DNA of 64,000 nucleotides from Sodiomyces alkalinus F11 (taxonomy: Eukaryota > Ascomycota > Sordariomycetes > Glomerellales > Plectosphaerellaceae), in contig NW_021167080.1 of NCBI RefSeq assembly GCF_003711515.1, forward strand, positions 5,970,346 through 6,034,345. Direction: 5' to 3'. The notes under the pieces are model-generated. The model was not told the origin of the DNA. It searched no databases and saw nothing but the letters and a program-made list of their open reading frames with translations. A program made the translations under genes and the position numbers. Positions 1-64,000 of the stretch are shown here, piece after piece (within the stretch, counting starts at the first letter, position 1; every line of letters starts with the position of its first letter).

Positions 1-570
1 GCTCAGCCCACTCGACCTCAGCAGCGCCGTGTATTGGTCCACCTGGTGCTGGAAGAAGTTATGGAACGTGTGGTTAGGAATGAGAAACTGAAACTGCGGA
101 TTGCCCGCCTCGCGCTGGGCAAGCTGCGACATGAACTGCCGACCGTTCTTGGCCACGAAGAGCGCCGTCAATCGCAGGACGTCCAGGTCCTTCTGGTTGA
201 TCCGGGGCATGCGCGCCGAGAACTTAAAGTCCGGGGGCTTCGGTGGACCTTTGGGTTTTTCGGGGACTGCCGCCGCCGCCTCGCCCGCTCGACCGGCCGC
301 GATGGCCGTGCCGCGGCCCGCCTTGATCTCCTCTAGTCGCCATTGGTAGTAACCGTAGTATGCATCCGTCTTGTTGAGGAAGCTGAACTTGGGGTTCGCC
401 CGCTCTTTCTCGCGTATCCTGTCCTCGAACACAAATCCGTTACGAGCAACATAGCCGGCTGTTTTCTCAAGGATGTTCCGGATCTCGCGCGGCGGGAGGA
501 CGACACCAGCGGGAGGCTTGATATCGTCTAGAACCGCAGCGGCGTCGCCGTTAGTCGCTGCTGAAGCCAT
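1..570 (-). CDS. SF3A1: Splicing factor 3A subunit 1 (Prp21/SAP114), N-terminal part, cut by the window edge
   Basis: The minus-strand frame is open from an ATG at 570 to the window edge, giving 190 codons and no stop. It contains two SURP modules. The first spans roughly residues 28-80 (PPREIRNILEKTAGYVARNG, then NPKFSFL). The second spans roughly 129-185 (LRLTALFVAKNGRQF, NPQFQFL, then QHQVDQYTALLR). This paired arrangement is typical of SF3A1, a subunit of the U2 snRNP SF3a complex that works in the nucleus in pre-spliceosome assembly. SURP2 in this family binds SF3A3. The N-terminus is shorter than in the human protein, and no intron is visible in this part. The C-terminal half, with any ubiquitin-like domain, lies outside the window. 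The family call is firm; the start could only be challenged by a small upstream exon. Confidence 0.93.
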   Translation of the reverse strand, partial: MASAATNGDAAAVLDDIKPPAGVVLPPREIRNILEKTAGYVARNGFVFEDRIREKERANPKFSFLNKTDAYYGYYQWRLEEIKAGRGTAIAAGRAGEAAAAVPEKPKGPPKPPDFKFSARMPRINQKDLDVLRLTALFVAKNGRQFMSQLAQREAGNPQFQFLIPNHTFHNFFQHQVDQYTALLRSSGLS

Positions 571-870
571 GTCAACAGGATGCGCCTACTACTTTTTTCT
601 TTTCTTCTTCCAGTGGCGATGGTTTCGCCGGACCTGTCGAATTCACACAAAATCTCGATGCCGCAAAGCTCGCGTTACTTGGTGTTGATGAAGCTGGTGG
701 AGCTAGAGTCAATGAGCTCCGTTAGGCGTTGGGAAATTTTCAATGATGGTCCTTCCTTTTACCAGACGCGTCCAAGGTTCGGGGTACCTACGTGAAGTGG
801 ACCCGCATGAACGGTATATCATTATTCCGGTATGCGTCGATATACACTTAACCGACCGACTTGCGAAGGG
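571..870. other. 5' flank of the SF3A1 gene
   Basis: This 300-bp stretch lies between the SF3A1 start and the MITE. It holds a T/C-rich tract near 590-615, which reads as a purine-rich leader on the gene strand. I see no gene in it and take it as promoter and 5' UTR. Confidence 0.5.
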
Positions 871-878
871 TATTGTAA
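871..878. repeat. MITE target-site duplication, left copy
   Basis: TATTGTAA directly abuts the left terminal inverted repeat. The identical octamer is at 1340-1347 after the right one. Confidence 0.85.
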
Positions 879-1339
879 GGGATTCAATGGGGAGACCTCA
901 CGTTTCAATATCGAGACCTCACACGTGACATTCTAATGGGGCCATGACGCCACCGCCAAGATGCATATATACCGCACCTATTTTATATATACACATTATG
1001 TAAATAATCGTAGGTGACATAGTAACCAACTCAATCTCAACACTCAATCCCAATACTCAAATCTTAATACTTATCTTGGAGCCGTAGGCGGTTATTTTGT
1101 GTAGGATATCGTGTAGGATATCGTGACTTAATATTATCGTGTTTTAGGCGGTTGGATTCAGAGTTACGGTGTGGGAAGTGATACGTTAAGGTTTACGATG
1201 TCGCCTGCGATTTTCTACATAAAGTGTACATACAAAATAGGTGCGGTATATATATATCTTGGCGGCGGGTTCATGGCCCCACTAAAATGTCACGTTTGAG
1301 GTCTCGATATTGAAACGTGAGGTCTCCCCATTGAGTCCC
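879..1339. mobile_element. hAT-like MITE, 461 bp, with 8-bp target duplication
   Basis: The two ends are inverted copies of each other over about 142 bp: 879-1020 and 1198-1339. Both begin GGGAYTCAATGGGGAGACC and differ at scattered positions. The element is bracketed by a perfect 8-bp direct repeat, TATTGTAA, at 871-878 and 1340-1347. An 8-bp duplication is the hallmark of hAT-type transposition. The interior (1021-1197) has no reading frame of note and a short direct repeat around GTGTAGGATATC near 1100-1122, so the element is non-autonomous. It still contains CpA and TpG, unlike the adjoining copia block, so RIP has not hit it hard. Confidence 0.85.
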
Positions 1340-1347
1340 TATTGTAA
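1340..1347. repeat. MITE target-site duplication, right copy
   Basis: TATTGTAA follows the right terminal inverted repeat and matches 871-878 in the same orientation. Confidence 0.85.
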
Positions 1348-1388
1348 TTACGGGTATTCTGTAAGCTTTATACGTTATAAGTCCTAGC

Positions 1389-1662
1389 TGTCGCACGTTA
1401 AATAGCACTTGGATAATCAACTTAGTAGAGCAGAAATCTCGTATGTGTGTATTATATTAAGTTATATCTATATGAGTCTTTTATACTCTTAATTTGGGTG
1501 GTGAAGACTCTGTTATAGGTACTATATTATTTAGATCCTATCCGGTCTTTTCCGGTATCCGCCCCTGTTATATCCTGATACCCGAGGCCCGAAGCCCTTA
1601 ATTAGGGATTGGATCCCCCCTAAATCCCCTATAGACCACGTTATAGTCCTGCCTATACGATA
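1389..1662 (-). repeat. copia LTR (3' LTR of the element)
   Basis: It starts TGTCGCACG and ends CGATA (a RIP form of CGACA). It shares its whole length with 16479-16761 and 56987-57256, including the block TCCTATCCGGTCTTTTCCGG. It keeps several CpA and TpG sites and so is less mutated than the interior. The short inverted termini TGTCG and CGACA fit LTR ends. Confidence 0.8.
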
Positions 1663-3119
1663 TACCCCCTTAGTTAAGGTGGGTCTTCCTAGGTTAACTA
1701 ATTAATTAAAGGCTTCAGTTTAAACTAAACGCTCTTAGCTTTTCTATCGTAAAATTAATAGTTAAGGGAAAAACGCCCTTATAAAAGGGATCTAAATCCG
1801 CCCTATTTAACCGTTTAATTTAATTCTATCTTAATTAGTTCCTTAATCCTGATTAGCCGGATCTACTTAATCGGATCTTCTACGCCCTCGGGGGCCTTTA
1901 TTACGGCCGCTTTAGCGCGTTTAATCTCTTCGTATAGTCGTTTAGACTACTTAATACGGTCCTTTTAATCCGTTAAATTAAGCTATTACTATAGTCTTTT
2001 AATCCCTGCCTCCGGTAGTGCCTTTATTAAACCGTCCGTGATTATCTCCTTTATATTAACGTATATAACCTTAAAGAGGCCCTGCTATACTAACTAACGC
2101 GCCTACTAATTATAAATATCGACGTGCTATAGCCTTATTCGTAGACGTTATACCTTCTTATTAATAAGGTTAATAGTCTATTAATTATCGTAGTATAGCT
2201 ATAGTTACTATTAGTCTAACCGAAGCTCTAAATCTCTTAATATCCGGCTAATAAATAACGTCTCTTTAACGGCCTCTATAAGAGCGAGTAATTCCGATTC
2301 TATTAACGATATTATAATTATCGGTTACTTACCCGCCTTTTAGTTAACGGTTCCCCCGAAGAGCTTTATCGTATATCCTTATACACTTTTACAGTCTGGA
2401 TTATCCCTAAAGGACGCGTCGCTTACTATCAGGAAGAGCCTATCCCCGCCGAATTCTAGGTAGTAGTAATTTATATAGTATAGGAATAGTAGCACTTATT
2501 AAGCCCTCTTAAGATAGTTAGAGGAGGGATTAATATTATATTAGGAAAGCTTCGAATAGGCGAACGCGATATCGGGTCTTATTATAATAGCAGCGTATAG
2601 GATAGAACCGATTATACCTTAGTATTAACGGACCTCGGGAATTAACGCGCGGGTGCCGTTACGGGGTATTACCGGCTCCGTAGATAATAAGACCTTTAGT
2701 GGTTTTCGGCAGAGTATATCTATATAGTATTTAACCGCGATCTTCTCTACGTAGGAGGATTATAATAGTTATAGCGTACGGGTGGCTTTATCCCTTAGGA
2801 CCTTAATTTCTAGGAACTAACGGATTTCTTCGCCTCCTAATAACCTATAGCTTCGCCTAAGGGCGGCCTTAAGGTTATCGGCGTTAGTCTTATAGTCTTT
2901 ATAGTATATAAGTCCGATATCGTCGATATAGAAAAATAGGATTAAACCGTTATAGATTATAATATAGGGGTTATTAGGCACGGCCGTGAATCCTATCCTC
3001 TATAGTATACCGCTAAATTTCTCTTACTATAATAGTAGCGATACTCTTAAGCCGAAGAGGGCTTTTTATAGTAGTAATACCTTACCTAGCACTTTATAGC
3101 CTTATGGTATCTTTATAAA
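1663..3119 (-). pseudogene. copia pol remnant: reverse transcriptase C-terminal part and RNase H
   Basis: Read on the minus strand and allowing RIP stops, the frame enters from 3119 in the middle of reverse transcriptase. It passes a YKVLGKV-type segment, then the FYIDD catalytic box at about 2914-2940. The copia-type RNase H follows (SELLALIEAVKE, then a DN-containing strand) at about 2300-2080. The rest down to 1663 is the 3' untranslated part and polypurine tract. No intact frame survives. The upstream half of the same polyprotein is at 12161-16478. Confidence 0.8.
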
Positions 3120-3124
3120 TACCT

Positions 3125-3488
3125 TGTTAGGTGCCTGCAGCAGTGGTCATAATGAGTCCCTAGTGTGAACCTATAGGGGTCCAGGTATACCCAGTCTAAG
3201 ACCCTCGAGGCATAAATAAAATAGTTATTATATAGTAAACAGAATAGTCCCTCGAAGTAAATAAAGCAGCCCTCGAGGAAGTAAATAGAGTAGTCCTCGA
3301 GGAGTAGCTAAGGGCAGAGGAGCGTAGACTTAAGGAGCGGAAGAGCCTCCCCTCTAAAGAGGGAGGCAAGCGATTAATCTAATTCTTTAGCTATACCCAC
3401 GTTCTAACCCTATTATAATCCTATCGTAATTGTACCTGGTTCCATACTTAACCCTACCTTTTTACTCTTTACGACTACCTATTTAATA
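3125..3488 (+). repeat. Gypsy 5' LTR
   Basis: It starts TGTTAGGTGCC and ends in a RIP-changed TTAATA, where the 3' LTR has TTGACA. It is the same length as 11792-12155 but carries more TpA. It follows the TACCT target duplication. Confidence 0.9.
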
Positions 3489-6400
3489 TTTTAATCGCTC
3501 TACCCTCGAAGGGCGCGAAGACTATTAAGGAGAGTTATTAAGATATCTAACTATCACAAAATAAACGATCCTACCTTTGATTTTAACGAGGCTGCTAGCT
3601 AGTTCGAGCGATAGCTCCGTGATAGCGAAACCGCCTTCGTGGAGGACGCTAATAAGGAATACAACGGGGATACGCCGGAAACTAACACGGCTCCCGTACC
3701 TACCACCGTACCGGTATTTATTCCTACTACTGCTTTTATTCCTGTCGCTAGCACTACCTCTACCGCCGCCTTTACCCCTATTACCGTCTCTATTCCTTCT
3801 ATAACCATAATAGGACCCGCGTATAACCCTAACCTGCCCCCGTATACGAACGTTAACCTAGCCACGCTAACGGAGGAATAACTAGACAAACGCGTTAAAT
3901 GAATAGAGGTATAAAACCACTGTAAGCGTAAGCTCGCATACCTTACTAAGCTTGAGGCGGACACTACTACTATCGCTGCCGCCGCTATTAACCCTATTAT
4001 TAATCCCAATCCGGCCGATAGTACCCACAATCGTATAGCTAAACCTCGACGTCGTATTATCGTAACCCTAATAGGATCCTAGTATACCCACGATATATCC
4101 ACGACCACGTTTATATATAGATCCGCTATATAGGCTAAGTTTAATTTCCCCTTACCTAAATAGGATAGCATATCCTAGGCTAAGTATCGTATATTATCTA
4201 GGAAACGAATTAACGGTTTGACCTAGACTCTTTGTCCTTCCCCACGGACGCTACGAAGAATTACTTTATTATATTATACCTCCCCTACCACCTTAAGGAA
4301 CGCTAGTAGGCTAAACTACGATATAAGTATAATAGCGACTCTAATAGGGTTAGCTAGGCCATATTATAGGCTTAGTTATCCTATTAGGTAGACGATAACG
4401 ATACCCGCCTATAGGAGGTAGCGGTATAGATCCAGAGCGAGTCTATCTTATCTTAGAGAGAGGGCGAGTCCTACGCTAAGTTTATATAACGGTAGGAAGC
4501 CTTAGAGTCGGAATTACCGGGCGAGCTCCTAGACTAATAAAGGATTTAGATAGTGCTGATAAGGGTACTCCCGTCTATTCAGGACTATATAGTGTCTATA
4601 GGGGTTCCTAAGAATTACTAGGACCTAGCCCCGGCCTATCGTAGGGCCGAGGCCTTAACTATTACGAACGGATTAGCCGGCGCTCGGGCAGACTTTTAGT
4701 CCGCTGCCTAATAACGCCGCTACCGCTCGCGTGCCCCTCCTTATACCCCTGCTTCTGCCCCTATTTCTATGTCTGCCCCTACGCCTATACTAGCCTCTAC
4801 TCCTAGCTACCTTATACGCCCTAGACCGTTATCGTACCTTAACTCTATCACTTACTATAATTATAACTAAAAGGAGCACTACGCTACTATATACCCTAGC
4901 CCTCGGGTATAGCGCTCGGGTAATAGTAACCCGAATATCCAACCAGTGTCTACCTCTTATCCTACGGTCGGCCGTGTTACGGGCGAGGTACCCTAAGAAC
5001 TATACCCGCCTCGGACTACCCCTACTACTATACTAGTAAAGGTATATATATCCCTTCGCCGAGGTAGGGAATAGGTATAGACGTCGGCCTTCCTCGACGG
5101 AGGCGCCGATATTAACGTGCTAGATCGGTCCCTCCTAGGACCTAGTTATGTCCCCGAGGGGTCCCTAATCCCGGTATCCTGGATTACGGAAGGATAAATA
5201 AAGATAACCCTTAAGTCTCCTTATAGGATTATCACCACCACCGACTACTAGGGTCGGAAGAGAGTATAGCGCGCCGAGTTCCACGTTATACAGCTTAATC
5301 CCTAGGGCGCCCGTATAATCCTAGGAAGACCGTGGCTTATAGCCGTTAACCCTAACGTTAATTAGTAGTATAGCATGTAGACCTATCCTTTATCCTACGC
5401 GGAGCTTAGTATAGTTATATCTCTAAAAGAGCTATATAGGGCAGTTAGATAAGCTAAGTCTATCCTTACTCTAATCTATATAGGTTCTATACGGGACCCA
5501 CGTATTGGCCTTATTAGCTATATCGGCCTAATAGAAAACCCTTTAGTAGGATATAGAGACATGTTCTTAGGAAACGGGGTTTACCCTAGCCTAGACGATA
5601 ATCCCGTCACCCCTACGCTACCGGAATAGTATTAAGATTTCGCTAACGTCTTTAATATCGAGAACGCCGGCCGCCTACTAACGTACTAGTAGTAGGACCA
5701 CGCTATTAAGATCGAGGAAGGGAAGAAGCCTCCTTACGGCCCTATTTACCCCCTTACTATATAAGAGCTTAAGGTACTACGTTAGTATCTATAGGATACC
5801 GTCGCGAAAGGCTGAATTAGACTATCCACTAATCTAGCCGGTGCCCCTATCCTATTTATCCCTAAGAAGGGTGGTAAGCTACGTCTTTATATTAACTATA
5901 GAGGGTTAAATAAGATAATAATTAAGGACTATACTCCCCTACCCCTTATCCACGAAATCTTAGATCGGTTATCTTTAGCGTAGTACTACACTAAGCTGGA
6001 TCTTAAGGATATATACTATCGGTTACGGATTCGGGAAGGCGACGAGTAAAAGACGGCGTTCCGGACGAAATACGGCCACTATAAGTACCTTATTATACTA
6101 TTCGGGCTTACTAATACCCCCGCGAGCTTCTAGCGGTATATTAACTAAGCGCTAACGGGTCTTATCGATACTATCTATATAGTCTATCTAGATAATATTC
6201 TTATCTATAGTAAAGACCTAGCCACCCACTATGTATATATCCGCGAGGTCCTTATAAGGCTTAGGCAGTGGTCCCTATATACTAACCCCGATAAGTGCGA
6301 GTTTAAGACTAGAGACGTGGAATTCCTCGGGTTTATCTATAGCCTAGATAGGGTACGTATAGACCTATCCCGCGTTAAGGCTATCCGCGACTAGGAGCTT

Positions 6401-9080
6401 CCTAATAGTGTTAAGAAGATATAGGTCTTTCTAGGCTTTACGGGCTTTTACAGGCGTTTTATTAAGAATTACTCTAGAGTGGCCGCCCCTCTTATAGACT
6501 ATCCTAAAGGGGGCCCTACTAGGAGCCACGCCGGGGTCCTCGTGCTTTCCTAGTAAGCCCGGGTCGCGTTCAAAGAAATAAAGCTATTATTTTAGAAGGC
6601 ACCGGTCCTACGGTATTTGAACCCTGCTCTGCCTATACGAATTAAGCTAGACGCTTCCGCTTTTATAATTAGGGCCGTTATTAGTTAGCTCGAGGATAGG
6701 CTATAAAGATCCGTTACGTTTATATCCCGTAAACTCCGCAGCGCTAAGCTTAATTATAGCACGCCCGATTCGGAGCTTATAGCTATTATCGAGTCTTTCC
6801 GCACGTAGCGCTACTATGTGGCCTATAGTTAGAGCCCTATAGTGCCTATAATGGTCTCAACGGACTACCTAAACTATCGTTATCTGCTAGATAAGCCGAA
6901 GCTTGAGGGCTAGCATGCACGGTGGCTTAAGGAGCTCGCCCTATTTAATTTTAAGATTCGGCACCGCCCGGGGACGTTAAATCCCGCGGATAGGCTATTA
7001 AGGAAGCCCTAGCACGCGCCCTATAAACGCGCCCTAGTTATTAACCGGGCTAAGGCAGTAGAGTCTTTTTCGAAGCGTTTCGCTATAGGGTATATCGGGG
7101 ACTAGTATAGTTCCCGTAATACCCCCGGTTCTGATATTCCCACTCCTCCTATCTTACCGGAAAAAGTGGTTAAGATATAAGCGGATAATCCTTTTTCTAT
7201 CTTAGAGTTCTTCTCGAGGCGTTCTGTTTTAGGCTATATCGGGAACCAGGGTGGTTCCCGTAATAGCCCCGATTATAATTTTCCTGCTCCTCCCACCTTA
7301 GTAGTTAAGACGTAAGCGGATAACCTTTCTTTAGACCCCGTTTTTCCTATCTTAGTAGTAAAGATATAAGCGGATAATATTCCTTCGAAGCGTTCTGCCT
7401 TAGGTCTATATAGAACCTAGGATAATACCCGCGCTATTCCCGCTCCTTTAATTTTACCGGAAAAGGTAGTTAAGACGTAAGCGGATAATCTTTTTTCAGA
7501 GCCTATATCGAGGCAGTTTATTTTAGGCCTTATCGGGAACCAGTATAGTTCCCGCATTACCCCCGATTCGGATTTCCCTGCTCTTAACTCCCCTACCCTA
7601 CTAAAAGAGGTGGTAGAGGCGTAAACGGAAGACCCTTTTTACGTCCGTTAGCGAGAGGCCCACGGCGATAATACCACGTACGGATAGTGGTCTAGGAGTG
7701 ATAGTATCCTTTGTTTCAAAAATCGCGTTTTTATACCAGACCACTCTAGCCTCTATTAAAAGGTCCTATAGTGTTTCTATAACGGACCTAGCGTAGGGTA
7801 TTATAGGGTTATAAGGACCGTTAAGAGGATTTCGGACTTCTACTTTTAGGATTATTTACCTAGGGATATACGTTAATTTATACCCACCTACGGCGTATAT
7901 TAACATACTAAGCCGCGGCACTATAAGCTATATAGCGAGCTAGCGAGTCTCCTAATACCTTAGCGCCCCTTTATAGAGATATCTATTAACTTTATCACGG
8001 GCTTACCGCCGGTTTATAGCGCGACTATAAATAGGAAACGGGATACTATCCTCGTACTAGTATACCGCCTAATAAAGTACTCGATTTATATCCCCTTAAG
8101 CAGTAGCCTAATAGCTAAGGGGCTCGCTGAGTCTCTATAGTATCACGTCTTCCGCACCTTTAGCTTACCCGATAGTATCGTGTCCGATCGCGGGGCGTTA
8201 TTTACGAGTCGTTTTTAGGTAACTTTATATCGCTGCCTCGGTACTATATAATGCCTATCTATAGCGTAGTACCCGTAGACGGATAGATAGATAGAGCGAT
8301 AGAACTAGAACCTCGAGTATTACCTACGTGTATCCTATTCGCAGGAATAGAATAACTAGGTTAACCGACTACCGGTCGTAGAATTCACCTATAATACGGT
8401 ATAGTATTCTACGATACATTATACCCCCGCCGATACGTTAATAGGGTATAACCCCCGAGGCCCGGATAAGGTATAGCTCCTAAGGGCAGGCAAGGCCCGC
8501 GCCGCTAAAGCCGAGACCCGTGCGGAATACCTTATAGCCTAGCGCCGATCTATCTCGGACCATATTAAAAGGGCGTAGGCTTCTTACGAACGGTATTATA
8601 ATAACGGCCGTGCCTAGCGGAGGTTTAAGGTAGACGAGTACGTCTTACTATCCACGAAGAATATCCGATAGAAAAGGCCCTCTAAAAAGCTTAGCGATAA
8701 GTTTATCGGACCGTATAAGGTCACTAAGATTATCGGCACGTATAGCCTAGCCTACTGATTAGACCTCCTAAAGGGTATAAGGATTTATAACGTCTTCCCG
8801 GTTTCCCTGTTAGAATTATAGAGAACCCGTAATAGGTTATAGCCGGAGCCACCCGTGGTTAATATCGAACCGGACTCAGATAAGTACGAGGTCGAAGCTA
8901 TCCTTACCCACCGATATTAGGGTAAGCGATATTAATACCTTATTAAATAGGCAGGGTATAGCGATAAGGAGAATACCTAGGAGCTAAAACGGAATATCCC
9001 CAATAAACTCGTTAACGTCTACTTTAAAGCGAGGCTAATAAGGGACTATATAGGTTTCTATAACATTCCTACTAGGAACT
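3489..9080 (+). pseudogene. Gypsy gag-pol remnant
   Basis: This is the internal coding region of the chromovirus. The gag part (about 3550-4980) is Pro/Thr/Ala-rich with no surviving zinc knuckle that I can identify. The pol part carries the protease active-site strand, reverse transcriptase ([18 protein letters not shown] near 5860-5910), RNase H, integrase and chromodomain. The reverse transcriptase box reads YLDN, not YLDD, because the second Asp codon became AAT. In-frame TAG and TAA codons at former Gln and Trp positions are frequent throughout. The ORF fragments at 3577-3804 and 3639-3881 are accidental gaps between RIP stops and should not be called genes. Confidence 0.88.
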
Positions 9081-11791
9081 AAACGGGTTCGTACACTATT
9101 TCCCTAATAGACACAACGTAAGGACGTTTTTCCCTCCTTACGGATAACGAGACTAACTAGGAACTAACCGGGTTTATATATTATCCCCGTATCGGCTATA
9201 TTAACCTAGAAAACCCTTTAGTGGGTCGTGGAGATGAATTCTTAGGTAGGGACCCCCCCTTAATCTAGACGGGGGGGACTATATAGGCACTATCACCTCT
9301 CTTCTTATTTTCTTCCGTTTAAGCATTCTGCTCTTAACCTCCTGCTTTCTTCCTTTAGAGCGTTCTGCTCTTAACCTCTATTCTCCTTTTTTTAAGCGTT
9401 CTGCTTCCGACCTTTATTCCTTTTCGGGCATAAACGCCCTAATCCCCGTTCCTCTTCCTTAGGCATAACAGTTTATCGCCCTTAAAGTCTATTTCCCTTT
9501 ACTATTCCCTTAATTAACCGTCACGATAGGGACACAATTATATCATAATAGGAGTATAGTTAGGGACTATTAGGGTTATAATAGGAATACCCTAAAGCTG
9601 GTAAAAAAAAAAAAGGAAAAACCTAACCCGAAGGTTAGTAAAAAACCTAGAAAAAGAAATAACCGTTTCCTCTATATATACTACCACGGCCCCTTAAGGG
9701 CGTCCTTAAACCCCACTAACTTATCATCTAGAGGGGTGGGCTTACGCCTAACCGCCTTATTATTATCCTTTATATATACCTGGCTCTGCCCCGCGGTAGT
9801 AGCCGTTACCCCCTCTTACCTATTACCCGCGGATAGTGTCGAAGGCCGAAAAGATAGAGGCGTCTTCGCCTTTTACTGCTTCTTCTTCTTCTTCCTTAAT
9901 AAAGGAGTTAAGGGCGTTAGAGCCTTCTTCCCCTTACCCTTCTTCACTAATAAGGTCGGCACTATATTATTATCGTCAGGCACTTTATAAGGATCCGGGG
10001 GACCCTAAGGACCTTACGGTATAAAGCCTTAAGGTTATATAGGGCTACCGTTACTAAATATATCGTCACCTATAAAGATAACCCCCGCGGGGGCTAAGGC
10101 AGACCCTAAGGGTGCAGGTATATTACCTTCCACGGCCTAAGCCTAGGCTAGGTTAAGAGTAGCTATCTACTCGAAGGCAGTGGCCGTACGTTCCTAGGCC
10201 GTAAGGTCGCGCTAATATAACGCTAGGCGTTACTACTCGATATCGAGCCGCTACTACTTAACGGTAAGACGCTACTACTATAACCCGACGAATTACTTAA
10301 GGAGCGACTCTATACTATTAAGCCTCTTATGGATATCTTCCGCCGTTTTCTAGCGGGCGTCGGTAACCTCCTTAGCTTAACGCCGAGTAGTAATAGCGTC
10401 TTCGGCAGACGACTAGTTAACCTCTAGTGTCGCTTAACCCAGAGCCTCTTTAAGGATAACTTAGTATCAAACTACTATAGCCTAGTACTATAAAGGATTA
10501 GTAAGGGTACTATATAGGGTTAACGAGGGGATATAGTTAGTAATACTTACACAACGACTCTTATTTAGACTACCCTTCTTAATAGCAATAACTAAAACCT
10601 TTTATAGCTACTCGGTAGCGTTCTTACTAGTAATAGGGAGCTATTATTATATTAGAAACGGGCCTACGGAGTGGTTTATAATAGGAGGAAGTATAGAGAT
10701 AATAATAAAGATATATAACTTACCACACGGTATTTAAGGCTATTATACTCGGAGTAGTAGTGGTACTTATTTATACGCCGACTATTATCGGCGTAATAGC
10801 ACGTCTTGGCCTCGATAGTATACGCCTTTTCCTTAAAGTTAATCGTTACTAACTTACCTGTATAACGTATATAGGGGGCCCTTAAATCCCCGCCTATACT
10901 GATATCCACTACCCTCTAGCGTAGAGTAACTAATAGTATAGTAGTTAACGACGACGTAGCCGTAGTAGGAGTAGGAGGCTCTAGCGTAGCTAGCTATAGG
11001 GCTAACTGCCTAGCGGACTACGAGGTTAACGCCGTAACCACGATCTTAATCCTTTTAAAGGACCGCGTTATACTCGCGGGAGTAGCGACGCGCTTATTAT
11101 TATTATTATCTTCCTAGGAAGGTATAGTGACTACGTTATATCGCGCGGTTAGCTAGTATTATAGATTAAAGACGTGTAGAAGCACTTATAAGATAGTAGT
11201 TAATTAATAGAAGACTGTAAGACGTTAGTATATAGTATCTTAGATTAGGGGAAAACTCACAAAGAATAGTATAATCGGAAAATCGAGTATAGAAGAGGAA
11301 GAAAAGAATAGGAAAAGGGAATAACGGCAGATTACGAGATATCCCTAAAAAGCAGTTATATAGGCACCTATTTTTAGTATGAAGGAGGAAGCTACGAATC
11401 CATGGAAGGAGTAATAACGGACCCCACGTAATACCGGCTCTAGGAGTCTTTATAGATAAATTAAAGGGATAGCCTAGAAGGATAAAGGGATATAGTAGGG
11501 GGCTAGTGGAGGAACCGGCCGGGAACCTATCGGGGTCCCGGGTAGGGTATTATCTTCGGCAGTTTGATTAATAGAATAAGGCGGGGGAGTACGCACCTGG
11601 GTTAAAGCCACGGCCTAAGAGGCTCTATATAGGAATTAGGCGGGGACTTATCGGGGTCCCGTTATAGAGGGCTTTAGTCCGGGGCGCCGGGGGACTTAGA
11701 GGACGGATTCGGGCACTGGGTTTTAGAGGAGCCGGGAGGCCGGCACGGATCGGGCGCTCCTAAGGATAGGAGTATCCGGGGAAGGTCGCTA
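9081..11791 (+). other. Long Gypsy 3' region after the chromodomain
   Basis: About 2.7 kb separates the end of the chromodomain from the 3' LTR, which is long for a chromovirus. It is as RIP-depleted as the coding part. It contains an A-rich tract at 9600-9660 and a minus-strand frame at 10676-10909 that looks protein-like (acidic and aromatic residues) but that I cannot assign. It may be an accessory antisense ORF or a further nested insertion whose ends I could not find. Confidence 0.5.
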
Positions 11792-12155
11792 TATCAGGTG
11801 TCTATAGCAGTAGTCATAATGGGTCCCTAGTATAAACCTATAGGGGTCTAGGTATACCCAGTCTAAGACCCTCGAGGCATAAATAAAACAGTTATTATAT
11901 AGTAAATAGAATAGTCCCTCGAAGTAAATAAAGCAGCCCTTGAGAAAGCAAACAGAGCAGTCCTTAAGGAGTAGCCAAAGGCAGAGGAGTGTAGACTTAA
12001 GGAGCGGAAGAGCCTCCCCTTTAAAGAGGAAGGCCAGCGATTAATCTGATTCTTTAGCTACACCCACGTTCTAACCCCATTATAATCCCATCGTGATCAC
12101 ACCTGGTTCCTTGCTTGACCCTACCTTTTCACTCTTTGCGACTACCCATTTGACA
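11792..12155 (+). repeat. Gypsy 3' LTR
   Basis: It pairs with 3125-3488 over the full 364 bp and ends TTTGACA before the CACCT target duplication. It retains more CpA and TpG than the 5' copy, for example in its last 100 bp. Confidence 0.9.
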
Positions 12156-12160
12156 CACCT

Positions 12161-15100
12161 CTTCTTTAAGGCTAGCGTTAACGAACGCGTTAATAGCAAT
12201 AAACTACCTTATCTTTAGGTTAAATCGGGTAGTAATCGCTATTAGTATATAGAAGGACCGCGAGGCTAGTGTTACGGCGTAATTATCTTTAGTCTCTAAC
12301 CGTTTTTATTAATCCCCTTAGACTATAAGACGTGCCTTATACTTAAGTAGGGTACCCTCCTTATTAAATTTATAGGTGTATACCTACCTATAGACGAGGA
12401 CTTATTACTTATTAGACTAATTACTACCTACCTCCTACTAGCAGCTTATCTATCGGTGCCCCTTAAGGTATTCCCTCTTAGCCTATAACCAACGCTCCTA
12501 TAGTGGGTGGACGCATATATCGCGGTAGTAGTTTAGTAAAGGCGGGAGATTCTTATAGGTTATATACGATAGCGATAATGGCTAGGAGGTATAAGGGGAA
12601 TCTATAGCACCGATATCGTCGTTAATAGCTTACTGCCTTACGCGTATAGGGTTATAAGTCCTTCTAGCGTTAAAGAACGCCTTTTAAGCATTATCGTTCT
12701 ATACCTTCTTGGTCTTATAGATACTTATAATAGATAGGCGCGCGGGTAATAGGCGCGCGGCCAATAAGCACCCTCTAGGGGTATCCCCGGCTATCCGTTA
12801 GTGGTTATCGTGTTCTTCCACCTTAACGCCCCTGATTACCGCTAACGCTATCAGGAACGCGCGCGCGGGATCTTCCGGGGATATTAGAGGCGTGGGAAAC
12901 GGTTTAAACCTCGTAGTAGTAAACCGTAAAGTATCCGTAATAATAGCGGTAGCCTCTCCCATAGTAATAGCGGTATTATCGCCTTTACCCGTAATAATAG
13001 CGGTAGTATAGTCTTCTCTTATAGTAATAGTAGTATCTATAGTAATAGCGGTGCTATAGTCTACAGTAATAGTAATAGCCTCTCCCGTAGTAATAATGGT
13101 AGCGTTAGGGTTACGAGGTTCTAAATCTATAGCTTAGGTATTAGGCTATAGATTTAAAACCTTATCTATAGTAATAGTAGTAGCCTCTCTTATAGTAATA
13201 GCGATAGCCTTACCTTTATCCGTAGTAATAGCGGTAGCGTCGCTTTTACTCGTAGTAATAACGGTAGCGTTAGAGTCTTCCGACTTGAGATCTAATACGT
13301 CTACTGCTATACCCCTTAATAGTAGCCTATTCGCGGTCTTATTAGATTAAGTGATACGGATAAATTATAGGCGTTCCCCGATTTCCCTAGCGGAAGCTAT
13401 AGCTTATAGCGTTTTAATCCTACTATTAAATATCTTATCTTCGTTAAAGACTACGTCTTCTATAGTGATAATATCCGTTAGGTATAGTAGCTAAATACGG
13501 AAGCTATTCGAGGATTAATATCCGATATAATAACAGATGTATACCTTCGGTTCTAGCCTTTATAGGCGGTTCCTTTTAGCTTAGGTATCGCGCGTTTTTA
13601 TAAAGGCTTTATAGCTATAAGCTTATAGGTGCGTAAGGTTAGGTTAATAGCTACGTAGGCCTTTGTATAGTATTCGCTAGTCGTTAATATATTATAGCGT
13701 CCTATTATACAGATATATAGCCGTCTTAAAGATCTTAGGCTAGATAGATATAAGCAGATTAGCTCTAATCCTTATAGCCCTCGCCCTTCTCTTAATAATA
13801 CCTCTAATCCATTCTATAACGCCGTTTTAATCCTATAAATACAGTGCCGACGGCTAGCCTTTTACCCCTTTAGTAGCGAGGAAAGCAACGACTTCTAGGT
13901 GTTAAAATATCTCGGAATCGACTTATAGAATATATAGCCGGATATCAAATTAGGTTTTAAACAGGGTAAAAACGTCTTTTAACGCGTGTAAGATAAAGCC
14001 TTAGTCTCTTTTCTGTAGGTAGTAGTTCTACGTATAACCTATATACACGTCTATAACGAATATAATAGACTTATATAGGCCGTCTAGCGATTCCGACTCT
14101 TCTAAATCGTGAAAATTAATAGCTAAGGCCTCTCCAGGCTTTAACGGGTAAAAGGATAATATCCGCCGGATATACGTAAGCACTTACGATTATCCACACG
14201 CGTTATAGTCCGTTATACGTGGTCCCTTTATCTATACCCCCTAAGTAGCGTCGACGATCTTTATAAGAGTATCGGTGCCGTAATAGCTAAGGCGTTTATA
14301 CTACTATTATACCGTGGTCTTCTACGGTTACCGTGGTTATCATGATCTTCTATACAGGTTATCGCGGGGGTACCTTACTAAGACCGCGAACGCGGTAGTG
14401 GCCGTAGCTTCCGCGCGCTCGATTATATACTATCCGTAGATATCTAGCAGCTTATAGATAGGCCGGTTATTGGCGGAGCTAGTAATAGTATTATTTACGG
14501 TATCCTAATAATAATCTTATAGACGTAGCTAGCATTCCGAGACGATATTAGTAACGAATTCCTTATAATATATAATATCACGGAGGCATAATAGCCTCTT
14601 CGTGCCCGCTAAGGATTATACACATAGCTTAATATCTCCGTATCCGAGGATAGGAGCCTTATAAGTACCTACCTAAAGCGTTAATAAATTAACCGTGGGT
14701 AGTCTAACGGCCGTAAAACGGCCTCGATTATTAAAGATATAGATTAACGATCCTAAGTCTAGGATCGCGTAGTATAATAGCGCTCTAGCTTAGTTAATAG
14801 AAAGGGATATCTCTTATTCTTATTATAATCTTAATAGTATCGTTATACGACGACGCGCTACCCCTTAGGTTAAGGGGGCTCTTAGTCTCCCCGTCGCGGT
14901 AACGGACAGGTCTTTATAAACTATAGTAGGCGTAGTATTATAGAGTTAATCTTCCTAGACTTCCTGTATCTTATTAGCAGTAGTAGCTACTACTTCCCGC
15001 CTCTTCTATATCACGGTATCCACGCGGCTTTTAAAACTATAAATACGTATCTTCTTTTCCGCGACCTTTATAATATCTTCACGGCCACGCTAAGTATGAG

Positions 15101-16478
15101 GGCGTATATCCGGCCTTATATACTAATAGGCAGCGGTAGTATAGATATTCTTATATATCTCGTAAAGCCTCCTTATTACGGGAGGGATAGCTTTTACGGA
15201 TATATCACTATAAGGGCGCTTCTTATTAGTATCGTTATTAGTAGTATCCTTAGTATCGGGGAGATTCCTAAGGGTATTAAAGGTACCTCTCCTAACTCTA
15301 GGCTTTATAGCGGTGGATTATAGGCTTTTTATATTACTAAGAACCGCCCGTAAAGCCTTTACGAAGTTATTAGTTATTAGTTCGTTTTCCGTAATCTTAT
15401 TATAGTTATTTACTATGTAGTTAATACTCTATTCCTAGGTAATAGGTCTAACGGCTTTTAACGCGTTTTCTACTTAATAGTCCGCGCTTAATAGTTCTAA
15501 AACGCCTATATATTTATAGTATATTATCGCTATTTTCTAGCTTATTACTTAGGCATCTATATCCTTAGGTATAGCCTTTATTAGCGTGGTGTATTATCGG
15601 TATAGGATTAAGGCTTCCTTATAAAGGTCCATAGGTATTAGTCCTATATACGCGTATAGGAGAGTAATCTAAGCCTATAGGTTATTTACGGTATTATTCT
15701 ATAGCTAGGCGAGGAGGTTACGTAATATAGTATAAACAGTCCCTTTAATATAGGAGTATACTTTATTAAACTCCTTCTACTACGTATTATAGTCTGCCTT
15801 TTCCTCGCGGTATATGCGGTAATCTTATAGGTAGCGCGTACGCCCCTTTTTAAAGAGGTTATTAATAGACGTAGGCGTTTTAATCGTTAGTTCTTTCGTT
15901 ATAGCTATAGCCTTCCGGCGAGCGGCCGTTTTCCTCTTACCGGCGGCTATAGCCGTTATAGTAGCGGCCGTAGTAGCGGTATCTATAGTATCCGTGGCCT
16001 TATCGCCCTTTAGCGTGATAGTAGATGACGGAGTGGCTGTGACGGTAGTAGCCGTGGCCTCCTCCGTATTAGGGTCCACGGTAAGAGCCTTATATTTATA
16101 GATATTAGGGGGCGTAGGTATAAGGAGGAGATAGGCGTTAGCCTCCTTATCGCTTAGCTTTAGATTAAGGTAGTTATCCTAGTAGGAGGCCGATTTACTA
16201 TATACGGCGCGCTCCTAAACCGCTTAATCCCTTTAGTTAATAAGGGTAATAGCGGCCGCCTTTTATTCGGCGTTAGATATATTAAAAGATATCTTTACTA
16301 GTTTATCGTTTATTAGTTAGTTAATTAATAAGTAAGTTAATTAATCTCTTAATTACTCTAATTAGGTCGATAATAGTTATTTAAAAGTGCGTATATAGAT
16401 ATAATTACTTCTTTGTAGTAGAGTAAGGGTAGCCTTATTAATATCTATCGTTTAGGCGTTATAAACCGGGCTTATAAC
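12161..16478 (-). pseudogene. copia gag-pol remnant upstream of the Gypsy insertion
   Basis: On the minus strand this begins after the 5' LTR with a primer-binding-like GTTATAAGCCCGG (about 16456-16474) and runs through gag toward integrase and the start of reverse transcriptase. The last part before the insertion reads like VNASLKEE, a copia reverse transcriptase segment that continues across the Gypsy element at 3119. A Thr/Ala-rich open stretch at 15825-16079 (minus) is the longest unbroken piece of the gag part. Runs encoding repeated Thr/Ala/Ile (TAATAGCGGTA-type repeats near 12900-13280) give a low-complexity central segment. RIP stops occur throughout. Confidence 0.75.
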
Positions 16479-16761
16479 TATCGTATATTAAAAGGTATTT
16501 ATATAATTAACTTAGCAGAGTAGAAATCTCGTATATATATATTATCTTAAGTTATATCTAGGAGAGTCTTTTATACCCTTACTTTAGGTGGTGAAGACTC
16601 TATTATTGGTACTATATTATTTAGATCCTATCCGGTCTTTTCCGGTATACACCCTTATTATATCCTGATACTAGAAGTCCCCGATATCCGGAGCCCTTAG
16701 TTATGGAGTGGATCCCCCCTGGATCCCCTATAGACTATATCGTGGTCCTGCCCATACGACA
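16479..16761 (-). repeat. copia LTR (5' LTR of the element)
   Basis: It aligns with 1389-1662 and 56987-57256. The first about 150 bp is RIP-mutated (starts TATCG, a changed TGTCG), while the last 100 bp is much less so and ends CGACA. The exact right edge is uncertain because CCATACG is repeated just beyond it, at 16752 and again near 16773. Confidence 0.75.
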
Positions 16762-17410
16762 CGAGGCTCGTACCATACGCGCCCCCAGTTAGAGCCGGAT
16801 CCTTCCGGACCAACTAGCCAATCAGAGCCCTCAGTTCACCACAGGATTCCTCGATCTTTTCTATCACAAAAACAACTGTTTCAACACGCTCTCAAAAAGA
16901 GCTCCCAAAACGATCCCTTTTTGATCGTTCAATTCGTTCCATTTGAGCTTAATCACAGCCTTGATTGCTGCTTCTCGCGGCTTCTGATTGGCCGATCAGG
17001 TCAATCCCGCTCTATTCAACTGCCGCAGGCGTAGCCGTTACTTGTTGTTCTGCCCATCGTATCTTACTTAACAATAGGAGGACATCGGATGTCTCTTTCT
17101 GTGAGGCTCTATCTACAAAACGGGAATAGATGTCTCTCTATGAAGAGACTCTACGAAGCAGACTAGCCCTCCTGTTTATGCTATTCAACAGAGCCCTGAG
17201 GTCCTTCGAGAGGTCCTCAATCGACAGGGTATTGTCATCGATCCGCTGCCTGTTCGTCACTATATAAATAAGACTCTATCCGCCGGCAACGGGGGATATC
17301 GCTGTGGTTACTTTTCGGCGGAAGGGTAATTATAGGATAGCTTGAAGCTATTGAAGATATTGAATGCTTCAGGCGCTGCAAACCAGGCTCATAACTGTAC
17401 TGTCGCACGG
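16762..17410 (-). mobile_element. Unmutated copia relic abutting the 5' LTR
   Basis: The stretch from about 16775 aligns with the 3' internal region of the copia element. CGCCCCCAGTTAGAGCC corresponds to TACCCCCTTAGTTAAGG at 1663, and the similarity continues through CTTTTCTATC. Near 17367-17393 it also has a copy of the copia primer-binding region (minus strand: GTTATGAGCCTGG) followed by TGTCGCAC, the LTR start. It therefore looks like a second, internally deleted copia copy that shares an LTR with the large element. It keeps normal CpA and TpG. The 17342-17590 open frame lies across it and is not a gene. Confidence 0.5.
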
Positions 17411-17820
17411 CAAAACTTTACCACTACGCCAAAAGGGAATTCCCATATCATTGTACGTACCTACTGTGGCGCTCTTGCAAGTGCTTATACACGTTATAAT
17501 GTGACAGAAGGAGGGTCAGGCCCTGCGAGTTCAGAGAGGCGGTCGCATCAGTCAGTCGTTATTCGTCAGGCACTGAAGTCACTGCAATAACCAAATGCAT
17601 ATCACTATGGCAAGACGGACAACGGGCCATTTTTCTTTTCTTTTCCTTTTTTAGACAAAGCAGTCTCAATCCAATGCTGACATTGGATCCAATGCACAGC
17701 ATGGGTTACTCAAAGTCAGACTCACTTGGTCATTTCCACCATGATCGTCCCAATCGTCCCTCCAGCAAGTAAAGCGGGCGAATGGCCGTCGGGATGTGAA
17801 TGCGGCCAAGTGCAACAGCT
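17411..17820. other. Gene-free interval downstream of the three-domain gene
   Basis: I see no protein or RNA gene here. The part next to 17821 is the 3' flank of the minus-strand gene. Confidence 0.4.
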
Positions 17821-19899
17821 CTAGGCCAAATGGACAGTGTTAAATAGGCGGTTCCCCGTGTCCGTTGTCCCTCGACCGGTATACTTATTCTCCGAGACCC
17901 GGAACGGTACAACAGCGTCGAGGCCATACACTGAGAGCTTGTCGAGCGCATACTCGCCTTTGTGAACCGCCCTGTCTTGGAGTACGCCGGCGACCACGAC
18001 GATTCGAAGGTCTTCGCGCTGTTTGGAGACATGCTTGACGAATTCCGAAATAGATTTCCCGGTGTTGATGACCGAGTCGACCAGGATGACAGTACGCAGG
18101 TCCTCGAGATGCTCCCGCTTGACGTCCTCAGGCCGAGCCGCATGAAGAAACATTGCGCCGGGAAAGGCGTCGTTGACGCCTAAAGCCATCGGCTCGCCTC
18201 CTCGCATCAGGGGCACGATCAACGTCTTTTCCTCGTCACGCAGGCGGAAGCCGGTCGTCTCGTACCCCTGGACGTGCGGGATCGGGGACTCCTCAAGCCC
18301 AATAACCTCAGTAAGATACGTTGTTGCCATATAGCGTCCAACCACGCGATGTGCTTTCCGTAGGGCCGGACCGGAAATTCTGGCATCGCGCATGGGAGTC
18401 ATTAAGAGTTGGCTTGCGCCGGTGCCTGACGCTCCAATCACTCGTACTCGGCCAGGTTCAAAGCCCTCGTGACGAGGTCTGGCTTTCTTCAGGTGCACCG
18501 AGGTGAAAATGGATTCAAGAAAGTCCTGGTCGTCGAGCCCAACCAGGGGTAAGCAGCCAATGCTGAGACGTGGCTTCGTGTCGTTGGGCAACAGAAGCTG
18601 TCGTGCTCGGAAACCTTCATGGTCGACGGCTCTGTGCAGGGATGCCTCCATTGACCTGCTTCGGATCTGTTCCTCGCAGACAACCACAATGGCTTCATCG
18701 GCCGCCCTCAGCATGGGTAAGTCCAAGGTACTGTCGCCAAATGCCCATACCCTGGTGCGATGAGCTCGCTGAAGATGTTCGACCACCGCGGCTTTGACAT
18801 TGGCTGTAACGATGAAAGAGTCCGGGTCTGCGACTCTCCCCGTCCCGATGACCTTCACGATCCCGAGCAGAGACTCGCGCTCCAGGACTTTCTCCCAGAT
18901 TTGGCGCAGCCCGCATGTCAGGACGACGGCCCCCACATTATTGTCTGCCTCCAACAGGCACAGGAAGGACAGAAACTCGGGGTGAATGGTCACCATAGAT
19001 GCAACCTCGGCACAGAGCTGTTCGAAGTCTTGGTCGTCGATATTCTCCCCGTACAGGAAAGAGGCCTGGCGGAAGGCGGCGTACGAATAACCCATTGGAC
19101 TGCCGAATAAGGCCTTCAGGGGACAGCCTTGGATCTCGTCTGTCTCGACTACACCAGCCGCTGACGCTGCCTTCCAGAACAAAGCCCCGGTATCCACAGG
19201 AGCCAGAGTCTTGTCCCCGTCGAAAACAAGCATGCGATGGATGCGGCCCCGGTTGTTGGCAGCTCGCACGATGGCATCTAGCCTTTTCTGGACCCGATCC
19301 ATGTTGTTCTCTTCCGTATGGGAAGCGACATTGCGCAGGAGTACCGAGATCCTGTTGGCTAAGCACGTATGATGGGGCACGACGGTGAAAATGATTCGGT
19401 TCTGGCGGCAAAGGAGTCTGAGACGGGCTTCTTCAGTGTTTTGCCATTTGCGGAGATGGTCAACAGAGGCAGGCGGGCGATCTCTCTCTTTGTCTGACAA
19501 GCGGCGCTGGGAGATGACTTCGGCAGGGACATGAATGTAGAAAATGTGCGTGAAAACGGCCAAATCCATAGGCGTGATAACCTGGTTTCCCTCCTTTCCC
19601 CCCTCCGTCCAAAACATGAAATGGCCGGCGACGACTCCGACGCGTCCGAGAAACTCGCACTCTTCTTGAATCTTGCTGATGGCGGCCCGCCGAATAGTGT
19701 TCTGTTGATCATCTGACATGCGTCGAAAGCCTTCGAGGCCACCCTCGGCCAGAGAGGCAATCACATCGGAGCCCTCGAAGAAGCGGAACACTCCCTCCCC
19801 GAGCTGCTCCTTGAGTTGGCGGATGAGGAAGCTTTTGCCCGAACCAGGGACACCATAGAGCCCCACGACGGGAATTTTGAAGTTTTTGAGACCGTCCAT
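17821..19899 (-). CDS. Three-domain P-loop kinase / HAD hydrolase / uracil phosphoribosyltransferase-like protein
   Basis: This intronless 692-residue protein has three recognisable parts. Residues 10-195 form a P-loop NTPase of the nucleotide-kinase type with Walker A GVPGSGKS at 16-23. Residues 220-405 form a HAD-superfamily hydrolase with motif I FDGDKT (226-231; nucleophile D227, acid D229) and motif IV GDSTLDLP (388-395), resembling phosphoserine phosphatase. Residues 480-692 form a phosphoribosyltransferase with the PRPP-loop equivalent VDSVINTGKS (607-616) and a UPRTase-like tail GTTDTGNRLFNT (677-688). The PRPP loop has VDS rather than the usual two acidic residues. The order suggests a nucleobase or nucleotide salvage or repair role, but the substrate is unknown. 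The ATG at 19899 precedes the P-loop directly, which supports it as the start. Similar fusions are, to my recollection, found in other ascomycetes. Confidence 0.85.
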   Translation of the reverse strand: MDGLKNFKIPVVGLYGVPGSGKSFLIRQLKEQLGEGVFRFFEGSDVIASLAEGGLEGFRRMSDDQQNTIRRAAISKIQEECEFLGRVGVVAGHFMFWTEGGKEGNQVITPMDLAVFTHIFYIHVPAEVISQRRLSDKERDRPPASVDHLRKWQNTEEARLRLLCRQNRIIFTVVPHHTCLANRISVLLRNVASHTEENNMDRVQKRLDAIVRAANNRGRIHRMLVFDGDKTLAPVDTGALFWKAASAAGVVETDEIQGCPLKALFGSPMGYSYAAFRQASFLYGENIDDQDFEQLCAEVASMVTIHPEFLSFLCLLEADNNVGAVVLTCGLRQIWEKVLERESLLGIVKVIGTGRVADPDSFIVTANVKAAVVEHLQRAHRTRVWAFGDSTLDLPMLRAADEAIVVVCEEQIRSRSMEASLHRAVDHEGFRARQLLLPNDTKPRLSIGCLPLVGLDDQDFLESIFTSVHLKKARPRHEGFEPGRVRVIGASGTGASQLLMTPMRDARISGPALRKAHRVVGRYMATTYLTEVIGLEESPIPHVQGYETTGFRLRDEEKTLIVPLMRGGEPMALGVNDAFPGAMFLHAARPEDVKREHLEDLRTVILVDSVINTGKSISEFVKHVSKQREDLRIVVVAGVLQDRAVHKGEYALDKLSVYGLDAVVPFRVSENKYTGRGTTDTGNRLFNTVHLA

Positions 19900-20464
19900 T
19901 GTCTGCCAGGTGTTTAGGATATAGAACCGCAGTGATCAGAAGTACCGGGAGAGATCTTAAGTATCGGGAGAGACCTTGAATATAGGCGAGTTATTGCCAC
20001 AGCTCTCTCGTCTAGGGGGCATACGGGCTATTTATCAAATAGCCAGACCAAGGGGCACATAAAGGGGTTGTTGGGTAACAACAAGGCCACCAATGCATGG
20101 TTCCTCAACCCAGCCCAAACGGCAGGCTATCAAATCCATCTCCTTTCTCGCCATATGGCTGCTTGCAGGCTGTTTCCCGAAGGCATCGCAAATTAATTCG
20201 TCTTGTGACATCAGGGGGCAATCCAGAAAGCAAAGAGCGAGCCCTGGGGGGGTTTCAGCGTAGCAATAGGCTGGGAAGACAAAAGCGAGAGGTGTTACAC
20301 GACTCCAATAACCTCGCGCGGGAGGCCCTCCACTTTTGATGTTTCCACCCAGACTCTGCTCTTGCATGGAAAGAAAAGAGGAAAACTGGTTTCGTTGCCT
20401 ATCAGGACCGATGTCGCTCCCTCCTAATGATCTGACGCGTCTTCCCCGCGGCCTTGCCCTTCTC
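19900..20464. other. Intergenic region between the three-domain gene and a small gene
   Basis: It holds the 5' flank of the 17821-19899 gene and the 3' flank of the 20465-20923 gene. Overlapping open frames on both strands at 20035-20553 show no conserved pattern. No gene is called. Confidence 0.4.
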
Positions 20465-20923
20465 TTACGGAAGCAGCGGCCACCTGCGGCGCAGGCGACG
20501 ACAAACAGCCAGGAACTGGGCGCCGTCGATACCGTGGCGGGAAGCCACCTCAAGGATCTTGGAATCTCTTGCAGGATTCACAACCTCGCGGACCGAGCGG
20601 TAGTCGGGGATGTGACAGAGGCGTGCGGCGACGCGGTAGAACTTCCACCGGGAGGTGTATTTCCCAAGAAAGTAGGCATAGGCGAGGCCTTGGCGAGAGA
20701 GGGAAAATGGGGGCAGGTTCCTCACGGGGAAACCGTCATGATGGCCTCGGCTGATGGCGTACAAGACGTCAGAGGTCTCGCTGAGCCTCTGAAGGTATGT
20801 CTCTGCCTGGCGGCGCTCCCGCAGCTCTTCGCGTAGCCGGTCTCGGTACCATGAGGGGGAATGTCGGGCAAGGCCCAGATGTCGATGCCAGCGGCAGAGA
20901 AGTGCATTGACTAGCGGTGACAT
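20465..20923 (-). CDS. Small basic protein of unknown function
   Basis: A single-exon frame encodes 152 residues, rich in Arg, Trp and Tyr. Its pattern is non-random: SWYRDRLREELRERR (24-38), then YAISRGHHDGFPVRNLPP, REVVNPA, and a terminal RRLRRRWPLLP. I recall such short Arg/Trp-rich proteins as conserved hypotheticals in ascomycetes but cannot name a function. There is no signal peptide or membrane segment. The ATG at 20923 is followed by PLVNALLCRWHRH, and a later start is possible. It lies in the same orientation as the downstream three-domain gene, 565 bp away. A real gene is likely, mainly from codon use and composition. Confidence 0.6.
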   Translation of the reverse strand: MSPLVNALLCRWHRHLGLARHSPSWYRDRLREELRERRQAETYLQRLSETSDVLYAISRGHHDGFPVRNLPPFSLSRQGLAYAYFLGKYTSRWKFYRVAARLCHIPDYRSVREVVNPARDSKILEVASRHGIDGAQFLAVCRRLRRRWPLLP

Positions 20924-21546
20924 GTTTGTTGCCCAGGCAGACAGATAAGGGAATGTCTGAAGAGTTATTGACTGAGGCGCGGTCTTTGTGATAATTGTCC
21001 TCTTACTGGGGGGGAGGACCCAGGGCGGGAAGAGGAATAACTCGGATACTGAGAGACCAGCAATCGCAATTCATCAATCAGTTGGGCCCCGAGGGGTGAT
21101 ATTTCTGTTGGCCCAGGAAAATAGGAAAAATGTACGCTTCGTCGAGAATCCCCCTATGTTGAATTCCACAGGAAGAGGGTGCTGGCACCGCTGCCCTTGT
21201 CGTGTAGGAAAGAAAGATGAACGAGAAGCAATCTGGGCCTCCTTCCCGTCTCAATGACCTTTGGATAGAGGCATGCAAGTTTCAAAGTCTCGGGAGCCGC
21301 ATTGGTCCGAGCGCCTACCACTTCACTTACTCTACCTGTTGTCAATGGCCGAATGCCTGCTCAAATAGCGGGAGCAGCAAAGACAGGCAAAGAGTCGTCG
21401 AAACAGAGACATCACATGTTCCGAAAGCCGAATGTTGTCAAGGTGGGCGGTTCAGATTGTGTTCTGTGTCCTAAGTATGAGGTAGATGGGCAAGTATGGA
21501 CCGTTGTCATCGGTGATCGTCGTTTTCTTGATTCACAGAGCATATA
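20924..21546. other. Gene-free interval before the LINE
   Basis: Normal-composition DNA with short overlapping frames on both strands and no conserved product. It ends at the LINE target duplication. Confidence 0.4.
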
Positions 21547-21557
21547 TATTGAACGGT
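21547..21557. repeat. LINE target-site duplication, left copy
   Basis: TATTGAACGGT here is repeated exactly at 28072-28082, just after the poly(A) end of the LINE. Confidence 0.9.
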
Positions 21558-21839
21558 CGCATCCTTCTTACAACTCACGTGGGGGGACCTACGTTTTACG
21601 CGCAAACGCTCTAAACCACTCGAAACCTATATCAATCGATAGCCCTTTCTTAAGCTCTATACGCCTATCTATAGCCCTATTCCGCGTAGGCGCTAATTTA
21701 GGCGTATTATAAGTGCGAAAATGCCTAGAAACGGGCCTGCTCCCCCGCGTACGGGGGAAAAGTCTGACGTGGTCCGTACGTCCACGCTGACAAAGCAGCC
21801 GCGCAAAGCCGCACCCCCGACCTCCACCTAACCATAACG

Positions 21840-23330
21840 CTATAACCAATAACCCACTAGCCATAAAGCTAACCATAATAACGCCCCTAACGCCCCTAAC
21901 GCCCCCCCTAAAGCCCCTATAACTATAAAGGGTCTTAGGGAGGTAGATATAGGTAATACCTCTGAAAATATAGAGGATTTAACCCTTACTACGCCTCTGA
22001 ATTCGAAAAGGCACCTTAGCCCTTCCACACCTACCTCTAGACGGTTTTCTAGGACCCGAATCGAATCCCCCTCGGACTCGGAAGCCGAAGGCGCTTTCGA
22101 AACGCCCTTTAGGGGCCCCCCTGCTTCTAGGGCCCCCCCTGCCGAAAACCCGAGCCTTTTAGGCTCTAAATAGGCTAAAAAGACGCCCGGAATAGCTAAA
22201 GCCCCTAAAGAAACCTCGGCTAAGCCCTAGAAGTCGATTAGTTTGGCTAGTAAGGTATAGGCTAAGGAATCACTCTAATAGGCTCTTTAGCTACTTTAAT
22301 AGGCCTATACCCTCGACCCTTCCCCCCAGATTAAAGCCCTATCCGTAGGGCTTAAATCTACTATCGACGGAGCTCTAGAAGCCCCCTAGCCTCCTATACT
22401 CGAATAGAAGGTCGACGAACTAGCCTAGGCAGTTTATAGGCTTACAGAATAGCCTAAACCCCTTTATAGCGAGGCTATAAAGGGGAAAAAAGGCCCTATA
22501 GCACCCCTCCCTATAGACCCTAAAAAGGTTCTTAAGATTGTCCTCTAACCTACGGTAGGGGCAGCGATTCCTAGGGATAACTTCGACCCCCTCGCGCTTC
22601 GGAATAAGCTTAATAAGGCCCTAAAATTCCCTGCAGTTACGGCTATTAGCCGGTCGACTAACGGGAACCTTATTATAACCCCGGGGCCGAAATACAGCGT
22701 TTAATAGCTCCTAGACTCGCAGAATTAGTGGTTTAAAGAGCTAAACCTCCCCCTCCAGCCCCCCTAGCCTATAGGCGACTAGTTTAAGCTTATTATTAAA
22801 TAGGTGCCTTCTAGAGCCTTTAGGGCTAGGGGTAGCGATACCCCCCCACCCGATCCGTCTATACCGCCGTAAAAGGCCCTAAGCCGAAGCCTATAATAGG
22901 GCCTAGGCCTATAGGACCTAGCTACTGAAATCGGCACCTTTAACCCTATTAGGGTAGTAGGAAAGCCTCGGTGGCTAGGGGTTCTAAACGCGTTTTACGG
23001 TATAGTGGTTATTTCTATACTCTCTACTAAAGAATAGAAGTACTGCCTAAAACAGGGGCTTTATATAGCCGGCCAGCGGCTAAAGGTCTATAAATATAGG
23101 CCTATAACCCCTAGAACCCAGTACTCTAACTGCTAGAAATTCGGGTATACCCGAGAAACCTATAAAGGCCTAGTTTCCTGCCCTATCTATGCCGTTAAAG
23201 GCCACGGGGAGGAATACCACTACTATAACGAGTATAAAGAATACGGAGACTACGAGTATAAGACCTATAAGTGCTATAACTATATGGGGGATTACCCCCC
23301 TTTTTGCAGAGACTACGAGGTCTTTTAAGC
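21840..23330 (+). pseudogene. LINE ORF1 remnant (zinc-knuckle nucleic-acid-binding protein)
   Basis: Read through RIP stops, the frame is Pro/Lys/Ala-rich at first (APNAPPKAP-like blocks near 21880-22100) and ends with Cys/Tyr-rich stretches near 23120-23330, such as YKCYNYMGDYPPFCRD. These correspond to CCHC knuckles in which His became Tyr through CAC to TAC changes. ORF1 proteins of LINEs coat the element RNA. Confidence 0.7.
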
Positions 23331-23339
23331 TATAAAACC

Positions 23340-26300
23340 CTAAATTCCATAAATAAAGGGCCTTTTAGTTCGAAAAATATCCGGTTTATTTAATATAATA
23401 TCGATAAATAGGTCCCGGCGTAAGAGGCTATCCTAGAATAGGCCTTAGAGACTTCGGCTGATATAGTCCTTATTTAGGAACTAGCCTACGTCTCAATACT
23501 AGAGGGGTGGTTTATCCGAAACCACCCTGCTTTCTATACCGTTACGCCTATATCCTAAAAAGCCCAGTTCTTCCCTATTAAGCCTAGGGTCCTTACTTAT
23601 ATAAGAAAGGGCTCTAGTATCGATTTTTCACACCACGAAGACCTTCTAGACAATATAGACGCGTAGATTATGGAGGTTTATTATCCATAAACCTTTTATA
23701 TTCTACACGTCTATAATTAGATAGAATAGGACCCTAAAACGATAGGCCGAGGGCGGCCCCCTAGCCCTACCCCTTCTACCTCTTCCACTTCTTCTTCTTC
23801 TTCTTCTTTCCCCTCCTTTTTAGGCCCTAGAAGCCGGCTCTAGACCGAGGATCGAGTGCTATAGGGCCTATAGATCCCTAAGCCTACCCTTATTATAGGG
23901 GACTTTAACAGAAACCACTAGTAGTGGAACGGAGCTGCTACTAACCAGGCTTCTATTAGGGCCCAGGCTCTAGTAGACTGGTTAGATAGCCTTAGAGCTA
24001 TCTATTTAGTGGATTCTGAAGAGGTTAACCTAAACGGGGGGACCTTTTTTAGGTCTAATCTTCGTTAAGAGTCGGTTATAGACCTAGCCTTTTACACGCC
24101 CGGCTTCGATTATCTCCACTTCGATAAATAGGAATATATCGAAAACACTACCTCTTTACACCGCGCTATCCTCCTTTCGGCTACTATCTTAGACTCTAAA
24201 GGTCCTATAAATAGGTCCCTCCCGCCGGCTTATAACTATAAGCTAGCAGATTAGGACCTGCTTTCTAGTACCCTAAAGAGCCTAGACCCTAGCCTCGACC
24301 AGGATATCTAATAGGCTATTAACGCCTCGGACTAGGATTCTTTAGGCCGCTGCCTTTAGGATACTAATACCCTAGCGCTTAAGGCTTTAGTGCCTAAGCT
24401 CCGGGTAGTAGGGCATTTGAAGCTGTGGTGGACTAAAGAGCTAAAAGCCCTGCGAAAAACAGCTAATAGGGCTTTTAGGGCTTTTCGAAAGGCAAAAAAG
24501 GGGGCCTCGGCCACCCAGGCGCCTTTAGAAGCCTCCTAGAAAAAAGCTCGAAACGCCTACTACCGGGCGGTTAAAACAGCGAAAAACGACCACTAAGAAG
24601 CCTTCCTAGCCCACGCCGAAGGCCCTGGAATCTTTAAGGCCTATAACTATACGAAAAGCGGCCTTAGTACGAAAATCCCACCGATTTAAACGCCTACGAA
24701 GTAGAAGGCCTACGCCTTCGAAGATAAATACAACGCCCTACTTCAGACCCTTTTTCCTATACCCTCCGCCACCGACGCCCCCGAAGCCCCTGTATTTATA
24801 GGCCCTTTAGGGGACCTAGGCCCCTCTTACCCTTCTACCGGCCCCTAGAGCCTGACTAGATTACGTAGTAAGGGCCTTAGAAGACCGTGGGAGTGGCCTA
24901 GCCTTTAGACTACCAAACTATAACGCGCTATATTTGGTGCTGCTAAGGGGAAAGCCCTAGGGCCTGATAGGATTAGTCTAAAGCCGATCTAGCAGGCCTA
25001 TAAGGTTATCCCCGGGTTCTTTTTAAAAGCCTATATAGCAATGTTTATAGCAGGCTACCACCCTACCTGCTGGAAAGAAGCCTTAGGGGTCGTTTTACCG
25101 AAGCCGGGAAAGAAGGACTATTCTAATCCTAAGTCTTATAGGATTATAGCCCTTCTAAACTGCCTAGGTAAAGTCCTCGAAAGGGGTATAACTGCTAGGC
25201 TTAGCTTTATAGCTAATACCCGCGACGACCTTTTACACTCTAGTTAAATAGGGGGTAGAAAATAACGCTCTACTATCGATATAGCCCTCCTCCTCCTCCA
25301 CTATATCGAAAAACAGCGTAAATCACGCTAAAATCCTGTGATTTCTACGCTGTTTTTAGATATTAAAGAAGCCTTTGATCACGTCGCCCGTCCCTAGCTA
25401 CTTAGGTCCCTTTAGGAACTCTAACTATCCTCGAACCTAGTTAAATAGGTAGCCTCTTTTACAGAAAATAGGCGAATCTAACTAGCTTTCGAGGGGCAGG
25501 TCTGGTAGCCTACCCCCCTAAATATAAGGGTTCTATAAGGCTCCCCGGTTTCCCTTATCCTTTTCCCGATTTATATTAGGAAGGTTATAACGGGACCGGA
25601 TTTTTAGGGTCTTTAGTTATCCTATATCGATGATTTTTAGCTATCTATAGCGTCTACGTCGATTAGAAAAAACTATAAAACCCTAGAAAAAGCCGTAGCC
25701 TCCCTTTTCGACGCAGTAAAAGTTAACTAAGTCCTTTTCGACCCTGAAAAAACAGAGCTTATTCACTTCTACCGAAAACGCTTTATAGAAGATACTCCGG
25801 TTATTATAGGGGGGCACCTAGTTAAACTAGCGCTGGGTGCTATTAGGTGGCTTAGGGTCTAGTTTAATCCGAAGCTATCCTTTAAACCCTATGTCGAAAA
25901 ACGCCTAAACTTAGCTTTAGGAGCCCTAAACAGACTATATAGGCTAGCTAGCTCGTAGAGGGGCCTTTCTTTTAAGGCTCTACGGTAGCTATATATAGCC
26001 TGTATAGCCTCCTTAGCTGATTTCGGCTCGTAGCTCTAGTAGGACCTAAAATCACTGAAAAAATACCTAATAGACCGCCTAGAACGCCTATAGTATAGCG
26101 CTTTAGTTAGGGTATTAGGGGCTTTTAGAGGGGCCCCCTTACGATCTCTAGAACTCGAAGCAGCAGTCCCCCCGGCAGCGGTTTAGTTAACTAGGTCTAA
26201 TAGACTCTATGCCTTTCGGGCCTTAAAGTGTCTACTAAACCACCCTATTAAACGCCAGCTTTATACTAGCGTTCAAAGGTAGCCAGGGGACAAAAATCAG

Positions 26301-27600
26301 GAAAACCTCGCCCTTCTCTAGAACCTATAGCCTAGTATATAGCTATATAGGCTAGGCCTAGAAATAGTGACTTTAGTAGGTTAGTCTTAGAATATCGAGG
26401 GTCCTTCGGCTAGGTGGGAGCCCCCCTGGGCCTCGGAACCTATAGCGGACCTAAGACCCTTTTTCCCCTTTAAGGACCGGTCTAAAATAGATACCGACCC
26501 TGGCCCTGATACCCCCGATCAGAAAATAGCCCACCTCGAAGCCCTAGCCGAAATTCAGTAAGGCCTAGGGGAATAGGCTGCTATTTTCTATACCGACGGG
26601 TCTTTAGGCCACCTTACTAGACCCCCTAGAGGGCCTTTATAGGCTGTAGCCGCTATTGAAATAGTGGACTAATACTGGAAGGCCCTGTAAAGCTATAGGC
26701 TTTAACCTAGGGGCCGCTGCCGAAGTCGCGGACGCTGAATTATACGCTATTCTTTAGGCCCTTTACGCTGCCCTAGAGTAGACGCCTAGGCCCCTGGAGT
26801 GCTATATTTTTAGTGATTCTTAGGCGGCTATTTAGAAGCCTTAGCGCACCTTATAGTGGGCTATAGAAGCTAAAAGCCTTATTTCACGCCTTAAATAACT
26901 AGGCATTTCGGTATCTATCTAGTAGTGCCCCTCGTATATAGGGATAGAAGGGAACGAGCTAACGGATAAAGTGGCTAAAAGGGTATTAAACCCCGAAAAA
27001 GCTACTAAATCCGTTAGCTTAGTTACCCTTAGCTACCTAAAACGCCGGGTAAATAAAGCTCTTATTTAAGACTAGATGACTCTATAGAATCACGAAGAGG
27101 AGGAAAAGAAGAGAGGTTAATCGGTTTAATTAGGCCGCCTATATAGGCGACTAGTCCGTGATAACCTCCGCTTCTCCCGAAAGCCACTACTAATATAATA
27201 ATATGCCTGACCGGTAAATCCCTAGCCAGCTAGTACTATAGGACCTATAAGCCAGACTTTTCTCGAGGGGTGACCTTTAGGTATAGAAAATACGGTGTAA
27301 TAAAGATATCCTGTCTAAGCTAAGGGGGCGCGCCCCCGGGACTTAAGTATCTATAGGTAAACCCCGTGGAATCCTCGGCTTTTACGTATAGAAACCCGGG
27401 GGATTCCCCGGTATTCACTAATCGTACCCTAGAGAAGCTATAGTATACCTTAAATGTACCTATAGCGTACCTTATAGGTGCTATAGTATAAGCTATAGTA
27501 TTATTAGGGTACCCCGTGGTACGCCCTGGTGTTCCTGGTAGAATCTAGGGCGTATTATATAAGGCCCTAGGTGGGTAAAATCGGCTTTTATGCAGTTAAA
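23340..27600 (+). pseudogene. LINE ORF2 remnant (endonuclease, reverse transcriptase, RNase H)
   Basis: The endonuclease strand GDFNRNH lies at about 23899-23920, the reverse transcriptase finger WKEALGVVLPKPGKKDY at 25070-25120, the catalytic YIDDF at 25622-25636, and the RNase H strand FYTDGSLG near 26587-26610. TAG and TAA codons occur many times per kilobase at Gln and Trp positions, so no protein can be made. The frame order matches a single ancestral ORF2. Confidence 0.82.
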
Positions 27601-28071
27601 AACCGGCTTCGGATACCTAAAAACCCACTAAAAAGGGCCTAAAACTACGCTAACGACCGCTATTCCTATCCCGGCTCCCCTATACAGGATACAGCACACC
27701 TTATTCTTTTATACCCTTTTTATAAAGAAGAACGAAGAGCCCTGTGGGAAGCCCTAGTAGGCCTACCGCTATGTCTGCCGCTATTATTTAGTACTAAAAA
27801 AGAAATACAGGCCTTATAGGCCTACCTTTTAGCTACTAAAATAGCCTCGGCAGAGTAGTATAGGGCGCAAACCACGATTCCTACGGTCTAGTTATATCAC
27901 TTTGGTTTTTTACCTATTAGGTTTTATTAGGCAGATTATTACGGAGGATTTCCTTTGTGTAGTACGCTCTATTTTACTGTACCTAGCTTCTTATAGACTC
28001 TAGCCCTTAGGGCGATAGGCGCCGCGCTATAGCTTTAGGGCTGTATGCGCGTAATGAATTAAAAAAAAAAT

Positions 28072-28082
28072 TATTGAACGGT
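28072..28082. repeat. LINE target-site duplication, right copy
   Basis: TATTGAACGGT follows the LINE 3' end and matches 21547-21557 without mismatch. Confidence 0.9.
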
Positions 28083-28101
28083 GAGGGCAATGGCCAGGAG
28101 G

Positions 28102-28143
28102 GAGAAATGCTCGGTGAGAAATGCTCGGTGAGAAATGCTCGGT
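28102..28143. repeat. Tandem 14-bp repeat, three copies
   Basis: GAGAAATGCTCGGT is repeated three times without change, 20 bp beyond the LINE target duplication. Confidence 0.95.
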
Positions 28144-28428
28144 GAGAACACAGGACAGCGGGGCGGCGTTATGCTTTTCCGCGCCGATTGTGAACATCTC
28201 TCTCCAAACTCAGTACCATCGGTCAGTACGTTGTACGTAGGTAATTACAAACTAGGGGTCATTGCTAACCGTACATCTTTCAACCGTCTTATAACTTTCC
28301 AGCCATTCGGAGCATCTGCACTGATCTTAATACAGTTCTCCGGGCCACTGCCATATTCCCATTTTATCACACAAGCATTTTGAGAGAGGGAGTCCAACAA
28401 AAGCGGGCTGAAACTTGAACCCTCCAAA

Positions 28429-29242
28429 ATGCCTTTTGTCACATCACCTTCTGTCCCAGCTCGGCATGAGAATCACAACAGGGGCAATGGTGCATTCGCC
28501 TTGTCCGCGTCCTCATCCACATTTGCATCATTCGAGAGACCCATCCCTAGACCCCCCAGGTCCCCGGGCGCGGCGGGGGAGATTTGCAAGCGGAATCGCC
28601 GGCGTGCCTATCTCGAACAGCGCCCCGACTACTTTGACAATTCTGAACATGAACTAGCTGGTAGGAGTCATTGCGTCGGGAACCGGGCACCAAAGCGATC
28701 TAAGTCCTCACACTCTTCCTACAGCTCCTCTGCTCTATGACTCTCTGATTCGCACGTTTCAGACGCCTGCTGAAAGGGAGGCCGAGGGCAAACGTAAAGG
28801 GTACTCCGGCGTCCTCGAAGCAGATCTCCTTCGAGGAGAGGCGAGGCTAGCTAAGCTTGCAAGCGAACCGAACGAGGAGACGGGTCCGAGCCAGAACGAC
28901 AGGACGGCGTCGTCGCCGGACAGTGCAGACGTTCTGGAATCCAATGCGAGGCCGAATCGCGCCAGCAGCGCCTTCGACCCCGACCTTCCCACTCCGCACT
29001 CCAAGGAGGAGGCGAAAAGCAGATGGATCGAGTTCCTCACGGACCGATTCGTCCACGGGCAGGACGATGACTTCAATTACGATGCTGTCGACTTGGACGA
29101 CAGCTATGATGTCCTGGAACGCCGCGACGCCGAGGATGCCTGGTTTGAGGAGGAACAGCCCAGGTGGGCCAGTGAGCCTGAAGACGACGAAGAGTATCCT
29201 CGTGCCGTGAAGATGGGGGAGACGGGCATCCAGGACTTTTGA
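28429..29242 (+). CDS. CCDC97-like conserved acidic protein
   Basis: Two exons, 28429-28660 and 28725-29242, join in phase across a 64-bp intron (GTAGGA to CTACAG) and give 249 residues. The joint restores a conserved run: RRRAYLEQRPDYFDNSEHEL, then APLLYDSLIRTF. The C-terminal part has EEAKSRWIEFLTDRFVHGQD, FNYDAVDLDD and an acidic end. These are features of the CCDC97 family (coiled-coil domain-containing protein 97), which is linked in the literature to the U2 SF3b spliceosome complex. The ATG at 28429 has a favourable AAA context. The first 50 residues are Ser/Pro-rich and probably disordered. The function in fungi is uncertain. The LINE ends only about 360 bp upstream. Confidence 0.75.
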
Positions 29243-30092
29243 GGCGGCTTCTGGGGTCTCCGAGCGGTTTGTTACTGTCTATCCCCCGCCCTTCGAGGGG
29301 GGGGAAACCCCCCGACACTAAGAGATTCCCCGCCATTCGTAGGTCAGTACTGCAGCAACAGCGAGATTTACGTCTCGGGTTTGCATTCGAAGGCGAAGTG
29401 ATTTAGCTAGGAGGTGCCTATGTTTGCTGAACTACGGATGCACCTTTGACCTCAGATGAAAAGCACAGACACTAAAAAAACTTCGGGGTATGCTGCAACT
29501 CGGAATCAGGGCTAGTTGGTAATCATTACCAGGCATTAAGTAATTCTTGGAGTTTGAGTTTTATATAGGTACCTGATTTGTACGAAGTATTTGTGTCCGT
29601 AAGGTAGCGGTATTGGGACGACGTAATTATGTACCTGGATACAAACAAGGTGGAAGTTGAACCGGGTCCCGTTATCTTTATCGTTATCGTTATCGTGACA
29701 TGAGCAAAAGTCTCTTTGGGCCTCAGTTCTACAACGTACGCGACCCCACGCGTCGGGCCCGTACGAAGTACACGTACGGATATTACTCCGTGCAGGCACC
29801 ATTCTCTCCACTTCAAATTTCCTCACCTGCTTCTTCCATTATCACCTTTAATACTTTGTATATCTGTATACACCGTACATACACCACACCTCGTCGAGAC
29901 ACCAATTCGTGGCTACAACGCGGAATACAGACTTTACAATAATACCCATCGCATAATTCGTGCTACATTTCTTTCGCGAAGCTCGTCGACCACGCGTCAT
30001 CTCTCTTTCAACTCATGACCTGACAAGACGTTTCACCTCGGCTCTGCCCCAAGGTCCATCCATAACGACTCCTCTCACTTCAGCACGCCACT
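29243..30092. other. Intergenic region between the CCDC97-like and coilin-like genes
   Basis: 850 bp with no conserved frame. It contains the motif GTACGAAGTAC near 29760 and a relative at 29578, and a short CGTTATC/TTATCG microrepeat near 29672-29695. The last 150 bp is pyrimidine-rich, as in fungal promoters and 5' UTRs. Confidence 0.45.
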
Positions 30093-33000
30093 ATGTCCGA
30101 CAATGAGCTGCGGCTACGGCTGGTCATACGCCGCCATGGTCTTCCCGAGGTCAAGCTCGTCTGGACTGCTCCTGCCGACCCGGACTTCACCATCTCCAAG
30201 CTTGTCGCCCAAGTAAACGAGGTCGTCCCTCTTGAGAGTGGAGAATGGGGTCTCGAAGATTATGCAGTCGAGCTGAGGGCTGCCGATGGCTCTACCTTTG
30301 AGTGCCTTCATTTTCAGTCAGTGCCCAAGGTACTAAATAACGATGACCAGGTCATGTATGTTGATACGTTCATCTTCATGCCCCCTTCCTCCCAACCCCC
30401 CAGCCATAGTATTCTGCCTCCGTTTGAACCGGTTCGCTGACGGGTTGCCTCCTTTTAGTATCCGCTCGCTTCTCACCGACGACCTCAAGCGCCGACGCCT
30501 CAGTGGCCGACACCAGATCTCCTTCGATGGCAAACACCTCGTCGACGGCGTAGCCTTTGGCCGGCCTTGGCTTAGACTCCCACGCGACCGTCCCCCTGTT
30601 TCCCTCCCACCTCGAAAACGAGCAAGAATTCTCGACGACGCGGGCGACGATGCTGATCGAGACGAGCATGATGCGAATGAGGAAGATTCTCCGCTCCTGT
30701 TAGAATTTCCCGGGCTGGCAACCTCCTCAGGCCGCGTCCATTCTACCCGACGATCCTCAAAGCGTGTCAGGATTGCTGTGGACTCTGATGACACAGATGT
30801 CAATCGCGATGACTACGAAAGACATAATCATTGGGAACGGGGCCGAGAAAACGTGGAAGACGACGGTGCAGAAGAGTCGGAGGAGGCAGAGGAGGCAGAG
30901 GACGATGAATTCCGTCCCGACAACGAGGACGATTCGGACGGAGATGCTGATCTAGACATCGACCAAGAGGACTTGCTCGACGAGCTACACGACATCCGCG
31001 AGGAAAATGTGGCGCTAGGAGATGAAGCCGCCGACGAAGCCTACTCCATGGACCACCACTTGGAAACCTCAGAGATTGTACATGCTTCCTCTCCGCCTGC
31101 GCGGCCGCTGATGGATCTGGACACTCTCGACAAGATAGCCATTCTGCGAGCTGCTTTCCCAACTGCACCTGTTTCGTTGTGCGAGGAAGCAGTTACCAAG
31201 CACGGTAAGGACATCCAGAGAGCATACCGTCAGCTCAGTGCGGCTCATAGACCCTCCATGGATTTCGGGGACATGCTCGATCATCAATTGTCCGTCACTT
31301 TCAGTAGCTCGGCAAGACAGGTTGTCGATCCCCTGCCTGCCAAGGAGACGCCGAATCGACTGAGCAGCACCAGACGAAAGCCGGCCTCGGCCACACAACC
31401 TGCGAACGTGAAATTCCCACCCCAACATGATAACAAAGAGGCGAGTGACGACGCGGACTCATTATCATCATCATCGTCAGAAACTTCTTCGAGCTCAGAT
31501 ACAGGCTCAATTTCCGGGCTGCAAACTCGCGAGGCCATAAAGCAGCGTTTGCGCAATGCAAATCATGCTGAATCTATGATCTCTCAGCCTAATTCTGGTT
31601 CAGGTCCGGACGACGATGTGGATGGTGATTCCACCTTTAATCCCACACAAGAGAATGAAAATGCCTCGGACGCACTTTCCCGATCTTCAACTTCCTCTCC
31701 AGCCCCCTCCTTGTCTTCGTCTTCTCTTTCGGACTCGACCGATGACGACACGGTCGTGCGACACCCCAGGCAGAAGGAGCACGAGTCCTCTACAGCACCC
31801 GACCTTTCTGAACTCTCGTCTGACGCGAGCACTAGCAGCGAAGAGGAGAGCGAGGAGAGCGACGAAGAGAGTTCCGATGATAGCCAGGAAAGCGAGGACG
31901 ATTCGGACATGAGCTCTGACTCGGAGCCTGAGGAGATGACGAGCAAGTCGATACGAAAGCAGTTTCAAAGCCAGGCGATTACCAAGTCCACCCCAGCCGT
32001 GACAGCGGTCGCAGAAAATACCACAGCCAGCAACCGACCCACGGCTCCTCCTGGAAGCGGTTTACGTAAAACCCAGCGAAGAAACTTGCGACGGAGACTA
32101 GCCAAGAGGTTTGCGTCAGGGACTGGGGAGACCAACACTGTCTCTCAGAAGTTGACCGATGGGCGTGGACAGGGCATACCCGGGGTGGCCTCGTCCGGCG
32201 CGCCCCCGGAATCGCAGCAGGCAAGGCAACAGAAGGAAGCGGAGCTCCTTGCTAGGAAGCAAGCTCTCCTAGCTATGATGGAAGATGACGAGCCGACCAA
32301 CTCTGCGCAAAATCAACAAGACCAACAGCAGGCTTCTCATTCTGTCCTTGTTGAGAAGGCACCGCAGGATCCTGAAACGGTGGCTGAGAGCCAAGGCGAC
32401 GGGACGTCATCTGCCAGGCGGAATCGCGTCAAGGTAGACACGAGTGCTGGCCGCAGGATGCTCTTCGGGGCCTTGGGCCTTCGGAACCCCAAATCTAAGG
32501 CGGAGGAAGATAAGCTGCGAAAGGACCTGATGAAGAATGTTCGGCCGCATGTGAACCTGCGCAATCCCAGCTCCACACTGTCCGCACAAGTAGGCACTAC
32601 AGAGCCTTCGGCTTCCGTCGAGAAAGACTCGATCCGGGAGGATGAAGGCCCAAGAGAGGAATCCGAGGAAGAAGAGGGAGAGGGGGAAGAGGAGCAAGCA
32701 GAAGACCCAGAGGCATGGAGAGAGAAGATCAACTATCGCGCCGTGGAATGTTGCGACGAGGGAATCGAACTCTCGGAGCCGCCATTCCCTTTCGTGCAGC
32801 GATGGGATCCCCAGCAGCATGGAAGTCATTATCATTACGGATCCAACAAGAACGGCAGGGGAGGCAAGCGGAAACGGGCACAGAGGAACTCTGGTCAGTT
32901 CTACCAAGAGGCGAAGAACGGCGGCTCTGTGGCTGCGAAGAAGCAAAGGACGGCCAGCGACTTTGACGAACCAGCCGCTGTAGAAGAACAGCACGATGAA

Positions 33001-34674
33001 ACCGAATACGACGACACAGCCATTCGATACGACGACGAAGAAGACGAAGGAGGGGCAGAAGAGGAAGAAGAGGAAGAGGAAGAGGAACGTCCAGTGCAGT
33101 CAACGATGGCAGCTGAAAGTCAGATGTCTGATATTGACGACCTACCGTCACTTCCGTCAGACCTCTCGACGTTATCGCCTCTCCCACTTGGAGATGCCAA
33201 GCCTGGCATGGTGATCACCTGGAAGGAATGGCTGCTCTCCTCTGCTACCAACTGGCAACCCCAGCTCGCCAACATCGTGGCGGTTGTGGTTAAGGTAGAG
33301 GCCGAGGACGGCACCCGGTTCCGCCTGCTGCTCGCTAAAAGGGACAGAGGAATGGATAGGATTGAGAAGGTGTACGATGAGGAGACCGGCGAGCGTGTGT
33401 ATGACCGGTTCGAGGCGCCTGACACGGAGGATGAAGATGAAGAAGATGGCGATGCGGTCGACGACGGCTATCGGAACAAGGAGTACTCTGAGCTGATGGA
33501 ACCCATGATTGTCCAACAGCCCCTGAAAGACTACGGAGCGCCCGGCGATCGTCATCGTCAGGAGCAGAACAGTCGAACCGAGAGCGTCGTGCCTGACACG
33601 TATCAGGACCAGGATTGTGCGGGAGAGAGGGGCAGCAACGCGAACGGGTCCCCGGCGACGAGCGAGCGTGCTTCCGAGGAGGACGCCACTGGGGCAACCG
33701 CTGGCGCACAGCGAGACGATGATCCGTTCAGATCGTCATCCCCTGTCCCTGTCGACAATACGAGGGCTTCAACTTCAACGCCTTCCAGGTCACGAATCCG
33801 CAGTAGTCCATTCAAAGAGCCGGAGGGAATGTCGGTGATGGTGAACAGCTCTGAACAGGCACCCAGCCCCGGGTCTGGCAGCTCCCCCGACTTGGATGGT
33901 CGCGATCCTGACGATGAGGGCTACATTGGCGGCGAAGATGAGGATATGGAGGTGGACGAGGACACAAAACAGGAGCAACAGCAACAAGAACAGCATCGCG
34001 AAGAGTACCTGGACGACGCTGCAGGCACATCGGAATCTCCTCCCAAGGGTAAGGACATCTTACCATCGGAGGGGGCTAGCAGCATTCACAGTGGCAGGCA
34101 GCCTGACCCGGCGTTTAGCATCGATTTGGGAAATACTTCACCCATGCCGTTCGAGGAAACAGGAGAATATGCCGGGTCGCGGGAGATGACGCCCAAGGCA
34201 GAGCATCTTCCCAAGACTCCCATCAAGCCGTCTCCGGGTCACCCCGAGTCTTCGCCGTTTCCGTCCATCGACGAAATCTGGGCCACAGCTCCGACGTCTA
34301 GAAGCACACAGAGCCCCGTGAAGCGAGGCTCTCTCGACTCGGGTTCGAAAGTGCGAAATAATATGGCCTCTCAGAAAGACAAGGAGTACGATGAAGAAAT
34401 GCGGCGCATTGACGAGATGGATGACGAGGAGGAGGGTGAGGAGGGCGAGGAGGAGGGGGAGGAAGAGGAGGAAGAGGGGAATGGCTCGTCCACAACAACC
34501 AAGAAACAGCTTTTCCCCAATGCGTCGCAACCTGCCAGGTCGTTGCCGAGCAGCCCGCCTCTTCCTCAAAGAAATATCAAAACTGAGCGACTCTCCGGAA
34601 CTCAGGTCGATGCGAAGCCGCGGCAGAGTCCGGGGTTTCAGATACCACCAGGGTCGCAGGTGGTGACCCTTTAG
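30093..34674 (+). CDS. Large acidic nuclear-type protein with coilin-like N-terminal domain
   Basis: Exon 1 (30093-30355) and exon 2 (30459-34674) join across a 103-bp intron with a GTATGT donor and TTTTAG acceptor. Splicing gives the continuous run LHFQSVPKVLNNDDQVI then IRSLLTDDLKRRRL, followed by SGRHQISFDGKHLVDGVAFG. The N-terminal about 170 residues resemble a ubiquitin-like coilin-type fold shared by ascomycete proteins. The middle is low complexity: long Ser, Glu and Asp runs and basic KRKR patches. Near residue 1000 lies a folded, Tudor-like segment (GMVITWKEWLL, RFRLLLAKRD). The call ends at a TAG at 34672, giving about 1492 residues. However, the same frame stays open for 77 more sense codons to a stop at 34906-34908 and encodes a similar acidic-then-basic tail ending GRGWY. 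A nuclear body or chromatin role is inference. Confidence 0.75.
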
Positions 34675-34908
34675 TCGGAAAGTTCGTCGGAACCAGAGGT
34701 TTTTGAAGATTACGCGGAGGACGACATAGACGGCGACTACACGGAGGACAGTCTACCTCAAGGAGGTGGATGGGTGCAGAAGAGGAATAAGAGGAAGCAG
34801 GGTGCGAGCGCGGGCACGAACACGAATACGAGCACGAGGCAACAAGGGACGATGCGGGCAGTGAGCGCGCCGGCCAAGAACAAAACAGCGGGACGTGGTT
34901 GGTACTAG
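34675..34908 (+). other. In-frame coding-like extension after the TAG of the coilin-like gene
   Basis: The frame continues for 77 sense codons after the TAG: an acidic stretch (EPEVFEDYAEDDIDGDY), then a basic stretch with NKRKQ and a terminal TAGRGWY before a stop at 34906-34908. A 69-bp phase-0 intron from the GT at 34606 to the AG at 34673-34674 would remove the stop, but its GTCGAT donor is weak. The other possibilities are a real premature stop or a sequence error. Confidence 0.5.
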
Positions 34909-35950
34909 GTGGTCTTTTTCCTGTTCCTTCTACTTCGCAGGGTGCAGTGGCTTATGTTCTGGTTCGGCTGGTCTGTGGGAGGGTTGAGGGGAGGCAGCGG
35001 CGTTTGTTTGCTATGATACCCGTATGTATTATGTGTGTTGTGGCCACCAAAGGGAAATAGAAGTCTGAAAGGACAATTAATATTACAGATATTCTTTGTC
35101 TGGGCATCTTGGGCCTTGGTTTTCCTATGGGTTGTGGGGGGTGTGGCTCGGTTCTCAAATAGGCCCAGTGTAAGTCGACTGGATGGCCATGAGATGCCGA
35201 TGCCATCTCCATGCATATGCGACTGGTACGGATTTTACCCTGCATCATGTATGCTATTATAACAGTCGTCCAATCACGACAAGATGGACGAGACTGGCGA
35301 CTTACCGGATACGTCTCCCATCATCAGCCATTAATTCGTACTGACTGTCCAACACATCTGACAGACATGGTCGATTTTCATTGCCAGAACTCGATCCTTC
35401 TGCACCACTCATATAGACACTACCTGAGCTTCACCCGACTTGGACTTATTCCTGTGAACTCTCTTGGTAATCGAGGCTAACTACTTAGTAGGAAACTTTT
35501 TGCTTCCTCTGGTGCAGACGAACATCTCATCCAACGCTACTCCATTTCTCCCCTCCTTCCCCGCGTCTTCTATGATTCATTGGGAAATATGGTCGCTTCA
35601 ACGAGGTGAAGCCTCTGGGCGAGTGGATGGGTTGGCCGTCCCTCCTCCCGTTATATTTAAAGATGCATCGCGGGCCGTGTATCACCTCTTTATATCCATC
35701 TCTTTATATCGCTTGCTCTGTCTTTGTCTTATGCTCTGTCGTTTTCCAACTCACCGCCTGCGCTCATTATATCTCCTTTGATCGCATGTCATAAACCTCG
35801 TCTTTGCACTTCGTGTCCATATATCGTCATCCTGTTCCCCAGATGGGCGTCATCCGATCAGAGAGGAGTATTTAGACAACATATACTACCAACGTGGCTC
35901 ACCTTCCAAGAGATCGTGTACACCGACATTGCCGATTATCCATCCACACG
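34909..35950. other. Intergenic region before the small signal-peptide gene
   Basis: About 1 kb with only short unconserved frames. The part after 35640 is AT- and pyrimidine-rich with TATATTTAAAG near 35650 and repeated TATATC/CTTTATAT, consistent with the promoter of the gene at 35951. Confidence 0.4.
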
Positions 35951-36529
35951 ATGGCACGGAATTGTCGTCTTCTCCGTGTTTTCTTTCTTGCCGTCCTCAT
36001 AGCCACAAGCATTGCGCTTCCAACGACACCGACACCGACACCAACAGCGACAACAGCGACAACAGCGACAACAGCGACAACAGCGACACCTCAAAACCCC
36101 TCAGCTCAACTGCCTCAACCCGATCCCTCCCTCTCGGCGGCAGTAGGACCACGCACCGCAGCCGAAGAACTTATAATTGTCCCCGCTGTTACTCTTGGTC
36201 CTCCTGCTCCTCCTCCACCACCAACACCACCACCACCAGGTCCTCCCAACTACGACACCCTCATCCCCGCCGACGCGGCCGCGCCACCCCGTCCGACGCC
36301 CGACCTGAGAGAACACGGTCTCACGCAGGTCACATACTATTCCTGCGTGACCTTTCCCATTACGACCCATTGCGGGTGGCACCGCCCCCTCATCCCCGTG
36401 GCCGCCGCCCCACCGGGCCACCGACTGCACTCCGGCTCCGGCTTCGGCGCGGCGAAAGTCGTCATCGTCGCTGGGATTGTCGCTGCCTGGGTCTTCCTCC
36501 CATCTTTTCCTATTCCTCATGGACTTTAA
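35951..36529 (+). CDS. Small secreted or membrane-anchored Thr/Pro-rich protein
   Basis: The frame from the ATG at 35951 encodes 192 residues. Residues 1-23 form a signal peptide (basic start, then VFFLAVLIATSIALP). Residues 24-47 are a Thr/Ala/Pro tract built from a repeated ACAACAGCG nonamer and could be O-glycosylated. A second low-complexity tract (PPAPPPPPTPPPPGPP) lies near 84-99. The conserved-looking core is YYSCVTFPITTHCGWHRP (129-146) with C132 and C141, a pattern I associate with small fungal cell-surface proteins. A hydrophobic segment at 169-186 (VVIVAGIVAAWVFLP) could be a membrane anchor or GPI signal. The frame opens 19 codons further upstream, but only the ATG at 35951 puts the signal peptide at the N-terminus. 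The function is unknown. Confidence 0.6.
   Translation: MARNCRLLRVFFLAVLIATSIALPTTPTPTPTATTATTATTATTATPQNPSAQLPQPDPSLSAAVGPRTAAEELIIVPAVTLGPPAPPPPPTPPPPGPPNYDTLIPADAAAPPRPTPDLREHGLTQVTYYSCVTFPITTHCGWHRPLIPVAAAPPGHRLHSGSGFGAAKVVIVAGIVAAWVFLPSFPIPHGL
36030..36090 (+). repeat. Coding microrepeat (ACA/ACAGCG type)
   Basis: Imperfect ACCGACACC units run into four or more ACAACAGCG units and encode the Thr/Ala tract of the small surface protein. The nonamer keeps the frame when copies are gained or lost. Confidence 0.85.
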
Positions 36530-37193
36530 TACACTTTAATACACCGTGTCGGGTCATCCGAGATGACGGGAAGATCCAGCGGTTTTCTTCAGCATGGAGT
36601 GTTTATTTGTTATAGAGGCTACATGCTGCGGGCTGCGGGCTGCGGGCTGCGGGTCAGCTGGTAGCTGCCTTGTACGAACACCTTAATTTGATGAGGGCTA
36701 CCCCCCATGACTGATGAAATGAATGTCAGGAGACGACAGGGAATGAGGATGTTATGAGTAGGAGCCTGGCGCTGGGTGTATGGGTTTAGGGAGTTCCGCT
36801 TGCTATAAGGGGGTCGAAGAATGACGGCCTCCTCGCCCTCCTCTTCTTCTCTTAAGACAGTAATTATTCACAGACACGGCAAATGATACCATAGACTGCG
36901 ACAGGTTTTCATCAACCAAGCATTCTCACTAGTTCTAATTAAGTACTCGGGCTTGCGAGTCGTAGTAAATACGCAGAAAAAAAAGCAATGCTCGGGTATT
37001 CAGGGCAAGAAGAAAAGAAAACATCGAGAGACACCAAGAGACAAGCGGGAGAAGCGGGGGAAATGTAACGACGACGAGTTTTAGACTTGTCGCCGCCCAG
37101 TCCCCATCCAACACACATATTACACTTCCTCCACTCCGGCTGGCGTTCGCTCCCTCCGCACGGGCAAGAGAAGAGTCCAGGGGGTCCGGCGCA

Positions 37194-37236
<43 letters not shown>

Positions 37237-37671
37237 TTTTCCATTTCCAACCATAGGGCATCCTCGCCGCGGTCAAGAAGCAGCAGAATGTCCCTGTGTG
37301 CCAAATACCATCCAAGCTTCCCCTAACCGCTGTAAATCTGGATGGCGCCTCTTTCATCTCCAACTCTCATTCGTCTCCGAACCAAAGGGTGGAAGGATCC
37401 CCATTAGCCTGTTGTCAGGGGCGGGACGCACCCGCCAACGTCGAGTTCTCTCCCGCGTGAATTTTCGTCCAGTGATCGAGAAGCATTAATCAAAAAGCTC
37501 GCCGTATGGTGTTCGGGCAAAAAGGGCTCCCCGAAATGACATACGAGAAGTTGGTGAAGCAAGGAATCAATTTCGTCAACGGGGAGTCGAATGCACTTCT
37601 CGGACCATCCGTCGTCCCATGGTGATACATGTCGGTGGTCGCATGTTCCCAGCGCAATCCCTTCTCACTCT
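36530..37671. other. Intergenic region between the small surface-protein gene and ARF6
   Basis: No conserved frame. It includes CTGCGGG repeated units near 36627-36655 and the long C homopolymer at 37197-37236. The Gly- or Pro-rich frames crossing the C tract are artefacts of the homopolymer. Confidence 0.5.
37197..37236. repeat. Uninterrupted 40-base C homopolymer
   Basis: Forty consecutive C residues on the plus strand between GCATAA and TTTTCC. Confidence 0.95.
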
Positions 37672-39908
<2,237 letters not shown>

Positions 39909-41000
39909 CTAAGGCCGATACTCCAAGACATACCGTCGCTCAACCTGATGTGTCGTTGACGAATCGTTCTCTCCGTGGAACTTGAGGTTAACCGTGACCC
40001 CGTCCGGTTCGGTCCCAACAACATCCGCGGCGTAGAAGGCCGTGGTCTGCGGGTACAGTGCTAGCACCATCTGCCCTGGTTCCGGCGCGGGCAAGTCCGT
40101 TTGGCCTTCGGGAGGGATCGGGATCATGTTGGACGCGAACGTCTTGAATTCCTTATGTTTGCTGGGGTCCTCCGGCTCCACATCCAGACACTTGTAACGT
40201 CGGCTTTTCCCTTCTCCGATCACCCCTACTACTTCGCCCAGGATCCAGTCGTACGGCGCCTCTCCCTGCTGTGGCTCTTCCTTCTTCCGCTTGAAAGCCA
40301 CCTTGTCGCCCTTTGAGAAGGAGATCTTGCCGCGCGGCGCCCCCAATGCTCCGGCCGCCCCCCCCGTGCCAGCTGCCGCACCCTGTCCGAGGGCTCCGGA
40401 GGACGATCCGGCCGTCCCGCTGCCTGTGGATCCCTGCGGCTCGACGCTGTCGGCCTTGGGAGGGATGCTGTCGCGGTTGCTACCTCGGTCCCCGTGTTTC
40501 CCGCGAACCGATCCGCCCATCGGACTGGGAACCGGCGAGTCGCCCCCGCCATCGAAATCGTAAAGCGAAGCGGCCGCCGCCGCAGCAGACGCCGCTGCGG
40601 TTTCGCGGACCCGGGATCCGCCGCTGCGGGAAGTTGTGGTCGGCGCAGCGAGGGCTTCGGCCTCCTTATGGTTCGCCTGCTGGACCGCCTTGAGCAGGGT
40701 CAGCTGTTCAATGGCGGCCCGGATCGTGTTAGAGTTGGTCTCCGACAGCTTCACGCCGGCGCGGCACAGCTGCTCCATTTTGCTCAGGTCGTTGGCAGAC
40801 GGGCCCGGGCCGTCTTTGGAGGCAACGGCAGCCTTCTTATCGCACTTGAGGAGCTCACGCAGATTGTCGTTATCCGCGTTGATGCCGTTGACCACCTCGT
40901 GAATCTGCCCCTTGATCATTTCCCATAGCTGCATCTCCTCGCCATGGCCGCCCCCGTTGTTCCGGTTGGAGCCGCGGCCACTCCTGTTCCGTTGTGACAT
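39909..41000 (-). CDS. sgf29: SAGA complex subunit Sgf29 (H3K4me-binding tandem Tudor protein)
   Basis: A single exon encodes 363 residues from the ATG at 41000. Residues 20-115 are helical (LWEMIKGQIHEVVNGI, then LSKMEQLCRAGVKL) and fit the Ada3-binding N-terminal helix of Sgf29. Residues 120-222 are a low-complexity Ala/Gly/Ser linker. Residues 223-363 form the SGF29 tandem Tudor domain: GDKVAFKRKK, DWILGEVVGVIGEGKSRRYKCLDVEPED, then VLALYPQTTAFYAADV with aromatic residues of the methyl-lysine pocket, and KFHGEND. In SAGA this domain reads H3K4me2/3 and directs Gcn5 acetylation. The frame stays open upstream to 41333, but that part is basic low-complexity sequence unlike the family, so I prefer 41000. 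Confidence 0.9.
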   Translation of the reverse strand: MSQRNRSGRGSNRNNGGGHGEEMQLWEMIKGQIHEVVNGINADNDNLRELLKCDKKAAVASKDGPGPSANDLSKMEQLCRAGVKLSETNSNTIRAAIEQLTLLKAVQQANHKEAEALAAPTTTSRSGGSRVRETAAASAAAAAASLYDFDGGGDSPVPSPMGGSVRGKHGDRGSNRDSIPPKADSVEPQGSTGSGTAGSSSGALGQGAAAGTGGAAGALGAPRGKISFSKGDKVAFKRKKEEPQQGEAPYDWILGEVVGVIGEGKSRRYKCLDVEPEDPSKHKEFKTFASNMIPIPPEGQTDLPAPEPGQMVLALYPQTTAFYAADVVGTEPDGVTVNLKFHGENDSSTTHQVERRYVLEYRP

Positions 41001-42533
41001 GGCACGAGACGGTCCCGAGGCCGAAGATGGACCTGCGGGATGGTCTTGCGCAGAAGCTGGAGTAGACACAGAACCGGATGGGGAACCCGAACGACTCGCT
41101 CGTTCCTTGCCCTTGCCCTTTCCTTTCCCCCGGCTTCCCCTTCCCCTGCCCTTCGTCCCTGCCGTGCTGCGTGTTCTGCGGTCAGAGGGCTGGTGCAAGT
41201 TAGTCGTAGGACGAATCAAGATGGGCCAGGAATCTGGGTGTCTTATAGGTAGATGCTGCAAAATCAGAGGGTAGGGATTGATGATTGATGTTGTGAAGGG
41301 GCATGATACGATGATGGGTTTTGAATATGTCAAAGGGTGCAGAAAAAAAGAGGACGGGCAGTAGGGAACTTACGATGCACCCTGAAAGAGCAACAATGCT
41401 TGCTTCCACCCGTAATGTTCCCGACACAATCGAAGATCGAAGTCGGCTTCCCAAAACGCAAGGCGCAACTGAAAAAGGACAGTAGGATGGTAGGGATGTG
41501 CTAGTCAATCCGAATGTAAGCACCTTTCGCGTGAGTCTTTAAGAGTCGTCCTACCCCACGTGAATCCCGGCCAGGGTTGAAGGATATAAGACACAAGTGA
41601 GAGGACAAACAAAACAAGAGTTCAGTTCACCGACACTGAAGGGCGACTGAAATAAACTTGGTTGCGATGATGAGCGAAATATATCAACGCCTCCAGGTCA
41701 CCCGTGCTGTCAGAGACGGTGATGGAACGCTCACATGTCGTACTTGATGTTGTGATGAGACACCTACCCGCTTACATAATCACCGTCCCAGAGACTCTCA
41801 CTCAAGTACGGAGTAAGACGATGGCAGGCTTTACGCAGCTTATACACATATCCGTGTATCTAACCTAGTAAGGTAGCCACGACACAAACACCGGATTACT
41901 AAGGATTTCGACCCTAAGACCAAACCGAACCGCGTCCATCAATCTCCAGCCACAGCCCGTGGTGGCCAAGTTTCCAGATTGCCAGATTCGTCGTTTCCCG
42001 TCATTCCTCCGACCCCTGGCCGCCTCAACCCTCTTTGACTCTAATTAGAGCTCATCTTGACAGTCTTCCATTCATTCCTCTTTCCTATTTCTCTACCGTC
42101 TTGCCCTTTCCTTTACTTTTCTCCACAGATACACATCGACTTCCCTCCGGGCTGTCAATCCTGGTCGACTTCCTTTACTAGACACGTCGCCCCCATTGCT
42201 TCGTTCCCCGCGATATATACCCTCGTGCAGCTCTTCTCGTTCCACGTCGACATAATTAATACTACTCGACCGAATACCTAATACCATACCGAAAGGCTCC
42301 ATTCTTGCATCTCTAATACAACAGCTTCGTATTCCGCCGTCATCTTACCGCCCTGATATCCTTTCCGATCAACGTACCGTTTCAACACCCGAACCGCACG
42401 TCCAGTCGTCTGGGTGATTGAATTCGACGACCCCCAAACCGATTGCGCTGGCCGCCCTATTAGCATCTCACCCGCTACATCCGCATCGCACAACTTGACC
42501 TAATTCAGTGTCAACGATCCGTGTACACATACC
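41001..42533. other. Divergent promoter region between SGF29 and SED5
   Basis: 1.5 kb between two divergently transcribed genes. The stretch next to SGF29 is pyrimidine-poor on the gene strand and open as basic low complexity. The stretch before SED5 (42050-42530) is CT-rich as in fungal promoters. No conserved frame was found. Confidence 0.45.
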
Positions 42534-43837
42534 ATGGCGGTGGCATCGATACAAGACAGGACGGCCGAGTTCAGGTCGGTCCTGACGCAAGCCCAACGTC
42601 GCCAGGCTTCCAGTAAAGTCGGCGCGCAAAGGAGATCGCTTTTGAGCGACTCACAAAAGGCTGCCGCAAATGGCGACGGCACTCCCAGACGGTCCGATTT
42701 CGCCCGCCAGGCGGCGCAGATTGGGAGGAGCATTTCAGCGACGATGGCCAAGCTCGAGAAACTAGCGACACGTACGAGTCCCCCGATCCGTTATGCACCC
42801 GTTTCTTTCTTGCCTTCCCTTCTCTCCCCCCTCCCTATATTCCCAATATTCATTCTCTTTCTGGCCCCCAGGGTACTGACCAAACTCGACTTGATAGTGG
42901 CTAAACGAAGGACACTATTCGACGACCGACCCATCGAGATCAACGAACTCACCTTCATCATCAAGCAAGACCTCTCGTCGATCAACCAGCAAATTTCGCA
43001 ACTCCAGGCGTTGACCAAACAACAACATCCCAAGGCGGACCAGGAGGGGGAACACAACAAGAACGTGGTGTTTCTACTGCAGGGCAAACTGACGGACGTG
43101 TCGGCCAACTTCAAGGACGTGCTAGAGGAGCGCACCAAGAACATCCAGGCGTCCAAGTCCAGGACAGACAACTTCATTTCGTCCGTGTCGCAACACGCGC
43201 AGGCGCCCCTACCACAGTCGGCTTCCCCCTTGTATGGAGCGCCCGGCCGGGCGACGCCGTCTCCGGGGGCGGATTTGCTGTCGCTGAACCCTGCGAGCGA
43301 CCAGCAGCTGCTCATGATGGAGGAGGCGCAGCCGCAGAACGCATATATCCAGCAGAGGGGGGACGCGATTGAAGCCATCGAGAAGACGATTGGCGAGCTT
43401 GGCAGCATCTTTGGGCAACTGGCAACCATGGTATCGGAGCAGAGCGAGATGATTCAAAGAATCGATGCCAACACGGAGGATGTTGTCGACAACGTCGAGG
43501 GTGCGCAAAGAGGTACGCATGCCGTCGATCTGATCTTTGCTTTCCCTGCCCAAACGCAGCTTTGCTCACCATGTCTACAGAACTTCTCAAGTACTGGGGC
43601 CGCGTGTCGGGAAATCGGTGGCTCATTGCAAGTAAGTTCGAAACAGCCAGACCCGCGCTGGGACTTTTAAGGTCTTTGTTCCAGGATCCCGCCACTGACT
43701 GTTTTGAATAGAAATGTTCGGCGTTCTCATGATATTTTTCCTGTAAGCTCATCCTTCTCGCCACTGACCTGTCCTTATAATCACCGCGTTCGTTTACTAA
43801 CACCCCTCTCAGACTCTGGGTCCTCATAGCTGGCTAG
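42534..43837 (+). CDS. sed5: Syntaxin Sed5 (Golgi Qa-SNARE)
   Basis: Five exons (42534-42771, 42898-43512, 43581-43631, 43712-43742, 43813-43837) join in phase and give 319 residues. All introns have GT-AG ends; the first is 126 bp with branch motif CTGAC. The protein starts with a Sed5-type N-peptide (MAVASIQDRTAEF) that binds the SM protein Sly1. It has an Habc region including LEKLATLAKRRTLFDDRP (74-91) and a Qa-SNARE motif at about 225-285 (ELGSIFGQLATMVSEQSEMI) with Gln261 as the predicted zero layer. It ends with LLKYWGRVSGNRWLIAK and a C-terminal anchor (MFGVLMIFFLLWVLIAG). Sed5 mediates ER-to-Golgi and intra-Golgi fusion. The membrane anchor depends on the three short final exons, so single-ORF models truncate it. 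Confidence 0.93.
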
Positions 43838-45013
43838 AGCGCAATAGGGTCGTTTCTGGGATTCGGTTGTCTTTTTATCGATGGGATATTTCCGCTGATA
43901 CATTGCGTGGGTGAGTCCTCGCATAGATAGACGGACTTGATACGTCTGCAGACTTGTAATCAGAACAGGCTCGTGATCAAGATCCACAGGCAGGTGCCGA
44001 TATATTAAGGCGCCTCTTCAATAATTTATTCCTTCCTCTTCAAATTTCAGGGTGAGGGCACCGTACGATGTCTGTCGTTGTGTTGGTGGAGATGGCCAAG
44101 TGAGCGCAAGACTCGGGTCGATATAAATGGCGGAATAAGTGCCGGTCGAGTATATCATAATTACAACCCAGATGAGATAGGTCAGACCGGCCGCATTGTG
44201 CTCCGTACTCACTCAACGGCAAGTGGCCTCTGTTTCAAGTCGGCTCAAAAGTGCTTCGCTAATACGTAGCATGCGCTCGAGAGGGGGCAGCGCATGGTAG
44301 ACAGGATTTCGAACAGTCTTACGAGATGGCAACCTCGTAATTACTTGCGTAGTGAGGTCCTCGGCGGAGATTTGTCCGAAAGATGGCCCGCAACAAGACG
44401 TGTTTCTCCATGAATCAGGAGTCGAAGACGTCTGGGACGATGACGGACAGTGGGCTCCTGAGCTATCCCAGCCAACCCCTCACCCCCCTTCCCCCCCGTT
44501 ACCCCTCCATTTGCTCCATTTCCGCCCCATGATCCCAGATCGTCATGGAGGCATAGTGGGGGTCAGGGGTAATAGTTCTGGGTAGGGTGTCGGCTAGATC
44601 TCGAAGTCTGCATTGATGCTTCTACGGCTTTTCTTTTTTTGCCTGATTGACGAGTTGCAACTGCCACCATTAATAAGGCCCTCATTACCATTCTTGGTTT
44701 TGGATGGTTCTTCTGTGCGGGACAAGTTTGGAAGACGAGGCTTATTCAACCGTTAATAATAAAACATCCCTACTTTGTATCCGACGTGGTTTTGAAGTCT
44801 CACATCTTTCGTAAACTTCGAACTTGTAGCATCACGACAAAGCCAGCTGTTTCAACCACCTCTCACCTATCCCCTCATACGACCTGACCTGGTACCTACC
44901 TACCTTAGGTTACCTTATCCTTTTACCCCGCCCCCGCCCCCGCCTCGAAGGTGCCCCGAAACCAACCGAAGCCGAAGAAGAAACAGTTCCAACTCGACCA
45001 GGGCAAGAAAAAG
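43838..45013. other. Intergenic region between SED5 and the aldo-keto reductase gene
   Basis: 1.2 kb without a conserved frame. It contains CT-rich and polypyrimidine tracts near 44465-44515 and 44930-44950. The second directly precedes the reductase start and is probably its core promoter or leader. Confidence 0.4.
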
Positions 45014-46404
45014 ATGGCGGATAAGACCTACAAGCTAAATACCGGGCAGGAGATCCCCACCATTGGTCTCGGTATGTCTCAAAGTGCTCATGAGCGTGTT
45101 GTCGAAAGGGAATCCAGGCGAACGCGAGAGTCAGAGCTCAAGCTAACACCGGTCTCCCTTCCTCTCTCCCCTCTCTCCAGGAACATGGCAGGGCGAGGCA
45201 GGCAAGGTCAAGACGGCCGTCTCTTTCGCGCTCCAGAACGGGTACAAGCTGATCGATGGCGCCTACTGCTACGCCAACGAGGAGGAGGTCGGCGAAGGCC
45301 TGCTGGAGGCCTTCAACAACGGCGTCAAGCGCGAGGACGTCTTTGTTGTCACCAAGCTGTGGTGTACCTACCAGACCAGCGACGAACGTGTCAAGCTCGG
45401 CCTCGAGAAGAGCCTCAAGGCGTTGGGCTTGGATTATGTTGATCTGTTTTTGGTCGTATGTTTCTCTTGCTTTTCTGCCCCTGTCTCCCTCCTCTTGTGT
45501 CTCTTCGCGCTGACGACACCATAGCACTGGCCTGTGGCCATGAATTCCGAGGGTAACCATGACAGGTTCCCTACTCTCCCCGACGGCAGCCGTGACATCA
45601 TCCACAGCCACTCCCATACCAATACGTGGAAGTCCATGGAGAAGCTCCTCGACACCGGCAAGGTCAAGGCCATTGGTGTCTGCAACGTAAGGCCCTCCCC
45701 CCTTTTCTTTCTTTCTTTCTTTCTTTTTTTCCCCGGCCCCCAGTGATATGGTCCCTCTGTGACTAACACAGCGTCTCCTATTATTCCTCCACTGCCGCGG
45801 ACACAGTACAGCAAGCGCTACCTCGAGGAGCTCTTCGCCTCCAATCCCAAGGTCATCCCCGCCGTTAATCAAATCGAGAACCACCCCAGCCTACCACAAG
45901 ACGAGATCGTCGAGCTCTGCAAGGAGAAGGGCATCCATATCATGGCCTACAGCCCTTTCGGCAGCACCGGCGGTCCTCTTTTCACTGCCGAGCCCGTCGT
46001 CAAGATTGCGCAGAAGCACAACGTCTCACCAAATACCGTCCTTCTAAGCTACCACCGTGCGTTCAGCCCACCATCTCCATCCTCTCTATCTTTGACCAAG
46101 AGTTCCACGTCCTGTCGGTGTCTGTCCTGGGACGCACAAGAGGACACAGCACAATGACAGTTGCCAAAATGATGCGAAGAACGCTGACAAGTATGTGAAA
46201 ACAACAGAGGCCCGTGGCAGCACTGTTCTCGCCAAGTCCACCTCCCCAGACCGAATCAAGGCCAACCTGCAAACTGTCGACCTTGACACCGAGGATATCA
46301 AGCTGCTAACTGATTACTCGACTGGCCTGGTCGCCAAGCAGGAGCTCAAGCGTTACGTCTACCCTGCCTTCAATGTCGACTTTGGTTTCCCCGACAAGGC
46401 TTAG
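45014..46404 (+). CDS. Aldo-keto reductase (NADPH aldehyde/glycerol dehydrogenase type)
   Basis: Five exons (45014-45071, 45181-45455, 45525-45686, 45807-46056, 46208-46404) give 313 residues. The fold is a TIM-barrel AKR with the complete catalytic tetrad: Asp45 and Tyr50 (LIDGAYCYANEEEVG), Lys78 (VVTKLW) and His112 (HWPVAM). The cofactor strand VLAKSTSPDRIKANL and the tail YPAFNVDFGFPDKA match fungal Gcy1/Gld1-like reductases, which reduce aldehydes such as glyceraldehyde. The specific substrate is not predictable. The start is the ATG at 45014; the frame opens earlier only from a GTG. The exon 4-5 joint (SYH then QARGS) follows the best phase but is the least certain splice. It converges with the dehydrogenase gene, with 166 bp between stops. 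Confidence 0.9.
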
Positions 46405-46570
46405 GGAGATTTATCATTTGGGAGGTTGTCCCTAGGGCTTTCGTGTTGATTCTATCCATAGCATGAACATGCCACGTACCGAAAAAGCGCACATAAGCCA
46501 ATAGCATCTAGTTTTGAGGCCATTCCCTCGTCCCGTATAAAATAATTATAGACGGCCAATAATTCAGTAC

Positions 46571-47979
46571 CTATCGTGAGTCACCCGGCCCGGCGCCCAT
46601 GTCTACTACGACCTTGATGATCAAATTCCCCGACTCGTCCTTCACCTTTGCAGCCATGTCAAAAGCATCCCGAATACGCGCCAGACCGGAGAACCTGTGA
46701 GTGACGAGCTTCTCGAGAGGAGGCAGGTCCGGGGGCCGCTGGGCGATAAGCTCGATGGCCCTCGCGTACGAGTTGGCGTAGCGGAAGACCCCAACGAGGT
46801 CGACTTCACGAAGGGCAGCGGCCGAGATGGGCAGGGTCTGGATAGGGGTCCCCATGCCGATGATGAGAATCTTGCCGCCGGGCCGCGTAGACTGCAATAG
46901 TAAGCGCCGTGAGCAAATAATTTGGACCTCGGAAGAAAAAAAAGAAAAGAAAAAGTATAAAAAAAAGTAGAATACGTACGTATATCGCCGTTTGCATGCA
47001 TGTCTCGACACCCGTGCACTCAAAAGTGACCTTCACCTGCCCTGCGGCTTTGCCTTCCACTTGGGCAGCCTTGACCAACTCGGCAACCTCCTGGGCGTAA
47101 GATAGCTTGTCCTCGATGGAGGCAGGGCGTCTCGGGGGGACGACGACGCCAGCGTGGGCGAAGCCATTATCCGTAGCAAACCGGACGCGATCTTCTTGGA
47201 TGTCGGCTATGATGGCTTTGTGTCCGGTAGCCCTGATGACGGCGGAGCAAAGGAGGCCGATGGCGCCAGCACCGAGAACTAGAACGGTCGCGTTACCCTG
47301 CAAAACGGCGCGGTCGTAAGCGTGCATTGCTACGGAGAGGGCTTCTACGATGGCGCCGAGTTCGAGGGACACATTGTCTGGAAGTCTGGACCAAGTCAGC
47401 GCCAAAAAAATCGAATCGTGGTCGGCAAACTAGACTGTACGTACTTGTGACACCACTTGGCTGGGTGGTTCACTTTCTCCTGGAGAGTGCCTTGGGCATG
47501 CGGGAAGGCTTTGGCGGAGCTCCGGAACTTCATAGAAGGGCAGATATTGTATCGGCCTTCGAGACACAGGTCGCAGGCTTCGCAGGGCTGGCCGACTTCG
47601 AGCGCGACACGATCTCCAACGGCGAGGGTAGAGACGTCGGGTCCGATGGCCGTGACGACGCCGGCAGATTCATGGCCCAGTGTCAGGGGTTCGCGAACGA
47701 GGATGTCGCCGTTGCGGAAGTGGGAGAAGTAGTGCAAGTCGGAGCCGCAGAGGCCGGTGGCTTGGACGGCTACCTGGACTTCGCCGTTTGCTGGGGTTGG
47801 GAGGGGGCGTTCTTCCTAGGTTGAGGGTGTGAGTCGGTTGTGACAAGGGCCAGCGGCCCAGGAGGGAGAAAAGATGAAAGTTTTTTTTTTTTTTTTTTTG
47901 AGAAATGCTGCTAGGACCTTACGACTCGGAGATCTTTAACTCCGTGGAGGACGGAGGCTTGGACTGTGATGTTTGCCAT
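46571..47979 (-). CDS. Zinc-dependent sorbitol/xylitol/L-arabinitol-type dehydrogenase
   Basis: Four exons (47923-47979, 47445-47815, 46980-47385, 46571-46891) join in phase across introns of 107, 59 and 88 bp and give 384 residues. It is a medium-chain dehydrogenase with catalytic-zinc ligands Cys42 (GLCGSDLHYF) and His67-Glu68 (LGHES). The structural-zinc cysteines are 97, 100, 103 and 111, and the polyol-dehydrogenase motif reads EALSVAMHA. The nucleotide loop is VLGAGAIGLL, followed by an acidic ADIQEDR that favours NAD+. This is the SDH/XDH/LAD family that oxidises polyols to ketoses. Exon 1 has only 19 codons, and intron 1 includes a long T run on the plus strand (47881-47899). The substrate cannot be set from sequence alone. 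Confidence 0.9.
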
Positions 47980-49213
47980 TCTGTCTCTAAAGATCCTTTT
48001 ATGAAGGACGGTTCATTCCAACAATGGCCAAGTAGGAGGAGTCGACTGTAGGGTTCGTCTCATAAGATGCCTGCCGGGAAGAGATGTTCGCATGCAAAAG
48101 AAAAAGACCTGATAAAGAATCACGGAGATAACCGAGTATATTCAATTTTGAACAGCAGACAATCACAGGTGGTCCAGGTGGGATGCCGATTCCAGCTTAG
48201 GGATGACGAGTGTGATCGTTGGGCGCGGGCTTTTGTCATCTGCAAAATCCCTTCGGCATAGCTCTCCACGAGTCGGCAGTGGGCCGAAAGAGAGCGTAAT
48301 AGAATTACCGGTAGAAGTTATCAGGGGTCGTGACTGGAGAAGCATCGGCCTGGGACCGTTTCCGTGGGATCATGACAGGGCAGCAGGTTGCTTGGCTTCT
48401 TTCTGGTCTAACTGGGCTAATTCTTCCCGTAGACCCAGTGTCTGTCCAGGTGCCGAACATGAGTCGAGTTTGCCCTGTTGATCTGGGCAACGAGCGGGAG
48501 AATTACCGAATTAATCAAGGTAGAAGGGAGGGAAGATTGGATGGAAGAATTAATTACGGGAGTACCCAGACCCCCACGTAATTAGCAACTCTCTACAACG
48601 TACGTCACTCGGAAGTACCCCGCACCTATTGGCCCCACTAACCCCTCCAAGACCAGGACCGAAGCGGCGGGGAAGCGCCCGGGGCTGGGACGGATACCAA
48701 CCGCAAATTCCAGGCACGGCAACTGCTTTGCTTGCTTACGAAGTAAGCAAGTGTTGATGTGAGAACAACCCTCTGATTGAAATTTTGATGCTTCCCTTAA
48801 AATTCTAGCTTGCAGCCAAAAGAAACAAGACCTAGTAACCTACAGCCCAAAGGCCCCGTCCTTTGCCGAGCATACCTTAAGCATACCCATAGTAGCAATT
48901 ACTTCGTAGTAGGTAACTTTTACTCTGTGTAGCCAATTACCCCCCACTTGTCCGCCGCTGGATCCGACATGTATTGCTCGGGGATTCCTCCGTGTCTTCA
49001 GGTATCGTGAAACCGGAAACCTCAGCCCCTGTTGGTTCAGCATCCAAGTTGGAAGTAGTACTTCCATTTCTCCTTCTACGATAGGTATGCGATGCTATTC
49101 ACTTGATTACATCTTAGGTCAGTTTCGACGACTAATTTATCCGACTATCTGTTCTTCCAGTAGACTTCACCTAACCCATCTATTTCCATTCGGGGATACC
49201 AAGCGCCCTTATC
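47980..49213. other. Divergent promoter region between the polyol dehydrogenase and the KduD-like gene
   Basis: 1.2 kb shared by two divergent oxidoreductase genes. It contains an inverted repeat CTTGCTTA/TAAGCAAG around CGAAG near 48731-48751 and a TACTTCGTAGTA-like site near 48900. No conserved frame. A shared control region is possible. Confidence 0.45.
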
Positions 49214-50198
49214 ATGGCTTCGTCCCAATTCTCCCTCGAGGGCCAAACCGCCTTACTGACAGGCGGCACCCGTGGAATTGGTCAAGTTGTCGCCATCGCC
49301 CTCGCAGAAGCTGGAGCCGACGTCTTGCTCGTTCAGGTTCGTTGACACTCGTCTTTCCCCCATCTGTCGCTTTGTAGTATTGCGTCAATTGTAGCCCTCG
49401 AAAAAAAGACTGACACCATGTCTATTAGAGGGATGAATCTGTGAAGTCCACTCGCGATGCCATCCAGAAGCTAGGTCGCAAGTCTCAGATCTATACAGCA
49501 GACCTCAGTGAGCCCCAAAGCGTCGCCTCTCTCGTTCCCAAGGTCCTCGCTGATGGCCACCAAATCCGCATCCTCGTGAACTGCGCCGGCATTCAGAGAC
49601 GCCACCCGGCCGAGAAGTTCCCCGACTCCGACTTCAACGAGGTGAGGAATAACTTCTACTGGGGGCTCCGTCCCCCCATTCTTCTTGCAGCTGAACCACC
49701 CAACTAGTTCCATCGTACTGATACATCGCCCTCGCCTTCTCTCCTGACCAGGTCATCCAAGTCAACCTCAATTCCGTCTTCACCCTCACCCGCGATGTCG
49801 GCGCCCACATGCTTACCCTAGACCCTTCCCCCGTCACCGGCCGCCGCGGCAGCATCATCAACTACGCCTCCCTCCTCTCCTTCCAAGGCGGCTTCACCGT
49901 GCCCGCCTACGCCGCCTCCAAGGGCGCCGTGGCCCAGCTCACCAAGAGCTTTGCCAACGAGTGGACCTCGCGCGGCATCACCGTCAACGCCATCGCCCCG
50001 GGCTACATCGAGACCGAGATGAACACCGCCCTCCTGGACGACAAGGAGCGTCTTGCGAGCATCAGCGCTCGCATCCCCGCCGGCCGGTGGGGGACGCCCG
50101 AGGATTTCAAGGGCACCACCGTCTACCTTGCCAGCCGCGCCAGCGCCTATGTCAGCGGCCATACACTAGTTGTGGACGGTGGCTGGATGGGTCGATGA
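49214..50198 (+). CDS. KduD-like short-chain dehydrogenase (2-deoxy-D-gluconate 3-dehydrogenase type)
   Basis: Three exons (49214-49336, 49429-49641, 49752-50198) with introns of 92 and 110 bp give 260 residues. It is a classical SDR with a TGGTRGIG nucleotide loop (16-23), NCAGIQRR, Asn117 in VNLNSVF, and catalytic Ser152, Tyr165 and Lys169 (YAASK). The segments [21 protein letters not shown] and [15 protein letters not shown] resemble bacterial KduD, which interconverts 2-keto-3-deoxygluconate-type compounds in uronate breakdown. The same subfamily also includes 2-deoxy-D-gluconate dehydrogenase and gluconate 5-dehydrogenase, so the substrate is inferred. The C-terminus VVDGGWMGR is complete. 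It lies divergent to the polyol dehydrogenase, 1.2 kb away. Confidence 0.87.
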
Positions 50199-50607
50199 AA
50201 TCAAGCAAACAGCTCATCGCGAGAAGGCATCGCGTGAACATGGAAAACTTGAAAAACATGCAAAACGATGTAGTGGATGGTATAGCATTCAATCTTGTAT
50301 AGTTCTTGGATGGTTTCTGCTCAAGAAACTTCGGGGATGGAGAAATAAAAATGACTCGAAAAACGCCTGGATATCTGTTCCCCGCTATAAAACAATCGTA
50401 GCATGTCCCATACGCCATTCATAACAATTGGTTTGATGCCCTCTTTTCCCTTGCACAAAGCTGTAAATCCGTGAAACACAAATTCCCATGCGAGGTGTGC
50501 CGGCAAACCTTTCTCTTTTTTTTTTGGGCCGATGAATATATCCGCACATAGTTCCTCGATACTTCCCGTTGCCCAAGGAGGAGCGGTCGATTGGAGGAGG
50601 AGAGAGA
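50199..50607. other. Intergenic region after the KduD-like gene
   Basis: Terminator and spacer DNA, AT-rich at 50230-50360, with a T run at 50516-50525. No gene seen. Confidence 0.4.
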
Positions 50608-51278
50608 TCAGGACTGATGCTCTGCGAAGCCGATGAGCCCGAGGAAGAAACCAACGTGTTTCTTCGGTCCGCCGTAGGAGGAACACCACGTGCTCGGATG
50701 CTCCCATGTCAAATTTCGTCGTTCCAGTGAGACGCTCAGCAGCCAACCCCGGTTCAGGCTCTTGCAGGTCGCAAGTGTGATGTCCCCGCCGCCGAGTTTG
50801 GTCCGTTTCCCAGGAGTTGTCTTCATTGCTGCTTGCCCGAGCCGCTCTTCAAGAATCATAATGAGGATCCCTGGACGCAGGTTCTCATGTACTGCCGAAA
50901 TTGCGGCGCGGATGGAGGATAAGTGACTGGGTTGGAACAGGTAAGGGGAAATTGGGAGTCACGGCGGCGGCACGACACCGAATCAGTTCAAGAGACCACG
51001 CGAATGACCTTCTGTCTGGCGAAGACGGGGGAGCCAGACTGGCTAGGCAGAGCAGTGACTCGGCTGCTGCTTCGGCGGCGGACGGAAGGCTTGGCCTTGT
51101 CCATTACCCTGCGTATCATGTTTTAGCGGGACGTTTCGGGAAAGGCGGGGTAAAACAATTGAGCGGACTCGTGGGGTATGACGAGATGACGTGAGATCAC
51201 ATGAGAGAAGGGGACGCACTCTGACTGCAGGGAGGCAATGCGGACGCGGTTGATGGTCTTGGTGAGATCTTCAATCAT
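50608..51278 (-). CDS. Possible multi-exon gene of unknown function
   Basis: A tentative minus-strand model starts at the ATG at 51278 (MIEDLTKTINRVRIASLQS) with a GTGCGT donor near 51219. It continues after a CAG acceptor at 51109-51111 with a basic Ser/Arg-rich segment (VMDKAKPSVRRRSSSR). It then resumes near 50945 with LSSIRAAISAVHENLRP and MKTTPGKRTKLGGGDITL, ending at 50608. The pieces keep phase and have protein-like composition, but I recognise no family and the middle splice is unsure. Treat it as a candidate only. Confidence 0.3.
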
Positions 51279-52827
51279 CTTGGTGGGAATGAGATGAGCG
51301 TTGGTTTCTTATGTAGTAGTTCACGTGATGCCTGAGTATAGGATGCGGTATTTCTTGACTGCGAGGTGAGGTCGGGGACACTGGATATACGAAAGATAGG
51401 CAAGTCGGATAAGACAAGGTGAGGGGAAGGTCGCAAGGCGCTTTCAGGTCGCAGAGGAGGGCATCCATTACTTATACGAGAGCGCGCATAATGCGACGAG
51501 TACTTCGTACAGACACAAATGTGGCCAGACGGGCGAGGTGAGGGGGGTGCCGAGTCGGACGCCCCGTACCGGAAGTTGACGACCCCGATCCGCTGCATGA
51601 CCCTTGCAAAAGGCCTAAAGGTGAGGGTAAAGGTACGACGACGGGGGAAGCAGTGGCTGGTTGGTCGTCATTCGCTTGTGACATGTGATCGTGCAAAGGA
51701 ACCTGGAACTTTCGGGGAATCGAACCAGCTCGATTCGGAGATGCTCCGCGATAGGTGGTACGAAGTACATTACCTACTCTGTAAGGTGCACGTAAACGAG
51801 AATCGCCAAGAGACCGAGGGGAGGAGTCAGGCACGCACGCTAACGCCGACGAACTCGACGCCCGCTGTACCCCTGGCACTTGACGACAGACCTGGTCGGG
51901 TGACCGGGTTGGGCACGACTGCCGGACCAAAATGAACGGTATACGTTGTAAGTGTATATCGTCGCCCCGGAATCATTGGAAAAAGGCTCTTAAGTTCGAG
52001 GCCCAATTTATGCCGCCAAAACAGCACTCACCTGTCGAAAGGGTCCCCATGCCCCAGGCCCGTTAAACGTTTCAGGCCGGGTGCCACGGAGTCGCGTGGT
52101 CCGCATGACATCGGAGACTGGGAGAACAAGGGGACTGCGAGATTTTTGTGGAGCACTCACTGGAGTTTTTAAGGAAGGATAAGAGGTATGGCGCCTAACC
52201 GCCTTCAGCCGCGCCGAAATTAGAAACAGCAAAATCCTACCTTATATAAGGCTAGGTACATACCTACAACGTATATCACAGCACTACGGACGCTCAGTTG
52301 CAGCCCTAAGGGTCTTTGTTCGAATTTCATGTACGGATAATGATTTATGGAGAAGCCAAGTCACAAGGCTGGGGTCGGAGCCGCCGAGACCGAGTAGCGA
52401 AGACATCCGTAATGCGGTGCGCTAAAACACGAGATTCTGGTGTCTTTGTCACATGGCACCAAAAAAAGAGTATCGACCGGCTGTTGTGCAACGTCTTTAG
52501 AAGGACGTACGGGGTATTCCGCTTGTGCTGTACGTAATTAAAGTACACTATGAATTCCCGTGGGACGGGGTAACTGAGGCTGCTTACATCGCGTTTCCAT
52601 CCAGCCTCGCTGCGCTTCGGAGGGAGAAAATTGTTGTAATCGGCATCGGCATCGGCATCGACACGCATGAAAGGGGCCCCTCTATTTTTTGTATCCTATA
52701 TATTCGTATGTCTTCGCCCACCACGCTCCCATGATATGAACTGAAGTAGAAAATGTGCTCCAAAGAAATGTAGAAATATAAGACGAGACCGAAACGAAAT
52801 GACCGATGAAATGTAAATGATAATTGT
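51279..52827. other. Intergenic region before GNA1
   Basis: 1.5 kb with short overlapping frames on both strands and no conserved pattern. GTACTTCGTAC-type motifs lie at 51501-51510 and 51759-51768. A GGCATC microrepeat lies near 52640-52660, in the 3' flank of GNA1. Confidence 0.45.
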
Positions 52828-53480
52828 CTACTGGCCGTTGGCTGGGGCCACACCATTCGTCGTCGTCGTAGCAGTCGTTTGCTTCTTGCTTCCCTCGTAG
52901 TAATGGGCCATTTGAAGACCCGCCCTTCGGAACCCGCACTTGACGTAGAAGCCCTCGTTGGCTTCGCTGCAGTCGAGGATGCTCTTGTAACAGCCAACCT
53001 TCTCTGCGATGTAGTCGAGGGCTTCAATGATCCGCAGGCCCAGCTTCTTGCCCTGCTGGTCCTTGGCTACCGCAATGTCTTCGATGTGACCGACCTGACC
53101 GAGATTGTGGATGCTAGAGACGAAGGAGGGAGGTCAATCTTGTTGATCCCGGCCGGCGAGAGGGCATTGAAGCGCCCAGGTACTGGGGGAGGAACCTACA
53201 ACTTGTGCTCGACGATCAGGGCACCTGTGCCGACGACTCTACTCCGAATTGTGTCCTCCACGATGAGAATGTAGTAGGAACCCGGTCGGGAGGCAAGCAA
53301 GTCGTAGCGCTCCTGGAACTTGTCCTCTTGGATGTCGCCGACGGTAGTCAGAACTTTCAGACAGTCGAGGTAGCCGGTGTTGTAGTCGGATCTCCGCAGA
53401 GGGCGGATTATGTAACCTTCGGGGAGGGCGGCAGAAACGGCCGGAGAGAGGAGATCGTTGGAGAACAGGCCTTCAGACAT
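52828..53480 (-). CDS. gna1: Glucosamine 6-phosphate N-acetyltransferase
   Basis: Two exons (53200-53480 and 52828-53113) join across an 86-bp intron to give 188 residues. The splice restores VEHKF then IHNLGQVGHIEDIAV, the core of GNA1 enzymes. The protein has a GNAT fold: a substrate region with GYIIRPLRRSDYNTGYLDCL and LTTVGDI, the acetyl-CoA loop DQQGKKLGLRI (112-122), and CYKSILDCSEANEGFYVKCGF (135-155). It acetylates glucosamine 6-phosphate, a required step of UDP-GlcNAc synthesis for chitin, glycosylation and GPI anchors in the cytosol. The Thr/Asn-rich C-terminal tail after residue 168 is variable. It is about 30 residues longer than yeast Gna1 because of its ends. Confidence 0.93.
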
Positions 53481-54645
53481 GCTGAATTGAACGAACGTGA
53501 TGGGCGAAGGGACGTTAAGCTGGTGATGGGTGGGGCGGGAGGGGTATCTTTCAGTCGAGGTTCCTTGTCGAAGTTATTCGCAGAGGCGGCGGACGGCGCC
53601 ACTTGTCGTGGCTAGGAGAAGCAAGCGATCGTGGTACGGCGTAGTAGCGAACGTAAAGTTGGGACGAGTTTGTTGTGATGTTTTCTTTGGGGGAAAAAGA
53701 AAGATGAACGGCGACTGGAGTGAATACGAGACAGTGAATTGAAGGCAAGCTGACGAGTTGCCTCGCTGACTGTGCCTTTTTTCTGAATCCACTGCTTAGC
53801 CTCACGCTTCAGGGGGTGCCGGCTCAGATGCACAGCCACGCGCCAGAGCCTCAACACCAAGCGCGTGTACTCGGCATTTGTTCGAATCGTCCTGTCTACG
53901 ACGTCCTCTATGAGGTGGAGAAAGAAAGAGGGACCTGATTTTAAAGCAGAGGAAAAAGGAAGCAAAAAAAAAAAAAAACATACAACACCGTGTATTCGCT
54001 GGTCGTCACCGACCCAACTACCAATCCGGCCCTCACTGGCTTATCTAGGGGAGAGCGGACGGGTTCCCGGATATAGAGAGTGTTCTCGGTAAAATATCGG
54101 CAATGCGAACTCTATGCCGTAGCTTAGCCGTCCACTCTGCCGTTTATGCTTCTAGAGAAACGGAGCCCGGAGTATCGGGGGGGAGGAATAGCGAGTAGGG
54201 CCACCTCCGTCCGTGTCGACGTTTCCTAATAAGCGCCGACACCCTTTCCTTTCCGGCCATACCTCCTCATTACTACTACCCCCACCCCTAACTACCTAGC
54301 CAGGGCTGGCCCACAGAACATTCTCGCAATTGGAAATGCGACCAAGTACATTTGAATGGCAGCCTCATCACCATTAGCTACGTTGTTGCACACCGATTCC
54401 TCTTTTGACATCACCATTCCAAACTCGGCCAAGGGCACCTAGGTTTATTGTAAAGTCATGGCCGGCAAAGACGACGTTTTCGTCAACCTGCTTACTTCGT
54501 GACAGCACAGGGCCTGACAACCGGACTGCAGCGCACTTCAAGCGCGTTCTCGTTGGCAAGTAATGGTCTACCAAGATGGGAGCTGGAACAGCGCGCTTAC
54601 GAGTAGATAACACAGGCTAGCACCAACTGGTTTCTACCCGAACCC
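53481..54645. other. Intergenic region between GNA1 and the bacterial-like cassette
   Basis: 1.2 kb. It contains an A run at 53965-53979 and no conserved frame. The stretch 54100-54645, upstream of the MazG-like ORF, has no obvious bacterial promoter or ribosome-binding sequence. Confidence 0.4.
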
Positions 54646-54981
54646 ATGGTTAGCAAGGAAGTCCACGGTGCACTCGCCGCCTTCGTCGCCGAGCGAGACT
54701 GGGTGCAGTTCCACACTCCGGAGAACCTTGCCAAGAGTGTCGTCGTCGAAGCCGGCGAGCTCCTCGAGTGCTTCCAGTGGAGCGCCGAAGCCGACCCCAA
54801 GCGCGTACGCGAAGAGCTAGCCGACGTCCTGACCTACTGTCTGCTTCTAGCAGACCGGATCGGAGTCGACCCAGGGCAGATCGTGTTGGAGAAGCTCGAA
54901 ATAACGCGCAAGAAGTACCCTGTCGACAAGGCGCGAGGCAGCAGCAGGAAGTATGACCAACTTGAGGATCGCCCAGCTTGA
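54646..54981 (+). CDS. MazG-like nucleotide pyrophosphohydrolase, bacterial type
   Basis: A compact intronless ORF encodes 111 residues of the all-alpha NTP-pyrophosphohydrolase (MazG-like) superfamily. It opens with VAERDWVQFHTPENLAKSVV and carries the metal-binding pattern E35xxE38 (VEAGELLECFQW) and E57xxD60 (REELADVLTYCLLLAD). The family end follows: RKKYPVDKARGSSRKYDQL. Such enzymes hydrolyse non-canonical or surplus nucleoside triphosphates to the monophosphate and pyrophosphate. The size and single-domain form are typical of bacterial proteins, usually paired with a second gene. The next ORF starts inside this one (29-bp overlap, ATG at 54953), a bacterial operon trait. The key residues are intact, so the enzyme could be functional if transcribed. 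Confidence 0.85.
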   Translation: MVSKEVHGALAAFVAERDWVQFHTPENLAKSVVVEAGELLECFQWSAEADPKRVREELADVLTYCLLLADRIGVDPGQIVLEKLEITRKKYPVDKARGSSRKYDQLEDRPA

Positions 54982-55708
54982 TTTCTCCAAGGATGCCGTC
55001 ACGACGTGGAGAGCCCATGACGAGAGACACAGCAACTGGCCTGTCGTGTACGTGTTGGACGATGGCCGCGGCACCGCCCGGGCAAGTTCGAGCCAGCTGA
55101 GGGACATCTACGTTGGGGAGTCGCTTAATGCAGCTGGCCGACTGCGGCAGCACCTCGAAACGCCTGCAAAACAGCATCTCAAGAACATCCACGTCATCTT
55201 CGATGAAAGATTCAACAAGTCGGTCTGCCTTGATTTAGAATCCTACCTCATCAAGATGCTGGCCGGTGACGGTGCCAGCCGAGTGCTCAACCGGAACAAC
55301 GGCATCACCGAATCCAGATACTTCCAACGCGAGTCATATCGCGAGGGCTTCCGCAACATTTTCGAGCGACTTCGAGCCAATGGCGTCTTCACGCGGGGTC
55401 TTCATGAGATCGAAAACAGCGATCTGTTCAAGTTGTCACCGTTTAAGGCATTGACAGACGATCAAGCAGCTTCGGTCGAGGAGATTGTCAAGGGCCTCCT
55501 TGCTGATCTCGAGAGCGGCACCGACAGCATGATCGTGATCCAGGGCGATCCGGGCACCGGCAAAACGGTGGCGGCCATATACTTGATCAAGCTGCTCGTC
55601 GACATCCAGACTTTCACCACACTCGAAGATTGGACAGCGACGCGCGGTTCGCTACTTTCTTCTCCGACACCAACCGGGGGCTGCTCCAGGGTCTCCGTGT
55701 CGGCCTAG
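54953..55708 (+). CDS. GIY-YIG nuclease plus N-terminal half of a DUF2075 ATPase (frameshifted)
   Basis: The ORF encodes 251 residues. Residues 28-115 form a GIY-YIG-type nuclease domain with VVYVLDD (31-37), IYVGES (52-57), Arg63 and the candidate catalytic Glu96 (LDLESYLIKML). After a linker (NRNNGITESRYFQRESYREGF), residues 150-218 begin a DUF2075 P-loop ATPase: LFKLSPFKALTDDQ, then Walker A GDPGTGKT (198-205) and YLIKLLVDI. The frame then leaves the family pattern at about residue 227 and stops at 55708, while the expected continuation (DSDARFATFF) appears in the +1/-1 neighbouring frame from about 55630. A one-base loss near 55629 explains this. In actinobacteria such proteins are single chains of about 600 residues lying next to MazG-like genes. 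Confidence 0.82.
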   Translation: MTNLRIAQLDFSKDAVTTWRAHDERHSNWPVVYVLDDGRGTARASSSQLRDIYVGESLNAAGRLRQHLETPAKQHLKNIHVIFDERFNKSVCLDLESYLIKMLAGDGASRVLNRNNGITESRYFQRESYREGFRNIFERLRANGVFTRGLHEIENSDLFKLSPFKALTDDQAASVEEIVKGLLADLESGTDSMIVIQGDPGTGKTVAAIYLIKLLVDIQTFTTLEDWTATRGSLLSSPTPTGGCSRVSVSA

Positions 55709-56721
55709 TCGTGCCACAGCAGTCGCTGCGATCTTCCATCAAAGCTGTCTTCAAGAAAACGCCTGGACTCCAGCCCTCTATGGTCATGACGCCTTTTGAC
55801 GTGGGACAGGCAGATGGAATCTTCAGCCTGCTGCTCGTCGATGAGACTCATCGGCTCAGTCAACGTGCCAACCAACCTTCAGGAGTGCTCAACGCCAAGT
55901 TTGCAACCATCACGAGAGAGCTTTTTGGCGGCGACGACACCAGCAAGACCCAACTGGACTGGATACGGGCCAAGAGCCGGCATCAGATATTCCTGCTGGA
56001 CGCAGCGCAGAGTGTCCGCCCGGCCGACCTGCCGTCGGAGTTGCTGTCGGGCCTGGTGGCCGACGCTCGTGCGTCGAGACGGCACTTCCAACTCCGGACG
56101 CAGATGCGCGTGCGGGCGGGATCCGACTTTGTGTCCTACGTCCGCTGGATTCTTGACCCTCGTCCTCTCTCGCTTCCGCGGATGCGACGCGATTTCGGGG
56201 ACTATGACTTCCGCACCTTTGAATGCGTCGCGCACATGCGAGACGAAATCTTCCAGCGCGATGCAGAGGTGGGTCTTGCACGGATGGTCGCCGGCTACGC
56301 GTGGGAGTGGAAGACGAAGAAGGACAAGACGGCGTTCGACATCGAGATCGGCGATACGCAACTCTGCTGGAACAGCACAGCCACCGACTGGATCTCCTCC
56401 AGCAACGCGCTCAAGGAAGTGGGATCAATCCACACGGTGCAGGGCTACGACCTGAACTACGTCGGCGTCATTATCGGTCTGGACCTGCGGTTCGACCCCG
56501 CGCGGCGACGTCTCTTCATCGATCGCGACTCGTACTTTGACAAGAAGGGCAAGGAGAACAACCCGGCCCTCGGCAGGACCTACTCGGACGATGACCTGTT
56601 GCGGTTCATCACACAGATCTATGCCGTGCTTATGACGCGCGGGATCCGGGGGACGTATGTGTACGCATGCGATCATGGGTTGCGGGAGTATCTTAAAGGT
56701 CTCATTCCATTCCATTCGTGA
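55630..56721 (+). CDS. C-terminal half of the DUF2075 ATPase/helicase-like protein, out of frame with its N-terminus
   Basis: This frame carries the rest of the DUF2075 ATPase. It has GLRVGLVVPQQSLRSSIK and FKKTPGL, Walker B LLLVDETHRLSQRANQPSG, HQIFLLDAAQSVRPADLP, QLRTQMRVRAGSDFVSYV, and a late motif GSIHTVQGYDLNYVGVIIG typical of superfamily 1 helicase motif V/VI. It ends ITQIYAVLMTRGIRGTYVYACDHGLREYL. Read with the upstream part it gives a nearly full-length protein of about 590 residues and only one break. No intron with good borders bridges the joint. Either the gene is a recent pseudogene or the two halves are separate products or recoded. There is no ATG at the start of this frame near 55630; the first codon is TTG. 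Confidence 0.8.
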   Translation: MDSDARFATFFSDTNRGLLQGLRVGLVVPQQSLRSSIKAVFKKTPGLQPSMVMTPFDVGQADGIFSLLLVDETHRLSQRANQPSGVLNAKFATITRELFGGDDTSKTQLDWIRAKSRHQIFLLDAAQSVRPADLPSELLSGLVADARASRRHFQLRTQMRVRAGSDFVSYVRWILDPRPLSLPRMRRDFGDYDFRTFECVAHMRDEIFQRDAEVGLARMVAGYAWEWKTKKDKTAFDIEIGDTQLCWNSTATDWISSSNALKEVGSIHTVQGYDLNYVGVIIGLDLRFDPARRRLFIDRDSYFDKKGKENNPALGRTYSDDDLLRFITQIYAVLMTRGIRGTYVYACDHGLREYLKGLIPFHS

Positions 56722-56986
56722 AACTGTGCAAGGCTCTGCGCTACACCTGGGCCAACTGCGTCGGGCCCGCAAATGGTGTGCACTTCTGGGCCGCCGCCTC
56801 GCAGAACAGGGTCCGCAACCACGCCGTTAACCTGGTCAGAAGCGGTTATTCCGCCCGGAACGTGTCTCGGCTTTATGAGTTCCATCGAGCCTGGCTGCAC
56901 GGCTACATCGCCGTTACCGAGTCCACGTCGCCTCCCCACCCATCGCTTCCTCCCTCCAATAAACCCCGTGGCTGCGGAACACAAGC
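56722..56986 (+). other. Short stretch between the bacterial-like cassette and the second repeat block
   Basis: A plus-strand frame (from 56718) reads KLCKALRYTWANCVGP and then HAVNLVRSGYSARNVSRL until it runs into the copia LTR. It has protein-like composition but no family I know. It could be a truncated neighbour gene cut by the repeat. Confidence 0.35.
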
Positions 56987-57256
56987 TACCGCACATCAAA
57001 ATAGCACTTATATAATTAACTTAATAGAGCAGAAATCTCGTCTATGTGTATTATATTAAGTTATATCTGTGTAAGTCTTTTATGCCCTTAATTTAGGTAG
57101 TAAAGACTCTGTTATAGGTACTATATGGATCCTATCCGGTCTTTTCCGGTATCCTCCCTTATTATATCCTAATACCCAAGGTCCCCGAGATCCGAAGCCC
57201 TTAATTAGGTATAGATCCCCTAAGGACTATATTATAGTCTATATACCTATATAATA
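56987..57256 (-). repeat. copia LTR, third copy
   Basis: It aligns end to end with 1389-1662 in the same orientation, including TCCTATCCGGTCTTTTCCGG. It starts TACCGCAC (a changed TGTCGCAC) and ends TAATA before the polypurine-like CCCCC tract of the minus-strand element. Confidence 0.82.
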
Positions 57257-57649
57257 TACCCCCTTAGTTAAGGTAGGTCTTTCTAGGTTAACTAATTAAT
57301 TAGAGGCTTCGGTTTAAACTAAAAGCTCTTAAATTTTCTATTATAAAATTAATAGTTAAGGGAAAACGCCCTTATAAAAAGGATATAAATCCGCCTTATT
57401 TAACTATTTAATTTAATTCTATCTTAATCGGTTCTTTAATCCTAATTAGCTAGATCTACTTAATCGGATCTATATCTATCGGATCTACTACGCCCTTAGA
57501 GCTCTTTATCTTTACTATAGCCACGGCTTTAACGCGTTTAATCTCTTTATATAATTATTTTAACTACGCGATATAATCCTTTTAATCCGTTCAATTACGC
57601 TATTCCTATAGTCTTTTAATCCTTATCTTTAGTAATACTTTAAGATCGA
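57257..57649 (-). mobile_element. copia 3' internal fragment, truncated
   Basis: It matches 1663-2020 nearly continuously (CTTAGTTAAGGT, AACTAATTAATTA, CTTTTAATCCGTT). The match is lost at about 57650, where a LINE sequence begins. The copia copy was therefore probably interrupted or cut there. Confidence 0.75.
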
Positions 57650-60600
57650 GTATCGTTAAGCCGAAAGTGCCCCTAAGGTACCGTATTATCGATAAAATCA
57701 ATTCTGACATCGGATTCGGACTCTACGCCCTTAAAAGTACCGGAGACCGATATCGTAGCGAGGCCGTAGAGGGCGTGGTGAGTTATATACTATAGGGCGG
57801 CCTATAGGGCTAACCGAACACGATACCGGTATACTACTATAGAGCGCCTAGAATACGATAACTAAAACTAACCCGGGGCGTATAGCCCCAGAAGAGCCCT
57901 AAAAATCCTAGGCACTGAGCGGGCGTACCGAAGGCGTATTATATAAACTACGTACCTAATTTTCCGGACTATTAGCTAATAGGGTAAGCGCCGATAAGGC
58001 GCTAAAGCTAGTATAGAAGATCCTTTAAACGTAATACTATAAGACTATTATAGGGAAGCCGCTACGCTAATAACCCGGTAGCGATATACCCCCCCTTATA
58101 ATTAAAGGGCTTACCGACACGATCTAATAAGCGATTAAGGGTATACTAACGGAATTACTCGGAGTAGCAGGACCTAAGACCTACGCCTAGGTAGTGGGGA
58201 GCACGCCCGCGTAGCGCTAATATATTAAGATAGCACCGGTAAAGGTTATACTCACCCGATACGCCCGAGAACTAATAGTCTAATACGGAGACGCTAAGAC
58301 CGACCTTAAAAGCCGAACCCTATAAAAGATTATTAAGGCGGTTAATTAAGTTACCCGCTATATAGATATAATAGCCGCGTAATAACTCCTAAGCGGCGAC
58401 GTGATTCTTATATTTAAGTATAGGAATAAATAATAGATAGCGAACGCGAATAACTAGGTTAAAGGCGTATTGGGTATAAAAGCCACGATATATAAGAAAA
58501 CGTATTAAGTTATAGTAAAAGGAATACCGATAGCGTAGCTATTAACTTATAACCCTAACGCGGCGCTATAAAAACTTTAGCTATAGAATAATATAGCGAT
58601 TACCCGGATTAAGGCTAAGAAACCCAGGAATAATATAGCGCGGACGGCGTTACTAATTATTAAGGTCGCCCGCCCTAAGGACACGGAGCGACTAGTAAAA
58701 GAGGGAGTCTTCTTTAATTACGGATACTATAATAGCGAACCCTATAACCCTAAGATCTCCCTATAACAGTGCTTTAAGTGCCTTAACTTCGGATATAAAG
58801 TAGGTTAGTGCTAAGCGATAAAAGCGCTATACAGGTATTATGGTGGTATAGAGTTAGCGTACTAAAAGGGCTTTATAGCGTATAAAGCTAAGATAGACCC
58901 GAAGAAAAAGCGTTACGCCGCCTATAAAGGGCCGTATATGGTATTTAACGATAAATACCTAAATAAAGTAAAGGAAAGGGCGCGGATTAAGGAGGTATAT
59001 ACTAATAGAGTAAAGGGATTTAACCTTAGCTAACTCGAGAAATATAAGGCGGAAAGGGAGTATAGCGTTTTTATAGCGTTATTAGACACGATAATAGTCC
59101 CCAAACCGCCCGAGAAAAAGAGAAAATAGAAAAGACGCCCTTTAGGGTCGCGGAATATCCTCCTTAGATTATATACTGCCCTTTTTACGCCTACTCAGGA
59201 TAATAATATTATAAGGTTCCTCGCCTTTAATACTACCTTCTAGCCTCTATAAAGGCTTATCCCTTACCCCCGGGCTATACCTAAGGCGTAATTATAAAAT
59301 AAAGCGAGCGCGGCGTAGCCGCCTAAGATAAATAATTAGAATCGCTTAGTGGAATATAAGGGGATAGCGGGATAGAGTATAATAAGCGCTCTATAACTAT
59401 AATAGGTATAATATAATAGCGGTAATAAAGCCTAGGTTAGATAAAAGAAAGAACCTAATTTACTTAAGGGGATATAATTATAGAATAGTATAGGGGAGTA
59501 AGCGCGCCTTACTCTATATATATAAGCGGTATAAGGCTATTACGTTTACGTGGTATACGGGTAAGAATTAGGCCTAGGCTATAATTAGAGTCGGGATATA
59601 ATAGTAGGAGATAAATATATAGGTAGTATACTTACTATACTATAAGAGAGGAGAGTAGGAGACCCTGATATATAATCTTATAGCAGAACCGGAGTAGTAG
59701 TATACCGTCCTAGTAGGAGACTTTAACCTAAAAAACCACTTTTAGGATAGGTATAATAGATACGAAAGATAATCGGAAGACCTTATTACGCTCGCGTACT
59801 AATAGTAACTTAACCTAATAACCCTAAAAGGATATATTACTAGGACCTCGGCCGATACTAATCGATAGTATAGTACACTAGACCTTACCTAGGTTTCGGC
59901 GGACCTTATATACGTATACTAGGAGGATAATCTAGACCAAATAGGCTTAGACTATATAGCCTAGGTAATTAATATTAATACGGTATAACCGCGCTAGCAT
60001 ATTACTAGTAAAGGATAAAGGTAGAGGAAGTTAGACTAGGAAACGGCCTAGAGAGAGGCCTAGAGGCTAGACTATAGAGAAATACCCCTTACCCTAAAAG
60101 TAATCGACTAGGTAGTAAACTAAATACTATAAGACCTTATTAGTATCGCGGACGCTATAGCGCCGCGCCGCGAGCTAGCCGCCTTCCGCAATAGGCTGCT
60201 ATAGTGGATATAGGAGATAGTAGAGGCGAATAAGGAGGTAATAAGGCTAACACGGCGTTATTATAGGTAACGGTCGCGCGGTAGGTAGAATAAACCTAAG
60301 GAGGTAGAAAAACACCGCGATATTCTAGTTAGAATAAAGAAGCGGAAGAGCTAGCGCGGCGCCGTTAATACGATAGTAGTAGACTAGAAAAGCCTCTAGG
60401 TATTATAATGCTGGGCCTAAACGGTAAGCCACCTACCCCTAGACCTCCTATTTATCCCGCCCCTATAGTATAGCGCGGGCGGACTAATCGCGATAATATA
60501 TAACGGGAAAGCGATAATCCTTATAAAGAAGTTTTTCCCCCTACTATACCCTATAGAAAGCGGGCGTATTAGCGGTGCGCTAAGGACGGCGGTAATACTA

Positions 60601-62640
60601 CTTACGTAAAAGGTTATAGAAAAGGAGGTTTAGTAGGTTATATAATAAATAGTAAAGTAAAAGGTACCCGGAGAGGATAGCCTACCGAACAGATTCCTAC
60701 TCGCTTATAGCTAACCACTCTATAAGCGACTAGTATAACTCTTCTCCGCGAGCCTTGAGGCCGTATATTTCCTATAATAATACTATACTATAAAAGTAGT
60801 AATACTTAAGAAACTAAGTAAACCGAAGGAAGCTTATATAATAGCCTCGGGGTAATAACCGATATTACTCCTTAACGTAATAAGGAAAGTCCTTAAGCAG
60901 ATAATAGTAAGGAGAATTATAACCGTAGCGGAGGAGTACTAACTCCTCCCCGCCGGATAAATAGGTAATCGTAGACACCGTGATATAAGAATAGCGGTTA
61001 AGGCTATTATAGAGGGAGTATACGCTATATAAGAGTGCGGCGGGGCTATAGCGTAATTAAAGCTTAATATCTAAGGCGCCTTCGATATAGTACTATACTA
61101 AAAACTCCTTAAAATCCTTACCTAGTACGGCTTCCCGGACTAGGTTATAAAATAGACCTAGTTATACCTTATAGCGCGCACGGCGCGCCTACGCTTTAAC
61201 GGCGATACGGCGTACTAGGTAGAAATCTAGGCGGGAGTCCCCTAAGGATCCCCCCTCTCCCCGATCCTTTTTATACTATTTATTAGGACGCTTTACTAGG
61301 AACTAATCCGGATACCGCGGGTCGTAGTAATCGGCTTTATCGATAATATAAATATTATAGCCTTTAGACGTAATAAGGCCGTACTACGGGCGTACCTTAA
61401 ACGGGTATAATAAGTCTACTAAAGCTAGTTATAAAGGAGCGGACTACGATTTAAGCTGTAGAAATATAAGCTCCTTTATTTTACGAGAAAATAAGAACCG
61501 CTACTACTCTTACTACGCCTTAAGGGCGTACCGGCGCCGTAAGTTAAAGAGATAGAGGTCTTAGGGGTTATCCTCGATTAGAAGCTTATATTCTATCCCT
61601 ATATTAGGAAACTTAAAGCTAAACTCTTTACCTAGAAATACGCCCTTATGCACCTTATAGCGTTAGTATAGGGATACCGTATCGAGGACACGCGTAAACT
61701 ATACTAAATAATAGTCTAGAGCGTTATACTATACGCGGCCCTAGCCTTTTATACGATAATAAGAAAAGGGGAGAAGCCGAGCGGAGTTCTTAAAGGACTA
61801 GCTAGTAAGTAGGCGTAATACCTATATATCGTTACCGGCGTATATCGGGCTATTACCACGAAGGTAGTTAAGATAAAGGCAGGGGTCCCCCCCCTTAACT
61901 TATACTATAACGCCCTAACCGTATAAGCGGTACTACGGGTAAAGGATACCTAGATAGAATAAGCGATACTTTAAGTACAATAAATAGCCAAAACGGCTAT
62001 ATAGCGTAGAAGACGCGGGGGAGGGGTTAGGCCTTACCTAAGGTCCTAGGGGGTATAGAAGTAGGAGGTTAAGTCCTAGCTCCTTAGGAGGGAATTAGCC
62101 TAACGCCTTTAAGAGGAATAGGCATACCGGTAAAAGCGTACCTTACTATACTAATATAGTAGCGTAGCTATAGCGTGGATACCCTAATTCAACTACGCGG
62201 CGCTTAGGAAGTATAAAGGCCTTATAAAACTATAGAGTTTTATCCTTACCTAAATTTGAATAGAGAAAATAGGCCTTTGCTACTTCCTTTTTATAAAAGG
62301 CGTGCCGGAAGCGGCGACGCTATATTACCGGTACGCTAATAAAGGGTTAGAGATAGTGGAATATATCGTGTTATAGTGCTAAGATATATTAAGGGAGATA
62401 TAAAAGCACCTCGCGGCCGATACGGGCGCGCGCCTACTAATAAAATAGGATTAGCTCTTAGCGCTCTGGAGTAAGGAGACCGCGGGGAAGGTTATAAAGT
62501 AGTTCCTATAAACCGGGCGCCTCCCGGACTTCTGACTAGTATAATAACTAAAAGCGGAGGCGTAGTAAAGCCCTTATAGCGCTAAAACCTTAGGTATAGA
62601 TACGGGGAGGTAAAGACGACTATAAAGAGAATAAATAAAA
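57650..62640 (+). mobile_element. Second RIP-mutated LINE (non-LTR retrotransposon)
   Basis: On the plus strand and read through RIP stops, the order is ORF1 with a zinc knuckle (QCFKCLNFGYKVG near 58768-58806), endonuclease (VLVGDFNLKNHF near 59707-59745), reverse transcriptase (LLLNVIRKVLKQI near 60865-60905; catalytic box GFIDNINI near 61332-61356) and a post-reverse-transcriptase region (VKIKAGVPPLNLYY near 61870-61910). The second catalytic Asp is now Asn. It differs in sequence from the LINE at 21558. The ends are approximate: the 5' edge is set by loss of copia homology, and I could not find target duplications or a poly(A) tract. Confidence 0.8.
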
Positions 62641-64000
62641 GGAGGGTAAGATATTTATTAATAGCCGCTATATAACCACGTTACGGGCGCGCTATATTTA
62701 CTCCTTATCTATATACTTATCGGACTTATCGTTATTATTATCGGAGTTAATCGCTATATTATCTACTAAGATAACCTTATCCTTACCTTTACCCTTATCC
62801 TTAGTAGCTAAGGCTATAGGGTCTCCCGATAAAGGGACGGGGATACCCTATAATACGCGTTAATCGCGGGGTCGGCGCGGGGTTAGCGCGGGGTAACTTA
62901 TAAGGTAGGCGAGGATAAGCTTTAATATCTCGCCGTTATAAGCGTAACTATTACTATAACTCTATAAGGGCGTGGCGGTAGGGGCGGTAACTATACTAAT
63001 ACTACTAGCCTAGCGGAGGGCGGCGCGGTACGCCTAAAAGGCACGAGTCTAGCGGGTAGCCGCTTACTAGTATTTCCGGATATTCTATAATAGGATTATT
63101 AATAAGGATATAGCGTATATAGTATAACGGAGAAAGGGAAAACCTATAAAGGGAGTTAGGGTAGCGCAGGTAACGGCGGCGGCGGCGATAAGGGCGGTAA
63201 TAGCGTTATTATAGGGGGGGGGGACTTAATAGGAGGATTAAAGGAGTAAGGGCGTAGTAAGGGCGTAGCGGGGATAAACTAGGACGCAATAGCTATTACT
63301 ACGATTATTATTAATATATTTAACGTAATAGGCGCCGGCTCTTAAGATAGGTTAGTAAATACGGTATAGAGCGGGGGCGTTATAGGGGTATAGCGGGAAT
63401 ATAATAGGACTATATACTAGGAGGGTTTTAGTAGGGTATAGCCTAGTAGTCTTATACTAGAGATATAATATATAAGGTATAGGGCGATAAGCGGATAATA
63501 GGGGTAACGGCGGACTATACCGGGTTAGAATATAAAACGGGGACGTAAAGCGGGCGCGATAATAATAAAGCGGAGAACTTATAGTAGAAGGCTAGGGGGC
63601 AGCCGGCCTTTTACCCTTATAGACGCCGGTACTGGCTCCCCCTTTAATAATAAAGGTCTTATTACTAGGTATCTAAAGAGGTAGGAGAGTTAGACTAAGG
63701 CGGGCGTTACGAGAGCGGAGCGGGGGCGGCGCGAGGACGGCGTAACCTGGGACCCTATTAGATTCCCTACTATATAGCCGAATAATACCGGGGATTCTGC
63801 ACGGGAATTCCAGGGCCGTACCTATATTATACTAACCACGTAAAACTTACCTTAAGAATAATAACTTAAAGGAGGAAAAGAGGAAAGGAGGAAAAAAAAG
63901 GAAGAGAGGGAGGGTTTTAAAAAAAGGGAGTAGTAGATTAGCCCTACGAGTCACTACGCCTTTTAGGGAATAGTAGCCACGCCCGGCCTATACTATAGCA
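62641..64000. other. RIP-mutated DNA of unassigned origin to the window edge
   Basis: CpA and TpG remain depleted. Residual frames suggest low-complexity coding on the minus strand (Thr/Pro/Ala-rich, as in a gag or ORF1 protein), but no domain is recognisable. The last 200 bp is A/G-rich. Confidence 0.5.

What the first reader, a model, noticed from the sequence alone, without database searches (positions are those of the whole stretch)
54646..56721. Bacterial MazG plus GIY-YIG/DUF2075 cassette in a fungal chromosome
Two overlapping intronless ORFs encode a single-domain MazG-like pyrophosphohydrolase and a GIY-YIG/DUF2075 ATPase. From established knowledge, this pair is a bacterial (notably actinobacterial) gene neighbourhood with nucleotide clean-up, nuclease and helicase-like parts, similar in make-up to defence or DNA-repair islands. 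Here the 29-bp overlap is kept, every neighbouring fungal gene of known family except the three-domain gene and SGF29 has introns, and a RIP-mutated repeat block starts 270 bp downstream. Horizontal transfer from a bacterium is my inference. If intact copies exist in relatives, this could be a transferred nucleotide-pool or anti-element system in fungi.
Basis: partly seen in the sequence, partly recalled or inferred. Interest (0 to 1): 0.88.

Follow-up and report, generated by a model that had tools for sequence, protein, structure and literature searches.

The report
Bacterial gene pair settled in fungi
A two-gene bacterial unit (a nucleotide-cleaning enzyme overlapping a nuclease-helicase) sits in the chromosome of a soda-lake fungus, belongs to one lineage found in many other fungi, and seems to keep its bacterial overlapping layout, which fungi are not expected to translate easily.

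Summary
The MazG ORF (54646-54981) and an overlapping GIY-YIG + Schlafen-group-3 helicase gene (54953-56721) are real and of bacterial (Microbacteriaceae-type) descent. They lie in a 6.5-Mb contig of Sodiomyces alkalinus F11, between a GNA1 gene and a genome-wide repeat. First, the second gene is not one open frame: it changes frame cleanly between residues 224 and 225, with all 98 family-invariant residues kept. It is freshly broken, mis-sequenced or recoded; the deposited model bridges the break with introns that delete conserved residues. Second, this is no isolated transfer: named helicase relatives, 76-94% identical, occur in 11 other fungal genera including Mycena; sampled bacteria reach 68%. 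In helicase trees, fungal and metagenome rows form one clade without the sampled bacteria. Fifteen of 17 contig-matched protein pairs can be encoded by overlapping frames, five over 23 nt or more (control 0 of 2,023 at 20 nt), so the bicistronic overlap appears retained. One paper states that in none of its cited operon transfers was the polycistronic structure retained. Start contexts and absence of intervening ATGs fit leaky scanning, weakly supported. Nucleic-acid defence or repair is inferred.

The parts
54646..54981 (+). ORF1: single-domain MazG-like (all-alpha NTP pyrophosphohydrolase, DCTPP1-like), 111 aa, intact, no intron needed
   Evidence: ORF; PF12643 3.8e-20; nearest solved structures RS21-C6/DCTPP1, 5.8e-22; one match in the genome
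54953..54981 (+). 29-bp overlap of ORF1 end with the start of the second gene
   Evidence: bacterial relatives overlap by 14 nt in 51 of 61 loci measured, of 80
54953..55708 (+). second gene, first piece: GIY-YIG nuclease domain and Walker A of the helicase (residues 1-224 of the P0002 homologue, then a run-on in the wrong frame to the stop)
55630..56721 (+). second gene, second piece in another frame: rest of the Schlafen-group-3 (DUF2075) SF1 helicase, residues 225-587 of the P0002 homologue (listed start TTG is mechanical)
   Evidence: PF09848 2.1e-51; 335 of 363 residues identical to Stachybotrys elegans P0002; one match in the genome
53196..53480 (-). exon of a glucosamine-6-phosphate N-acetyltransferase gene (left flank)
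57645..58600 (.). start of a genome-wide repeat (right flank)
   Evidence: at least 39 other copies, 85-91% identical; GC falls to 0.37

Best explanation
A two-gene operon of a Microbacteriaceae-like actinobacterium (MazG pyrophosphohydrolase, then GIY-YIG nuclease-SF1 helicase) entered fungi long ago, once or from one narrow source. It has since been inherited and/or passed among fungi, and was kept as two overlapping reading frames, not split into two fungal genes. Most likely one mRNA is made: ribosomes that skip the weak first start, or reinitiate after the MazG stop, translate the nuclease-helicase (inferred). The proteins probably act on nucleic acids in conflict or repair: the helicase-nuclease engages and cuts aberrant or foreign nucleic acid while MazG removes non-canonical or excess nucleotides (inferred from domains). 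In Sodiomyces F11 the second frame is interrupted by a recent lesion or a sequencing error.
For: Gene order is the same in bacteria, and the start spacing of 307 bp is the same in 48 of 70 loci that hold both genes. The careful helicase tree of 52 rows holds 34 fungal and metagenome rows in one clade, support 100/100, with 18 bacteria on the other side; the FastTree of 201 rows gives the same split, 120 against 81, SH 100. The closest bacterial helicase found is 68% identical to the Stachybotrys protein, whereas the 120 listed rows are 74-94% identical to the window piece. None of the 80 kept bacterial loci exceeds 76% for MazG. At E 1e-100 the helicase is in 101 of 398 genomes drawn from the family of a Naasia genome (query P0002) but in 3 of 396 drawn across its phylum (query P0008). 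Deposited gene models in Ilyonectria, Cenococcum and Alternaria (two), besides the window's own, begin with MazG and run into the nuclease-helicase, which shows adjacency. Fifteen of 17 contig-matched pairs are compatible with overlapping frames. Key GIY-YIG and Walker positions are invariant in 41 rows, and the window keeps all 98 invariant residues. In the window the MazG ATG has C at -3, there is no ATG in any frame over the next 304 nt, and the second ATG has A at -3, the pattern that PMC11291117 reports for bicistronic genes of green algae (abstract and passages). Bacterial MazG stretches hold 3.0 ATGs on average, none in 7 of 110 loci.
Against: The only fungal DNA I could read is the window, so overlap elsewhere rests on proteins. 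The 17 pairs come from unnamed metagenome or genome contigs, and ten of the 15 compatible ones rest on only 11-14 nt. Absence of ATGs in the window is not rare by chance (10-16% under synonymous recoding, 39% of dinucleotide shuffles). Loss of internal methionine in clade MazG (7 of 87 rows against 49 of 98 in bacteria) disappears when counted as independent events (5 of 197 against 51 of 1540 in the helicase, p 0.67, and 19 of 426 in bacterial MazG, p 0.37). The MazG tree does not recover one fungal clade (bacteria need 10 changes of label, at least 2 forced by starred branches). ATGs exist upstream of 54646 and the transcript start is unknown. Gene models offer a splicing alternative. No expression or activity data exist here; the Sodiomyces copy may be dead.
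Confidence: 0.7

Rival explanations
1. Several independent transfers from one unsampled, fungus-associated bacterial lineage, so that the fungal clade is really a bacterial clade sampled many times.
For: 100 of the 119 rows in the large tree are unnamed and mixed among fungal rows; in the careful tree Sodiomyces sits inside Hypocreales and the Dothideomycetes rows are not together.
Against: Several groups are coherent in the careful tree: five Mycena rows, the two Leotiomycetes rows, Alternaria with Clohesyomyces, Trypethelium with Bathelium and one unnamed row (class names recalled). AU tests do not reject Hypocreales without Sodiomyces (p 0.206) or Dothideomycetes together (p 0.279). None of the bacterial genomes sampled falls in the clade.
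Confidence: 0.15
2. Splicing joins the two frames: the fungal gene is one spliced gene in which part of MazG becomes the N-terminus of the nuclease-helicase.
For: Deposited models in Sodiomyces, Ilyonectria, Cenococcum and Alternaria join them; two of the five (Ilyonectria, Cenococcum) leave MazG at the same residue.
Against: The joining points otherwise differ. In Sodiomyces the model skips most of MazG, residues around the frame break, and residues 511-539 of the helicase, which hold three positions invariant in 41 homologues (Y526, D528, G531). Other deposited fungal models have the helicase as a separate 587-aa protein with its own start (Stachybotrys P0002, Cadophora P0073, Mycena P0108). 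Gene callers do not as a rule allow overlapping genes (general knowledge).
Confidence: 0.15
3. The Sodiomyces copy is a pseudogene: the second gene is dead and only MazG is kept. (Compatible with the best explanation for other fungi.)
For: Clean change of frame inside the helicase between residues 224 and 225.
Against: All 98 invariant residues are kept, no other lesion is present, and the end branch of the second piece (0.029) is no longer than those of its neighbours (0.034-0.094). A single error in the assembly is also possible.
Confidence: 0.45

Closest known systems
Bacterial MazG + DUF2075 (GIY-YIG/SLFN-g3 helicase) gene pair of Microbacteriaceae and other Actinomycetota
   Same: Same two proteins and order; start spacing of 307 bp in 48 of 70 loci; overlapping frames
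   Different: Resides in fungal chromosomes; overlap 29 nt in the window instead of usually 14; separate clade on a stem of 0.3 changes per column
Horizontal operon transfers into Wickerhamiella/Starmerella yeasts (thiamine salvage, enterobactin; passages of PMC13376923; the original papers were not read)
   Same: Bacterial operon captured by a fungus
   Different: Those are described as conversion of an operon into a eukaryotic gene cluster (PMC13376923); PMC11952965 (abstract and passages) says that in none of its cited examples was the polycistronic structure retained. Here overlap appears kept, and named relatives span Ascomycota and Mycena
Schlafen group III proteins (SLFN11, SLFN14)
   Same: Helicase profile of that name (PF09848); Foldseek hit to SLFN11 2.8e-07
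   Different: Pfam gave no Schlafen core domain at the cut-off used; a GIY-YIG-like part at the N-terminus instead; TM-score only about 0.3
DCTPP1 / RS21-C6 dCTP pyrophosphatase
   Same: MazG-like sequence with aligned acidic motifs (role of the residues recalled)
   Different: Single-domain form encoded next to a nuclease-helicase

Membership tests
MazG-like pyrophosphohydrolase | Family profile match above cut-off and ExxE / ExxD acidic motifs | tested here: met
   PF12643 72.4 bits against cut-off 27; motifs aligned with RS21-C6 (motif role recalled)
SLFN-g3 (DUF2075) helicase | PF09848 profile match, Walker A and B | tested here: met
   175.7 bits against cut-off 24; Walker A positions G196, G199, G201, K202 and Walker B-type D295, E296, H298 invariant in 41 rows; of these G196, G201, K202, D295, E296 and H298 were looked up one by one in the window pieces and are kept. 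They lie in two frames here
GIY-YIG nuclease | Profile match above cut-off; conserved Tyr, Tyr-x-Gly, Arg, Glu | tested here: inconclusive
   Profile 19 bits against cut-off 22.6; Y33, Y51, G53, R61, H65, E94 invariant in 41 homologues and kept in the window; nuclease role recalled
Horizontally transferred bacterial operon | Recipient clade nested within donor diversity | tested here: met
   Helicase trees; the short MazG tree is unresolved
Horizontally transferred bacterial operon | Integrated in recipient chromosome | tested here: met
   GNA1 gene and genome-wide repeat as flanks in one contig; reads not available
Functional eukaryotic bicistron | Single mRNA, both frames translated | not testable with these tools
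   No RNA-seq or ribosome profiling at hand; start contexts and ATG absence only suggestive
Known anti-phage defence system | Match to a defence model over its length | tested here: not met
   PADLOC on window MazG and three full-length fungal helicases: only partial weak matches, best 6.2e-08 over a P-loop stretch of about 50 residues, none for MazG
Starship cargo | DUF3435 captain (PF11917) nearby | tested here: not met
   13 matches in the genome (lower bound), none on contig C2

The most novel reading that the evidence does not exclude
A bacterial overlapping two-gene operon was captured early in Dikarya, or has been moving among them, and has been maintained for very long times as a true translated bicistron. 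It would be a natural test case of how eukaryotes express an acquired operon, coding for a nucleic-acid defence or surveillance pair new to fungi.
Probability: 0.45. Interest if true: 0.85.

Novelty: new variant of a known kind. Interest (0 to 1): 0.7.

Why it matters
How eukaryotes express operons acquired from bacteria is described as unknown (PMC11952965, abstract), and that paper says that none of the transferred operons it cites kept its polycistronic structure (passage). A pair that keeps overlapping frames across many fungi would make the question testable in nature. It would also be a nuclease-helicase plus nucleotide hydrolase that filamentous fungi took over from actinobacteria. I found no report of it in searches with the terms DUF2075/fungi/horizontal gene transfer (one paper, on Limosilactobacillus), Schlafen/fungi/GIY-YIG (none), DUF2075/GIY-YIG (none) and Sodiomyces alkalinus/horizontal (18 papers, 15 seen as a listing). 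The library lacks most subscription papers, and I did not read the Sodiomyces genome paper.

Tried and rejected
Starship cargo: no DUF3435 captain on the contig. Contamination by a bacterial contig: rejected on close fungal homologues and flanks. Copies on viral contigs: none found with P0002. Sodiomyces copy gained from Hypocreales: supported in the tree (99/88) but the AU test does not reject the alternative (p 0.206), so left open.

Vertical yardstick: the intronless three-domain gene of the window is only 49-54% identical to the 119 other proteins listed, against 89-94% for the helicase piece in the four Hypocreales rows. But that gene looks unusually divergent, so I do not use it as a clock.

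Methionine depletion in MazG as proof of leaky scanning: strong when rows are counted, gone when events are counted; not claimed. The MazG tree has too few columns to resolve; there the bacteria are not one side of a branch (10 changes of label), so the single-clade claim rests on the helicase. Bacterial neighbours: of 20 flanking ORFs tested in 11 loci (not always the nearest ORF), 12 had Pfam matches; about seven look like restriction, repair or defence genes (T5orf172, UvrA-like, SbcC-like, PNKP ligase, GmrSD, DUF3427 helicase, NYN/OST-HTH) and none recurs, so suggestive only. In one search one of the 61 loci gave a plainly mismeasured overlap (1,737 nt); the rest were 20 nt (4), 4 nt (3) and two gaps.

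Full report
What is there. ORF1 (54646-54981, 111 aa) is a MazG-like pyrophosphohydrolase. A second coding stretch starts at 54953, so that the frames overlap by 29 bp. Its first piece (54953-55708) carries the GIY-YIG part and Walker A. The rest of the protein, a Schlafen-group-3 (formerly DUF2075) helicase, follows in a different frame (55630-56721; PF09848 2.1e-51). Aligned to the protein of Stachybotrys elegans (P0002, 587 aa), the two pieces cover residues 1-224 (204 identical) and 225-587 (335 identical) without loss, and all 98 invariant positions tested are kept. So the second gene is interrupted by one clean change of frame. I cannot tell a young mutation from an assembly error.

Which organism. 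The deposited protein P0053, Sodiomyces alkalinus F11 SODALDRAFT_338913, maps to this locus in four pieces. Sodiomyces is in Glomerellales, Plectosphaerellaceae. The window lies at 5.97-6.03 Mb of contig C2 of a 43.4-Mb genome; P0053 is listed on a contig of 6,539,281 bp. The deposited model joins 41 residues of MazG to the nuclease-helicase. It skips the frame break and a further stretch (511-539 in P0002 numbering) that holds positions invariant in 41 homologues. I think these introns are artefacts, but RNA reads would decide.

Not contamination. The left neighbour is a GNA1-type acetyltransferase (best solved match 2vez). On the right a repeat present in at least 39 other places of this genome begins about 0.9 kb after the stop. 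MazG and the helicase piece each match the genome once; the first piece was not searched on its own.

Distribution. Of the 120 listed relatives of the helicase piece, 20 carry a fungal name, the window's own included: Fusarium, Stachybotrys, Ilyonectria, Sodiomyces, Cenococcum, Cadophora, Trypethelium, Alternaria, Bathelium, Bisporella, Clohesyomyces and five Mycena species. The listing is capped at 120 of 4293 hits. The other 100 are unnamed. MazG relatives include seven Fusarium rows and Monosporascus. The best sampled bacterial helicase is 68% identical to the Stachybotrys protein.

Descent. FastTree of 201 rows: the 120 fungal and unnamed rows are one side of a branch, SH 100, and all 81 bacterial rows the other. 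Within the clade the window groups with two Fusarium rows (99/88), then Stachybotrys, then Ilyonectria. This conflicts with taxonomy (Glomerellales against Hypocreales), but the AU test does not reject the taxonomic grouping (p 0.206), nor a single Dothideomycetes group (p 0.279). Mycena comes out at the base of the clade in the careful tree but nested in FastTree. So early vertical descent with losses and later fungus-to-fungus transfer are both open. The MazG tree (173 rows, 108 columns) does not resolve the question. At E 1e-100 the helicase is found in 101 of 398 genomes of the family of a Naasia genome, and in 3 of 396 drawn across its phylum, with two different clade proteins as query.

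The overlap. Of 80 bacterial loci kept, 70 hold both genes and 48 of these have the second start 307 bp after the first, as in the window. In 51 of 61 loci measured the frames overlap by 14 nt. For fungi I had no DNA but the window's, so I tested proteins. Seventeen pairs of MazG and helicase proteins share the same longest-contig length. For 15 of 17 there is a DNA sequence that encodes the end of MazG and the start of the helicase in overlapping frames, always in the same relative frame; ATG, GTG and TTG were allowed as start. For five the compatible overlap is 23 to 38 nt. Against unrelated N-termini, 30 of 2,023 trials were compatible at 11 nt or more and 0 at 20 or more. With ATG only and the first version of the test, 12 of 17 passed. 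The two failures have N-termini that begin further inside the protein. Ten of the 15 rest on only 11-14 nt, which is weak singly. Mismatched pairs of these homologues also often pass (48 of 272 at 13 nt or more), as expected for relatives. Five gene models of named fungi, the window's own among them, begin with MazG and continue as helicase, so adjacency holds in named fungi too.

How the second frame could be translated. In the window the MazG start has C at -3, the next ATG in any frame is the helicase start 307 bp on, and that start has A at -3. PMC11291117 reports for green algae a preference for weak contexts at ORF1 and few start codons before ORF2 (abstract and passages). The chance of no ATG is 10-16% by synonymous recoding and 39% by shuffles; bacterial loci have none in 7 of 110. 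So this is fit, not proof. MazG of the clade has few internal methionines (7 of 87 rows; 0 of 17 paired rows; 49 of 98 in bacteria), but as independent events the difference vanishes. Reinitiation after a stop, as induced in yeast (PMC11952965, abstract and passages), is the other route.

Function. The AlphaFold model of the Stachybotrys protein has mean pLDDT 85 and pTM 0.85; its top Foldseek neighbours include the SF1-type helicases Dna2, Upf1, SLFN11 and RecD2, at TM about 0.3 (class recalled). MazG is closest to RS21-C6/DCTPP1 among solved structures. PADLOC has no good model. Bacterial neighbours are variable and include several restriction or repair-type genes. I infer a nucleic-acid surveillance, defence or repair pair; this is not shown.

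Verdict. The interest lies in an acquired bacterial operon that seems to have kept its overlapping structure in fungi.

Noticed in passing
   Followed up: partly
window 17824-19935, minus strand: Intronless AAA_17 kinase / HAD / UPRTase three-domain gene whose best named relatives in the listing are only 54% identical and are truffles (Choiromyces, Tuber), not Sordariomycetes
   Followed up: partly
G000 contigs C4, C5, C10, C11, C18: DUF3435 (Starship captain type) matches; those on C10, C18, C5 and C4 carry stops inside, those on C11 none
   Followed up: no
Alternaria alternata P0089 and P0105: Gene models with most of MazG joined to a helicase that lacks the GIY-YIG part; may be artefact or real fusion
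   Followed up: no
Fusarium MazG rows P0124, P0163, P0177, P0192, P0221: Five of the seven named Fusarium MazG rows carry an internal methionine, while none of the 17 contig-paired MazG rows does; whether these Fusarium keep the downstream gene was not checked
   Followed up: no
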